This document shows, piece after piece, positions 1 to 50,604 of a DNA stretch of 50,604 nt; the first letter of the stretch is position 1, and the number at the start of each line of letters is the position of its first letter. Source of the stretch: Campylobacteraceae bacterium (lineage in GTDB: Bacteria > Campylobacterota > Campylobacteria > Campylobacterales > Sulfurovaceae). Location: positions 1 through 50,604 of the forward strand of contig JALVXC010000061.1 in the NCBI GenBank assembly GCA_027038275.1, given 5' to 3'. Made by a program: the position numbers and the translations under genes. The notes beneath the pieces are model-generated. The model had not been told where the DNA came from and searched no databases. It saw nothing but the letters and a program-made list of their open reading frames with translations.

Positions 1-1097
1 ACTATGGTGCAGTACTTGAAGCTTTAGAGAAAAGAGAGGATAACCTAGAGTTTAGAAGAGGGCTTATGATAAAAGCTTTTGAGCATACTGCCTCTTATGA
101 CTCTATGATTGCTAACTATATGAACAAGCGTTTTAACAGTGGTTTTGGAGAGTATCAATTTATTACAGGTAAAAAGGTTTTCCAAACTCGTTATGGAGAG
201 AACCCTCACCAAGATGGTGCACTGTATGAGTTTGACAACCACTTTAGCCAAAACTTTAAGCAACTCAAAGGTGAAGCTTCATTTAACAATATTAATGATG
301 TCAATGGTGCATTAAAAATTGCTACTAGCTTTGGAGATGCAAATGCTGTCTGTATTGTAAAACATGGAAACCCTTGTGGATTTGCTCTTAAAGATACTCT
401 ACTTGATTCATATATAGAGGCATTAAAGTGTGACCCTGTATCAGCTTTTGGTGGTGTAGTAGCTGTTAATGGTGTAGTAGACAGAGAACTTGCCCAAAAG
501 ATGAATGAGATTTTCTTAGAGGTAGTTATGGCAGCTGACTTTACAGAGGAGGCATTAGAGGTATTTGAGAAGAAAAAGCGTCTTAAACTCTTTGCACAAG
601 GTGGAGAAAAACTCGTAATGAGTAAAGATAGCCACGACTTTAAACATGTAGATGGTGGATTTGTCTACCAAAACTCAGACTGTATCTGTGATAATGAGGT
701 TCATAATGCCCACCAAAAATCTAAACTTTCAGCAACAGAGCAAGAGATGAAAGATTTAGAGATTGCATGGAAGGTAGCAGGACTTACTAAGTCAAACTGT
801 GTGGTCTATGTAAAAGACTCTGCAATGGTTGCTGTTGGTATGGGAATGACTAGTCGTGTAGATGCAGCTCAATGTGCATTGAAAAAAGCAAAAGAGATGG
901 GCTTAGATGTTAGTGGTTCTGCTATGGCATCTGAAGCTTTTTTCCCATTTAGAGATAGCATAGATGCAGCAGCCTCAGCTGGAGTAAAAGCAATTATTGA
1001 ACCAGGTGGAAGTATTAGAGATGATGAGGTGATTGAGGCTGCAAATGAGCATGGAATCTCTCTTTACTTTACAACTGTGAGACACTTTTTACATTAA
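1..1097 (+). CDS. purH: Bifunctional AICAR formyltransferase / IMP cyclohydrolase (5' partial)
   Basis: Performs the last two steps of de novo purine synthesis: AICAR formylation with 10-formyl-THF, then ring closure to IMP. The frame is open from the window edge (first whole codon at position 3), so the start lies outside; 364 residues are visible, and about 150 N-terminal residues, most of the cyclohydrolase domain, are missing. The formyltransferase domain is complete: the KHGNPCG segment carries the Lys-His pair of the family's active site, and the family's FFPFRDSID and EPGGSIRD blocks lie near the C-terminus. The ATG at 66 is internal, because homologous coding sequence continues upstream of it. 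The gene ends in TAA. Confidence 0.96.
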
Positions 1098-1167
1098 TAT
1101 TTTACAAATTATTCACGATTATTTGTTAATATCTATCAATTATAGAATTAAACAAGGATATAGGTTA

Positions 1168-1635
1168 ATGAGAAAAATACTATTTGGATTATTACTTTGT
1201 GCTAATATTATATTAGCAGAGGTAACAAATATACCTGCAACTATTGATTTTGTAAAATCAAATAAAATGAAGATAATAGATATTAGAACTAAAAGTGAAT
1301 GGAAGCAGATGGGTGTTATTAAAAATGCCTATCTACTAACTTTTTTTGATGAAGAGTCAAAATATAATGTAAAAGAGTTTATAAAAAAACTAGATAAAAT
1401 TGTTGACAAAGATGAGCAGTTTGCACTTATTTGTAATACCTCCAGTCGTACTAAGCTTGTCTCTAATTTTTTAGGTAATAAACTTGACTATCATGTTGTA
1501 AATTTGATAGGAGGTATGGATAAGTTAGTAAAAGATGGATATAAAGTGACTCCATACCCTAAAGAAGAGGCTATTGTGAAGAGTGTAGAGTTAAACTCTA
1601 CTGCTCAAAATCCTCTTAAAGTAACACCTAAGTAG
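1168..1635 (+). CDS. Periplasmic single-domain rhodanese-like protein
   Basis: A 155-residue protein with an N-terminal signal peptide (MRKILFGLLLCANIILA, cleavage probably after LA) and one rhodanese fold. The catalytic-loop Cys is in CNTSSR (residues 89-94), and the DIRTKSEW motif typical of rhodanese domains is at about 38-45. Rhodaneses transfer sulfane sulfur to thiol acceptors; the substrate here is unknown. I chose the ATG at 1168 because AAGGATA precedes it and a clean signal peptide follows; an in-frame TTG at 1123 has no ribosome binding site. It stands alone after purH, and a repeat remnant lies downstream. Confidence 0.82.
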   Translation: MRKILFGLLLCANIILAEVTNIPATIDFVKSNKMKIIDIRTKSEWKQMGVIKNAYLLTFFDEESKYNVKEFIKKLDKIVDKDEQFALICNTSSRTKLVSNFLGNKLDYHVVNLIGGMDKLVKDGYKVTPYPKEEAIVKSVELNSTAQNPLKVTPK

Positions 1636-1650
1636 AGGGCTATTAATCTT

Positions 1651-1719
1651 AGTACCGTTCACGCTAAGTAAATCCAAATTTAACGATAAGAGAAAGGTAC
1701 AGGTACAAGGCAGATTTTT
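1651..1719 (+). repeat. Truncated copy of the nested-palindrome element (remnant C)
   Basis: Positions 1681-1719 match 48228-48266 at 38 of 39 bases; the single difference is in the A-run after CGATAAG. Upstream, 1651-1680 aligns at nearly equal length with the outer left arm of the 48 kb element (both begin AGTACC and end near TTTAACGATAAG) but has diverged. The conserved GGACTAGC core and the entire right half are absent; after CAGATTTTT the sequence changes to an unrelated hairpin. Seen directly: a dispersed repeat. Inferred: a degraded or half copy. Confidence 0.85.
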
Positions 1720-1725
1720 CACTTG

Positions 1726-1747
1726 TTCCCAATGTCCTCATTGGGAA
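1726..1747. terminator. Perfect 9-bp hairpin between convergent genes
   Basis: TTCCCAATG pairs perfectly with CATTGGGAA across a TCCT loop, between the rhodanese stop and the 3' end of apt. There is no clear T-run, so intrinsic termination is uncertain. The alternative is a REP-like hairpin that interrupted the repeat remnant just upstream. Confidence 0.45.
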
Positions 1748-1761
1748 TGCATAAGCTTAAT

Positions 1762-2304
1762 CTAATCAAAATGCAAAACAGAATAGACCTCAGCCTCAAT
1801 TCCATCTCGCCCTTTCAAAAAGTCCAACTCAGCAATAAAACAAGCCTCTACACAATTAGCACCTACTTTTCCAATAAGTGAAGATGCAGCTTTTGCTGTT
1901 CCTCCTGTAGCTATTAGGTCATCTATTAGTAGAACTCTTGCCTCCTCTTTAGCAAAAGCGTCTATGTGTACCTCTACTTCATCAAAACCATACTCTAGGG
2001 AGTATTTCTCTGAAACAGTAGTGTAGGGTAGTTTCCCTTTTTTACGAATAGGTACAAAACCAATTCCTAATCTGTCAGCTAAAATAGAGCCGAAAATAAA
2101 ACCTCTTGCATCTATACCTGCTACATAGTCTAAGTTGTAGCTCTCGTAACGTTTAGTTAAGTGATTCATAAGTGTCTGAAATGCTTTAGGGTTGTTTAAA
2201 AGGGTGGTAATATCTTTAAAAACAATCCCTGGTTTTGGAAAGTCTGGAATATCTCTAATGCTTGATTCTATAATTTCTCTCTCTTCTTTTGTTAATGTTG
2301 ACAT
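1762..2304 (-). CDS. apt: Adenine phosphoribosyltransferase
   Basis: A cytoplasmic salvage enzyme of 180 residues that makes AMP from adenine and PRPP. The PRPP-binding motif is [14 protein letters not shown] in the C-terminal half, and the N-terminus has the family's [18 protein letters not shown] block. Length is normal. The ATG start has an AAGGA site 5 bases upstream. It is transcribed alone, convergent with the rhodanese gene and divergent from pyrH, with about 100 bp of shared upstream DNA. Confidence 0.95.
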
Positions 2305-2374
2305 AAGAATCCTTCAATTTTATTTTTATTGCAAGTATAACCAAAGTAAACCAATATTAAGGGCATTTGGGTAA

Positions 2375-3115
<741 letters not shown>

Positions 3116-3143
3116 AATTTAAAATTTAATCATAAGGATAAAA

Positions 3144-3350
3144 ATGAAAATTGAAAAATTAACAGCATTGGCACTTGAAAAAGTAGATTTTGATAGATAT
3201 TTATTGGCTGCTGCTATTGGTAAAAGAGCAACGGCTATTGCAAATGGTGCAGCTCCTTTGGTAGATATGGATGCAAAAATTGATAAGTTTACTGACATTG
3301 CACTAGTAGAGATTGCAAAAGGTAAAATTGTAGTTAACAACGAAGGGTAA
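3144..3350 (+). CDS. rpoZ: RNA polymerase omega subunit
   Basis: A 68-residue protein matching a short omega subunit: it begins MKIEKLTALALEKVDFDRYLL, keeps the helix with AIGKRATAIANG, and ends soon after. Omega aids RNA polymerase assembly and, in some bacteria, contributes to the ppGpp site, which fits its position directly upstream of the ppGpp enzyme gene. An AAGGA site precedes the ATG. The spoT start lies 4 bases after the stop, so the two are probably translationally coupled. Confidence 0.9.
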   Translation: MKIEKLTALALEKVDFDRYLLAAAIGKRATAIANGAAPLVDMDAKIDKFTDIALVEIAKGKIVVNNEG

Positions 3351-3354
3351 CTTC

Positions 3355-5511
3355 TTGGAGGCTTTATTAAACAAAGCACAAAACATTAACACCATAGAAG
3401 AAGCCGAAAAGCTTCTTTTTGACTATCACCCTACACAATCACCCCTTTTTCATAAAGCATTAAGTTTAGCAAAAGAGGCTCATGCCCATCAAAAGAGAAA
3501 GAGTGGTGAACCCTACATTATTCACCCTATTCTTGTTGCTACCATTACAGCTTTGGTCTCAAATGATAAAGCGATGATAATTGCAGCACTTCTACATGAT
3601 GTAGTTGAAGATACAGATTATGAGATTGAAGAGATTGCTCAGATATTTGGTGAAGATGTTGCTTATATGGTTGAGGGGTTAACTAAAATTGAAGATATTA
3701 GAGAGGAGGAGCTTGTTCCTTCTACATCAGATAAAAAGCTTATCTCTTCTGCATTGACCTTTAGAAAGATGTTGATTTCTTCAATTAAAGATGTAAGAGT
3801 ATTGGTAGTAAAACTCTGTGATAGACTACACAATATGATAACTCTTGATGCACTTCCAAAAGAGAAACAGCAACGAATTGCCGAAGAGACAATGGTTGTT
3901 TATGCTCCTATTGCTCATAGACTAGGTATCTCACAAATAAAGAACCGTTTAGAAGATTTGAGCTTTTTGTATATCTATCCTGAAGCCTATAAGAAGATAG
4001 AGGATTACATAGAGGGCAACAGACAAAATCTAAAGTTAAAACTAAATACCTTTGTAAGCAATATTAACAAGCTTATGAAAGAGCATGGTTTTCATGAGGG
4101 GGAGTTTGAGGTCTTTGGGCGTGTAAAACACTACTACTCTATGTATCAAAAGATGCAGAGAAAAGGGATTGGTGTTGATGAAGTTTTAGATATGATTGCT
4201 ATTAGAGTATTGGTTAAGGAAGATATAGATTGTTATAAGGTTTTAGGTGTTTTACATCTAAACTATAAACCAATTATTTCACGATTTAAAGACTATATTA
4301 CTCTGCCAAAAGAGAATGGTTATGCTACCATTCACACTACACTCTTTAACGATGATGGCATTGTAGAGGCACAGATTCGTACCTTTGAGATGCATAAAAC
4401 AGCAGAGTTTGGAATTGCGGCTCATTGGCGATATAAAGATGGAAGAGAGCATAAAAATAGAGTTAATCTTGATTGGCTAGAGAGTCTACAGTATCAAAAT
4501 GACTCTATTGAGGAGTTCTATTCATTAGCAAAAGGTGATTTGTTTGTAGATGATATTGTTGTCTTCTCTCCAGATGGAGACACCTATACCTTGCCTCGTA
4601 AATCAGTCGCTTTAGATTTTGCTTATGCTGTTCATTCAGAGATTGGAGACAAAGCCATCTCTGCACTAGTTAACAAGCGTAAGGTATCGCTTTTGACAAC
4701 TCTAAAAAATGGAGATATTGTACGGATTTTAACCGATAAAGAGGCACAAGTTCACTGCTCTTGGTACGATACAGTTATGACTTCAAGAGCAAAAGATGGA
4801 ATTAGAAGTGCTTGTAATGCAAAGATTAAAGAGTGCAATAGATTAGCAGCGATTAATATTTTAACAGAGTTAGCAAATCGTTGTAGTAGTAGACTTTCTC
4901 ATAACGATATAGAAGAGATGTTTCAGGAGTGTAGCCTTAAAGAGAATGCCTATAAACTGACCTCAAATAGAGGAATCTACAAAGAGGTTAGTAGTAAATT
5001 TTTGGAGCAGTTTAATGCTAAGGGTATTACTTGTGCTGTACCTAAAGAGACTATTAAAGAGCATTTTAGATTTATCTCTAATTTTGAAATAAAAGAGGTA
5101 GAGTTTGACTACTGTTGTCACCCTAAAATGGGAGATGAGATAGTTGCTTTTGTAGAAAAGGATAAAGTGATAATCCACCATAAACTCTGTCAAGAGGCGT
5201 ATAAGCTTATGAGTGCTAAAAAACCTATGGTTTTTGTGGCATGGGTAGATGAACAGACAGCAAGGTATCAGTTGATTATCTCTTTACAGAACCGTAAAGG
5301 AATTTTAGCTGAACTATTGCATAAACTTGCAAATTTAGATTTAAATGTTATAAATATAGAGTTAGGGATTAAGAGTTCAGAGAGTGCAGAGTTTTGTAAA
5401 CTAGAGGTTGAGACCAAAGAGCAAAATATGAAACGGCTTCAAGAGAAGTTGAGTAAAAAATTTAAGTTAGTTGAGATGATAAATCTTGACGATGCTTATC
5501 GTAAAAATTAG
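3355..5511 (+). CDS. spoT: Bifunctional (p)ppGpp synthetase/hydrolase (Rsh)
   Basis: A 718-residue RelA/SpoT homologue that makes and degrades the stringent alarmone. In order: an HD hydrolase domain (HQKRKSGEPYIIHP near 46-58; HD at 81-82, followed by VVEDT, so hydrolysis looks intact); a synthetase domain with RVKHYYSMYQKM and later AEFGIAAHWRYK; a TGS domain from about 400 (VFSPDGDTYTLP); and a C-terminal ACT domain from about 645. The start is TTG, chosen because GAAGGG lies about 8 bases upstream and no ATG is suitably placed. A single bifunctional Rsh is usual for Campylobacterota. Confidence 0.95.
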   Translation: MEALLNKAQNINTIEEAEKLLFDYHPTQSPLFHKALSLAKEAHAHQKRKSGEPYIIHPILVATITALVSNDKAMIIAALLHDVVEDTDYEIEEIAQIFGEDVAYMVEGLTKIEDIREEELVPSTSDKKLISSALTFRKMLISSIKDVRVLVVKLCDRLHNMITLDALPKEKQQRIAEETMVVYAPIAHRLGISQIKNRLEDLSFLYIYPEAYKKIEDYIEGNRQNLKLKLNTFVSNINKLMKEHGFHEGEFEVFGRVKHYYSMYQKMQRKGIGVDEVLDMIAIRVLVKEDIDCYKVLGVLHLNYKPIISRFKDYITLPKENGYATIHTTLFNDDGIVEAQIRTFEMHKTAEFGIAAHWRYKDGREHKNRVNLDWLESLQYQNDSIEEFYSLAKGDLFVDDIVVFSPDGDTYTLPRKSVALDFAYAVHSEIGDKAISALVNKRKVSLLTTLKNGDIVRILTDKEAQVHCSWYDTVMTSRAKDGIRSACNAKIKECNRLAAINILTELANRCSSRLSHNDIEEMFQECSLKENAYKLTSNRGIYKEVSSKFLEQFNAKGITCAVPKETIKEHFRFISNFEIKEVEFDYCCHPKMGDEIVAFVEKDKVIIHHKLCQEAYKLMSAKKPMVFVAWVDEQTARYQLIISLQNRKGILAELLHKLANLDLNVINIELGIKSSESAEFCKLEVETKEQNMKRLQEKLSKKFKLVEMINLDDAYRKN

Positions 5512-5526
5512 TTAGAGGAAATAGAT

Positions 5527-6732
5527 ATGTCAAATGTAGAGATTGCATTAGAAGAGATTAGCCGAGGTGTAGCTGAAATTATCGACATGGAACGTATTGA
5601 GAAGTTGGTAAAGAGATTTTATGAAACAGGTGAGAGCTACACAGTAAAAGCAGGGTTTGACCCAACAGGTGCAGACCTACATCTAGGTCACACTGTATTG
5701 ATGCAAAAACTAAAGGTATTTCAAAAGCATGGAGCAAGAGTTCAGCTTTTGGTTGGGGACTTTACAGCAACCATTGGAGACCCAACAGGAAAGTCTGAAA
5801 CAAGAAAAGTTTTAGATAGAGAGACTATCTTAAAAAATGCACAGACCTACCAAGAGCAAGTTTTTATTATTTTAGACAGAGAGAAGACCGATATTGTTTT
5901 TAACTCAACATGGTTAGAGAAGTTGGGTGCTTCTGGATTAATAAGTTTAACAACAACCTATAATGTAGCACGTATGTTAGAGCGTGATGACTTTGAGAAG
6001 CGTTATAGAGCAGGGCAGAGCATATCTATATCTGAATTTATCTACCCTCTACTTCAAGGGTATGACTCAGTTGAACTTAAATCAGACATTGAGGTAGGAG
6101 GAACTGACCAAAAGTTTAACCTACTTATGGGAAGACATCTACAACGTGTTTACAGTGTAGGAAAAGAACAGGCTGTTCTTATGATGCCTATTTTAGAGGG
6201 GCTTGATGGGGTTCAAAAGATGAGTAAATCTCTCAACAACTATATTGGTATTACCGAAGAGCCAAAAGAGATTTATGGTAAGGTCTTATCAATATCAGAT
6301 GAGCTTATGTGGCGATACTATGAACTTCTAAGTGACAAATCTTTAAGTGAAATAGAACAGTTAAAAACAGATGTTGCAAATGGAGACTTACACCCTAAAA
6401 AAGCAAAAGAAAATCTCGCTTTAGAGCTAACTGCTAGATTTTATAATGAAGAGTCTGCTACTATGGCTAAGCGTGAATTTGATAATGTATTCAAATCAAA
6501 TCAACTACCTACAGATATACCTGAGTTTGAGATGGAGTCTGACATTTGGATTTGTAAAGCACTTGTAGATGCAAAACTTGAGCCATCTACCTCTCAAGCA
6601 CGACGCGACATCAAGCAGGGTGGTGTACGCCTTAATCAAGAGAAAGTAGCTGATGAGAAGATGAATCTAAGCTTGGGAGAGTATATTTTACAAGTAGGTA
6701 AGCGAAAATTTGCAAAAGTAAAGGTAAAGTAG
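5527..6732 (+). CDS. tyrS: Tyrosyl-tRNA synthetase
   Basis: A 401-residue class I synthetase that charges tRNA-Tyr. The HIGH-type signature is HLGH within FDPTGADLHLGHTVL (near residue 50), the KMSKS loop is in VQKMSKSLNNYIG, and the C-terminal S4-like RNA-binding domain is seen in QARRDIKQGGVRLNQEKV. A GAGGA site precedes the ATG, and only 15 bases separate it from spoT. Its TAG stop shares its last base with the GTG start of the next gene (TAGTG), which implies coupled translation. Confidence 0.96.
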   Translation: MSNVEIALEEISRGVAEIIDMERIEKLVKRFYETGESYTVKAGFDPTGADLHLGHTVLMQKLKVFQKHGARVQLLVGDFTATIGDPTGKSETRKVLDRETILKNAQTYQEQVFIILDREKTDIVFNSTWLEKLGASGLISLTTTYNVARMLERDDFEKRYRAGQSISISEFIYPLLQGYDSVELKSDIEVGGTDQKFNLLMGRHLQRVYSVGKEQAVLMMPILEGLDGVQKMSKSLNNYIGITEEPKEIYGKVLSISDELMWRYYELLSDKSLSEIEQLKTDVANGDLHPKKAKENLALELTARFYNEESATMAKREFDNVFKSNQLPTDIPEFEMESDIWICKALVDAKLEPSTSQARRDIKQGGVRLNQEKVADEKMNLSLGEYILQVGKRKFAKVKVK

Positions 6733-7829
6733 TGTCATTTAAATCTTTTAAAATTGGGAAATACACCATAGAAAAGCCAATTATACAAGGTGGTATGGGT
6801 GTAGGTATCTCTTGGGACCAGTTAGCAGGAAATGTAAGTTTAGAGGGTGGACTAGGAGTCATCTCAGCTGTTGGAACAGGAGTCTATAAAAACCGTGCTT
6901 ATGCTGAAAAAACAGTAGGTAAAGAGAAGCGTCCACTAGATGCTATTAATTTTTACTCCTATTCTGCTTTAAAAAAAATATTTGAAAATGCAAGAAAAAT
7001 CTGTGGAAATAAACCTTTAGCTGTAAATATACTCTATGCACAAAATGATTACAATAGAGTAGTAGCAGATGCTTGTAAGGCAGGAGCAGACATAATTATT
7101 ACAGGTGCAGGTCTTCCGTTAACCATGCCAGAAGCTGCAAAAGATTACCCTGATGTTGCACTAGTTCCTATTGTCTCTACGGCAAAGGCTCTAAGAATCT
7201 TATGTAGACGTTGGAAAAAGACTCATAATCGTCTTCCTGATGCTGTAATTGTTGAAGGACCACTCTCTGGTGGACATCAAGGGTTTAAGTATGAAGAGTG
7301 TTTTTTACCTGAAAATCAACTAGAGAATATCTTACCTCCTGTGGTAGAAGAGGCTAAAAATTGGGGTTCTATGCCAATTATAGCTGCTGGTGGGGTTTGG
7401 AATCATAATGACATTCAAAAGATGTTAGAGCTTGGTGCTAGTGCTGTACAAATGGGTACACGATTTATTGGTACAATAGAGTGTGATGTTAGTGATGTAA
7501 TGAAGCAGATGCTTGTTGAGGCTAAAGAGGAGGAGATAAAACTCTTTAAGTCCCCTGTTGGCTACCCAGCACGTGGAATTAAGAGTCAACTCCATAGAGA
7601 TATTGAGAAAGGAACAGCTCCTAAGGTTGCTTGTATCTCTAACTGTGTTGCACCATGTAATCGTGGTGAAGAGGCAAAAGTTGTTGGCTACTGTATTGCA
7701 GACCGACTAACTGATGCCTATGATGGCATAGCCGAAACAGGTCTCTTCTTTACAGGTTCTAACGGATATAAACTAAATGAGATTATCACAGTAAAAGAGT
7801 TGATGGATAAACTCATGAATGGAGAGTAA
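6732..7829 (+). CDS. Nitronate monooxygenase / FabK-like flavoprotein
   Basis: A 365-residue FMN-dependent TIM-barrel protein of the 2-nitropropane dioxygenase family. It shows the N-terminal PIIQGGMGVGISW, GPLSGGHQGF in the middle, and the FMN-phosphate segment IIAAGGVWNHNDIQ followed by GASAVQMGTRF. Near the C-terminus CISNCVAPC and a further Cys in VVGYC form a four-Cys cluster that could bind a metal or simply be structural. The family covers nitronate oxidases, enoyl-ACP reductases of FabK type and uncharacterised reductases; sequence alone does not decide. The start is GTG overlapping the tyrS stop. Confidence 0.85.
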   Translation: MSFKSFKIGKYTIEKPIIQGGMGVGISWDQLAGNVSLEGGLGVISAVGTGVYKNRAYAEKTVGKEKRPLDAINFYSYSALKKIFENARKICGNKPLAVNILYAQNDYNRVVADACKAGADIIITGAGLPLTMPEAAKDYPDVALVPIVSTAKALRILCRRWKKTHNRLPDAVIVEGPLSGGHQGFKYEECFLPENQLENILPPVVEEAKNWGSMPIIAAGGVWNHNDIQKMLELGASAVQMGTRFIGTIECDVSDVMKQMLVEAKEEEIKLFKSPVGYPARGIKSQLHRDIEKGTAPKVACISNCVAPCNRGEEAKVVGYCIADRLTDAYDGIAETGLFFTGSNGYKLNEIITVKELMDKLMNGE

Positions 7830-8970
7830 CATTTTTACTAAAAAGATTTTATATAATAAATATATCATATTACTATTTTTAATATTGCTTTTTTCAGATA
7901 GACTCTTTGCAGAAAATAGTTTTGTAAAGAGTAAGATTCGTCAAGCAGAGTTACGTCTCTACTTCTCTTCTAAAATAGAGAGGGTAACCTACTTCTCGAT
8001 TCCTCTAAAAGATGGGGTAACTAAGTATGTTTACGATATATATGGAGCAATCTTGCCAAAAGGCAAAGGAATCTCTCACCATACCTTTAGAACTGTTGAG
8101 TCATTTCGCATTGCACAAAATAGCCCTACAAAGGTTCGTGTGGTTATTAAGTCTAAAGAGAAAGCACTTGATAAACATGAGTTTAAAGGCAAAATGCTTA
8201 TTATTCCTCTTATTGCAGGACGCTATGTTGTTGGTTTTAGTGACTCAAAATCATCTTCTGATTCTAAAGAGGAAGATAGCTCTGCTTCTAAAAAACATCG
8301 CTACCGAGTAGTAATAGATGCTGGACATGGTGGAAAAGATACAGGAGCTGTCTACAATAATAAGATAGAGAAGTTTATTGTATTTTCTATTGCTTCTAAA
8401 CTCAAAAAGAGGTTAAAGGCAAAAGGTTTTAAGGTCTATATGACTAGAGATGATGACACTTTTGTAAAGCTACCTAAGAGAACAGAGTTTGCAAACAATA
8501 AAAAAGCAGATATTTTTGTATCTATTCATGCAAACGCTGCTCCAACCAAAGAAGAGAGAGATATTTTTAAAGGTATAGAGGTATACTACCTCTCTCCTGC
8601 AAAAACCCAAAGAGCCAAAGACGCTGCAGAGAAAGAGAATGCTGTAATGTTTGAGGGAAAAGATTTATATACTAAAAATGAGTACCTATCTTTGCTTAGC
8701 CGAGAGAAGATTGTAGAGTCTCATAAGTTGGGTTTAGATGTTCGTAATAAGATATTAAAAAATGTACGTTCTAAATTTAATATTGTAAATGGTGGTGTAA
8801 AACCTGCAAACTTTTGGGTTCTAGTTGGAGCTCAAATGCCAGCTATCTTGGTAGAGACAGGCTACATAACTCACCCAAAAGAGGGTGAGAACCTTATGAA
8901 TAACTACTATAAAGAGCTACTTGCTAAAGGGATTGCAGAGGGGATTGAGCGTTATTTGAGTCACAAGTAG
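7819..8970 (+). CDS. N-acetylmuramoyl-L-alanine amidase (Amidase_3)
   Basis: A 383-residue exported peptidoglycan hydrolase that cleaves the MurNAc-L-Ala bond. A hydrophobic signal segment covers residues 13-31 (ending LFA), an AMIN-like beta domain follows to about 140, then a Ser-rich linker (about 141-157) and the catalytic domain. Zinc ligands are expected at H170 in VVIDAGHGG, at a downstream Glu and at the His in VSIHANA; VETGYITHP near the C-terminus is also typical. Its ATG overlaps the previous gene by 11 bases and its ribosome binding site is weak, so translation probably depends on the gene upstream. Confidence 0.92.
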   Translation: MESNIFTKKILYNKYIILLFLILLFSDRLFAENSFVKSKIRQAELRLYFSSKIERVTYFSIPLKDGVTKYVYDIYGAILPKGKGISHHTFRTVESFRIAQNSPTKVRVVIKSKEKALDKHEFKGKMLIIPLIAGRYVVGFSDSKSSSDSKEEDSSASKKHRYRVVIDAGHGGKDTGAVYNNKIEKFIVFSIASKLKKRLKAKGFKVYMTRDDDTFVKLPKRTEFANNKKADIFVSIHANAAPTKEERDIFKGIEVYYLSPAKTQRAKDAAEKENAVMFEGKDLYTKNEYLSLLSREKIVESHKLGLDVRNKILKNVRSKFNIVNGGVKPANFWVLVGAQMPAILVETGYITHPKEGENLMNNYYKELLAKGIAEGIERYLSHK

Positions 8971-8992
8971 GGTGTTTTCTCCCGAAAATACC
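8971..8992 (+). terminator. Weak terminator-like hairpin after the amidase gene
   Basis: The base after the amidase stop opens GGTGTTTTC, which pairs with GAAAATACC across a four-base loop with one mismatch (8 of 9 pairs). No strong T-run follows, so this is a possible terminator or mRNA 3' stabiliser only. Confidence 0.35.
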
Positions 8993-9028
8993 ATCAAAAT
9001 CATAGTTTAACTATTTACTTTCTTTCGC

Positions 9029-9034
9029 TATAAT
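9029..9034 (+). promoter_or_regulatory. Likely thrC -10 box
   Basis: A perfect TATAAT lies 27 bases before the thrC ATG in an AT-rich spacer, with an AGGAT-type ribosome binding site in between. There is no convincing -35, which is common in Campylobacterota promoters. Confidence 0.6.
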
Positions 9035-9061
9035 TCCACATAATTTTTTATAGGATTTTTT

Positions 9062-10531
9062 ATGCAATTCATAGAAACACGTGGTAATGATGGTGTTAAG
9101 CCAAGTAAGGTTAATTTTTCAGAGGCTATTTTAAGCCCAAGTGCTAGTTTTGGTGGGATTTATGTTCCCGAGTCGCTACCTACTTTTGACATAGAGTTTT
9201 TAACCTCTCATCTAAACTCTCACTATAAAGATTTAGCATTGGCTGTACTTAAAGCTTTTAATATAGATATAGATGAAGCTACACTAAAAGAGGCTCTTGC
9301 TCGTTATGATGCTTTTGATGACCCAACTAACCCTGTACCTCTTTCTAAAATAGAAGATGACTGTTTTGTCTCGGAACTCTACCATGGACCAACTCGTGCT
9401 TTTAAAGATATGGCACTACAACCATTTGGGTATATTTTGGCAAAAGAGGCTCAAAAGAGAGGTGAGAACTATCTCATTATGGCTGCAACCTCAGGCGATA
9501 CAGGTCCAGCAACCCTAGAGACATTTAAAAATCAACCAAATATCAAAGTAGCTTGTCTCTACCCAGATGGTGGAACATCTGATGTTCAACGTCTGCAAAT
9601 GGTTACAGAAGAGGCAGAGAACTTAAAAGTCATTGGTGTTCATGGAAACTTTGATGACACTCAAAACACACTAAAAGCACTTCTTGCATCAGATGAGTTT
9701 AAAGAGGAGTTAGCAAAGAGAAACATCAAGCTTTCAGCAGCCAACTCTGTTAACTTTGGGCGAATTATCTTTCAGACCATCTACCATATTCACTCATATT
9801 TAGAGCTTGTAAGAGCAGGTGAGATTAAAATGGGCGAAAAGGTTTACTTGGTAGTACCATCAGGTAATTTTGGAAATGCTCTTGGTGGTTACTATGCCAA
9901 AGAGGCAGGGCTTCCTGTAGAGAAGATTCTTATTGCTTCAAATGTCAATAACATCTTAACCGATTGGATAGAGAAGGGTGAGTATGACCTTACAACTAGA
10001 GAGCTTATTAAGACAGAGTCACCTGCAATGGACATCTTAAAGAGTTCAAATATTGAGCGTGTGCTTTTCCATAAGTTTGGGGCAGAGCGTACTAAAGAGT
10101 TAATGAGTGACTTGAACAACAATAACAAATTTACTATGACAGAAGATGAAAAAGAGGCTATTCAAGCAGATTTCTCAGCCACCTACTCAACAGATGATGA
10201 GTGTGAAGATGTTATTGCAAAGTATGCTAAAAAGGGCTATATTATGGACCCACACACTGCAACCTGTATAAAGTCTTACGAACAAGATACTTCAAAAGAG
10301 TTAAAAACTATTATCTACTCAACAGCAGAGTGGACAAAGTTCTCTCCAACAGTTGCTAGAGCGTTAGGTCAAAGTGAGATTACAACCGATACAGAAGCGA
10401 TAGAGTGGATTAAAAACAACACCAATGTAACCTCTCCAAAGATGATAGATGAACTTTTTAGTAAAGAGATTAAGCATACTGTAGTGGTTGAAAAAGAGGG
10501 CATTCAAGAGGAGATGTTGAAGTTTTTGTAA
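9062..10531 (+). CDS. thrC: Threonine synthase
   Basis: A 489-residue PLP enzyme that converts O-phosphohomoserine to threonine. The PLP lysine is K115 in HGPTRAFKDMAL. The family's AATSGDTGPA phosphate loop and the VVPSGNFGNALGG cofactor loop are present, and length matches the long (fungal/proteobacterial-type) class. It is a single gene with its own promoter, separated by about 100 bp from the ATPase gene that follows. Confidence 0.95.
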   Translation: MQFIETRGNDGVKPSKVNFSEAILSPSASFGGIYVPESLPTFDIEFLTSHLNSHYKDLALAVLKAFNIDIDEATLKEALARYDAFDDPTNPVPLSKIEDDCFVSELYHGPTRAFKDMALQPFGYILAKEAQKRGENYLIMAATSGDTGPATLETFKNQPNIKVACLYPDGGTSDVQRLQMVTEEAENLKVIGVHGNFDDTQNTLKALLASDEFKEELAKRNIKLSAANSVNFGRIIFQTIYHIHSYLELVRAGEIKMGEKVYLVVPSGNFGNALGGYYAKEAGLPVEKILIASNVNNILTDWIEKGEYDLTTRELIKTESPAMDILKSSNIERVLFHKFGAERTKELMSDLNNNNKFTMTEDEKEAIQADFSATYSTDDECEDVIAKYAKKGYIMDPHTATCIKSYEQDTSKELKTIIYSTAEWTKFSPTVARALGQSEITTDTEAIEWIKNNTNVTSPKMIDELFSKEIKHTVVVEKEGIQEEMLKFL

Positions 10532-10583
10532 TACAATAAGATGAAATAGCATATAAAACTCTTTATACTTCCTAAAAATATGA

Positions 10584-10608
10584 TATACTTCGTAAGTATA
10601 GTTACGAA
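10584..10608 (+). promoter_or_regulatory. Overlapping palindromes in the DUF4143 ATPase promoter
   Basis: Two perfect 7-bp inverted repeats overlap. TATACTT (10584-10590) pairs with AAGTATA (10594-10600), and TTCGTAA (10589-10595) pairs with TTACGAA (10602-10608). They coincide with the only promoter-like sequence before the gene at 10634 (TATGAT/TATACT), so an operator for a dimeric repressor is likely. The regulator is not identifiable. Confidence 0.5.
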
Positions 10609-10633
10609 AAATATAACTTTTTAGGTAAGTATA

Positions 10634-11896
10634 ATGGAAAAAATCCTTTTAGAACAGAATCCCCATTGGCAAGGTCAAACTCAAAACTATGTAAAACGAG
10701 AAAAGTTAACGGAGTTAATTAATTATCTACCCACACGGCAAATCATTACTATTAGTGGTATAAGACGATGTGGTAAAAGTACATTAGCCAAAGAGGCAAT
10801 TAGACACCTTATAGAGAGTGGTGTTAACCCTTACAATATTCTCTTTGTTAATCTTGAACAACCCTACTTTTTGGAATATCAGCACGATGCTAACTACCTT
10901 AATACCATCTATGATGAGTACCTAAAACTTGCAAATCCCCAAGGAAAAACTTATGTTATCTTTGATGAGATACAGTTTTTTAAAAATTGGCAAGTTTTTA
11001 TCAAGAGTAAATATGAGAGCAGTGATATTAAGTTCATTGTCACAGGTTCAAACTCTTCTCTACTCTCTCATGACCTCAACACACTACTAAGTGGACGAAC
11101 ACTTGGAATTCATCTTGATACCTTCTCTTTTCAAGAGTTTTTAGACTACAAGAAGATAGCTTATGGTAGCAAAATCGAGAGAGTTAGCAATCGAATAGAT
11201 ATTGCTAGAGCCAAAGAGGAGTACCTAAAGTGGGGTGGGTTTTATGAGGTGTTTGATGAGCCAAATGAGCTTATAAAAAAAGAGATACTCATTAATTACG
11301 CAAGAAACATTATCTATCAAGATATTGTCCCAAGGTACGGCATACGAAACTCTAGCGAGTTAGAGCGACTCTTTTTCTATCTACTATCTAATGCTACAGG
11401 TATAGTAAACTACACTAAATTAGCAGAGACTTTTGATATAAGTGACAGAAAGATAAAGGAGTACATTGGTTACTTTGAAGATGTCTTTCTACTAAAACGA
11501 CTTGACCGATACCACACGAAACCAAAAGAGAGAATTCGCTCTGCAAAAAAGATATATGTTAAAGACAATGGTTTTTTACAAATCGCCCCAAAGCATTCAA
11601 AAAATCTAGGAACAGCATTAGAAAATGAGGTCTATAATACTCTCTATGCAGATGATGAGTTGGTAACCTATATGAGAGAGAAGTATGAGGTAGATTTTTA
11701 TAGCAAAAAGGTGCTTTATCAAGTGGCTTATGATATAAGTGATGACAAAACACGAAAGAGAGAGCTTGGTGCGTTTAGATATTTTAAAACCGATGATACC
11801 AAAGCTTGTAGAGTAATTACACTTGATACTAATGAGATGGTTGATGGTATTGAGGTTTTGAGTTTTGATGAGTTTGTTTTGGGTGAGAGGGGTTAA
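10634..11896 (+). CDS. AAA-type ATPase with DUF4143 domain
   Basis: A 420-residue protein of the prokaryotic AAA_14/DUF4143 family. Walker A is GIRRCGKST (residues 42-50), Walker B is YVIFDEIQ (107-114), and a sensor-like VTGSNSSLLS follows. The C-terminal DUF4143 part ends in a nuclease-like KYEVDFY segment resembling the PD-(D/E)xK core of these proteins. The family is abundant, patchily distributed and functionally obscure. It sits alone behind a palindromic promoter at the left border of the accessory block. Confidence 0.85.
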   Translation: MEKILLEQNPHWQGQTQNYVKREKLTELINYLPTRQIITISGIRRCGKSTLAKEAIRHLIESGVNPYNILFVNLEQPYFLEYQHDANYLNTIYDEYLKLANPQGKTYVIFDEIQFFKNWQVFIKSKYESSDIKFIVTGSNSSLLSHDLNTLLSGRTLGIHLDTFSFQEFLDYKKIAYGSKIERVSNRIDIARAKEEYLKWGGFYEVFDEPNELIKKEILINYARNIIYQDIVPRYGIRNSSELERLFFYLLSNATGIVNYTKLAETFDISDRKIKEYIGYFEDVFLLKRLDRYHTKPKERIRSAKKIYVKDNGFLQIAPKHSKNLGTALENEVYNTLYADDELVTYMREKYEVDFYSKKVLYQVAYDISDDKTRKRELGAFRYFKTDDTKACRVITLDTNEMVDGIEVLSFDEFVLGERG

Positions 11897-11974
11897 TGGA
11901 GAGCTATTGTTTTTAATACATAACTGTAGTTTATTTTAGCTAGAATTAGTAAGTTGAAAATTGGGAGATATAAA

Positions 11975-12811
11975 ATGAGAAATACAATTGAAAATACAAT
12001 GAGTAATGTACTTTTAAACTTTATAGAGAGAGAATGGTGTATTTTAAATACTACAGGGTTAACTACAGAAAACTATATAGATGAATGTCAGCAAGAATAT
12101 TATTTACTCAAATATTATCCTGCTTACTTAGCTGAATATTATAGGATGTATTCTAAGTTATTTACAATGTATAAAAAAGAAAGTATAAATATAATATCAA
12201 TTGGATGTGGTGCTGGAATTGATTATAATGCTTTAAATATTATACAAGATAAACCTTTAGTTGACTATTTAGGAATAGATATAATTGATTGGAGTTATAA
12301 ACCTAGTTTCGCATTTGAACAAATTGACATAAGTCAGTTAAATGAGATACATTTTAATAATATTGATGTAATTGTTTTCCCTAAAATCTTAACAGAGCTA
12401 AGTGATGAACAAATACAAACTTTAGCAAATACAATCGTAAATTCTAATCTCTCAAATGAATTATATTTTTTAAATTCATATATAACTCAAAATTCACATG
12501 ATGGAGTTATTGGAATAGAGAAATTTGAAATAATATGTCAAACCTTATTGAGTAAGGGATATACGGTTGAAGGAGAAAATAGTTGTAATCAATATACTTA
12601 TTTTAAAGAACACGCAGGAATTCGAAGATATATAAGAGATTTTATATATCCTAATGAGATAAAAGATTTTATAAACGATTTAAAATCAAAATGTAAACAA
12701 TATGATGAATCTAAAGATGAGTGTATTCAATGCAAAATTGATATTTATCCAATGATGAATTCAAAATATATAACATTTAATGTAATAAAGTTTGTAAAAA
12801 ATGATAATTAG
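11975..12811 (+). CDS. SAM-dependent methyltransferase-like protein
   Basis: A 278-residue protein whose centre carries a Rossmann motif I, IISIGCGAGIDYNAL (about residues 73-87), then YLGIDIIDW where the acidic motif II residue is expected, and VIVFPKILTELS as a possible post-motif. The C-terminus has scattered Cys (CKQ, CIQCKID). Target unknown. The ATG at 11975 is chosen because GGGAGA lies 6 bases upstream; an in-frame TTG at 11954 lacks a site. Codon use is markedly more AT-rich (many ATA, AAT, TTA) than neighbouring housekeeping genes, suggesting transfer. Its end overlaps the DUF1848 gene by 11 bases, so the two are coupled. Confidence 0.65.
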   Translation: MRNTIENTMSNVLLNFIEREWCILNTTGLTTENYIDECQQEYYLLKYYPAYLAEYYRMYSKLFTMYKKESINIISIGCGAGIDYNALNIIQDKPLVDYLGIDIIDWSYKPSFAFEQIDISQLNEIHFNNIDVIVFPKILTELSDEQIQTLANTIVNSNLSNELYFLNSYITQNSHDGVIGIEKFEIICQTLLSKGYTVEGENSCNQYTYFKEHAGIRRYIRDFIYPNEIKDFINDLKSKCKQYDESKDECIQCKIDIYPMMNSKYITFNVIKFVKNDN

Positions 12812-13733
12812 TGCAAGTAGAAGAACTGATATACCAGCATTTTATGCTGAATGGTTTATAAACAGAATTAAAGAAGGTTATGTTTTTACAAAAAATCCTT
12901 TCAATGCCAATCAGATTAAAAAAATACCATTAACTCCTTTTTATGTAGATGCTATTGTCTTTTGGACACGAAATCCAAAACCGCTTATGAAATATTTGGA
13001 TATATTGGATGAAAAAGGATTTAATTACTATTTCCAATATACGATTACAGGTTATCCAAGAGAGTTAGAAGCTTCAACTCCTAATCCTCATAAGGCAATA
13101 GAAACATTTATAGAGCTAAGTGATAAAATTGGTAAAGAGAGAGTGATATGGCGATATGACCCTATTATATTTACAAAATATACAGATTTTTATGAGCATA
13201 TACGGTTATTTGATAAAATTTCAAAAATGTTAGAAGGCAAAACAAAACGTGTTGTTATTAGTTTTGCTGACCCCTATAAAAAAATAACTAAAAAACTTGA
13301 AAGTATAGAGTATAGTGACATTTTAGATGAGAAGAAGAGACTTTATGAACTAGCAAAGCAGATGTCAGAAATAGCTATGTCAAGAGGTATAGCAGTAGAA
13401 AGTTGTTCTGAAGCAATTGATTTAGACTTTTGTAATATTAAGCATGGTAAATGTATTGATGACAAGCTTCTTAAAGAAATTTTTGACATAAACCTTAATT
13501 TAGATAAAGATAAAAATCAACGAAAAGAATGTGGCTGTGTTCAAAGTGTTGATATTGGTATCTACAATACTTGTTCTCATGGTTGTACCTATTGCTATGC
13601 AACATATAGCAATAAAACTGTTATAAAAAATAGAGAACTACATGACCCTAAAAGTCCTTTATTGATAGGTAGTTTAGAAGATATTGATAAGGAAATACTT
13701 AAAAAGCTGAATAGTGATACTAGGTTGTTTTGA
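12801..13733 (+). CDS. DUF1848 family radical-SAM-like protein
   Basis: A 310-residue protein recognisable as DUF1848 from the N-terminal SASRRTDIPAFY, the FWTRNPKP block, a mid-protein RYDPIIF, and the C-terminal CVQSVDIGIYNTCSHGCTYC. The CX3CX2C motif (C258, C262, C265) resembles the 4Fe-4S cluster motif of radical SAM enzymes, but sits near the C-terminus instead of the N-terminus. I know of no assigned reaction. It starts inside the 3' end of the methyltransferase gene and stops 1 base before the chosen Fic start, forming one operon. Confidence 0.8.
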   Translation: MIISASRRTDIPAFYAEWFINRIKEGYVFTKNPFNANQIKKIPLTPFYVDAIVFWTRNPKPLMKYLDILDEKGFNYYFQYTITGYPRELEASTPNPHKAIETFIELSDKIGKERVIWRYDPIIFTKYTDFYEHIRLFDKISKMLEGKTKRVVISFADPYKKITKKLESIEYSDILDEKKRLYELAKQMSEIAMSRGIAVESCSEAIDLDFCNIKHGKCIDDKLLKEIFDINLNLDKDKNQRKECGCVQSVDIGIYNTCSHGCTYCYATYSNKTVIKNRELHDPKSPLLIGSLEDIDKEILKKLNSDTRLF

Positions 13734-13734
13734 T

Positions 13735-14793
13735 ATGAAAATGAAAAACCTCCCACTAAAAATCAACATCGAAACCCAAAAAGTCCTAAAAAAAGCCATA
13801 TCAGCCAACCGTGCTTTAGCAAAGTTAAATGGAGTGGCAAAGATTATTCCTAACTCTCAAATTCTCATAAACTCTTTGGTGCTTAGAGAGGCTAAAGATA
13901 GTTCGGAGATAGAGAATATTATTACCACTCATGATGAGCTTTTTCGTGCAGGGTTAGATATAGATTCGGTTACCAATGAAACCAAAGAGGTAGAACATTA
14001 TCGACAGGCTCTACTCAAAGGGTATGCACTTGTACAGGAGCATAAGCTACTACTTAAACGAGATATAATCGCTATTCAAAAAGAGTTAGAGCAGAACGAT
14101 GCAGGGGTTAGACGGCAGAGTGGTACAGTGCTTCGCAATATGGCAACAGGTGAAGTGGTGTTTGAGCCACCACAAGAGTATGAGGTTATAGAGGAGCTTT
14201 TAGGCAATTTGGAGCAGTATATCAATGAACCTAATGAGCTTGACCCATTGGTCAATATGGCTATTATTCATTATCAGTTTGAGAGCATTCATCCGTTTTA
14301 TGATGGCAATGGTCGGACAGGGAGGATTATCAATATCTTGTACCTTATACTCAAAGAGTTGTTAGATTTACCTATTTTGTACTTAAGTTCATACATTATT
14401 CAAAATAAGGCAGATTATTATCGACTACTGCAAGAGGTACGAACTAAGGAGAATTGGGAAGAGTGGGTGTTGTATATGCTTGATGGTGTGGAGCAGACAT
14501 CGTTGGAGACAATAGAGCTTATTAATGGTATCTATGCACTTATGCACAAGACAAAAACAGAGATAAAAGAGAAGCTACCCAAAATTTATAGTAAAGATTT
14601 GGTTGAGATACTGTTTATGCACCCTTATACTAAGATTGAGTTTTTAGTTGATAGATTAGATTTGCATAGACATACAGCATCCTCTTATCTTAATGGGTTA
14701 GAAAAAATAGGTATTATGCAATCTATTAAGATAGGAAGAAGTAAATACTTTATAAATATAGAGCTATTTAATATGTTGAAAAAAGGTGTATAA
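13735..14793 (+). CDS. Fic-family protein with C-terminal winged helix
   Basis: A 352-residue Fic protein; the family usually transfers AMP from ATP to a target hydroxyl. The active-site motif HPFYDGNGRTGR (H at about 186) is complete. The N-terminal helix has SSEIEN (about 56-61), matching the (S/T)xxxE(G/N) inhibitory motif, so this is an autoinhibited class II-type Fic. The C-terminal region (TKIEFLVDRLDLHRHTASSYL) looks like a DNA-binding winged helix. The ATG at 13735 follows the DUF1848 stop directly; 13741 is an alternative. Homologues are often stand-alone regulators of uncertain target. Confidence 0.87.
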   Translation: MKMKNLPLKINIETQKVLKKAISANRALAKLNGVAKIIPNSQILINSLVLREAKDSSEIENIITTHDELFRAGLDIDSVTNETKEVEHYRQALLKGYALVQEHKLLLKRDIIAIQKELEQNDAGVRRQSGTVLRNMATGEVVFEPPQEYEVIEELLGNLEQYINEPNELDPLVNMAIIHYQFESIHPFYDGNGRTGRIINILYLILKELLDLPILYLSSYIIQNKADYYRLLQEVRTKENWEEWVLYMLDGVEQTSLETIELINGIYALMHKTKTEIKEKLPKIYSKDLVEILFMHPYTKIEFLVDRLDLHRHTASSYLNGLEKIGIMQSIKIGRSKYFINIELFNMLKKGV

Positions 14794-14857
14794 TTCGACA
14801 CATTAAAGTAATATGTCTAAAAAAGAGAGAAATTTCGACATATTAAGTTGGATATGT
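14792..14857. repeat. Pair of direct repeats after the Fic gene
   Basis: Two related 25-26-base units, at 14792-14816 and 14832-14857, share TTCGACA, ATTAA and a terminal ATATGT. Each also contains an ACATAT/ATATGT-type inverted repeat (perfect in the second unit, one mismatch in the first). They lie in the 133-bp spacer between convergent genes. They could be operator sites or a termination/processing region; function is not evident. Confidence 0.4.
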
Positions 14858-14926
14858 AAAGAAAATCATAAAATTTTTACACGTTTCTCTATTATTATAA
14901 TCAACACATAAAGAAAACAGATTCTC

Positions 14927-16024
14927 CTATCTCTTCATATTAACCACCCCATAAAACTTCTCCATAAACATTTGATTTCTCTCTTCATAGAGTGTAGAGC
15001 CTACTTTGTCAGCAACCTCTATAAAAAGCTTTTGGAAAAAACATATAGTTCCATGAGTGGTGTTGATGCTGTTGGTTAGGGTGTAGTTGGTACAACCACA
15101 ACTGTTGGTACATCGCTCTTTTAGGGGGCAGGTTTTGCACTCTTCATTTGTGTTTCCTCTCTCTTTTATGAGTTTGGCTCTTTGGCTACTATCAAAACCA
15201 CTATATACATTGCCCATAGAGAGTTCGCCTGTGTCATTGCCTATAAGACGCTCACAAGGGTAGATGTTTCCACTAGGGGCAATGGCAAGTTTAAGCTCAC
15301 CAAAACTACAACTTTTACAGTTACTCTCTATCTCTGTTTTTATTTTATCGTCTATAATATCTAAGTTGAGTTGGTTGTTTTGACGATACTGCTCTATGGT
15401 GTAGTCTGCTACTTGGTGGTAGATATTGGTATATAGTTGCGTCTCGTCACCCCAATTAGCAAAGTAGTTTAATGCTAAGTGAATGTCTTTTATGCCAAGC
15501 TCTTGGTGGAGGTATTTAACAGATTTGGGAAGGTGGTTTATATTTTCAGGTGTAACTACTGATATAACTGCATATTGACCATCTTTATAGACTTTTTGTA
15601 GTTCCAACAGCCCCTTTTTAAGAGCCTCAAATGTCCCTTCACCACTTGCATAGCGTCTATGGGTATTGTGCATGGCTTTATTGCCATCTATGGAGACAAC
15701 TACATAAAAGCCATGTTCTCTAAGCCACTTGACCTTCTCTTTGTCTAGTAGAACACCATTGGTTGTAAAGGTTTTAACTAGCTCTATATTTTTCTCTTTA
15801 GTTTTAGTTTCTATTTCATAAGTTGCAAATTGAAAAAGCTCCCACTCCATAAGTGGTTCACCACCAAAGAATCCAAACTCTAGCTTTTGCATAGGGGTTT
15901 TAAGGGTAAAATCTATGCCTTTTAAGATGGTCTCTCTGCTCATAGATTTATGATGTTTCTCACCTGCGTAACAGTAGTTACAACGGAGTTGACAATTATG
16001 TGTCAATGATAGGTATAGTATCAT
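14927..16024 (-). CDS. Radical SAM/SPASM peptide-maturase-like protein
   Basis: A 365-residue radical SAM enzyme. The SAM cluster Cys are C11, C15 and C18 (CQLRCNYC), and GFFGGEP is the glycine motif that helps bind SAM. The C-terminal third is a SPASM domain with many Cys (CKSC, YPCERL, ECKTCPLKERC, SCGC, GTIC) that would hold auxiliary 4Fe-4S clusters. Such enzymes mostly modify peptides (thioether, cyclophane or C-C links) or proteins such as sulfatases. Its start overlaps the 3' end of the 87-aa lipoprotein-like gene by 4 bases and nothing else is near, which points to that protein and its paralogue as substrates. That pairing is inference. Confidence 0.85.
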   Translation of the reverse strand: MILYLSLTHNCQLRCNYCYAGEKHHKSMSRETILKGIDFTLKTPMQKLEFGFFGGEPLMEWELFQFATYEIETKTKEKNIELVKTFTTNGVLLDKEKVKWLREHGFYVVVSIDGNKAMHNTHRRYASGEGTFEALKKGLLELQKVYKDGQYAVISVVTPENINHLPKSVKYLHQELGIKDIHLALNYFANWGDETQLYTNIYHQVADYTIEQYRQNNQLNLDIIDDKIKTEIESNCKSCSFGELKLAIAPSGNIYPCERLIGNDTGELSMGNVYSGFDSSQRAKLIKERGNTNEECKTCPLKERCTNSCGCTNYTLTNSINTTHGTICFFQKLFIEVADKVGSTLYEERNQMFMEKFYGVVNMKR

Positions 16025-16284
16025 TTTTTAGGCTCATAACCCCATGTTTGGTTGTTGTCCTCTGGCATATAAACAGGCATACCTCCTGCAAGATTGTCAG
16101 GCTCTTTTATCTCTTGATTTTGAGATGTTGTAGCGTTTGTTTCATGCTTATTTGGTACTTTACCTGTTGTGTGTGGTACACAGGCAGTTAAAGCCATGGC
16201 AACGGTAGCACTTAACAGAATGGGTTTAATATGCTCTCGTTTAGGATAAGCAATGATGGGTTTTGATGCTTTTTGTAGTCTCAT
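16021..16284 (-). CDS. Small lipoprotein-like protein, candidate radical SAM substrate
   Basis: An 87-residue protein. Residues 1-20 form an unusually long charged leader with KPIIAYPKR; 21-34 are hydrophobic; a lipobox ALTAC puts the acyl Cys at 35. The mature part is polar (NATTSQNQEIKEPDN), then a distinct tail reads AGGMPVYMPEDNNQTW and ends GYEPKK. That tail, rich in Gly, Pro and aromatic residues, would suit a modified core. An AAGGAGAG site precedes the ATG. It overlaps the maturase start by 4 bases (ATGA-type coupling). I do not recognise the family by name. Confidence 0.7.
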   Translation of the reverse strand: MRLQKASKPIIAYPKREHIKPILLSATVAMALTACVPHTTGKVPNKHETNATTSQNQEIKEPDNLAGGMPVYMPEDNNQTWGYEPKK

Positions 16285-16294
16285 AATCTCTCCT

Positions 16295-16510
16295 TTATTT
16301 AATATTTAATCTTATCTCACCTAAAATATTTTCAGGTTGTTTTATCTCTTGTTTTTGAGATGCTGTAGTGTTTATGTCACTCTTATCTGATACCTTGTCC
16401 GTAGAACAAGCAGATAGAGCCATAGCAATAGAACTGCTTATAAGTAGGGGGCTAATATATTTACGTTTTGGATAGCTTATAGTAGGATTTAATGCTTTTT
16501 TTAGTTTCAT
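16295..16510 (-). CDS. Paralogous small lipoprotein-like protein with shortened tail
   Basis: A 71-residue paralogue of the next gene downstream. Residues 1-35 align without gaps (20 of 35 identical, both with YPKR and a lipobox Cys at 35), and the linker (TASQKQEIKQPEN) also matches. The tail diverges and stops early: ILGEIRLNIK replaces AGGMPVYMPEDN and the Trp/Tyr end is missing. It has its own AAGGA site and lies 10 bases upstream of the longer paralogue. Either a second precursor with a different tail or a decaying copy. Confidence 0.62.
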   Translation of the reverse strand: MKLKKALNPTISYPKRKYISPLLISSSIAMALSACSTDKVSDKSDINTTASQKQEIKQPENILGEIRLNIK

Positions 16511-16542
16511 GATATATCCTTTTGAGATATAATAACATAATT

Positions 16543-17229
16543 TTAAAATTTAATAAACTCTATTTTTTCATTTTTAACAACTCCAACCTCTCCTTGACAA
16601 GCCAAAGAGGGAAGAGAGATATAGTTTTTATATTTAAGAGCTTGATGAAAATGCCCCTCTACAATTAAACAATCTTTAGGATACTCCTCTATAATCCCAT
16701 CAAATCTCTCTTTATACCCTTTAAACTCTCCACAAATTTTTTTTCTTTTTAGTTTGCCTATTCTATGGTCAATAATCTTTTTCTCAAAAATTTTTAATAG
16801 AATCAGTGTTGTTTTTCTTCTAAGAATATTTGAGTAGATATTATATGCAAATTTTGTTTTGTGTTTATCTCCATGACTTAAGTATACATCTTGATTGTTT
16901 AGTTGACAATGAAGTGGTTGTTTGGCTCGTGAATAGACTTGAATGTTTGGAAAGAGCTCGTTTAGACAAAAGTCGTGGTTTCCCTCTATGTATATAATCT
17001 CTAACTCTTTAGAGAGTTTTTGAAGTAGCTCTATAGCAGGTTTTGAGAAGGTCGGAATGTAGTCGTTGTACCCAAAGAGTAGGTCAAAAATGTCTCCCAT
17101 AAGAAAGAGTTGTGGGGGTGTAAGCTCTTTTGAGTCTATTTTTTTTAAAAGGGTTAAAAACTCATCTCCATGGTGTGGGTAGTGAGCATCTGCAATAAAT
17201 AGGGCGTTTTGTTTTATCTGTTTTGGCAA
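16543..17229 (-). CDS. LpxH-like metallophosphoesterase
   Basis: A 228-residue calcineurin-like phosphoesterase. All metal motifs are visible: ADAH (D14, H16), GDIFD, GNHD, SHGDKH and GHFH. Similarity in layout to UDP-2,3-diacylglucosamine hydrolase of lipid A synthesis is clear, but LpxH-like proteins of this phylum are often not proven; hence no symbol. Its start lies inside the end of the PerR-like gene (16-base overlap), so the two are co-transcribed, which does not by itself suggest a shared function. Confidence 0.8.
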   Translation of the reverse strand: MPKQIKQNALFIADAHYPHHGDEFLTLLKKIDSKELTPPQLFLMGDIFDLLFGYNDYIPTFSKPAIELLQKLSKELEIIYIEGNHDFCLNELFPNIQVYSRAKQPLHCQLNNQDVYLSHGDKHKTKFAYNIYSNILRRKTTLILLKIFEKKIIDHRIGKLKRKKICGEFKGYKERFDGIIEEYPKDCLIVEGHFHQALKYKNYISLPSLACQGEVGVVKNEKIEFIKF

Positions 17230-17618
17230 GATTGACAGACCCCATAGAGATTGATTTTAGATGAGTTTAATTGAAAGTTCTCAACCACTAGAGCCTCTTT
17301 TGCTTCAGGTCTAATCTCTCTGTCTTGAATCTTGCCACACACTTGGCAAATAAGGTGCATATGCTCCTCTTTTTTGAGTTCATACTTAGACTTCTGCCCA
17401 TTCATAGGAACTTCAACAATTACATTGTTATCTTGCATTAAGATAATATTTTTGTAAATAGTTGCCAAGGAGAGGGTAGGGTGTAGCTCTTTAACATCTT
17501 CGTAGATTTCATCAACATTGATGTGTCCTGCTTGGTCAATAGATTTTAAGATAGAGGTACGCTGTATAGTGGCTTTTAAATCGTTATTTTGTAATAGTGA
17601 AATGTAATTTTTTATCAT
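17214..17618 (-). CDS. Fur/PerR-family metalloregulator
   Basis: A 134-residue Fur-superfamily repressor: N-terminal winged helix (TIQRTSILKSIDQ to TIYKNIILMQ), then HMHLICQVCGKI and a C-terminal VCQSCQ, giving two CxxC pairs (C91/C94, C128/C131) for a structural zinc. PerR rather than Fur is suggested by the nearby peroxiredoxin and by a PerR-box-like sequence just upstream, but the sensing residues cannot be judged by eye. The gene probably represses itself. Confidence 0.88.
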   Translation of the reverse strand: MIKNYISLLQNNDLKATIQRTSILKSIDQAGHINVDEIYEDVKELHPTLSLATIYKNIILMQDNNVIVEVPMNGQKSKYELKKEEHMHLICQVCGKIQDREIRPEAKEALVVENFQLNSSKINLYGVCQSCQNR

Positions 17619-17646
17619 GATTGTACCTTAAAATTTATAAATGCTT

Positions 17647-17661
17647 ATATAATAATTATAA
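17647..17661. promoter_or_regulatory. PerR-box-like operator
   Basis: The 15-mer ATATAATAATTATAA matches the known PerR consensus TTATAATNATTATAA at 13 of 14 defined positions. It lies 29-43 bases upstream of the Fur/PerR-like start, where the promoter must be. AT-rich background makes chance matches easier, so this is strong but not conclusive. Confidence 0.65.
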
Positions 17662-17699
17662 TCTATAATTCTTATAGAAACATTTTATGTTGAAATTTA

Positions 17700-17725
17700 G
17701 GGCAGATACGGAGGTCTGCCCCTAC
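17700..17725 (-). repeat. REP-like hairpin with GTAG foot
   Basis: On the minus strand GTAG is followed by a 7-bp stem, GGGCAGA with TCTGCCC, around an 8-base loop. It is located in the spacer between the peroxiredoxin 3' end and the PerR-like gene. The GTAG foot plus hairpin is the known layout of REP sequences mobilised by RAYT (Y1 transposase-like) proteins. Confidence 0.75.
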
Positions 17726-17743
17726 GGTTATAATTGTTTATAA

Positions 17744-18340
17744 TTATAGTTCTTCAGCATGTTTTGCTAGGTAGTCAGCAACACCCTCTGCATCTGCTTT
17801 CATACCCTCTTCACCCTTTTGCCAACCAGCAGGACAAACCTCACCATGCTCATTAGTAAATAGCATTGCATCTACCATTCTTAACATCTCATCAACATTT
17901 CTTCCTAATGGAAGGTCATTGATAACTGCATGTCTTACTGTACCATCAGCATCAATAAGGAAAGAACCTCTAAGTGCTACTGCATCGTCAAGAAGAACAT
18001 CGTAGTCTCTTGCAATCTGTTTGCTAAGGTCTGCTACCAATGGGAAGTCAACTCTACCAATTCCACCCTTTTCTACAGGAGTCTCTCTCCATGCAAAGTG
18101 TGAAAATTGACTATCTACAGATACACCAATAACATTAACTCCTCTATCTCTAAACTCTTTTGCTCTGTGAGAGAAAGCAATAATCTCTGATGGACATACA
18201 AAAGTAAAGTCTAGTGGGTAGAAGAAAAGAACTGCACCCTTTTCACCAAGGTTTTCCATAAGGTTGAAATCTTCAACTATCTGTCCGTCTGCTAATACAG
18301 CTGCTGCTGTGAAATCTGGAGCTTTATTTGTTACAATCAT
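17744..18340 (-). CDS. 2-Cys peroxiredoxin (AhpC/Tsa family)
   Basis: A 198-residue thiol peroxidase that reduces H2O2 and organic peroxides. The peroxidatic Cys is C49 in FTFVCPSE, and the resolving Cys is C169 in HGEVCPAGW, so it is a typical 2-Cys enzyme. It begins at the ATG with AAGGA upstream. It is a single gene upstream of, and in the same orientation as, the PerR-like gene. A weaker palindrome (18354-18368, TAATAAATTTTATTA) lies in its leader. Confidence 0.94.
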   Translation of the reverse strand: MIVTNKAPDFTAAAVLADGQIVEDFNLMENLGEKGAVLFFYPLDFTFVCPSEIIAFSHRAKEFRDRGVNVIGVSVDSQFSHFAWRETPVEKGGIGRVDFPLVADLSKQIARDYDVLLDDAVALRGSFLIDADGTVRHAVINDLPLGRNVDEMLRMVDAMLFTNEHGEVCPAGWQKGEEGMKADAEGVADYLAKHAEEL

Positions 18341-18439
18341 AATTTTCCTTAAATAATAAATTTTATTAACAACGAAATTCTATCGTAACAAAATAAAAAT
18401 AAGTTAAATTATTTGTTTTTATTAGGGGTATATTATATT

Positions 18440-20263
18440 TTAGTTAAACCCCAAAAGCCCAAACTTCCTAATAAACTTTTCATCTATATCTATAAGCCCT
18501 CGCTCTTGTAGGCTATCTAACACCTCTTTAGTACAGTGTGTATCTTTTGGCCACTCTCGGTTGAAGCCATCTAGTTTAGATTTGTTTGTTCCATCAATGG
18601 CAATAAAAGGCTCAAGCACAACATCACGCTGGGCATCTATGTTGTTTACTACACGCCAAAGTAGCATATATGGGTTATCTATCTCATTGTTTGCTTTGTC
18701 GGTTATGACAAGTAGTTTTATATGCTCTTTAAGAGGTTTAAGTTTTGCAATGATATTTTGCATAGACTCTACTTTACTAACCAATATAACACAGATAGGG
18801 TTTTTAGTATGGGTAAAGTACTGCTTTAACTCTAAGATATTACTATCTATCTCTTGCATTTTTTCTAGTAAGTCTTTGTCAGAAAGTAGACTCTCTACAC
18901 CATCTTCTACCTCTTTACTTGTTGCATCAACTCCAAGTTTTCCACCAACTAAAGACTCATTGGCTGTATGGTCAAGTGCATCAATAATTCCTTGAGTAAT
19001 TAAAATCTTTTGTGGAGTAAGTCGATTTAAAATATACTCTGTAATAGCAGTTGCATCTTCAAGCTCTGGAGCATCTTCATTTACAAAAATAGCATGTTTA
19101 ACAAAACTCATTTGACCTACACCCCAAAAGGCGTGCATAAACTGCTGTGCGTGACCTTTGTAGAGCGTTTTCATCTTTCCTAGTATTAAGTTATGGAAGA
19201 CTCCATTTTCAGGCATATAGTAGTCTATAAGGTCAGGAGCCATCGGTTTTAACATTGGTAAAAAGATTCTTTCTGTTGCCCAACCCATATATTTGTCTTC
19301 TAGTGGAGGTTTACCAACAACTGTAGCTTGAAAAATAGGTTTCTCTTTCATAGTAATGGTATCTACCTCCATAATAGGGTATGGTTCTTTTAGTGTGTAG
19401 TAGCCTGTATGGTCTCCAAAAGGCCCTTCTATCTCCATCTTTGTAGGGTCAACAAACCCCTCTATGACAACATCTACATCTCTTGGAATATATATGTCAT
19501 TGGTTATAGACTTAACAAGTTGAGCATTTTTTCCTCTTACAAATCCATAAAGAAGCATCTCAAACATACCATGAGGCATAGGAGCTTGACCACACCAAAT
19601 GTAGAGTGGGTCACCACCAATGGCAACACTCACAGGCATCTTTTTACCTGCTTTTTGGTATTGGTCAAAGAAGTGAGAGGCATCTTTATGAATCTGCCAG
19701 TGCATTCCTAGATGGTTTTTGTCATACTGCTGTAGACGGTACATTCCTAAGTTTTGCATACCACCATCAAGGCTTTTTGTATAGACCTGTCCCATTGTAA
19801 TAAATGGTCCACCATCTTCTTCCCATGTCTTTAAGATAGGAAGTTTGTCTAAATCTACCTTCTCTTTAGGTATGATAATATCTTGACAAGCACCTCTTGA
19901 GTTAGAACGCTTTGGAAAGACATTCTTAAGTGCAAAGAGTTCAGGAATCATTTTGAGTTTGTCAATAAACTTTGCAGGTGGTTTGAGTTTAAGGAGTTTG
20001 TCAATACCTTGGGCAACTTGGTCAGGGTGTTTTCCTAAGATTTTTTGGGTTAGCTCTTTGTTAGCAAAGATATTCATAAGTACAGGCATATCATACTCTA
20101 TACCCTTTGCTTTGTTAATAGGATTGGTAAAGAGAAGAGGGCGAGAGTTATCTTTTTTGACCTCAATATAGGCGATGTGAGGTATTTCTAGTTCTACATC
20201 TAGGGGTTCATCTATAACTTTTAGGTTGCCGTTATCTTTTAGCCATTGTACTACGTCTTGCAT
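18440..20263 (-). CDS. UbiD-family decarboxylase, probably menaquinone biosynthesis
   Basis: A 607-residue UbiD-type prenyl-FMN decarboxylase. It shows the N-terminal MQDVVQWLKDNG, SRGACQDIIIPKEKVDLDKLPIL, and the EGPFGDHTGYYT block that contains an active-site Glu in the family. Length exceeds E. coli UbiD (about 500) and matches the longer menaquinone-decarboxylase group used with the futalosine route in this phylum. The aromatic substrate is therefore inferred, not shown. It is expressed singly; an REP-like hairpin sits just upstream of its start. Confidence 0.88.
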   Translation of the reverse strand: MQDVVQWLKDNGNLKVIDEPLDVELEIPHIAYIEVKKDNSRPLLFTNPINKAKGIEYDMPVLMNIFANKELTQKILGKHPDQVAQGIDKLLKLKPPAKFIDKLKMIPELFALKNVFPKRSNSRGACQDIIIPKEKVDLDKLPILKTWEEDGGPFITMGQVYTKSLDGGMQNLGMYRLQQYDKNHLGMHWQIHKDASHFFDQYQKAGKKMPVSVAIGGDPLYIWCGQAPMPHGMFEMLLYGFVRGKNAQLVKSITNDIYIPRDVDVVIEGFVDPTKMEIEGPFGDHTGYYTLKEPYPIMEVDTITMKEKPIFQATVVGKPPLEDKYMGWATERIFLPMLKPMAPDLIDYYMPENGVFHNLILGKMKTLYKGHAQQFMHAFWGVGQMSFVKHAIFVNEDAPELEDATAITEYILNRLTPQKILITQGIIDALDHTANESLVGGKLGVDATSKEVEDGVESLLSDKDLLEKMQEIDSNILELKQYFTHTKNPICVILVSKVESMQNIIAKLKPLKEHIKLLVITDKANNEIDNPYMLLWRVVNNIDAQRDVVLEPFIAIDGTNKSKLDGFNREWPKDTHCTKEVLDSLQERGLIDIDEKFIRKFGLLGFN

Positions 20264-20288
20264 TTTAATTTCCCAATTTTTATTTGAT

Positions 20289-20313
20289 GGTGTAGTCAGG
20301 GACTACACTCTAC
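20289..20313 (-). repeat. REP-like hairpin with GTAG foot
   Basis: On the minus strand GTAGA is followed by a perfect 8-bp stem, GTGTAGTC with GACTACAC, and a 3-base loop. It lies between the haem lipoprotein gene and the UbiD-family gene, about 26 bases before the latter's start codon, so it is probably within its promoter or leader. Confidence 0.75.
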
Positions 20314-20337
20314 ATTTTTGGGAATATTATAGCAAAG

Positions 20338-20994
20338 TTATTTTTTAATTTCGGCGACAACAGCACCTCTAAAGTCACCAAGTTTAAAGTTTGTTGCCAT
20401 ATCATTTGGATATTTTCTAATTAACATCTTTTGTAAGTCCTGAGAGATATTCTTGCCATGACATGCTAAACAAGGCTGTTTAACCTCTAAAGCTTTATAG
20501 ACACGGTAGCTATCTCCCATATCTACAACTAAAGGTTCTTTAAAGTTATTAGATGCTAAAAAACGCTCCATAACAGTTGTATCTGTTGCATCAGGTTTAT
20601 TTTTTGGATTTCTATATCTTAGTGCAGTTCTCCTAATTTTGACATCTGACATTTTATTGTAATCATTTGCCATACTTTGACCTAAAGTAGAACAAGCACC
20701 AAGAGCAGTTTTATGAGTTGGGTCACTCTTCATCATACCCATTAGAGTAGGTTGTAGCGTCCCCATAAAACTTTTAATATGTAGCATTCCTCTGTCTTTA
20801 ATAGCCTTTTTATCATTTGCATAGGTTACCGAAGAAGAGGCTACTTTAGTTGATGAACTAGAGGCTCCTACTGTTGCCTCTTGAACAACTTGGATGTTCT
20901 CTTCTGCTCTTGGAGTAACTTCATTAGTAGAGTTACAAGCTGTAAAAAGTAGAGGGGCAGTAAAGAGTAGAGTAGAAATTTTTTTATTTATCAT
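20338..20994 (-). CDS. Exported haem lipoprotein, DUF3365-type
   Basis: A 218-residue protein with a lipoprotein signal (LLFTAC, Cys at 20), a Ser-rich linker, and a DUF3365 (Tll0287-like) domain ending in one c-type haem site, CLACH (residues 175-179). DUF3365 proteins are periplasmic haem sensors or redox proteins; no partner is encoded here. The ATG at 20994 has GGAGA 6 bases upstream; the in-frame TTG at 21006 overlaps that site and is rejected. Confidence 0.8.
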   Translation of the reverse strand: MINKKISTLLFTAPLLFTACNSTNEVTPRAEENIQVVQEATVGASSSSTKVASSSVTYANDKKAIKDRGMLHIKSFMGTLQPTLMGMMKSDPTHKTALGACSTLGQSMANDYNKMSDVKIRRTALRYRNPKNKPDATDTTVMERFLASNNFKEPLVVDMGDSYRVYKALEVKQPCLACHGKNISQDLQKMLIRKYPNDMATNFKLGDFRGAVVAEIKK

Positions 20995-21030
20995 ATATGT
21001 CTCCAAAGTAATTTATAATTATAAGTATAA

Positions 21031-22002
21031 CTATTTAGACAAAACCATTAGCTTAATTTTACTCTTAACTTTAACACCAATTTTAATACGATTTAATTTA
21101 ATATGTTTGTTAGCATACCAAATAATTTTACCATTCTTTACTTTTACCTTTGTCCAACCATTGTTAGAGATAAATATATCAGCTGATTTAATATTTTTAT
21201 CATCAAGTGTTACTTCTACAGTTCTAACTATTTTATCTTTTGGATAGGTTTTTGGTTGCTGAAAATGGACACCACATAGTTCTTGAAATTTTAGATAGAG
21301 TTTAAAATCATGAGCATTACTTCCTACAACAGCTGAACGGTCAATATCATTAGCATCACTACAGACCCCATTTACAGCCCCAATATTTTGGTTAAAAACT
21401 GCTTTAAAGTTATAGTCTTTTAAAACTTTTTCAACTCGCTCATCATACTCACCATAAGGGTAGACAAAAAGATTAGGCTTATAGTTAAGGTGTTTTTTCA
21501 TAAGAGCTAAACCCTTATTCATATCTGCTTTTATCTTCTCATTACTCATCTGTCCAAAATGACCATGCCCATAAGAGTGAAATTCAACATCACCATATTT
21601 GGCAATGGTCTTAAGCTGTTTCCATGAGACATAATCTTTATACTTTTTTTCAGTAAATTTTACAGCAAGAAAGAGAGTAAACGGAATATTATATTCTCTA
21701 AAAACAGAAAGCCCATGAGTATAAAAGCTTCTAAAACCATCATCAATACTAAATGCAACCCAATTAGAGGGGACTGCTTCACCTCTATTAACCTTATTAA
21801 CAATATCTATAAGATGAACAACTTTGTAGTTATGCTTTTTTAGATAATTAAACTCTTTACGAAGCTCTTTTGTAGAGATATTTGTAGTTGGATAACGATT
21901 GTCATCAAAACGATGATATACAAAAATATGCCCATCTGCAAAAAGCAGATATGGCGACAAAATAAGAGAGAGGAGGAAGAGGAGTTTTTTCACTTTGAGC
22001 AT
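21031..22002 (-). CDS. Secreted polysaccharide deacetylase (NodB family)
   Basis: A 323-residue protein with a signal peptide (LLFLLSLILSPYLLFADG). The deacetylase domain has the Asp pair in FSIDDGF (D87, D88), metal His in FHSYGHGHF (H142, H146) and a YPYGEYD block. A C-terminal beta-rich tail of about 80 residues follows. The substrate could be peptidoglycan or an exopolysaccharide. It begins 6 bases after ftsZ, so it is probably the last gene of the division operon. Confidence 0.87.
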   Translation of the reverse strand: MLKVKKLLFLLSLILSPYLLFADGHIFVYHRFDDNRYPTTNISTKELRKEFNYLKKHNYKVVHLIDIVNKVNRGEAVPSNWVAFSIDDGFRSFYTHGLSVFREYNIPFTLFLAVKFTEKKYKDYVSWKQLKTIAKYGDVEFHSYGHGHFGQMSNEKIKADMNKGLALMKKHLNYKPNLFVYPYGEYDERVEKVLKDYNFKAVFNQNIGAVNGVCSDANDIDRSAVVGSNAHDFKLYLKFQELCGVHFQQPKTYPKDKIVRTVEVTLDDKNIKSADIFISNNGWTKVKVKNGKIIWYANKHIKLNRIKIGVKVKSKIKLMVLSK

Positions 22003-22008
22003 TTATGT

Positions 22009-23175
22009 TTAATCCATCTGTTTACGTAAAAAAGTTGGAGTATCTAAATAGTCTTCATTGCCATAGCTATCTCCACCACTAACTTTTGCTGAATTCATTC
22101 TATGTAATATAGAGCCTTGTGTTGGTGTTCTTAGTGTTCCAACTCTATTATTTACAATTGTCTCTTTTTTTGCTTTAGGTTCTGTCTCGTAGTCACTTGG
22201 GTCTTCAAATCCTGTTGCAATAATTGTTAATTTAACTTCATCAATAGGAATATCTTCTGATGTTGTTGTACCAAAAATAATATTTGCATCTTCATCTGCA
22301 TTCTCTTCTACAATATCCATCGCTTCAGAAATCTCTGCAAGAGGGTAGTCTGGGTGAATATGGAAGTGAACCAAAATACCCATAGCTCCATCAATTGAAA
22401 GGTTATCAAGAAGTGGAGACTCAATAGCTGCTTTTGCTGCATCGTAAGCAGCAGAGCTACCTTGTGATTCACCAACACCCATAAGTGCTAAACCTCTATG
22501 GCTCATAACTGTTTTAACATCGGCAAAGTCAAGGTTAATATCGTTTGCACCATGAGAGAGAATAACGTTTGAGATTCCTCCTACGGCTTGGGAGAGAACG
22601 TTGTCAACTAGCCTAAAACTATCTCTCATACCAAGATTCTTTTCTACAATAGAGAGAAGTCTCTCATTTGGTACAACAATAATTGAGTCTGTCTCTTTTT
22701 TAAGTCTCTCTAAACCCTCTTTTGCAAGTCGTTTTCTCTTACGACCCTCAAAGGCAAATGGACTAGTTACAATAGCAACCGTTAGTGCATTTACTTCTTT
22801 TGCAGCTTGAGCAATAACAGGTGCAGCACCTGTTCCTGTACCACCACCAAGACCAGCAGAGATAAACACTAGGTCAGCACCATCTAACATAGTCTTAATG
22901 CTATCAAAGCTCTCTTCAGCAGCTTCTTGACCAACTTCTGGTTTCATCCCAGCTCCAAGACCCTTTGTTGCATTGATTCCAAGTTGCATTTTGTAAGGGG
23001 CAATAGAGGCTGCTAGTGCTTGAGCATCAGTATTGGCTACTATAAGGTCTATACCATCAATCCCCTCTCTAATCATGTGGTTAATCATATTTCCACCACC
23101 ACCACCAACACCGATGGCTTTAATCTTAGCTCCATGAACTCCAGCTGTTGATTCTGTTATATTGAACTCTTCCAT
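22009..23175 (-). CDS. ftsZ: Cell division protein FtsZ
   Basis: A 388-residue tubulin-like GTPase that forms the Z-ring. The GTP signature GGGTGTG is at 110-116, the T7 loop region NLDFADVKTVM follows, and the C-terminal tail ends in DTPTFLRKQMD, the conserved peptide that binds FtsA. The linker of about 60 residues is ordinary. A strong GAGGAGG-type site precedes the ATG. ftsA ends 12 bases upstream. Confidence 0.97.
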   Translation of the reverse strand: MEEFNITESTAGVHGAKIKAIGVGGGGGNMINHMIREGIDGIDLIVANTDAQALAASIAPYKMQLGINATKGLGAGMKPEVGQEAAEESFDSIKTMLDGADLVFISAGLGGGTGTGAAPVIAQAAKEVNALTVAIVTSPFAFEGRKRKRLAKEGLERLKKETDSIIVVPNERLLSIVEKNLGMRDSFRLVDNVLSQAVGGISNVILSHGANDINLDFADVKTVMSHRGLALMGVGESQGSSAAYDAAKAAIESPLLDNLSIDGAMGILVHFHIHPDYPLAEISEAMDIVEENADEDANIIFGTTTSEDIPIDEVKLTIIATGFEDPSDYETEPKAKKETIVNNRVGTLRTPTQGSILHRMNSAKVSGGDSYGNEDYLDTPTFLRKQMD

Positions 23176-23187
23176 GTAATCCTCCTC

Positions 23188-24573
23188 TTAAAAGATTTTT
23201 GATGCCCACTGCATAAAGTTTTGCACGGGATTGTTTTTATTGTTTTTTGGTTCTTGACTTAAGTCTTTAAATAGGTCATTGCTATTTACTCTTTCTTCCT
23301 CAAATGATGGAGTTGAGACAGAAATTTTTGGTTTTACCATACTCTCTACAGTTTGAATATTTGCAATATCTTGTAGTGACCTCTTTGGATGATACTCTTT
23401 TGAGTGAAGCATTGTTTTGCTTCCATCAAGCTCATACTCTGTATGTCCCCCTGATTCATAGGCAATAAGACCAACAACAGTTGAAAATTCAGGAGCATCT
23501 AAATCTTCTGATATATTTGTGATATTTGTTGGCTTTCCAATTCGGATTGGTATATTTGGCATTAAGGCTTGTGCTAACTCTCTTGTTCCTTCAATATGAG
23601 TCATACCACCTGTTAAAACTACTCCTGCTCCAAGTTGATTTCTTAGTCCACTCTGCTCTAAGGAGTGTGCTAGAAGACCAAGAGTCTCCTCCATACGACT
23701 ATATATGATACTGTGAACAATATCTAATGATACAGGGTTAACTTTTGTATCATCTCCAATTATCGGTAGATGAAGCTCTTCTGGTTCTTTTTGAAATAGG
23801 CTTCCTTTTATTATTTTAAGTTCTTCAGCTGCTTCAAGTGGAGTATGAAGTGCTACAGATAAATCATTTGTTATATGATTTGAACCAACTGATAAAAAGT
23901 CATTATACTGAATAGCATTTCCTACATGAACAATAAGATTAGATGTTTGACCACCTAAATCCATAACTGCTACACCTCTCTCTTTATCATCTTCGGTTGT
24001 TATAGCTAAAGAGGAGGCATAACCAGAGAGAACTACTCTTGCAATATCAATTCCTGCTGCATGAACAGCTTTTTTTAGATTCCCAAGATTTGATTTACTT
24101 GTCATAATTATATGTGTATCAACTTCCATACGACTAGCATTCATCCCATTTGGGTCTTCAATAAAATCTTGTTCATCTATTTTAAATTTATAAGGCAATA
24201 CATGCAGAATTTCAAATTCATTTGGGATATTTGCGTTATATAGAGCCGTTTGCATAACACGATTAATTTCATTAATTGAAATCTCTTGATTTGGAATATT
24301 GACAACACCTGAAGACTTTAGACTCTTAACATATGCTCCAGAGATAGAGATTGTTGCTCTAGTTAAATTGATACCTGCAACACGTTTAGCATCATCAACA
24401 GCATCTTTTATGGATTTAGAAGCTAGTTCTATATTTGAGATAGCCCCTTTTTTAATGCCGTGAGATTTGCTAATACCGTGACCAGCAATCTCCATGTGAC
24501 CATTTTTCATCTCACCAATAATTGCACATATTTTTGTAGAACCAATATCTATAGCTAAAATGGGCATGTTCAC
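23188..24573 (-). CDS. ftsA: Cell division protein FtsA
   Basis: An actin-fold ATPase that tethers FtsZ to the membrane; 461 residues with the start used here. Phosphate-1 motif AIDIGSTKICAIIGE is at the N-terminus, VMDLGGQTSN in the middle and GVVLTGGMTHIEG later. The C-terminal NFMQWASKIF is the amphipathic membrane-binding helix, separated by a long linker. I chose GTG at 24573 because AAGGA lies 7 bases upstream; a TTG at 24606 would add 11 residues without a site, and the ATG at 24567 is another option. Confidence 0.93.
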   Translation of the reverse strand: MNMPILAIDIGSTKICAIIGEMKNGHMEIAGHGISKSHGIKKGAISNIELASKSIKDAVDDAKRVAGINLTRATISISGAYVKSLKSSGVVNIPNQEISINEINRVMQTALYNANIPNEFEILHVLPYKFKIDEQDFIEDPNGMNASRMEVDTHIIMTSKSNLGNLKKAVHAAGIDIARVVLSGYASSLAITTEDDKERGVAVMDLGGQTSNLIVHVGNAIQYNDFLSVGSNHITNDLSVALHTPLEAAEELKIIKGSLFQKEPEELHLPIIGDDTKVNPVSLDIVHSIIYSRMEETLGLLAHSLEQSGLRNQLGAGVVLTGGMTHIEGTRELAQALMPNIPIRIGKPTNITNISEDLDAPEFSTVVGLIAYESGGHTEYELDGSKTMLHSKEYHPKRSLQDIANIQTVESMVKPKISVSTPSFEEERVNSNDLFKDLSQEPKNNKNNPVQNFMQWASKIF

Positions 24574-24609
24574 AATTTCATCCTTAGTTGTCAAGTCTTT
24601 TGTCAAATT

Positions 24610-26064
24610 CTAATAAAGTTCAGTTGGATACTTTTTATCTAACATTTTCATCAAATTTGTTTGTAATATTTGATTTTTAACTATATTAGCATCCTTATGC
24701 AAATTTTTAGTCTCATTATTCTCCATTGGAATAAGTTTTTGTTCGATAATTTTATAAACCATTACTTTACTTCCTATAGGAATGATACCCTTTTCTAGCT
24801 CAGAAGTAAAGAGCTTGGAGATGAAATTTGAGGTTTCTTGTTTATTTATGCCCAGATTTTGTGTTTCTTCGTTATCTTGTGTGATAAAAGTTGACACATT
24901 TAGTTCCTCGTTGTCAATATTTGTCAATTTTTTTTCAGCTAAAATAGATAATGCTTTTTTTTCAGCTTCAACTTGATATATAGGAGTAATTTCGGCTTTT
25001 ACCTCCTCAAATGTTTTAGTAATAGGATTGATAATATTGACAATTTTTACAGACGCATATCTATTGTTAACAACTTTAGGTTTTATGATGTTACCTTTTG
25101 AGCCATTAGATATATCTTTCCATAATTTTTTAGAGAGTTTAGGGTTATTTATATTAAGTGTAGTAGTCTCATCTGCTTTTAATTCTCCCTTTTTAAACTG
25201 AATATATCTTTTTAAAGCCTTTTTTTTGCTTTTTTCAACTTGGGTAGCCTCTTTAACCCAATCTTTTACCTCTTTAAACTCTAAAATTTTTCCATCTTTA
25301 TCTGTATAGTTAAATCTATGTTTATTATAGTACTCTTTTACCTCTTTATCAGTTACTGGAGTATCTTTTGTTTCAGTCCATTGTATCTCTAAAGTATACT
25401 TTGTAGGTGTTTTATACTGCTCTTTTCTTGGTTCCCAAAACTCTTTTAATTTTTTATCATCAATAGTTATATTTACATCTTTATTTGTAAGAAGAGTATA
25501 TTTGATTTTATCACCAATCTCATAGGCAATTTTAAAGGCATTATACTCATTTTCTAAAGCTTTAGCATTTAGTAGTTTAAAAGTCTTTTGTATAATTAGT
25601 TGATTCATTATACTCTCTTCAAATACTTCGTGACTTAAACCTCTATTTTGCAGATAGGTATCATAAATTTTTCTATCAAATTTTCCATTAGTTTGAAAAG
25701 CAGGAACAGATGCTAACTCTTTTGCTGCCTCCTCTTCGGTAACAATAATTCCAAACTCTTTTGCAAGATTTAATAGCTTAGCTTCCATTGCCATTCTTTG
25801 AATAACTTGGTTTTGAAGACCCATCTGCTTTGCCTGTTTTTCATCAAATTTACCTTGCATCATTTGATTATATTGCTCAAAGAGTTGGCTATATTCCATC
25901 TGAAATTTATCTTTAGAGAGTTCTATATCGCCTACTTTTCCAATACTATTACTCTTTAATCCAGCAGAACCACCAATAACTGCTGTCGAGAGTATAAAAG
26001 AGAGTGCAGCTATCCACATGACGATAACTGTAAATTTATTGTTGTTTTGCATCCAACTTATCAT
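24610..26064 (-). CDS. SurA/PpiD-like periplasmic peptidyl-prolyl isomerase
   Basis: A 484-residue protein anchored by one N-terminal transmembrane segment (about 13-33), followed by a SurA_N-type chaperone domain (FQMEYSQLFEQYNQMM to FEESIMNQLIIQKTF) and a parvulin-like region that seems degenerate. PpiD-type proteins help outer-membrane and secreted proteins fold. The gene stops 36 bases before the FtsA start and opens the division operon; the same neighbourhood is known in other Campylobacterota. It diverges from bioA across a 112-bp spacer that must hold both promoters, in which I see no other motif. Confidence 0.85.
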   Translation of the reverse strand: MISWMQNNNKFTVIVMWIAALSFILSTAVIGGSAGLKSNSIGKVGDIELSKDKFQMEYSQLFEQYNQMMQGKFDEKQAKQMGLQNQVIQRMAMEAKLLNLAKEFGIIVTEEEAAKELASVPAFQTNGKFDRKIYDTYLQNRGLSHEVFEESIMNQLIIQKTFKLLNAKALENEYNAFKIAYEIGDKIKYTLLTNKDVNITIDDKKLKEFWEPRKEQYKTPTKYTLEIQWTETKDTPVTDKEVKEYYNKHRFNYTDKDGKILEFKEVKDWVKEATQVEKSKKKALKRYIQFKKGELKADETTTLNINNPKLSKKLWKDISNGSKGNIIKPKVVNNRYASVKIVNIINPITKTFEEVKAEITPIYQVEAEKKALSILAEKKLTNIDNEELNVSTFITQDNEETQNLGINKQETSNFISKLFTSELEKGIIPIGSKVMVYKIIEQKLIPMENNETKNLHKDANIVKNQILQTNLMKMLDKKYPTELY

Positions 26065-26176
26065 ATTGTCTTGCCTTAATTTAAAATTTGTGTAATTTTA
26101 GTCTAGTTGTTATTAATTATTAATGAAAAAATTACTTTATAGATTGTATATTGCCCATAAAAAAGGTGATTTGTGA

Positions 26177-27478
26177 ATGAGAAATAATAATATTCAAATT
26201 GTAACAGAGGATTTAAAGAATATTTGGCATCCTTGTACTCAAATGAAAGACCATGAGACCTTGCCACTTATTCCAATTAAACGAGCAAAAGGGGTCTATC
26301 TTTATGATTTTAATGATAAATCCTACATAGATGCTATTAGCTCATGGTGGGTAAATATCTTTGGTCATGTTAATGAGCATATCTCTTCCAAAATTAAAGA
26401 GCAACTAGATACTTTAGAGCATGTACTCTTAGCAGGGTTTACCCATAAACCAGCTGTAGATTTAGCAGAGAAGATAGTTAATGTAACTCCAAAAGGGTTA
26501 GATAAAGTCTTTTTTGCAGACAATGGTTCAAGTGCTGTAGAGGTAGCTTTGAAGATGAGTTTTCACTACCATAAAAACAGAGGAGAGAGTCGTCCTCTTT
26601 TTCTATCATTAACCAACTCTTACCATGGTGAGACCATAGGAGCTTTAAGTGTAGGAGATGTAGAACTCTATAAAGAGACTTATGAGCCACTATTAATATC
26701 AAATATTCAAACTCCTGTACCAAAGAATCAAAGCAGGGAGAGTGCAAAAGAGGCTATTGTAGAGCTAGAGAGAATCTTAAAGGAGCGTGGTAGTGAAATC
26801 TCTGCCTTTATTTTAGAGCCTTTAGTTCAAGGAGCAGGATATATGCACATGTATCACCCTCTCTATATTACTTTAGCAAAAGAGCTCTGCGAGAAGTATG
26901 GAGTACATCTTATTGCTGATGAGATTATGACTGGATTTGGACGAACAGGGACTATGTTTGCTTGTGAACAAGCTGGAGTTAGCCCAGATTTTATGACTCT
27001 CTCAAAAGGGCTTACAGGTGGTTACTTGCCTTTGGCTTTAACTCTAACAACCCAAGAGGTATATAGTGCATTTTATTGTGACTACAATGAGTATAAAGCC
27101 TTTTTACACTCACACTCATATACAGGAAACCCTTTGGCTTGTACCTCTGCTCTTGCTACTATGGAGCTTTTTGAAGCTTCTGATGTATTAGGTGAAAATA
27201 GAAAAAAATCAGCCTATATATTAAAAAAACTAGAAAAGTTTAAACTACTAGAAAATGTTAAAGAGATAAGACAGACGGGTATGATTTCAGCTATTGAACT
27301 AAAAGGATATACTCCACAAGAGCGTATTGGCTTAAAAGTATATGAGTATGGACTAGAGCATGGTGTACTACTTCGTCCATTGGGGCATATTATATACTTT
27401 ATGCCTCCTTATATTATCACTTATGAGGAGATAGATAAGATGATAGATACAGCCTATGAGGCTATTGTAAGATTGTAG
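26177..27478 (+). CDS. bioA: Adenosylmethionine-8-amino-7-oxononanoate aminotransferase
   Basis: A 433-residue class III PLP aminotransferase that makes 7,8-diaminopelargonate for biotin. IWHPCTQMKDH near the N-terminus and ISSWWVNIFGH are specific for BioA, LIADEIMTGFGRTG holds the PLP-contacting Asp, and LSKGLTGGYLPL holds the Schiff-base Lys. It is a lone biotin gene here. Its last 25 bases overlap, convergently, the end of cbiA on the other strand. Confidence 0.95.
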   Translation: MRNNNIQIVTEDLKNIWHPCTQMKDHETLPLIPIKRAKGVYLYDFNDKSYIDAISSWWVNIFGHVNEHISSKIKEQLDTLEHVLLAGFTHKPAVDLAEKIVNVTPKGLDKVFFADNGSSAVEVALKMSFHYHKNRGESRPLFLSLTNSYHGETIGALSVGDVELYKETYEPLLISNIQTPVPKNQSRESAKEAIVELERILKERGSEISAFILEPLVQGAGYMHMYHPLYITLAKELCEKYGVHLIADEIMTGFGRTGTMFACEQAGVSPDFMTLSKGLTGGYLPLALTLTTQEVYSAFYCDYNEYKAFLHSHSYTGNPLACTSALATMELFEASDVLGENRKKSAYILKKLEKFKLLENVKEIRQTGMISAIELKGYTPQERIGLKVYEYGLEHGVLLRPLGHIIYFMPPYIITYEEIDKMIDTAYEAIVRL

Positions 27479-28719
27479 TTGGCTCTAAACATAGTATGCA
27501 AGTAAGTACCAACTACTTTACCTTTAGCCCATGAACCAACATCTCCTTTTCCATTTGGAGTTTTAGAGAGAGTATTAAATCCTCTCTTTAGGCTCTTTGG
27601 TGTTGGCTTGGTGTAGTGAAAAGCATGACCTTTGACTCCTTGTTCATTGTAGTAATAGCCTAAACGGTTAAAGCGTCTATCAAGAGTAAAATCTATATTT
27701 AAGATTCCACTCATTTTTTTCTCATCTATAGCATTGGAGAGGTAGAGTAGCCCTGCACATTCGGCATAGATGGCTTTGGTTTGGGCGTGTTCTATAAGTG
27801 AGTTTTTGAACTTATTAGAGTTTTTAACTCTCCTGTACGCCTCATCTGTCTCCACATAACCCCCACAGATATAGACTATATCACAGTCATTAGGAATGAA
27901 CTCATCTTTGGTAGAGTCTACCATAACCACCTCTTTAAAAAGCTCTTTTAGGAAGTTTAGGTTGTCGTGGTAGAGAAAAGAGAAGTTTTCGTCGTTTACT
28001 ATGGCTAGTTTTTTCTCTATTTTTTTTATGGGTGGGAATGGGTAGGTTGATGGGGTTTGGTTTTGATGGTGCGATGGCAATCGCACCCTACGTAGCTTTT
28101 CTAGGTCTATGTGTTCTAAGACCTCTTTGCTTATCTGTTCTATTTTATTTAAATCTTTAAGGTTTAAGCCTAAATGGGTGTCACTTAGAGTGGGGAGTTT
28201 TTTTTGAATCCAACCTAAAACCTCTATGCCTTTATGGTCAGTTTCTATTTGATTTTTAATAAGTTCATAGTGCATTTTAGAGGAGAGGTTATTTAGAACT
28301 ATAGCTTTTATAGTGTTGTCACTCTTATATTCCAATAAGCCTTTTAGCACAGCTGAAATAGTAATGTAACTACCACCTCCATCAAGCACTAAAATAGTAG
28401 GAATATTTAGAAGTTTACTCACAGAGTAGGCAGAACAGCCCTTATTTTCACCATCATAAAAACCCATAACTCCTTCTAAAATGGCTACCTCTTTGTTAGC
28501 ATAGTGACCATAAAGCCAAGAGAGCTGCTCTTCGTTCATAATAAAGCTATCTAAGTTTACAGAGTCTGTTACGCATACCTGTTTATGAAACTGTGGGTCA
28601 ATAAAGTCTGGACCTACTTTAAAAGGTTGTACTGACTCTCTAAAGTGCCATAAAAGAGCTGTTGTTAGTATGGTTTTTCCTTGATTGGAAGCTGTAGCTG
28701 AGATGCAGAGGTTTAACAT
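27454..28719 (-). CDS. cbiA: Cobyrinate a,c-diamide synthase
   Basis: A 421-residue enzyme that amidates the a and c side chains of cobyrinate using glutamine and ATP. The N-terminal P-loop domain begins CISATASNQGKTILT, and VGPDFIDP is typical. The C-terminal glutaminase domain has its nucleophile at C321 (AECAGLL) and a late catalytic His in TYLHTMF. The linker at about 210-230 (RRVRLPSHHQ, then Pro/Thr-rich) is encoded by a REP-like hairpin plus low-complexity DNA. Last gene of the cobalamin operon; no gap to cobJ. Confidence 0.94.
   Translation of the reverse strand: MLNLCISATASNQGKTILTTALLWHFRESVQPFKVGPDFIDPQFHKQVCVTDSVNLDSFIMNEEQLSWLYGHYANKEVAILEGVMGFYDGENKGCSAYSVSKLLNIPTILVLDGGGSYITISAVLKGLLEYKSDNTIKAIVLNNLSSKMHYELIKNQIETDHKGIEVLGWIQKKLPTLSDTHLGLNLKDLNKIEQISKEVLEHIDLEKLRRVRLPSHHQNQTPSTYPFPPIKKIEKKLAIVNDENFSFLYHDNLNFLKELFKEVVMVDSTKDEFIPNDCDIVYICGGYVETDEAYRRVKNSNKFKNSLIEHAQTKAIYAECAGLLYLSNAIDEKKMSGILNIDFTLDRRFNRLGYYYNEQGVKGHAFHYTKPTPKSLKRGFNTLSKTPNGKGDVGSWAKGKVVGTYLHTMFRANYNLTIAS
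28068..28091 (-). repeat. REP-like hairpin inside the cbiA reading frame
   Basis: On the minus strand GTAG is followed by an 8-bp perfect stem, GGTGCGAT with ATCGCACC, around TGCC. It encodes residues of about 210-217 (R-R-V-R-L-P-S-H) in cbiA without breaking the frame, in the linker between the ATPase and glutaminase domains. Confidence 0.8.
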
Positions 28720-29502
28720 CTAGGCTTTTAACTCTCCACTCATCTCATACTTGTTTAAGTAGCCACGAGGAGTAAGTACCAATCCATTAGAGGTGTGTCG
28801 TGTTTGAGAGTTCCCAACAATAATAAGCGTAGACATGGTAATCTCTGGGTGTTCTATATCTTGTTCTATCAAATCGGTTGTAGTTGTTACAGTTATCTTC
28901 TCTTTATCACGCCCCACATGAGAGGCGATAATTGCTATTCTCTCTTCACCCTCATTTAATGCCTTTAAAAAGTTTTGGTAAGGTAAGATTCGCTTTCTTG
29001 ATTTTGGGTTATAGATTCCTAAAATCATGTCAGCATCTAAACAGTTACGTACACGTTTGTCAATAATATCTATATCAGTTAACTTGTCAGAGAGTGAGAT
29101 TACTGCAAAGTCTTGACTAACAGGAGCTCCAATACGCGAAGCTGTTGCTAGAAAAGATGTCACTCCTGCTATTGAGATAACCTCTATCTCCTCCCATAAG
29201 TTTTGTTCATCTACAAGTTCGGTAATAAGTGTTGCCATACCAAATACATTTACATCTCCATTGGAGATAATACAAGTGGTCTTTCCCTCTTTAGCATAGT
29301 TGATTGCCTCTTGACACCGTGCTATCTCTTTGGTCATACCTGACATAAAGATAGGTTTGTCACCAATTAGCTCTTTTAGCTCTTTTACATAGTTGCGATA
29401 CCCTACAACCACTTCAGACTCATCTAGGGCTTGAAGTGCCTCTGTTGTCATATATTTTGTGCCACCTGCACCTGAACTTAGTATATATAGTTTTTTTGCC
29501 AT
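28720..29502 (-). CDS. cobJ: (Cobalt-)precorrin-3B C17-methyltransferase
   Basis: A 260-residue tetrapyrrole methylase, called CbiH in the anaerobic route, which methylates C17 and drives ring contraction. LYILSSGAGGTKYMT is the N-terminal loop, ISNGDVNVFGMA the SAM-site block, and LGIYNPKSRKR the segment typical of CobJ/CbiH. Since the cluster has CbiD, CbiG and CbiK, the cobalt-containing substrate is expected. Its ATG shares one base with the cbiG stop (TAATG). Confidence 0.94.
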   Translation of the reverse strand: MAKKLYILSSGAGGTKYMTTEALQALDESEVVVGYRNYVKELKELIGDKPIFMSGMTKEIARCQEAINYAKEGKTTCIISNGDVNVFGMATLITELVDEQNLWEEIEVISIAGVTSFLATASRIGAPVSQDFAVISLSDKLTDIDIIDKRVRNCLDADMILGIYNPKSRKRILPYQNFLKALNEGEERIAIIASHVGRDKEKITVTTTTDLIEQDIEHPEITMSTLIIVGNSQTRHTSNGLVLTPRGYLNKYEMSGELKA

Positions 29503-30515
29503 TATATTGCTCCTGCAATGGTTACTGATTTAAAATAGACCTCTTTTTTAAAAAGAAGCTCTTTATATGTTGAAGCCAAGATTGCACTAGGCTCTGCTAC
29601 TCCTTTTACTCCAAAGAACTTAGTAGAGGCAGAGTTAGAGAACTCATTTTCGAGTGCGTTTATATCATCTTTTTTATAAAACTTTATGTCAAAGTTGTAC
29701 TTTTTAGCAAACTCCAACAATCCAACTTCATCTGCTTTTGCGTCAAATGAGCCAATATCTCCAATATCGTTCATGCTAAGTTTGTGTGTCTCTAAAAACT
29801 GCTCTACTGCCTCTTCTATTTCACTTAAAGGGGTATTACGATTACAACCAATGCCTAAGTAGATTTTTGGACGAAAGGTTAGGCACTTAGAGTTAACAGT
29901 TGGGTCAATAACAACTGTATCTAAATCTAACTCTTCAAACCCTACAAGCGTTAAATTTTCCCTATTTGGAATGCTATTAAAAAGACTTCTATAGGTTGCT
30001 ACCTTTACACTCTGCTTGTTTAGTAGTCGGTTAGAGATTCTAGCTAATGCTTTTAGGTTCTCTATCTTCCAGTCTCTCTTTTTGGCTAACATCTCAAAGG
30101 CTAAAGTCTTAGTCTGGTCAGTTGCTGTTGAGATAAAATTAAGGCAGTTAGGAAGTCGTTTAGCTAATGTCTCTGCTAACTCATTTGCTCCTCCTAAATG
30201 TCCACTAAGTAGAGGTACAATCCTATCTAGTGCAAGGTTAATTACTAAAACAGCAGGGTCACTAGATTTGTCTTGTAGTAGTGGAGCAATTTTACGAACT
30301 ACTGCACCTATGGCTAAAATAGCAATAATAGCATCGTACTCTCTCCATGCAGGAGCTAAAATATCATCTAACTTTTTATAAGTGTATAGTTTATCTAGTG
30401 TATGTGTAAGCTCTGCTTTTCCATATACATCTACTTCATATCCACTTAGGTAAGGTATAAGTCTACAGGCTGAATTTAGACTGGGTTGATTTATGGTTAT
30501 AATGGCTATTTTCAT
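29502..30515 (-). CDS. cbiG: Cobalt-precorrin-5A hydrolase
   Basis: A 337-residue CbiG that opens the delta-lactone of cobalt-precorrin-5A and releases the C2 fragment. LLSGHLGGANELA marks the N-terminal and middle domain; LGIGCNRNTPLSEIE opens the C-terminal CobE-like domain. The ATG at 30515 begins MKIAIITINQ and has AAAGGA upstream; an upstream in-frame alternative would run into bluB. CbiG is diagnostic of the oxygen-independent pathway. Confidence 0.92.
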   Translation of the reverse strand: MKIAIITINQPSLNSACRLIPYLSGYEVDVYGKAELTHTLDKLYTYKKLDDILAPAWREYDAIIAILAIGAVVRKIAPLLQDKSSDPAVLVINLALDRIVPLLSGHLGGANELAETLAKRLPNCLNFISTATDQTKTLAFEMLAKKRDWKIENLKALARISNRLLNKQSVKVATYRSLFNSIPNRENLTLVGFEELDLDTVVIDPTVNSKCLTFRPKIYLGIGCNRNTPLSEIEEAVEQFLETHKLSMNDIGDIGSFDAKADEVGLLEFAKKYNFDIKFYKKDDINALENEFSNSASTKFFGVKGVAEPSAILASTYKELLFKKEVYFKSVTIAGAI

Positions 30516-30520
30516 GTTTT

Positions 30521-31153
30521 TTAATCCTTTATCCAAGAGACTATCTCTTGGTACTTTTTTTGCTTTTCCCAATTTAGGGTTTTTAGTTCTGGCTCTTTGG
30601 GAAACTCTTTGACGTAACCCACACAGAGGTAGCCCACGAGTTTGTACTCTTTGGAGACTCCTAAGATTTTACGTACATTTTTAGGGTTTAAAATACTTAC
30701 CCACCCCATGCCTATATTAAGGCTTCTTGCCATAAGCCACATATTTTGAATGGCACAAACCACAGAGTACTCTCCCATCTTCTTTTGAGATGTCTGTCCT
30801 AAAATAGCCCTTTTAGGCTTTTGATAAAATATAGCAATATTCACAGGTGACTCCTTTATACCTTCAAGTTTTAGAGTCTCATAGATAGGACGCTCTTTAA
30901 AGCTAGAGGTACTTTTAGCATACTCCTCTTTATAGTTTTCATAAATTTTCTCTTTTATGCTATTTTTTTCAATAATTATAATTTTCCAAGGTTGAGAGTA
31001 TCCAACTGATGGAGCATGAAGACCAGCATCTATTATCTTTTTTAATAGCTCTTCTCCAATAGGCTTAGAGGAGAAGTTATTTCCCCTAATATCACGCCGT
31101 GAGGCAATAATATGGGCAAGAGTTTCAGAGGCTTCTTTATCTATCTTTTGCAT
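30521..31153 (-). CDS. bluB: 5,6-dimethylbenzimidazole synthase
   Basis: A 210-residue nitroreductase-fold enzyme that destroys FMNH2 with O2 to make dimethylbenzimidazole, the lower ligand of B12. The family blocks SRRDIRG, APSVGYSQPWK and GMGWVSIL distinguish BluB from ordinary nitroreductases. The ATG at 31153 is preferred to the overlapping GTG at 31156. It overlaps the cbiF 3' end. An O2-using enzyme within an anaerobic-type ring pathway suggests microaerobic life. Confidence 0.9.
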   Translation of the reverse strand: MQKIDKEASETLAHIIASRRDIRGNNFSSKPIGEELLKKIIDAGLHAPSVGYSQPWKIIIIEKNSIKEKIYENYKEEYAKSTSSFKERPIYETLKLEGIKESPVNIAIFYQKPKRAILGQTSQKKMGEYSVVCAIQNMWLMARSLNIGMGWVSILNPKNVRKILGVSKEYKLVGYLCVGYVKEFPKEPELKTLNWEKQKKYQEIVSWIKD

Positions 31154-31880
31154 CACACTCTTTTACCAAAGGCTTTACATATAGGTGAGACTCTTCTCTC
31201 TCTTTTTGATATAAAAAATCTCCAAGTAGTATAAGTGCTACACCTCTAATATGAGCTACTTTTTTATCTATGTTGCTTATTGTCCCTTTATAGACTGCTT
31301 CATCTTCCCAAGTAGCTTTTTCTACCACCCAACAAGGGGTATCTGGGCTATACCCCATCTCTAAAGCCCTCTTTTTGAGCTTTTTTATTAGTAAAATAGA
31401 GAGGTAAAAGACCAAGGAGGAGTTTCTACAAGCTAAGATATTTTCTAACTTTTCAGGGTTAGGTGTTTTCCCCTCTACACGGCTAATAATAAGTGTTTGT
31501 GAAACACCAGGAATGGTATATTCAATACCTAAAGATGCACTAGCTCCAAAACTAGCTGTAACTCCTGGAATAACTTTGTAGTCTATATTTTTTTCATTTA
31601 AAAAGCTTATCTGCTTGGCAATAGTAGAGTAGATAGAGGGGTCACCTGTATGTACTCTTGCTAAGATTTTATCTTTATGCTCTTCTAAAAATGTAAAGAT
31701 TTCAGGATACTTCATTCCTTGTGAATCAACTATGAGTGCATCATCTCTACACCAAGAGAGAACCTCTCTAGGAACTAATGAGCCTGTATAGAGAACTACA
31801 TCTGCCTTTTGTAAAATTTTTTGAGCTTTTATGGTTACTAAGTCAGGGTCACCTGAACCTGCTCCTATGAAGTGTATCAT
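31137..31880 (-). CDS. cbiF: (Cobalt-)precorrin-4 C11-methyltransferase
   Basis: A 247-residue tetrapyrrole methylase. FIGAGSGDPDLVTIKA opens the protein, VLYTGSLVP is the CbiF/CobM hallmark, and RVHTGDPSIYSTI and VIPGVTASFGASA complete the SAM site. It is the first gene after the REP pair. Its start has AAGGA about 11 bases upstream, so the insertion has left the ribosome binding site intact. It overlaps bluB. Confidence 0.94.
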   Translation of the reverse strand: MIHFIGAGSGDPDLVTIKAQKILQKADVVLYTGSLVPREVLSWCRDDALIVDSQGMKYPEIFTFLEEHKDKILARVHTGDPSIYSTIAKQISFLNEKNIDYKVIPGVTASFGASASLGIEYTIPGVSQTLIISRVEGKTPNPEKLENILACRNSSLVFYLSILLIKKLKKRALEMGYSPDTPCWVVEKATWEDEAVYKGTISNIDKKVAHIRGVALILLGDFLYQKEREESHLYVKPLVKECDAKDR

Positions 31881-31903
31881 TTATTTGTTTTCCTTATTTA
31901 TTT

Positions 31904-32003
31904 GTAGGTGTGACCGTGTCACACGCCAAAACCAAATGTTATATAATTTATAATTGCCATGTAATTCAAACCGAAATTTGACGTGTGACATGGTCACACC
32001 TAC
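31904..32003. repeat. Inverted pair of REP-like hairpins (BIME-like)
   Basis: Plus strand: GTAG (31904-31907), then the stem GTGTGAC/GTCACAC with a 3-base loop. Minus strand: GTAG (32003-32000) followed by the same stem with one loop base different. They face each other across about 58 bases. This fills most of the 132-bp gap between cbiET and cbiF, the only sizeable spacer in the operon. RNA from it could form a long hairpin. Confidence 0.85.
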
Positions 32004-32012
32004 ATAGCTTTA

Positions 32013-33188
32013 TTATGAATTTACAGACTTTTTTAAGACCTTTATCTGAAAAAGTTGCCTCTCTGGTTCAATTAAATCTAACTTACCTTTGTAGGTTGTA
32101 AGTGACAAAGAGATAACCTTATACTCTATCTTAGCTTCATTTAAAACGGCTATCATCTGAGTTAAATTTTTAAGTGTAATAGCATTTATAAGCATAACTC
32201 CACCATTAGTTAATCTCTCATATAGATAGGGTAGCCTAGCTATAACCTTTGCTCCACCACCTCCAACAAAGATTCTATCTGGACTATCTTCTACCTCTTC
32301 AAAAAGCTCCTCTGCATTGCCCTCTAAAAGCTCTGTATCGCATACATAGTGAGAGGTAAGATTTCTCTTAATAAACTCATTGCGTTGCTCCTGTTTCTCA
32401 AAGAGTATAGTTTTAACTCTGTAGCGTTTATAGGCTTCAATGGCACAGCTTCCACTTCCAGCTCCTACGTCCCAGAGTATCATATTTGGCTCTAAGTCAA
32501 GATTTTGTAGTGAAAGGTGTCGTTTGTACTGCTTGGTTATCATGCCTCTTTGGGTCTCAAATTCGCTATCTAAGCTTATTGGTGACTTTGGAGTAAATAG
32601 GCGTTTGATTAGGAGTACAAAGGGTTGTGTTAAATCAAAAGCTCGGTAGCTGTAGTCAAAAATATTTATCTGCTCTATTACCTCATCTTCATATCCTAAC
32701 TTATAGCCAATAGTCACCTCTATATCTTTAGGATTTAGATATTTGGTTGCCTCTTTGACTCTATCTATAGTAAAAACATCACAGAGTATAAAGGTGTATC
32801 TATTGGTTAGAAATCTGCTTAAATCTATTCGTTTTCTTCCATGTAAAGAGATACTCTCTACCTCTACTTCAGATATAAATAGCTTCTCTGAAAGGTAACT
32901 CTTAGATGAGGTGTTGTTTATAATTTTTACCTCTTCATGTGGTAGCTTTTTTGCTATTAGAACTCCTGCACTATAAAAAAGAGGTGAACCTGTTACGACA
33001 TATAAGATGTTCTCTCTGTTGTAGTTCTCTAAGATATACTCTTTAGCCTCTTTAAAGCTAACTTTTAAGATATTATCTCCACTCTCTGTAAAGTTTTTAT
33101 CACAAACTATTTTATCAAACTTATCTGTTGAAATGGTTAGATTGTCAAAGTTGTAATCTCCCATTCCATTTCCTGCTATGGTTAACAT
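32013..33188 (-). CDS. cobL: Precorrin-6Y C5,15-methyltransferase (CbiE-CbiT fusion)
   Basis: A 391-residue fusion. The N-terminal CbiE part (about 1-205) is a tetrapyrrole methylase, with GNGMGDYN and YVVTGSPLFYSAG. The C-terminal CbiT part has a different Rossmann fold with LWDVGAGSGSCAIEA (about 238-252) and FVGGGGAKVI, and performs C15 methylation and decarboxylation. Also called cbiET. It begins 3 bases after cbiD. Confidence 0.93.
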   Translation of the reverse strand: MLTIAGNGMGDYNFDNLTISTDKFDKIVCDKNFTESGDNILKVSFKEAKEYILENYNRENILYVVTGSPLFYSAGVLIAKKLPHEEVKIINNTSSKSYLSEKLFISEVEVESISLHGRKRIDLSRFLTNRYTFILCDVFTIDRVKEATKYLNPKDIEVTIGYKLGYEDEVIEQINIFDYSYRAFDLTQPFVLLIKRLFTPKSPISLDSEFETQRGMITKQYKRHLSLQNLDLEPNMILWDVGAGSGSCAIEAYKRYRVKTILFEKQEQRNEFIKRNLTSHYVCDTELLEGNAEELFEEVEDSPDRIFVGGGGAKVIARLPYLYERLTNGGVMLINAITLKNLTQMIAVLNEAKIEYKVISLSLTTYKGKLDLIEPERQLFQIKVLKKSVNS

Positions 33189-33191
33189 ACA

Positions 33192-34163
33192 TTACCTCAA
33201 TACTATTGTCTCTATCTCTATTTTTCTAAACCAATCTTCTATCTGTTGGTCTGTTTTTGCTGTTACAACTCTATAAAAATCATCAATCTTGTTTTTAAGT
33301 TGAGTTGTAACTCCCTTGACTGTTTTAGTAGACTCTATGTCTATATCCACACCTAACTCTTTGGCTATTTTATCTTTTAGACTCACAAAATCAATAGAAC
33401 CAAATCTATTGTGAGTATTTTTGCACCCCTGCATAACTTTAGTAGCCTTTCCTATACCACAGATAAAAACTACCTTATCTATTCCCAACTCTTGGGCAAT
33501 AGCAATAGCATCATATACAAAGTTTCCTATCTCTACTATCTGCTCCTCTTTATACTGTTTTTTAGCATAATTAAAAGAGCTATTCCCCAAAGTTAAAACT
33601 ATCTTATCGTAACCATTGGCTTTAGCAAAGGCTATCTCTGTACGTATTGAGTCTATGTAGGCTACACTAGAGACAGGCTTTACAAATCCTGTTGTTCCTA
33701 AGATAGAAATCCCACCTAAAACACCAACTTTTGCATTTGCTGTCTGTTTTGCAAGTTCCTCTCCATTGGTTACTGATATAGTACAAAATATCTCTTTTTT
33801 AGCTCTAAATTTATGATAAATTTGCTCAATAGCTTTTAGTGGAGTTGGATTGATAGCAGGAAAACCTTTGGGAGCTTTTAGTCCATCTTTAGTTACCACT
33901 CCAACACCAACTCCTGCATAGAGTTTTAAAGTACTTATCTCATAAGGAGTATGCTTTAGAGGGTTTAACTCTAAATCTTCTACTCTATTTGAAATAGTTA
34001 CTACTATCTCACACCCCTTAGTGACATCTAAGTCATCATTGTCCATTTTATTTGTTATAGATTCTACAAAGCTATTAGTTGCTAAAAATGCTTCAAGAGC
34101 AGAGCGAAAAGCAAAAGAGGCATGAACCCCTGTTGTATAGCCTTTTCGTAGCTCTTTACTCAT
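33192..34163 (-). CDS. cbiD: Cobalt-precorrin-5B C1-methyltransferase
   Basis: A 323-residue CbiD that methylates C1 in the anaerobic corrin pathway. KGYTTG (residues 7-12) is its N-terminal hallmark; ILGTTGFVKPVSSVAY and VFICGIGKATKVMQG are also characteristic. Its presence distinguishes the route from the aerobic one. Its ATG overlaps the preceding ferredoxin-like gene by 8 bases. Confidence 0.94.
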   Translation of the reverse strand: MSKELRKGYTTGVHASFAFRSALEAFLATNSFVESITNKMDNDDLDVTKGCEIVVTISNRVEDLELNPLKHTPYEISTLKLYAGVGVGVVTKDGLKAPKGFPAINPTPLKAIEQIYHKFRAKKEIFCTISVTNGEELAKQTANAKVGVLGGISILGTTGFVKPVSSVAYIDSIRTEIAFAKANGYDKIVLTLGNSSFNYAKKQYKEEQIVEIGNFVYDAIAIAQELGIDKVVFICGIGKATKVMQGCKNTHNRFGSIDFVSLKDKIAKELGVDIDIESTKTVKGVTTQLKNKIDDFYRVVTAKTDQQIEDWFRKIEIETIVLR

Positions 34164-34623
34164 ATACTTTCATTGGAATAAAGTGCTTCTTATCTAGCTC
34201 ATTTTTTAAATCTTTATTGGTTGACAAAAGTGTAAAGATACCTCTCCAATCCTCTTTTGTAAAGTTATGAGTATGGCGTAACCAAATAGCATTATTGTTT
34301 GGGTTTCCATTAGCTTGAGTATTTTCAGTAACTTGACACACCTGTCTAAATCTACAAGCCCCATAACACCCTGTACGAGAGATTTTAATACGATTTTTAC
34401 CCTTATTTAGTCCCATATCTTTTAAAATCTCTCTAAGTTCAGAGGCTTTGTCTATCTTCCCTGCTTTTTTACACCGTTCATCATCACAAATAAGTAAAAG
34501 AGTCTTATAGTGCATAATAGGACGATTTGGGTCATAATCTTTGGGTTTACATCTATACCCATCAATGACTTCTGAACCCATCTCATTTATGCGAATTTTA
34601 TCTTTTTTTATAGGCTTAGGCAT
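34156..34623 (-). CDS. Thioredoxin-like (2Fe-2S) ferredoxin-domain protein
   Basis: A 155-residue protein with a thioredoxin-like 2Fe-2S domain: LLICDDERCKKAG supplies one or two ligands and SRTGCYGACRFRQVCQV the rest (Cx3C with a further Cys). A 30-residue basic N-terminal extension precedes it. Iron-sulfur proteins of this kind occur in other cobalamin clusters, perhaps for reductive steps; the role here is inferred from context only. The ATG at 34623 is used; a TTG two codons earlier is unnecessary. It overlaps the 73-aa gene by 8 bases. Confidence 0.75.
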   Translation of the reverse strand: MPKPIKKDKIRINEMGSEVIDGYRCKPKDYDPNRPIMHYKTLLLICDDERCKKAGKIDKASELREILKDMGLNKGKNRIKISRTGCYGACRFRQVCQVTENTQANGNPNNNAIWLRHTHNFTKEDWRGIFTLLSTNKDLKNELDKKHFIPMKVYE

Positions 34624-34837
34624 GAGCAACTCTCTTTATAAGTTTTAAATTTTCTATCTTTTCATGATAGGAAATAGTAGGTAGCTGTTGCTCTTTTTTC
34701 TCTATTATGTAACGAATATCCATTGTTTTGTTTGCCCTAATATGTTTCACAGAGATAATTTTAATAGTTTTACCTTGATAGATTGCAAGGTCATCTTTTT
34801 TTATCTTTGTTATTTCATCTTCGTAGTAGGCACACAT
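34616..34837 (-). CDS. Hypothetical 73-aa protein in the cobalamin operon
   Basis: Not recognised. A soluble-looking, highly charged (Lys/Ile/Glu-rich) 73-residue protein beginning MCAYYEDEITKIKKDD, with alternating hydrophobic residues suggesting a small beta fold. It has the strongest ribosome binding site of the region (AAGGAG, 7 bases before the ATG) and overlaps the 2Fe-2S gene, which supports it as a real gene. Confidence 0.65.
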   Translation of the reverse strand: MCAYYEDEITKIKKDDLAIYQGKTIKIISVKHIRANKTMDIRYIIEKKEQQLPTISYHEKIENLKLIKRVAHA

Positions 34838-34838
34838 T

Positions 34839-35150
34839 TTACACTCCTTGTTTTATAGCATCTATCATCTGAAAATACCCAATCATAGCTTCAAAGCAGA
34901 CTCTCCATACTATCTCCATTGATATAAACATAGCAACAAAAAGAGCTATTAAGAGGGTTTTTCTCTTTAAGCTCATTGTTCCAAAAAGTTTTACTAAAAA
35001 GCTGTTAAAGTTATCTAATATTTTAAATCTTCTCTGTAGATAACCTTTACTAAGCCACATAGCAATAGGAATAACTATAGCCCCTATGTAGTAAGATAAA
35101 ATTAGTATATCTATAGATATGAATTTTTTAAATGTTAGAAAGTCTATCAT
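34839..35150 (-). CDS. Small membrane protein, DUF4282-like
   Basis: A 103-residue protein with two hydrophobic spans (about 13-33, ILILSYYIGAIVIPIAMWL, and 66-85, LLIALFVAMFISMEIVW). The opening FLTFKKFISIDI and the closing WRVCFEAMIGYFQMI resemble DUF4282 proteins, whose function is unknown. It lies between cbiC and the 73-aa gene with gaps of 1-3 bases, so it belongs to the operon; a link to cobalt or corrinoid traffic would be speculation. Confidence 0.6.
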   Translation of the reverse strand: MIDFLTFKKFISIDILILSYYIGAIVIPIAMWLSKGYLQRRFKILDNFNSFLVKLFGTMSLKRKTLLIALFVAMFISMEIVWRVCFEAMIGYFQMIDAIKQGV

Positions 35151-35153
35151 TTT

Positions 35154-35867
35154 TTACTTCTTCCCATTATAATGAGTAGTCCCATCATAATCCTTAATTA
35201 GTTTATATGTAGCATGAAGTGTAGCTACACCCATAGTGGAGCTTCCAAAACGCCCCTGCATAATAACAGCAGGAACATCAAAACTCTTACTAAATCGCTT
35301 TGCATACTCTTTAGATTCAATGACATTTACAAAGCCAACAGGAAAAAGAAGTAGTGCTACTTTGCTTAGGTCTACCTTCTCATCTAGTAGTGTGTTGATT
35401 GCGGCGTAGATAAATGTTGGAGCATTTCCACATACAAGTACCATCGGTTCATCTTTGTGACGTTTAATAGCCTCTACAACAGCTCCATAGCTTCTTGTAG
35501 TTTTGTTCTTTTGAGCATACTCATAGGTAAATGGCTCATTTATGTAACATACTACCTCATTGCCATAAGTATCAAGATAAAATTGACTTAGTCCCACTTT
35601 TATCATATTTACATCTACAATAATTTTGGCTTTCTCTAAAAGTAGTCTCTTAATACGATGCAAGGCATTGTTTGAAAAGTATATATTTTCTAATACCTGT
35701 TCAAAGCAGGTAGTAGTGTGAATAAGCCTACTAATAACAGCTAACTCCTCTTCGTTAAACTCTTTTGCTTTTGGATAGTTAGCTAACTCCTTTTCTATTA
35801 TTTCAAAAGAGCGTACAGATATGTCAGCACCAATATTTATTGGGGGTTGTTCTTGTTTAAACTCCAT
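35154..35867 (-). CDS. cbiC: Precorrin-8X methylmutase
   Basis: A 237-residue enzyme that moves a methyl group from C11 to C12 to give (hydrogeno)cobyrinate. The catalytic His is probably H50 in SRLIHTTTCFE; VCGNAPTFIYA and PVGFVNVIESKE are family blocks. A clear AAAGGA site precedes the ATG, which overlaps the end of cobI by 11 bases. Confidence 0.94.
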   Translation of the reverse strand: MEFKQEQPPINIGADISVRSFEIIEKELANYPKAKEFNEEELAVISRLIHTTTCFEQVLENIYFSNNALHRIKRLLLEKAKIIVDVNMIKVGLSQFYLDTYGNEVVCYINEPFTYEYAQKNKTTRSYGAVVEAIKRHKDEPMVLVCGNAPTFIYAAINTLLDEKVDLSKVALLLFPVGFVNVIESKEYAKRFSKSFDVPAVIMQGRFGSSTMGVATLHATYKLIKDYDGTTHYNGKK

Positions 35868-36546
35868 GGTTATCCTTTTGAAAAAAATCTATAAATAGGG
35901 TCATATACTTTTTAACCTTTGCTATTTTATAATTAGAGATACTCTCTTGCTCATAATTTATATTTTCAAAAGTATATATTTGCCCATTCTCTTTTAACAT
36001 CTCTGTACTCATACCAATTTTAGGTCGCATATATATAGTAGTTATGGGAACATCTTTGTCTAAAAGTGGGACTATCTCAAAACGACTATCTCCTAAACAT
36101 AAGGGCTTCTTTACCTTGGCAGAGGCTTGTGAAAATGAGGTAACTCCTGCAATCACCTCACTATTTTCATATAGTTTAGGCTCTTGCACTTTGATAATAT
36201 CTAACAGATAGTAGACTGTACTATAGATGGCACTGTCACCCAAAGTTACAAAACTAAGTGAGTCATACTGCTTAAATCCTCTGTAGAGTACATCTACTTG
36301 ATACTGCCAATCCTCTTTGCAAAAGTGCATAGGGGTATAGACAGGAATTATAGGTTTTGAGAAGTTATGCTCCTTCATAAGCTTGGTTACTATCTTATGA
36401 GTAAGAGACTTTTTAAAACTATGGTCTGGGCTTTTTGTTGGTATACAGATAGCTTCAGAGCTTTTTAGTGCTTTTAGTGCTTTAATCGTAATTAGTTCAA
36501 TATCACCAGGTCCTAAAGAGACCATCTTTAACTTTTTAGTGTCCAA
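35857..36546 (-). CDS. cobI: (Cobalt-)precorrin-2 C20-methyltransferase
   Basis: A 229-residue tetrapyrrole methylase, CbiL in the anaerobic naming. VSLGPGDIELITIKALKAL opens the SAM site; ICIPTKSPD, FVTLGDSAIYST and VIAGVTSFSQASA follow the CobI/CbiL pattern. The start is uncertain: TTG at 36546 gives the family's usual short lead-in but has a poor site and overlaps cbiK by 11 bases; the ATG at 36525 would leave a 10-base gap. Confidence 0.9.
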   Translation of the reverse strand: MDTKKLKMVSLGPGDIELITIKALKALKSSEAICIPTKSPDHSFKKSLTHKIVTKLMKEHNFSKPIIPVYTPMHFCKEDWQYQVDVLYRGFKQYDSLSFVTLGDSAIYSTVYYLLDIIKVQEPKLYENSEVIAGVTSFSQASAKVKKPLCLGDSRFEIVPLLDKDVPITTIYMRPKIGMSTEMLKENGQIYTFENINYEQESISNYKIAKVKKYMTLFIDFFQKDNHGV

Positions 36547-37354
36547 GTTTAATAATCTCTTTTTTTATGTTTTGCATTATAATAGCACGAATACTCTCAA
36601 GCTCAATAAGATTGAATCGTTCAGATTTAGTAACAGAGGGAACAATGCGAGAGTTAAAATGCTCTGCTAACTCATCTTTAATCTCTACCATATCTTTTCT
36701 GTAGTGGTTTCCACTTACTAAAAGCATAGGAACTACCTGCACATGGGTTATGCCATCTTCTCTCATCTGCTCTATAAGTCTCTCTTTTATAGCATAGTAT
36801 GGAAAAGCCCCCTCTAGTGAACAGGTGTAGTTTCTACTTCCCATAAGCTTTAAAAACTCATCTGTATAGCCTACAGCACTAAGCCCTGCAAGGTCTAAGA
36901 TGGGTACACCATGAATAACATAGAGATTAGCCCATGGCTCTTGACTAATCTTCTCATTTAACTCTTTAAGTGCTAAAGAGGTCTCTTTTGTTTTGTTGAT
37001 TATAGCTTTTGTGTAGCGTATATTTGCCAAAGAGAATGAGTTAAACCCCTTTACAATACGAATAAGAAGCTCATGCTCATCTGTTGGAAAGAGGTTTACA
37101 GAGGTGACAATGATATTTTTGTAGCCCATCATATCGACATCGGCTAAAACTTGTGGTAGATTTTTGTACTCCATACCACGTTTAGTTAAATCTTTTAAGA
37201 CCATTCTTGATGAAAAAGATAAAAATACATCAACTCCCTCAAACCTCTTTTTAACCTCCTCTTTAAGCTCAAGATACATCTGTTGTTCAATAACCGAGCC
37301 AAAACAAGCCAATATAATGGCTTTGTCTCTTTTGTGGTGTCTATAGCGTTTCAT
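36536..37354 (-). CDS. cbiK: Sirohydrochlorin cobaltochelatase (CbiK type)
   Basis: A 272-residue class II chelatase that inserts Co2+ into sirohydrochlorin, the entry step of the anaerobic pathway. ILACFGS opens the first half, LYVIHGVPI is the first metal-site His, and VVPMLLVSGNHYRKDM carries the second His of the CbiK family. I see no signal peptide, so it is cytoplasmic. It starts 1 base after cbiM. Confidence 0.88.
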   Translation of the reverse strand: MKRYRHHKRDKAIILACFGSVIEQQMYLELKEEVKKRFEGVDVFLSFSSRMVLKDLTKRGMEYKNLPQVLADVDMMGYKNIIVTSVNLFPTDEHELLIRIVKGFNSFSLANIRYTKAIINKTKETSLALKELNEKISQEPWANLYVIHGVPILDLAGLSAVGYTDEFLKLMGSRNYTCSLEGAFPYYAIKERLIEQMREDGITHVQVVPMLLVSGNHYRKDMVEIKDELAEHFNSRIVPSVTKSERFNLIELESIRAIIMQNIKKEIIKLGH

Positions 37355-37355
37355 T

Positions 37356-38039
37356 CTACGCCTGACAGTTGGTTAAACGCTTGTTAAACAAGATGTTACA
37401 TCTGTCACTCTTATACCACGCTTTTACAGCAGATAAAATGGCTAGGTCAATTAGAGGCTCAAGAAGAACTACTAACATATATGCACTACCAAAAGTTAAT
37501 ACATTATGAATATTTTCAGCACTAAACCCTTGACCATAAAATGCCCAAAAGGCAACCCAACTTACAATAGCACCTTCCCAAATAACAGACATCTTAAACA
37601 TCTGACTATAGGTAATATCTTTATATGCTGTACCTTCTGGAACAATCTTTTTAGTTGCCATATTTAGTATAAGCATACTAGCTAAGAGAGTAGTAACATT
37701 CATACCATATTGAGGTAAATCAAACTGTGCTACGGTTACTCCCTGAAGTAGAAGCCCAAGAGCTAACCCCCACATAGCAGGAGCAACACCAAAAACCATA
37801 AGTAGCGTAGTTCCTAAAATTAGGTGAACTTCACTAACTCCTACAGGGTAGTGAGGAAAGACCTCAAAAAATGTAAAGACTAAACCAATAGAGATAATAG
37901 TTCTAAGTATTAGTGACAATGCACCACTCTGTTTAATATGCTCCCAAGCTAGTTTAGCTCCCATACCAACAACAGCTACTCCTGTAGCGTAACTTAACAA
38001 TAACTTACTTCCTGTAACAACACCTGCTTCTATGTGCAT
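37356..38039 (-). CDS. cbiM: Cobalt ECF transporter membrane component CbiM
   Basis: A 227-residue integral membrane protein with about six hydrophobic spans. The N-terminal MHIEAGV supplies the amino terminus and His2 known to bind the metal in CbiM/NikM proteins; VSEVHLILGTTLLMVFG is the second conserved block. No cbiN, cbiQ or cbiO is nearby, so the energising components, if any, are elsewhere. Confidence 0.9.
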   Translation of the reverse strand: MHIEAGVVTGSKLLLSYATGVAVVGMGAKLAWEHIKQSGALSLILRTIISIGLVFTFFEVFPHYPVGVSEVHLILGTTLLMVFGVAPAMWGLALGLLLQGVTVAQFDLPQYGMNVTTLLASMLILNMATKKIVPEGTAYKDITYSQMFKMSVIWEGAIVSWVAFWAFYGQGFSAENIHNVLTFGSAYMLVVLLEPLIDLAILSAVKAWYKSDRCNILFNKRLTNCQA

Positions 38040-38050
38040 AATTTTTCCTT

Positions 38051-38242
38051 TTAATTTAAATTTTTTTGTTTAGCTTGTAAAAATAGATAAGGAGGAGAGG
38101 TCTTATACTCCTGATACTCAAATGCCTTTTTATGGTACTGATAGTTACTATCAATCCAAGATAGAATATGGATTGTTGAGTACATAGCAATAGTAGCAAG
38201 AGAGAAGTACTGTTTGCTATGTCCTCGTAGATATTTATTCAT
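38051..38242 (-). CDS. Hypothetical 63-aa protein upstream of cbiM
   Basis: Not recognised. One moderately hydrophobic stretch (YFSLATIAMYSTIHILSWI, about 12-30) between a basic N-terminus and a polar, Tyr/Lys-rich C-terminus suggests a single-pass or peripheral membrane protein. It lies 7 bases after pyrF and 11 before cbiM. It does not resemble CbiN in layout (two spans), but an accessory role for CbiM is conceivable. Confidence 0.55.
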   Translation of the reverse strand: MNKYLRGHSKQYFSLATIAMYSTIHILSWIDSNYQYHKKAFEYQEYKTSPPYLFLQAKQKNLN

Positions 38243-38249
38243 AAATTAC

Positions 38250-38933
38250 CTATAGGTTTTTAAGAATCTTCTCTACTTTTTGTCTAGGATTCTCATCTCT
38301 ATAGATAGGGCGACCAATAACAGGAAAGTCAACCAACTCCTCTTTTGCCACCTCTAAGGTAGCTACACGCTGTTGGTCTCCTGCATCTTCTCCAAACGGT
38401 CTAATAGCAGGGCATAGAGTTAAAAACTCTAATGAGGTAGCCTCTTTTATGCTTTTGCTCTCAAATGCAGAGCAGACAACACCATCTAGTCCATTTTCAT
38501 AAGAGAGTTTAGCAAACTGTTTGGCTTTTTCATCAATGCTCTTTTCATATATTAAAGAAAAATTCTCTTCATCAAAAGAGGTGAGAGCTGTAACTGCTAA
38601 GACTAAAGGTCGATTTTCATACTTAGAGAGTCTCTGCATAACTGTTTTCATGGCTACTTTTCCAGCAGAGGCGTGTATGTTAAACATATCAACTCCTAGC
38701 TTTGCAATCTCTTCAGAGGCATCTGCCATGGTGTTTGGAATATCGTAGAGTTTTAGGTCTAAAAATATTTTAAATTTGGGGTTAATCTCTTTTATCTTCT
38801 CTATAAACTCTTTTCCATCTCTAATATAAGATCTAAATCCAACCTTTAACCATATATTATAGGGCTTTAATGATTCAGCTAGAGCTAAATTCTCTTTTGC
38901 AGATGGCAAATCTAATGCAACGCAGAGTTCCAT
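38250..38933 (-). CDS. pyrF: Orotidine 5'-phosphate decarboxylase
   Basis: A 227-residue TIM-barrel enzyme making UMP from OMP. The catalytic DxKxxD motif is FLDLKLYDIPNT (D59, K61, D64); LCPAIRPFGEDAGDQQRV and VIGRPIYRDENP bind the phosphate. It is the promoter-proximal gene of the cobalamin operon, divergent from ppiB by 63 bp. That spacer is too short to hold a cobalamin riboswitch. Confidence 0.95.
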   Translation of the reverse strand: MELCVALDLPSAKENLALAESLKPYNIWLKVGFRSYIRDGKEFIEKIKEINPKFKIFLDLKLYDIPNTMADASEEIAKLGVDMFNIHASAGKVAMKTVMQRLSKYENRPLVLAVTALTSFDEENFSLIYEKSIDEKAKQFAKLSYENGLDGVVCSAFESKSIKEATSLEFLTLCPAIRPFGEDAGDQQRVATLEVAKEELVDFPVIGRPIYRDENPRQKVEKILKNL

Positions 38934-38958
38934 GTTTTTCCTTCTAATCTTTAATGGG

Positions 38959-38964
38959 TATAAT
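38959..38964 (+). promoter_or_regulatory. ppiB -10 box
   Basis: A perfect TATAAT, 32 bases before the ppiB ATG, with AAGGA (38986 onward) between them. It lies in the 63-bp divergent spacer shared with pyrF. Confidence 0.6.
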
Positions 38965-38996
38965 TCTACCGAAAATACTAAAAAATAAGGATTAAC

Positions 38997-39509
38997 ATGT
39001 CAAAAAGATATGATGTACCACAAGATGTTATGGAGACTTATAACTACGCAAAGATTGAAACATCAAAGGGAACTATTTGGGTTAAGCTTTTTCCAGAAGA
39101 AGCTCCAAATACTGTAGCAAACTTTGCACACTTAGCAAATGAAGGTTTCTACAATGGTTTAAAGTTTCATAGAGTAATTCCAGGATTTATGGCTCAAGGT
39201 GGTTGTCCAAATACCAGAGAGGGTGCTAGAGGTATGCCAGGAACAGGAGGACCAGGTTGGTCGATAGATTGTGAGACAGATACAAGTCTACAACCACACC
39301 GAAGAGGGACACTCTCTATGGCACATGCTGGACCAAATACAGGAGGAAGTCAGTTCTTTATTACCTTTGTTCCAACACCCCATTTAGATGGTGTTCATAC
39401 AGTATTTGGTGTTATAGAGTTAGATGATTCAGAGAGTTTTAAAGTACTCGATAGCATTACTCAAGATGATGATATTATCTCCATAGAAGTTGTTGCTAAT
39501 AAATCTTAA
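38997..39509 (+). CDS. ppiB: Cyclophilin-type peptidyl-prolyl isomerase
   Basis: A 170-residue cytoplasmic cyclophilin. [13 protein letters not shown] contains the catalytic Arg, and [30 protein letters not shown] is the classical cyclophilin core with all binding-pocket residues. There is no signal peptide. It is expressed singly, followed by a perfect inverted repeat. Confidence 0.95.
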
Positions 39510-39528
39510 TATCAACTTCTTTAATAAA

Positions 39529-39561
39529 TTTCTCTCATTTTTTTATAATTAGTGAGAGAAA
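39529..39561 (+). terminator. Perfect 9-bp inverted repeat after ppiB
   Basis: TTTCTCTCA pairs with TGAGAGAAA across a 15-base AT-rich loop that contains a T7 run. The long loop is unusual for an intrinsic terminator; it may end ppiB transcription or act as an operator for the next gene. Confidence 0.4.
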
Positions 39562-39628
39562 AGCTCATATTTTTCTATAATTTGCTAATAACTTAAAAAT
39601 TTATATTAGTTTTTATTATTTTTTATGT

Positions 39629-39634
39629 TATACT
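39629..39634 (+). promoter_or_regulatory. Likely -10 box of the GGDEF/EAL gene
   Basis: TATACT, preceded by an extended TG, ends immediately before the ATG at 39635. This implies transcription begins after that ATG and supports the later start at 39665. Confidence 0.5.
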
Positions 39635-39664
39635 ATGTTAACTTTTATAGAAGGAAAGATGTTT

Positions 39665-42469
39665 ATGTCTCTTAATATACTATTGCAACCAGCTATCTCT
39701 ATTATGAACAAGCTTTCTTTTAAAGAGAAAATAATTGTATCTATCTCTATACTATTTTTAATTTTTCTTTTTCCCTCTAAAACTCTTTTTTTTAATTATA
39801 TACAAAAAAGTAATCGATATGATAAACAGCTTATTGGGCTAAAATATATTGAGTCAATTCATGAACTTATTCATACAGTACAACTTCATCGTTCAAACTC
39901 TATAGAGTATTTACAAGGAGATAAAGATGTTAAAGAGAACTTAAAATATTTAGAATCTAAGTTTTCTAATCAACATAAAGAGATAATGGATTTTGATTCT
40001 ACTCATCTAAAAATTTTAAATTCAGAACAAAATTTTGCAAAGTCAATTGCTCTTTTTAGGCTTATGAATTTAGAAAAGTTTGATAATAAAATATCGGTAG
40101 ATAAAATATATATAGAGCATAGTAAAATTGTAGATAGATTGGTTAAAGCTATTAAAAAAATAGCTAGTATAAGTAATTTTGCGAGAAGTAAAGATTTACG
40201 TATAAATTATTTAGCTTCTATGCTTCAAGATAAGCTTTTACGACTATATGAGACAACTAGAGAGCTTAAAGATATTACACAAAGAGATATTGATACTATT
40301 TTTACTTTAAAGTCTCAAAAATTACTTTTGTACTCTCTTAATAATGATTTGAGTAGTTTAAAAGAGAATTTAAAGGATAATAAACTTTTAAGTGAATTAG
40401 TTAATTATCATGATTTAGAAAACTTAGTTACAGCAGTTATTTATAATATTTCAGAGCAGTTAGAAATTTTAGATAAAAATATCTTAGCTAGAAATAATAA
40501 AATATTTTTAGATAAAGAGCTATTTTTAAAAAAAGTAACAGAGGGGATAGATATTCAGGAGGAGCTTTATCGTCGTATAGTTTATACTTATGATATTACA
40601 ATTAAAAGCCTTAAAGCTAAATTGAAAGGTGATGAGTGGTCTTTGTTTTTAGCACTGATTTCAATTTTAGTATTTGTTTTATATATTATTATCGCCTTTT
40701 ATCAATCTATAACAGGAAACTTAAAAAAGCTTCAAGAGGCTTCTGAATCTATTTCAGCAGGTCAAACTAAGATTAAACTAGAGGTAGATAAACCAGATGA
40801 GATAGGTGATGCACTAATTGCCTTTAATACTATGAGTGAAAAACTTACCGAAAATATTGCTTTTTTAGATGGTTATAAAAAAGCAATTGATAAAAGTAGT
40901 ATTGTCTCAAAGACAGACACACATGGGATTATAACCTATGTCAATAAAATGTTTTGTAATGTTTCAGGGTATAGTAAAGAGGAGCTACTTGGGCGTTCAC
41001 ACAATATTGTAAGACATCCCGATGTATCTAGTGAAGTTTTTAAAGATATGTGGGATACCCTTCAATCAAAAAAGGTTTGGAAAGGTATTGTAAAAAACAG
41101 AAGAAAAGATGGCTCTGCCTATATTGTACAAGCAACTATTACACCTGTTTTAGATAGTAATGATAATATTTTAGAGTATGTAGCTGTAAGACATGATATT
41201 ACAGAGCTAGAGGAGAGCAAAGAGGAGATTAAAAAGCAAAGAACAGATTTTTTAACAGGTTTACCAAATCGTCAACAGCTATTAGTTGACTTAAAGAGTG
41301 CAGTAAAACCTATTATGTTCTACCTTAATATTGATGATTTTTCTGGCTTTAATGACTTTTATGGTTCAGCTATTGGTGATTCAGTATTAATTAGCTTAGC
41401 TAATACCTTAACCGAACTTAGAAAAGTAGAAAATTTTAAATTGTATAAATTACAGGCAGACCAATTTATTTTACTTTTTGAAGATGAGTATCTTGCTAAG
41501 CAGAATCTTAAAAACTATTTTATTGAGCTTCTTAAGAAGATAGAAGATGAAATTTCTAATATAAATTTAGAAAATCAAAATCGTATTAGTATTTCAGTAA
41601 GTGGAGGGGTTTCTACTTACTATGACCATGATAATTATCAAAATCTTGTACTTTATGCAAATATAGCAAGAAAAAAAGCTAAGCAGTTGCATAAAAAGTT
41701 TCTAATTTTTGATTTTTCTATGCGAAAAAGTGAAGATTATGCAAAAAATATTGAGTGGATAAAGCGTATTAAAGAGGCTATTGACGATAATAGAATAGTG
41801 ACCTATTTTCAACCAATAGTTGATAATAAAACTGAAAAAGTTATGAAGTATGAGACTTTAGTTCGTATGCTAGATAGAGATGGAGACCCTGTTCCTACAT
41901 GGACATTTTTAGAGATTGCTCAAAAGGCAAAGCTCTATCCTGATGTTACTAGAATTGTTATAGATAAAGCATTTAAAAAGTTTGAAGAGTTACCAAATGT
42001 TGAGTTTTCAGTAAATTTAACTATTGATGATATTCTTTCAAAAACAACAACAACATATATTTTTAATAAATTAGAAAACTATACTTATGCTAATAGAGTT
42101 ATTTTTGAAATTACTGAGTCGGAAGAGGTAAATGACTATAAGATTATTAATGATTTTATTAAAGAGGTTAAAAAATATGGTGTAAAGATTGCTATTGATG
42201 ATTTTGGTTCAGGTTATGCTAACTTTGAACATATTATCAATATAGATGCTGAGTATATTAAGATAGATGGCACACTTATTAAAAATATAGATACAGACCC
42301 AAATGCAAAAATTATTACAGAAGCAATTATTGAGTTCTCTCGTAAGTTAGGAAGAAAAACTATTACAGAATTTATTCATAGTAAAGAGATTTATCAAATT
42401 GTTAAAGATTTAGGTGCAGACTATTCACAAGGTTTTTACCTTGGAATGCCACTTCCAGAGCTTATATAG
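39665..42469 (+). CDS. Membrane PAS-GGDEF-EAL protein, probable c-di-GMP phosphodiesterase
   Basis: About 934 residues. A transmembrane span near 20-45, a helical periplasmic sensor of about 290 residues with an NIT-like HTVQLHRSNSIEYLQGD, a second span (SLFLALISILVFVLYIIIAF), HAMP, a PAS domain (THGIITYVNKMFCNVSGYS), then GGDEF and EAL. The GGDEF signature is replaced by ADQF, so cyclase activity is unlikely. EAL keeps ETLVR, EITESE, IAIDDFGSGYANF, IKIDGTLIK and QGFYLG, so hydrolysis of c-di-GMP is plausible. The start at 39665 is chosen for AAGGA 9 bases upstream and a promoter over the earlier ATG. Confidence 0.9.
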   Translation: MSLNILLQPAISIMNKLSFKEKIIVSISILFLIFLFPSKTLFFNYIQKSNRYDKQLIGLKYIESIHELIHTVQLHRSNSIEYLQGDKDVKENLKYLESKFSNQHKEIMDFDSTHLKILNSEQNFAKSIALFRLMNLEKFDNKISVDKIYIEHSKIVDRLVKAIKKIASISNFARSKDLRINYLASMLQDKLLRLYETTRELKDITQRDIDTIFTLKSQKLLLYSLNNDLSSLKENLKDNKLLSELVNYHDLENLVTAVIYNISEQLEILDKNILARNNKIFLDKELFLKKVTEGIDIQEELYRRIVYTYDITIKSLKAKLKGDEWSLFLALISILVFVLYIIIAFYQSITGNLKKLQEASESISAGQTKIKLEVDKPDEIGDALIAFNTMSEKLTENIAFLDGYKKAIDKSSIVSKTDTHGIITYVNKMFCNVSGYSKEELLGRSHNIVRHPDVSSEVFKDMWDTLQSKKVWKGIVKNRRKDGSAYIVQATITPVLDSNDNILEYVAVRHDITELEESKEEIKKQRTDFLTGLPNRQQLLVDLKSAVKPIMFYLNIDDFSGFNDFYGSAIGDSVLISLANTLTELRKVENFKLYKLQADQFILLFEDEYLAKQNLKNYFIELLKKIEDEISNINLENQNRISISVSGGVSTYYDHDNYQNLVLYANIARKKAKQLHKKFLIFDFSMRKSEDYAKNIEWIKRIKEAIDDNRIVTYFQPIVDNKTEKVMKYETLVRMLDRDGDPVPTWTFLEIAQKAKLYPDVTRIVIDKAFKKFEELPNVEFSVNLTIDDILSKTTTTYIFNKLENYTYANRVIFEITESEEVNDYKIINDFIKEVKKYGVKIAIDDFGSGYANFEHIINIDAEYIKIDGTLIKNIDTDPNAKIITEAIIEFSRKLGRKTITEFIHSKEIYQIVKDLGADYSQGFYLGMPLPELI

Positions 42470-42581
42470 TTATAGAATATTATTTTTTATTTGAAAGAGT
42501 AGAGGACAATATGGTTAAAAATATGGAATCACAGATAACAACCGAAATCTTGATTTTTTTTAATTAATTTTAAAATTTATA

Positions 42582-42610
42582 TTGCATTAAGAAAAACTAT
42601 GTGTTATACT
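42582..42610 (+). promoter_or_regulatory. Sigma-70-like promoter abutting a start codon
   Basis: TTGCAT and TATACT are separated by 17 bases. The -10 ends 6 bases before the ATG at 42617, where transcription would start, suggesting a leaderless mRNA. Confidence 0.45.
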
Positions 42611-42616
42611 CTACTT

Positions 42617-43018
42617 ATGAAACGATTATTAACCATAGTTAAACTTTTGAGTTTACTTTTAATTATAACTAGTACCAATGTTTATGCTGAAAAAATCTCT
42701 GGAGCAGAGCCTGTTTACAATAAAGTATATCGTTCAGATAGGATAGGTGATACTTACCATTTTCTTCTTTTGACAAAAGGTGGAATGTATTATCATCTTA
42801 TTACTAACAGAACAGATAAACTAACAGCCAATGAGTTAAAATCTTCCAATATATTAGAGATTTTAAAGAAGAAGCAGTCATGGGGAAAAGCCTATCCTAA
42901 AAAAGGAAAGTACACCATAGATAAGGGAAAAATATATACAAAGCTTTTATGGAATCAAATCAAAGTACTCTCCTCTAAAAAACTAAAATACCTAAATAAA
43001 GTCCTATATCTTCAATAG
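42617..43018 (+). CDS. Small exported protein of unknown function
   Basis: Not recognised. 133 residues with a signal peptide (MKRLLTIVKLLSLLLIITSTNVYA) and a basic, Tyr/Lys-rich mature part beginning EKISGAEPVYNKVYR. Mature size is about 109 residues; it has no Cys, so it is a soluble periplasmic or secreted protein. ATG at 42617 gives a standard signal peptide; an ATG at 42599 would lie inside the promoter. Neither has a good ribosome binding site. Confidence 0.65.
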   Translation: MKRLLTIVKLLSLLLIITSTNVYAEKISGAEPVYNKVYRSDRIGDTYHFLLLTKGGMYYHLITNRTDKLTANELKSSNILEILKKKQSWGKAYPKKGKYTIDKGKIYTKLLWNQIKVLSSKKLKYLNKVLYLQ

Positions 43019-43052
43019 TCTAACTCTAATTTTTGTTACAATTAGACTTTAA

Positions 43053-43320
43053 AACCTGAGTTCGACGGAATACCATATCCACAAAAGCCTAAAAATAGGT
43101 CAGATTTTCAAAATCAAAATTTGCAGGACTAGCCGTCGCTAATTCAAAAATTTTATTTTGGAAAGATTGCCTATTTTTAGGCTTCCCTACGGGTTTTACA
43201 AGGTTTCCCATATGCTTAGACAGATTTTTTTGAATTAACTAGCTAGTCCTGCAAAAATCTGCCGTTGCCTATGAAAAACCTCGTAAAATTGTGGATATGG
43301 TATTCCGTCGAACTCAGGTT
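43053..43320. repeat. Nested dyad-symmetric element A
   Basis: Occupies most of the 323-bp spacer before nadE. Perfect outer arms 43053-43084 / 43289-43320 (32 bp). Just inside, the left stem 43085-43099 / 43170-43184 (15 of 15) and the right stem 43194-43206 / 43276-43288 (12 of 13). Each stem's loop holds one copy of a conserved core, GCAGGACTAGC then TAATTCAA, in opposite orientation (43123-43150 and 43227-43252). The centre is CCCTACGGG. TTAAA flanks both ends (with arms read as starting ACCTGAG). It ends 21 bases before the nadE ATG. Confidence 0.92.
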
Positions 43321-43341
43321 TAAATTATATAAGGATATTTT

Positions 43342-45231
43342 ATGTATGGATTTTATAGGGTGGCTTCAGCTGTTAACTATACAACAGTAGCTAATCCTCA
43401 AAAAAATGCTACAGAGGTTATTAAACTTCTTAGGCAATCTCATCAAGATGATGTCTCTGTAGTCGTTTTTCCTGAACTTACACTAACAGGCTACACCTCC
43501 TCTGACCTATTTTTAAATCAACTACTTTTAAACAAGCAAAAGAGTGCTTTTGAGAGGATACTTCAAGAGAGTAAAAGTATCTCTACTATTGCTATTTTAG
43601 GTCTTGCTATTTTTGAGCGTTCTCTTCTATACAATACAGCAGTAGTTATTCAAAATGGAGAGATTTTAGGAGTTATTCCAAAGAGTTACCTACCAAATAA
43701 AAAAGAGTTTTATGAAAAACGGCAGTTCGTTTCAGGCAAAGATATTAGAAATAGTTCTATTGAACTTTTGGGGCAAGAAGTTCCTTTTGGAGTCGATTTA
43801 CTATTTAGAGCAGGAGATGAGATGCTCTTTGGAGTTGAGATTTGTGAAGACCTTTGGGCAGTTACCCCTCCATCTAATCAGATGTCAATCAATGGTGCAA
43901 ATGTTATCTTTAATCTTAGTGCTAGTAATGAGCTTGTAGGAAAGGCAGAGTATCGTGAAGAGTTAGTCCGTACACAGAGTGCTAGATGTATGGCATCTTA
44001 TGTCTACGCCTCATCAGGAGTAGGGGAGTCGACTACAGACACAGTTTTTGGAGGTCATGCACTCATAGCAGAGTACGGCTCAACCATAGCTCAAAACGAA
44101 CGCTTCTCTATGGAGTCTCACCTTATTACAGCTGACATAGATATAGAGCGACTAAATTGGCTAAGAGTAAATGAGTCTAGCTATTGTGATGTTGAGCGAA
44201 CAGAGCATAGAGTTGTTAAAACTAAAGAGATAGTGACTATAAAAGAGTTAAGACGCTTTATTCCCTCAACCCCATTTGTCCCATCAATCTATCAAGAGAA
44301 ACAGCATCGTTGTGATGAGATTGTCCATATTCAGGCTTATGGACTTATAAAACGAATGCAACATGCACATATTAAAAAAGCTATTATAGGAATCTCTGGT
44401 GGGCTAGACTCAACTTTAGCACTTCTTGCTACATACAGAGCCTTTGAGTTAATGAAATGGAATTTTAAAGATATTGTCGCTATTACCATGCCAGGGTTTG
44501 GAACTACAAGTCGTACTAAAAACAATGCTGTTGAGCTTTGTAAAGCTTTGGGTGTGACACTTAAAGAGGTTGACATAACCAAATTGACTCTTACAGAGTT
44601 TAAAGCTATTGGGCATGATGTAGATGACCATTCTGTAACTTACGAAAATGTCCAAGCTCGTGCAAGAACAAGCATTCTTATGAACACAGCCAATCGTGAG
44701 GGTGGTTTGGTAATTGGTACAGGAGATTTAAGTGAGATAGCCCTTGGTTGGTCAACCTATAACGGTGACCATATGAGTATGTATGCACTAAATTCAGGTA
44801 TTCCAAAGACACTTATAAAGTATGTAATTGAGTACTTTAAGAGCAATGAGAATATAGCTCATATTATTGACGATATTTTAGCCACCCCAATTAGCCCAGA
44901 GCTTCTACCTCATAAGGGTGATGAGATAGTACAAGAGACAGAGAGCATAGTTGGACCTTATGAGTTACATGACTTCTTTTTGTACCACTTTATAAAGTAT
45001 GGAGCAGAACCAAAAAAGATTCTATTCTTAGCAAATCACGCTTTTGAGAAGTATGATGAGCAAGAGATTAGAAAGTGGCTCAAAAAGTTTATTTGGCGTT
45101 TCTTTACCCAACAGTTTAAACGCTCATGTATACCAGATGGTCCAAAGGTAGGAACTATTAGTCTTAGCCCAAGAGCCGATTGGAGAATGCCTAGTGATGC
45201 CGATGTGCAGATGTGGTTGGAAGAGTTGTAG
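43342..45231 (+). CDS. nadE: Glutamine-dependent NAD+ synthetase
   Basis: A 629-residue two-domain enzyme amidating nicotinate adenine dinucleotide. The N-terminal nitrilase-type glutaminase has the triad E45 (FPELTLTGY), K114 (PKSYLPN) and C168 (VEICEDLW). The C-terminal synthetase has the PP-loop GISGGLDSTLA and GTGDLSEIALGW. AAGGA at 43331 gives a good ribosome binding site between element A and the ATG, so the element abuts its leader. Confidence 0.95.
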   Translation: MYGFYRVASAVNYTTVANPQKNATEVIKLLRQSHQDDVSVVVFPELTLTGYTSSDLFLNQLLLNKQKSAFERILQESKSISTIAILGLAIFERSLLYNTAVVIQNGEILGVIPKSYLPNKKEFYEKRQFVSGKDIRNSSIELLGQEVPFGVDLLFRAGDEMLFGVEICEDLWAVTPPSNQMSINGANVIFNLSASNELVGKAEYREELVRTQSARCMASYVYASSGVGESTTDTVFGGHALIAEYGSTIAQNERFSMESHLITADIDIERLNWLRVNESSYCDVERTEHRVVKTKEIVTIKELRRFIPSTPFVPSIYQEKQHRCDEIVHIQAYGLIKRMQHAHIKKAIIGISGGLDSTLALLATYRAFELMKWNFKDIVAITMPGFGTTSRTKNNAVELCKALGVTLKEVDITKLTLTEFKAIGHDVDDHSVTYENVQARARTSILMNTANREGGLVIGTGDLSEIALGWSTYNGDHMSMYALNSGIPKTLIKYVIEYFKSNENIAHIIDDILATPISPELLPHKGDEIVQETESIVGPYELHDFFLYHFIKYGAEPKKILFLANHAFEKYDEQEIRKWLKKFIWRFFTQQFKRSCIPDGPKVGTISLSPRADWRMPSDADVQMWLEEL

Positions 45232-45293
45232 ATTTATGTGTGACTATAAAAATTTTAGCTAAAATACACTTAATTAGAGTAAGGAATGTTAAA

Positions 45294-46550
45294 ATGTCAA
45301 CTAATACAACTATAAACTGCCCAAATTGTAAAACTAAAATAGATGTAAATGAACTCCTCTACCATCAACTCGAAGAGGAGTTAAAGCAAAAAAGTATTTT
45401 AGATAAGCAAAAACTAGAAAAAGAGACTAGAGAAAAAGAGGAGGCTTTAGAGAAGAAGTTTGAGATGCTTCAAGCTAAAGAGGAGAGGTTTGAAGAGGTA
45501 CTAAAAAAGGCAACAAAAGAGCAACTAAAACAAGAGAAGCAGAAATTACACAAAGAGCTTAAAAGAGAGCTTGAAGTAGAGCAGGGTGAAGCTCTGTTGG
45601 CTTTGCAAAAAGAGTTAAATGAGAAGTCAGAGCAGATTAAAGAGTTAAACCGTTCTAAAGCAGAGATAGAGAAGCTAAAACGTGAAAAAGAGGAGTTAGC
45701 CTCTAAAGCTAAGATGGAAGCCGAGTTAGAACTTAGCAGACAGCTACAACTAGAAAAAGAGAAGATGAAAAAGGCATTAGCCCAAGAGAGTGAGCTTAAA
45801 CTTAAACAAAAAGATGAGCAGATAGAGCAGATGAAACGAGATATTGAATCGGCTCAACGAAAGGCTCAACAGAGTTCTATGCAAACTCAAGGAGAGGCTC
45901 TTGAACTTGCTATTGAGTCTTGGTTCTCTTCTCAATTTCCTTTTGATACTGTAGAAGAGGTTAAAAAGGGGGCATTTGGAGCAGACTGCATACAGACTGT
46001 GCATACTAGAGAACTTCAAAACTGTGGGGTCATTTGCTATGAGTCTAAAAATACTAAGGCTTGGTCTGATGGGTGGATAACTAAACTAAAGCAAGATATG
46101 CTAAAGGTAAATGCAGACATTGGGGTGCTTGTAACTTCGGTCTACCCAAAAGATATGAGCCGAATGGGTTTTGTAGATGGCATTTGGGTCTGTAGTTTAG
46201 AGGAGTTTAAAGGCTCAGTCTCTCTGCTTCGTCAGTCACTTATTAATGTGCAAAAGAGTGTGCAAAAAGAGGAGAACAGAGCCGATAAGATGAGTCTGCT
46301 CTATAGCTATATGACAGGAAATGAGTTCTCTATGCAGATGAAAGCTATTGTTGATGGGTTTATGAAGATGCAAGAGGAGCTAGAGAAAGAGAAACGCTCA
46401 CTTATGGCTTCTTGGAAACGTCGTCAAAAGACCATTGATGGGGTGTTGGCAAATACTACAGAGATGTATGGTTCACTTCAGGGAATTGCAGGAAGTTCAG
46501 CTATTGTTCATATTGATGCGTTAGAATTGCCTTATGATGAAGAGGAGTAA
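45294..46550 (+). CDS. DUF2130 coiled-coil protein
   Basis: A 418-residue protein with an N-terminal zinc-ribbon-like CPNCKTKID, a Glu/Lys-rich coiled coil from about 25 to 210, and a C-terminal DUF2130 domain (AFGADCIQTV, CYESKNTKAWSDGWITKLKQD, VLVTSVYPKDM) resembling a restriction-endonuclease-like fold. Function unknown; the family is widespread. The ATG at 45294 is preceded by AAGGA at 45281; a longer reading upstream would overlap nadE. Confidence 0.85.
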   Translation: MSTNTTINCPNCKTKIDVNELLYHQLEEELKQKSILDKQKLEKETREKEEALEKKFEMLQAKEERFEEVLKKATKEQLKQEKQKLHKELKRELEVEQGEALLALQKELNEKSEQIKELNRSKAEIEKLKREKEELASKAKMEAELELSRQLQLEKEKMKKALAQESELKLKQKDEQIEQMKRDIESAQRKAQQSSMQTQGEALELAIESWFSSQFPFDTVEEVKKGAFGADCIQTVHTRELQNCGVICYESKNTKAWSDGWITKLKQDMLKVNADIGVLVTSVYPKDMSRMGFVDGIWVCSLEEFKGSVSLLRQSLINVQKSVQKEENRADKMSLLYSYMTGNEFSMQMKAIVDGFMKMQEELEKEKRSLMASWKRRQKTIDGVLANTTEMYGSLQGIAGSSAIVHIDALELPYDEEE

Positions 46551-46552
46551 AC

Positions 46553-47473
46553 ATGAAGATGTCATCTGAAAAGAGAGCTACGGTTGTAGCAACTGTTGTA
46601 GCAACTACACTTACCTTTGTTAAGTTTTTTATAGGGGTAGCTTCTGGTTCTGTAGCTGTTTTAGCTTCGGCTATTGACTCGTTGTTAGATACTCTAATAT
46701 CTATCTTTAACTTTTTTGCTATTAAAAAGGCTGAAGAGAAAGCTAGTGATGAGTTTCAGTATGGAAAAGGGAAAATTCAAGCCATAGCCGCCGTTATTGA
46801 GGGTACGGTTATTACTATCTCTGGGCTTTATATTATCTATGAGGCGATACAAAAGGCTCTACATCATGAAGAGACAACATTTTTGACCCCTGCTATTGTG
46901 GTCATGGTTATCTCTATAGTTGTTACTTTTGTTTTGGTTCACTATCTTCTTTCTGTCTCAAAGGCTACTAATAATTTGGTTATTAAGTCTGATGCACTGC
47001 ATTATCAAACTGACCTGTGGTCAAATGGGGTGATTTTACTCTCATTGGGGATTGTCTATCTAACAGGTTGGGAGTGGATAGATGCACTCTTTGGGTTTGG
47101 AATTGGAGTCTATATTATCTACTCTGCTTATGAGATTATAGAGGAGGGGATTTTAATTTTACTCGATAGAGCATTAGATAAAGAGACTGTAGAGAAGATA
47201 AAAAATATAATTAAATCTCATAAAGAGGTCAATGACTACCACTGGTTAAAGACACGAACAGATGGAAAGGTTAACTTTGTAGAGGTTCATTTAGTATTAG
47301 AGCCAAATTTAACATTAATGGAGGCACACCGTATATCTGATGAGATAGAGGAGCAGATAATGAAGTTAGACAGAAAAAAAGCATGGGTTATTACTCCTCA
47401 CTATGACCCCTTTGATGACTCTGAAATCAATGAGTGTTTTGCATCTGGTCAATTAAAGTGTAAAGAGTCATGA
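46553..47473 (+). CDS. Cation diffusion facilitator (FieF-like)
   Basis: A 306-residue metal/proton antiporter with six predicted spans and a cytoplasmic C-terminal domain. Site A is Asp-Asp (IDSLLDTL, TM2) with His-Asp (HYQTDLWSN, TM5), the DDHD arrangement of FieF-type iron/zinc exporters. The usual FGHGK loop reads YGKGK. It starts 2 bases after the DUF2130 gene and overlaps hemD by 4 bases (ATGA). Confidence 0.9.
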   Translation: MKMSSEKRATVVATVVATTLTFVKFFIGVASGSVAVLASAIDSLLDTLISIFNFFAIKKAEEKASDEFQYGKGKIQAIAAVIEGTVITISGLYIIYEAIQKALHHEETTFLTPAIVVMVISIVVTFVLVHYLLSVSKATNNLVIKSDALHYQTDLWSNGVILLSLGIVYLTGWEWIDALFGFGIGVYIIYSAYEIIEEGILILLDRALDKETVEKIKNIIKSHKEVNDYHWLKTRTDGKVNFVEVHLVLEPNLTLMEAHRISDEIEEQIMKLDRKKAWVITPHYDPFDDSEINECFASGQLKCKES

Positions 47474-48102
47474 TTTATTTACTCTCCCCACTAAAAAAAG
47501 AGGGTGTTGCCTCTTTGCCTATGATTTCATTTGAGCTTGTAGCCGACAAGATAGACTTCTCCTCTTGTGATACCTTAATGTTTACCTCAAAACAGGCTGT
47601 TGTCTCTGCAAATAGTATTGATGAGTCTTGGAAAAACTTTCCTTGCATAGCCATTGGTGGAGCGACTAAAAAGAAGATAGAGGAGTTGGGGGGTAGGGTA
47701 ATTTACTACCCTAAAGAGTTTTATGGAGAGGTTTTAGCTAAAGATATTGAAGCCTTTTTTTCTACTAAAAAGATTCTCTATCTTCGTCCTAAAGTTGTCT
47801 CTTTTGACTCAAAAGCATATTTAGAAAAAGTTGGTATAGACCTACAAGAGCAGATTATTTATGAGACCTCTTGTGTGAAGTATGCTAAAGAGCAGAAGCC
47901 TAAAGATGGTGCTGTTATTATCTTTACCTCTCCATCTACGATTAAGTGCTTTTTTAAGAACTTTGAGTGGGATAGCTCTTATATGGCTGTTTTGATTGGT
48001 CATGCGACTAAAGAGCATCTGCCTGACTATTGTCGCTATGTTGTGGCTGATGAGCCTTTGATTGATGCGTGTGTGCAGAAGGCTAGAGAAGTTATATTAT
48101 AA
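47470..48102 (+). CDS. hemD: Uroporphyrinogen-III synthase
   Basis: A 210-residue HemD that closes hydroxymethylbilane with D-ring inversion, giving the precursor of haem, sirohaem and B12. The family is highly divergent; recognised by FTSKQAVVSAN, CIAIGGATKKKIEELG, ILYLRPK and VIIFTSPSTIKCFF in the usual order. Translation is coupled to the efflux gene by ATGA. Confidence 0.87.
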   Translation: MIYLLSPLKKEGVASLPMISFELVADKIDFSSCDTLMFTSKQAVVSANSIDESWKNFPCIAIGGATKKKIEELGGRVIYYPKEFYGEVLAKDIEAFFSTKKILYLRPKVVSFDSKAYLEKVGIDLQEQIIYETSCVKYAKEQKPKDGAVIIFTSPSTIKCFFKNFEWDSSYMAVLIGHATKEHLPDYCRYVVADEPLIDACVQKAREVIL

Positions 48103-48196
48103 ATGTGTTAGATAGTAGAGTAGAGGTTATTAATATTTTGGAGTGGTTGCTATTAACCTCTCCTTAACTCCAAAAGGGTAAAATTACCATTATTGT

Positions 48197-48470
48197 TAAG
48201 TACCTGACCATAATAAATGACATATTTTAACGATAAGAAAAAGGTACAGGTACAAGGCAGATTTTTGCAGGACTAGCCTTAGCTAATTCAAGAAAATCTA
48301 ACGCCGTAGATGTGCCTTTTTCTTATCGCCCATAGGGTGAAATGATTTTTCCTCATCTTTGCACGAAAATATTTTTGAATTAGCTAAGGCTAGTCCTTCA
48401 GATATTTTTGCACAAATCTAAGGCAAACTCATTTCATTAAAATATGTCATTTATTATGGTCAGGTACTTA
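48197..48470. repeat. Nested dyad-symmetric element B
   Basis: Fills most of the 387-bp spacer between hemD and moxR. Perfect outer arms 48197-48230 / 48437-48470 (34 bp). Left stem 48231-48244 / 48315-48328 (14 of 14); right stem 48338-48345 / 48429-48436 (8 of 8). Cores 48269-48291 and 48375-48397 are perfectly complementary (23 bp) and hold GGACTAGC then TAATTCAA. The centre is CCCATAGGG. The order of parts equals element A while the arm and stem sequences differ. It ends 19 bases before the moxR start. Confidence 0.92.
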
Positions 48471-48489
48471 TAAACTTTAGGAGTTTTCA

Positions 48490-49437
48490 TTGAACCCAAT
48501 AGTAGAAAATATAAAAAAAGAGATAGCCAAAGTAATGGTTGGTCAAGAGAAGATGATAGAGGGGCTTTTAATAGGTCTTTTAACGCGTGGGCATATTTTG
48601 CTAGAGGGAGTCCCAGGCTTAGCAAAGACTACAGCTGTTAATGCTTTGGCTTCCTCTTTGGGGTTAGACTTTAAACGAGTTCAGTTTACCCCCGATTTGC
48701 TTCCTAGTGATATTATAGGAACAGAGATTTATGACCCATCTTCTAACTCTTTTAGAATTAAACAAGGTCCAGTCTTTACTAACTTACTCTTAGCAGATGA
48801 GATTAACAGAGCACCTGCTAAAGTACAATCGGCACTTTTAGAGGTAATGCAGGAGCGACAAGTGACTATTGGAGACCACACCTTTAAAATAGATTTACCA
48901 TTTTTAGTTATGGCAACACAAAACCCTGTAGAGCAAGAGGGTGCTTACGAGTTACCAGAGGCTCAACTTGACCGATTTCTTATGAAGATAGTAGTAGGTT
49001 ACAATATGAGAGCCGAAGAGTTAGAGATAGCACGACGTGTAGCCAATAACAGTTTTGGAAAGATAAGACAAGTAGCAAGTATAGTAGACTTGGAGTATAT
49101 TCGCCATGAGGCTATGTCGGTACATATTGACCCTGAGGTAGAGGCGTATATTGTTGAGCTTATCTTTGCTACACGTGAGCCAGAGAAGTATCTGTTAGAG
49201 GAGCTTGTGCCATATATTGAGTATGGGGCAAGTCCAAGAGCTACTATTGATTTGTATAAGGCTGCACGAGCAGTAGCTTTTCTTAAGGGGCGAGATTATG
49301 TCTCACCCATTGAAGTAGCCTACATTGCCAAAGAGGTTTTAAGACATCGTATTATTCTTTCTTATGAAGCCCAAGCAGAGGGGATTACTCAAGATATGAT
49401 TGTTGAGAAAGTATTGGGAATTGTTCCTATTCCATAG
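48490..49437 (+). CDS. MoxR-family AAA+ ATPase
   Basis: A 315-residue AAA+ chaperone-like ATPase: Walker A GVPGLAKTT (40-48), Walker B LLLADEINRAP (99-109), and QNPVEQEGAYELPEAQLDRF for sensor 1 and the following loop. MoxR proteins work with DUF58 and VWA-domain partners, and those follow. The TTG start has TAGGAG 6 bases upstream; no ATG fits better. Confidence 0.93.
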   Translation: MNPIVENIKKEIAKVMVGQEKMIEGLLIGLLTRGHILLEGVPGLAKTTAVNALASSLGLDFKRVQFTPDLLPSDIIGTEIYDPSSNSFRIKQGPVFTNLLLADEINRAPAKVQSALLEVMQERQVTIGDHTFKIDLPFLVMATQNPVEQEGAYELPEAQLDRFLMKIVVGYNMRAEELEIARRVANNSFGKIRQVASIVDLEYIRHEAMSVHIDPEVEAYIVELIFATREPEKYLLEELVPYIEYGASPRATIDLYKAARAVAFLKGRDYVSPIEVAYIAKEVLRHRIILSYEAQAEGITQDMIVEKVLGIVPIP

Positions 49438-49440
49438 CCT

Positions 49441-50274
49441 ATGAGTACAAAAGTAAAAAAACTACTACTAAAAACAAGAAAGCAGGTCTTTGGTGAGATG
49501 TTGGGAAACAACCCATCTCTGTTTCAAGGAGAGGGGTTTGAGTTTACAGAGCTTAGAGAGTATATCTATGGTGATGATATTCGTAAAATTGATTGGAAGA
49601 CAACAGCAAAGCTTGGTAAGCCATTTATTAAAATCTACCGTGAAGAGAGAGAGTTAAATGTGGTTACTGCTGTTATGTTGGGCGGCTCTAGCTACTTTGG
49701 AACAGTACGTCAAAAGTCAGAGGTTATGGCAGAGCTAGTAGCATTAGTTGGCTTTTCGGCTGTTAAAAACAGTGACCTCTTTACAAATATTATCTTTGCA
49801 GATAAGCTCTACACCATGAGCAAACCAAATAAGAAGTTTTTTGCCATAGAGGATGCTCTCTTTAAAATGGAAGCCTTTGAGATGTTAGGAAAAGAGAGCA
49901 ACTACCAAGCTCTAAGTGATACACTCTATAAACGTCTTAAGAGAAAATCACTACTCTTTATTATCTCCGATTTTGTAGGAGAGGTAAATTTAGCACTTCT
50001 ATCTAAAAAACATGATGTAGTGGCTATTGTAGTTAGAGATAGATTTGAAGAGAAGCCTAGTGAGTTGGGGTTTGTTCATCTTATAGATATGGAGAGTAGA
50101 GCTAGTTTTGAGGGGGTATTAGGAGAGAGTGAGCTTAAAGATTACGAGAAGGCTTTAGTACAAAACGATACAAATCTCTTTAGACATTTTAAAAAAAATG
50201 GTGTGCGTTATATTAAAGTATATACAGATGAAGAGCCTTATTTGAAGTTGGCTAAGTTATTAGGAGCTAAATAA
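49441..50274 (+). CDS. DUF58 domain protein
   Basis: A 277-residue DUF58 protein. The hallmark is IRKIDWKTTAKLGKPFIKIYREERE near residue 50, followed by a VWA-like fold (LLFIISDFVGE). Such proteins are the usual partner of MoxR ATPases. It begins 3 bases after moxR and its TAA overlaps the next ATG (TAATG). Confidence 0.92.
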   Translation: MSTKVKKLLLKTRKQVFGEMLGNNPSLFQGEGFEFTELREYIYGDDIRKIDWKTTAKLGKPFIKIYREERELNVVTAVMLGGSSYFGTVRQKSEVMAELVALVGFSAVKNSDLFTNIIFADKLYTMSKPNKKFFAIEDALFKMEAFEMLGKESNYQALSDTLYKRLKRKSLLFIISDFVGEVNLALLSKKHDVVAIVVRDRFEEKPSELGFVHLIDMESRASFEGVLGESELKDYEKALVQNDTNLFRHFKKNGVRYIKVYTDEEPYLKLAKLLGAK

Positions 50275-50604
50275 TGACCGAAGAACTAAGAGACATAAAA
50301 CCCCTACTAGAGATACAAGACACCTCCTACTACATCTATTTAGCTATTGTAGTAGTTCTAGCCATATCAGGATTGAGTATTATCTACTTTTTAGTAAAGA
50401 GGTTTATACTAAATCGAAAAGAGAGTCAAGAGCAGAAGTATTTTAAACGCTTAAAGAGTATAGATTGGAGCGATGCAAAATCTTCAGCCTATTTGGTAAC
50501 CTATTTGGGGCGTAAGTTGGCAAAAGATAAGAGAGCTAAAGAGATATACTCTCAAATCTTGCCTATGTTAGAGAAGTATAAATATAGAGCCAAAGTTCCA
50601 CCTG
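50274..50604 (+). CDS. Membrane protein of the MoxR-DUF58 operon (3' partial)
   Basis: The first 110 residues of an open frame running off the window. An N-terminal polar segment, TEELRDIKPLLEIQD, precedes one transmembrane span (YLAIVVVLAISGLSIIYFLV, about 22-41), then a basic cytoplasmic helical region. Position and layout match the DUF4381-like small membrane proteins that lie between DUF58 and VWA genes in such operons, but the family assignment is by context. Confidence 0.75.
   Translation, partial: MTEELRDIKPLLEIQDTSYYIYLAIVVVLAISGLSIIYFLVKRFILNRKESQEQKYFKRLKSIDWSDAKSSAYLVTYLGRKLAKDKRAKEIYSQILPMLEKYKYRAKVPP

Follow-up and report, generated by a model that had tools for sequence, protein, structure and literature searches.

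A family of short bacterial insertions with a conserved folding interior and ends probably borrowed from insertion sequences

Positions 48197-48470 of the window (the whole stretch of 50,604 nucleotides that was analysed) hold element B, a non-coding insertion of 270 bp with inverted ends of 32 bp, which is enclosed by a TA duplication (Table 1). B is a member of a dispersed repeat family that is probably made up of MITEs with ends borrowed from insertion sequences (IS) and a conserved folding cassette as their interior. The marks of MITEs are present, namely a length below 500 bp without coding capacity, terminal inverted repeats, target duplication with mobility, and ends shared with IS (the B-type ends excepted). 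An earlier sequence-only reading of this DNA set out the parts of B and was silent on its identity as a mobile insertion.

Table 1. Positions of the parts of element B, of element A and of a truncated copy in the window
Feature	Positions	Strand	Basis
TA target-site duplication, left	48197..48198	.	sequence; one TA versus two in the empty and filled site of a relative
Left terminal inverted repeat of B, 32 bp	48199..48230	+	exact reverse complement of 48437-48468
Hairpin 1 of B, type I module	48231..48328	+ (core strand)	covariance model R1 at 48232-48327, 90.1 bits, E 4e-22
Core of hairpin 1 of B, GGACTAGCCTTAGCTAATTCAA	48270..48291	+	pattern match; core stem covaries among copies
Linker CCCATAGGG, small hairpin between modules of B	48329..48337	+	CCCnnnGGG at about position 131, shared by nearly all full elements
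Hairpin 2 of B, divergent 99-nt module	48338..48436	- (core strand)	R1 at 48343-48431 on -, 39.1 bits; fold z -5.2
Core of hairpin 2 of B	48375..48396	-	pattern match
Right terminal inverted repeat of B	48437..48468	-	reverse complement of left repeat
TA target-site duplication, right	48469..48470	.	sequence
Element A, same family, IS982-type ends AACCTGAGTTCGAC, TAA/TAA flanks	43053..43320	+	ends matched to IS982
Type II hairpin of A	43085..43184	+	R1 at 43094-43175, 36.1 bits; fold z -7.4
Type I hairpin of A	43194..43288	-	R1, 69.1 bits
Truncated third copy: L113-type end and left half of a B-like hairpin 1, broken before the core	1650..1719	+	

The interior of B consists of two hairpins, of 98 and 99 nt, separated by CCCATAGGG. 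The sequence-only reading had given B stems of 34, 14 and 8 bp and a left loop of 70 bases as in element A, and this description is exact letter by letter: hairpin 1 has a perfect outer stem of 14 bp around a 70-base loop, hairpin 2 has a perfect outer stem of 8 bp, and the outer arm of 34 bp comprises the 32-bp terminal repeat and the duplicated target TA. The minimum-free-energy fold of hairpin 1 is the consensus fold, its sense strand reaching -42.5 kcal/mol versus -35.7 kcal/mol for the antisense, and the RNA fold of the entire element (-120.3 kcal/mol versus -50.1 +/- 5.0 for shuffles; z -14) has the architecture as drawn. Hairpin 2 falls in neither of the two main module types described below and belongs to a small divergent group together with modules of L050, L093, L113 and L227. 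The 23-base core AGGACTAGCCTTAGCTAATTCAA starts at 48269 (+), with its reverse complement at 48375. Three exact matches to the core pattern occur across the window, every one within A or B, and a scan of the window with R1 yields exactly four matches, which are the four hairpins of these two elements. B is located between hemD (47470-48102) and a gene for a moxR-type AAA ATPase (48490 onwards); the site upstream of moxR (48470-48490; L205) has been hit both by B and by a copy in the complete genome G063, the two having unrelated ends and coming from distant lineages.

Element A has a 15-bp stem, a 70-base loop and the linker CCCTACGGG at 43185-43193, so that CCCnnnGGG indeed stands between the inner hairpins of both elements, as had been claimed (CCCATAGGG in B versus CCCTACGGG in A). 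In the truncated copy a different end (GTACCGTTCACGC...) is fused to the same left half of hairpin 1 as in B, which is direct evidence for end exchange inside the window.

Campylobacterota and sulphur-oxidising Gammaproteobacteria together contributed 111 distinct full elements to the collected set, 100 of them with a readable CCCnnnGGG centre. Size, order of parts and internal-loop letters are common to the elements family-wide, and stem letters are not. The usual layout is TA, an arm of about 32 bp (range 31-37 bp), a hairpin, CCCnnnGGG, an inverted hairpin, an arm and TA, and full copies are mostly 264-280 bp long without coding capacity. In type I hairpins (96-98 nt) the conserved letters CAAGGC precede the inner stem, AACG follows it and GCAGG/CAA surround the core; type II hairpins (~99 nt) carry GTAAGATTT and AAGATTGCC in their place. 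Both types are paired in several elements of Campylobacterota, and the gammaproteobacterial copies possess two type I-like modules. Short forms consist of the arms only (52-58 bp; L181, L265, L267) or of a single hairpin (L104, L172, L189, L269).

The host genome (188 contigs) contains about ten full copies with three end types (A-type, B-type and L037-type), along with many fragments, including solitary B arms with one end fixed and the other ragged, and single half-copies. The core pattern was recovered in 57 of the 199 relatives scanned, and a scan of public genomes found the core in Sulfurovum, Sulfurimonas, Sulfurospirillum, Nitratifractor, Candidatus Thiodiazotropha, Chromatiaceae and others. 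With up to ten places scored per genome, R1 matches 71 of 397 Campylobacterota genomes, belonging to 25 of 68 genera. Among ten gammaproteobacterial MAGs nine have 13-118 module matches and the tenth has 5, the three highest counts being 118, 101 and 49. Metagenome contigs often end inside or beside the core palindrome (L081, L090, L112, L118, L146), and copy numbers in MAGs are thus undercounted. Weak R1 matches in Sphingomonadales, Colwellia and one Flavobacteriales genome were left out of the family counts; those in Sphingomonadales and Colwellia genomes (G583, G584, G586) have E ~1e-10, and a 164-bp single-hairpin candidate from the Flavobacteriales genome (L087:6518-6681; R1 30 bits), whose loops are type I-like and whose ends differ, indicates that the family may reach into Bacteroidota.

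The type I hairpins are kept as the same fold across distant bacteria while their letters change. In alignment A1 (43 type I modules below ~88% similarity, aligned by sequence) 91.7% of stem cells are paired, versus 55.8 +/- 0.9% upon shuffling and 33-47% after sliding. Its covariation score of 0.895 compares with 0.223 shuffled, and RNAalifold returns the same fold, the invariant columns being mostly in loops. The sequence-only reading had proposed selection for folding from two copies and suggested that compensating changes between A and B be counted and that the stems of collected copies be checked for covariation. With many copies replacing the two, its proposal is borne out for the hairpin stems by strong covariation, 35 of the 36 pairs in A1 having changed on both sides. 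The core stem covaries too (TAGC/GCTA, TACC/GGTA, TCGC/GCGA, TCCC/GGGA and TAAC/GTTA, as well as TGGC/GCCA and more distant forms). The same argument fails for the outer arms: the difference between those of A and B, which had been read as covariation, reflects different transposon end types swapped blockwise and not base-by-base compensation. Similarly, the complementarity of the two cores over 23 bp is exact in B and is not conserved, matching loops being present in only 5 of 73 elements. Core-to-core pairing was accordingly rejected as a conserved feature, and the conserved fold is that of each core with itself. Copies with broken stems, which were expected to speak against structural selection, do exist in the form of the chimeras L186 and L133; given that such copies are rare and look like products of recombination, structural selection is not overturned.

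A comparable pattern might arise by concerted evolution without selection, if template switching during replication kept the palindromes perfect and changed both arms together. Such a process would accord with terminal arms that are 94% identical within an element and ~34% between elements, and active recombination is seen in the chimeras and truncated copies. However, across phyla stem and loop lengths vary by no more than 1-3 nt, several positions in the loops are invariant, type I wobble is strand-specific and the small insertions in copies are located mostly in loops; as none of these features is predicted by correction alone, this explanation appears improbable.

The wobble pairs bear on the molecule in which the fold is selected. 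On the core-bearing strand of type I modules 40 G.T pairs are found versus 8 A.C pairs (p 3e-6), or 20 versus 4 when counted by module (p 0.0015), both p-values being optimistic because the modules share ancestry. These counts exclude the core and two conserved T.G columns; the conserved T.G at stem positions 14-15 inflate the G.T excess of the outer stem, and the type I bias persists without them. For type II modules (24:16) and for terminal arms (30:17) the bias falls short of significance. Since the wobble pairs favour one strand, a single-stranded fold, of RNA or ssDNA, seems to be selected. Evolution of the type I hairpin thus appears to be that of a single strand that folds and has a defined polarity (RNA and ssDNA being alike in this respect), whereas the terminal arms appear to behave as duplex DNA.

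One possibility is that the fold is needed as DNA, with hairpins extruded from single-stranded or supercoiled DNA being bound by a host factor or transposase and driving replication or transposition of the element, in the way proposed for REPINs with RAYT or for the hairpins of IS200/IS605. The strand-specific wobble is explained by ssDNA as well as by RNA, the modules are dyad-symmetric and dispersed as a unit, and REPINs with compensatory changes offer a precedent (PMC3116915). Conversely, the TA duplication and the IS982- and IS5-type ends indicate DDE transposition, for which a folded interior is unnecessary, and the module is without the conserved GTAG foot, the A1 consensus having no conserved flank of either REP-foot type, GTAG or CGTC. 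We consider a DNA role in transposition rather unlikely, though it is a serious rival to action as RNA, which is our best guess.

Mobility is evident from the site of copy L205, which lies upstream of moxR as B does in the window and in several relatives is empty with continuous flanks (GTTAA-TA-AACC): the empty site has a single TA and the filled site has TA on both sides of the element. Duplications of 3 bp, not TA, occur at element A and most A-type copies, whose ends (AACCTGAGTTCGAC) are those of an IS982-family remnant (L230; PF13612, E 4.8e-24) that itself contains an A-type copy. Two complete IS, 1272 and 1352 bp long (L259, L260), are flanked by ends of the form AGGGCACCTCTAAAAAC; judged by eye, their transposase ORFs look IS5-family-like, and the end type AGGGCACC is common to elements and these two IS. 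Given that two end types match IS982 and IS5 transposons, the interior would be a folding cassette behind unrelated transposon ends. No IS with B-type ends was found, and the loci examined included no autonomous form in which an IS carries the module. In the host genome DDE_Tnp_1, DDE_3 and DDE_Tnp_1_3 have no match; DDE_3 (IS630) is absent in 12 of the 13 genomes searched, the host included, and the sole match has non-matching ends. In the complete genome G063, which carries 13 nearly identical copies, no IS630 or IS4/IS5 transposase was found.

Comparison of B with L113 and L227, in which the hairpins are ~87% alike and the arms 38% alike, and of the chimeras with broken stems, indicates that ends and interiors recombine, the ends being replaced as blocks. 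Another notion is that the elements are MITEs of the common kind, in which palindromic transposon ends give rise to hairpins as a neutral side effect. While strong folding is common in bacterial MITEs (PMC10969869), the interior is here common to elements with unrelated ends, and its architecture and loop letters are conserved across phyla, making this notion very improbable.

In simple ORF calling the genes flanking copies are co-directional in 35 cases, divergent in 20 and convergent in 10, and copies are often 0-50 bp from genes, with none inside an ORF. In one instance (L200:1577; G000:C66:10576) a uvrC-like gene has its ATG exactly where a solitary B arm ends, and the arm thus appears to supply the start codon. 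Relative to co-directional neighbours the type I module shows no orientation preference (sense:antisense 10:11), which is predicted by head-to-head symmetry, yet also fits the absence of an RNA role.

In the mechanism that we propose, IS would lend the ends and a transposase acting in trans would move the element, duplicating TA (3 bp with IS982-type ends). The interior would present two ~97-nt hairpins head to head with the CCCnnnGGG hairpin in the middle, selection retaining the shape and, in the loops, a few letters (AAGGC/AACG, GCAGG/CAA), but not the letters of the stems. As the modules are inverted, every DNA strand or transcript, of either sense, would expose one module in the active orientation. 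We tentatively suggest that the fold would then act as RNA in read-through transcripts and, through stability, processing or relief of polarity, make the insertion tolerable to neighbouring genes in either orientation. With similar caution, we might envisage the interior as a mobile structured-RNA (or ssDNA) cassette that is passed between unrelated IS families by end exchange, independent of orientation, and is kept from Campylobacterota to Gammaproteobacteria (possibly also in Bacteroidota and Alphaproteobacteria) because its fold advantages the element in the host.

Several known systems share features with this family. A known Rfam RNA family was rejected as its identity, there being no match at the gathering threshold and only chance-level matches at relaxed thresholds. 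The REPINs are doublets of REP units mobilised by RAYT and possess a conserved REP foot, whereas the present family has IS-type ends, TA or 3-bp duplications and 97-nt modules with internal loops. REPINs are not known to have IS-type terminal repeats with target duplication. They resemble the present family in having two inverted palindromic units, a symmetric fold and compensatory changes (PMC3116915). Bacterial MITEs in general are short, non-coding, dispersed and intergenic, give strongly folding transcripts and are moved in trans (PMC10969869, PMC3733652). Correia/NEMIS, ERIC, RUP, Nezha and the QMITEs of Coxiella resemble the present family in their short non-coding dispersed intergenic form, inverted ends, target duplication, folding and mobility in trans; in contrast to these, its covarying interior sits behind ends from two or more unrelated IS families, across phyla, a case not encountered in the papers searched. 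Intergenic RNA motifs of Borrelia plasmids also show compensatory changes in inverted repeats (PMC2674063), but are short plasmid stem-loops and not mobile multi-hairpin elements. The Tn3-derived TIMEs (PMC4133298) are likewise non-autonomous mosaic MITEs, but with Tn3-derived ends, and serve as a precedent for mosaicism only, with no sequence comparison to the present family. Plasmids searched with B, and plasmids and phages searched with a gammaproteobacterial copy, gave no match. The core sequence was absent from the papers searched, and no description of the family was found in the open papers searched; the subscription literature was mostly outside this search and an earlier description is possible.

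In the usual view of bacterial MITEs the stretch between the transposon ends is meaningless filler, but in this family it is the part that is conserved. A compensatory fold across phyla behind varied ends makes it directly testable whether selected functional structure is carried by MITEs, which is an old question. R1 provides an annotation model for a repeat with more than 100 module matches in some genomes, whose palindromes break metagenome assemblies.

The core, e.g. GGACTACCCGTAGGTAATTC, resembles the 806R primer site of 16S rRNA (GGACTAC...), which is probably a coincidence. Different hairpins of A-type copies (L034, L038, L040, L230) carry an identical inserted hairpin of 26-27 bases (GTCCTCACTTCGTTGCGGAGTT...) in their core. 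At L275 tandem units of 800 bp each contain a AGGGAACCTCTAAAAA end and a weak R1 match.
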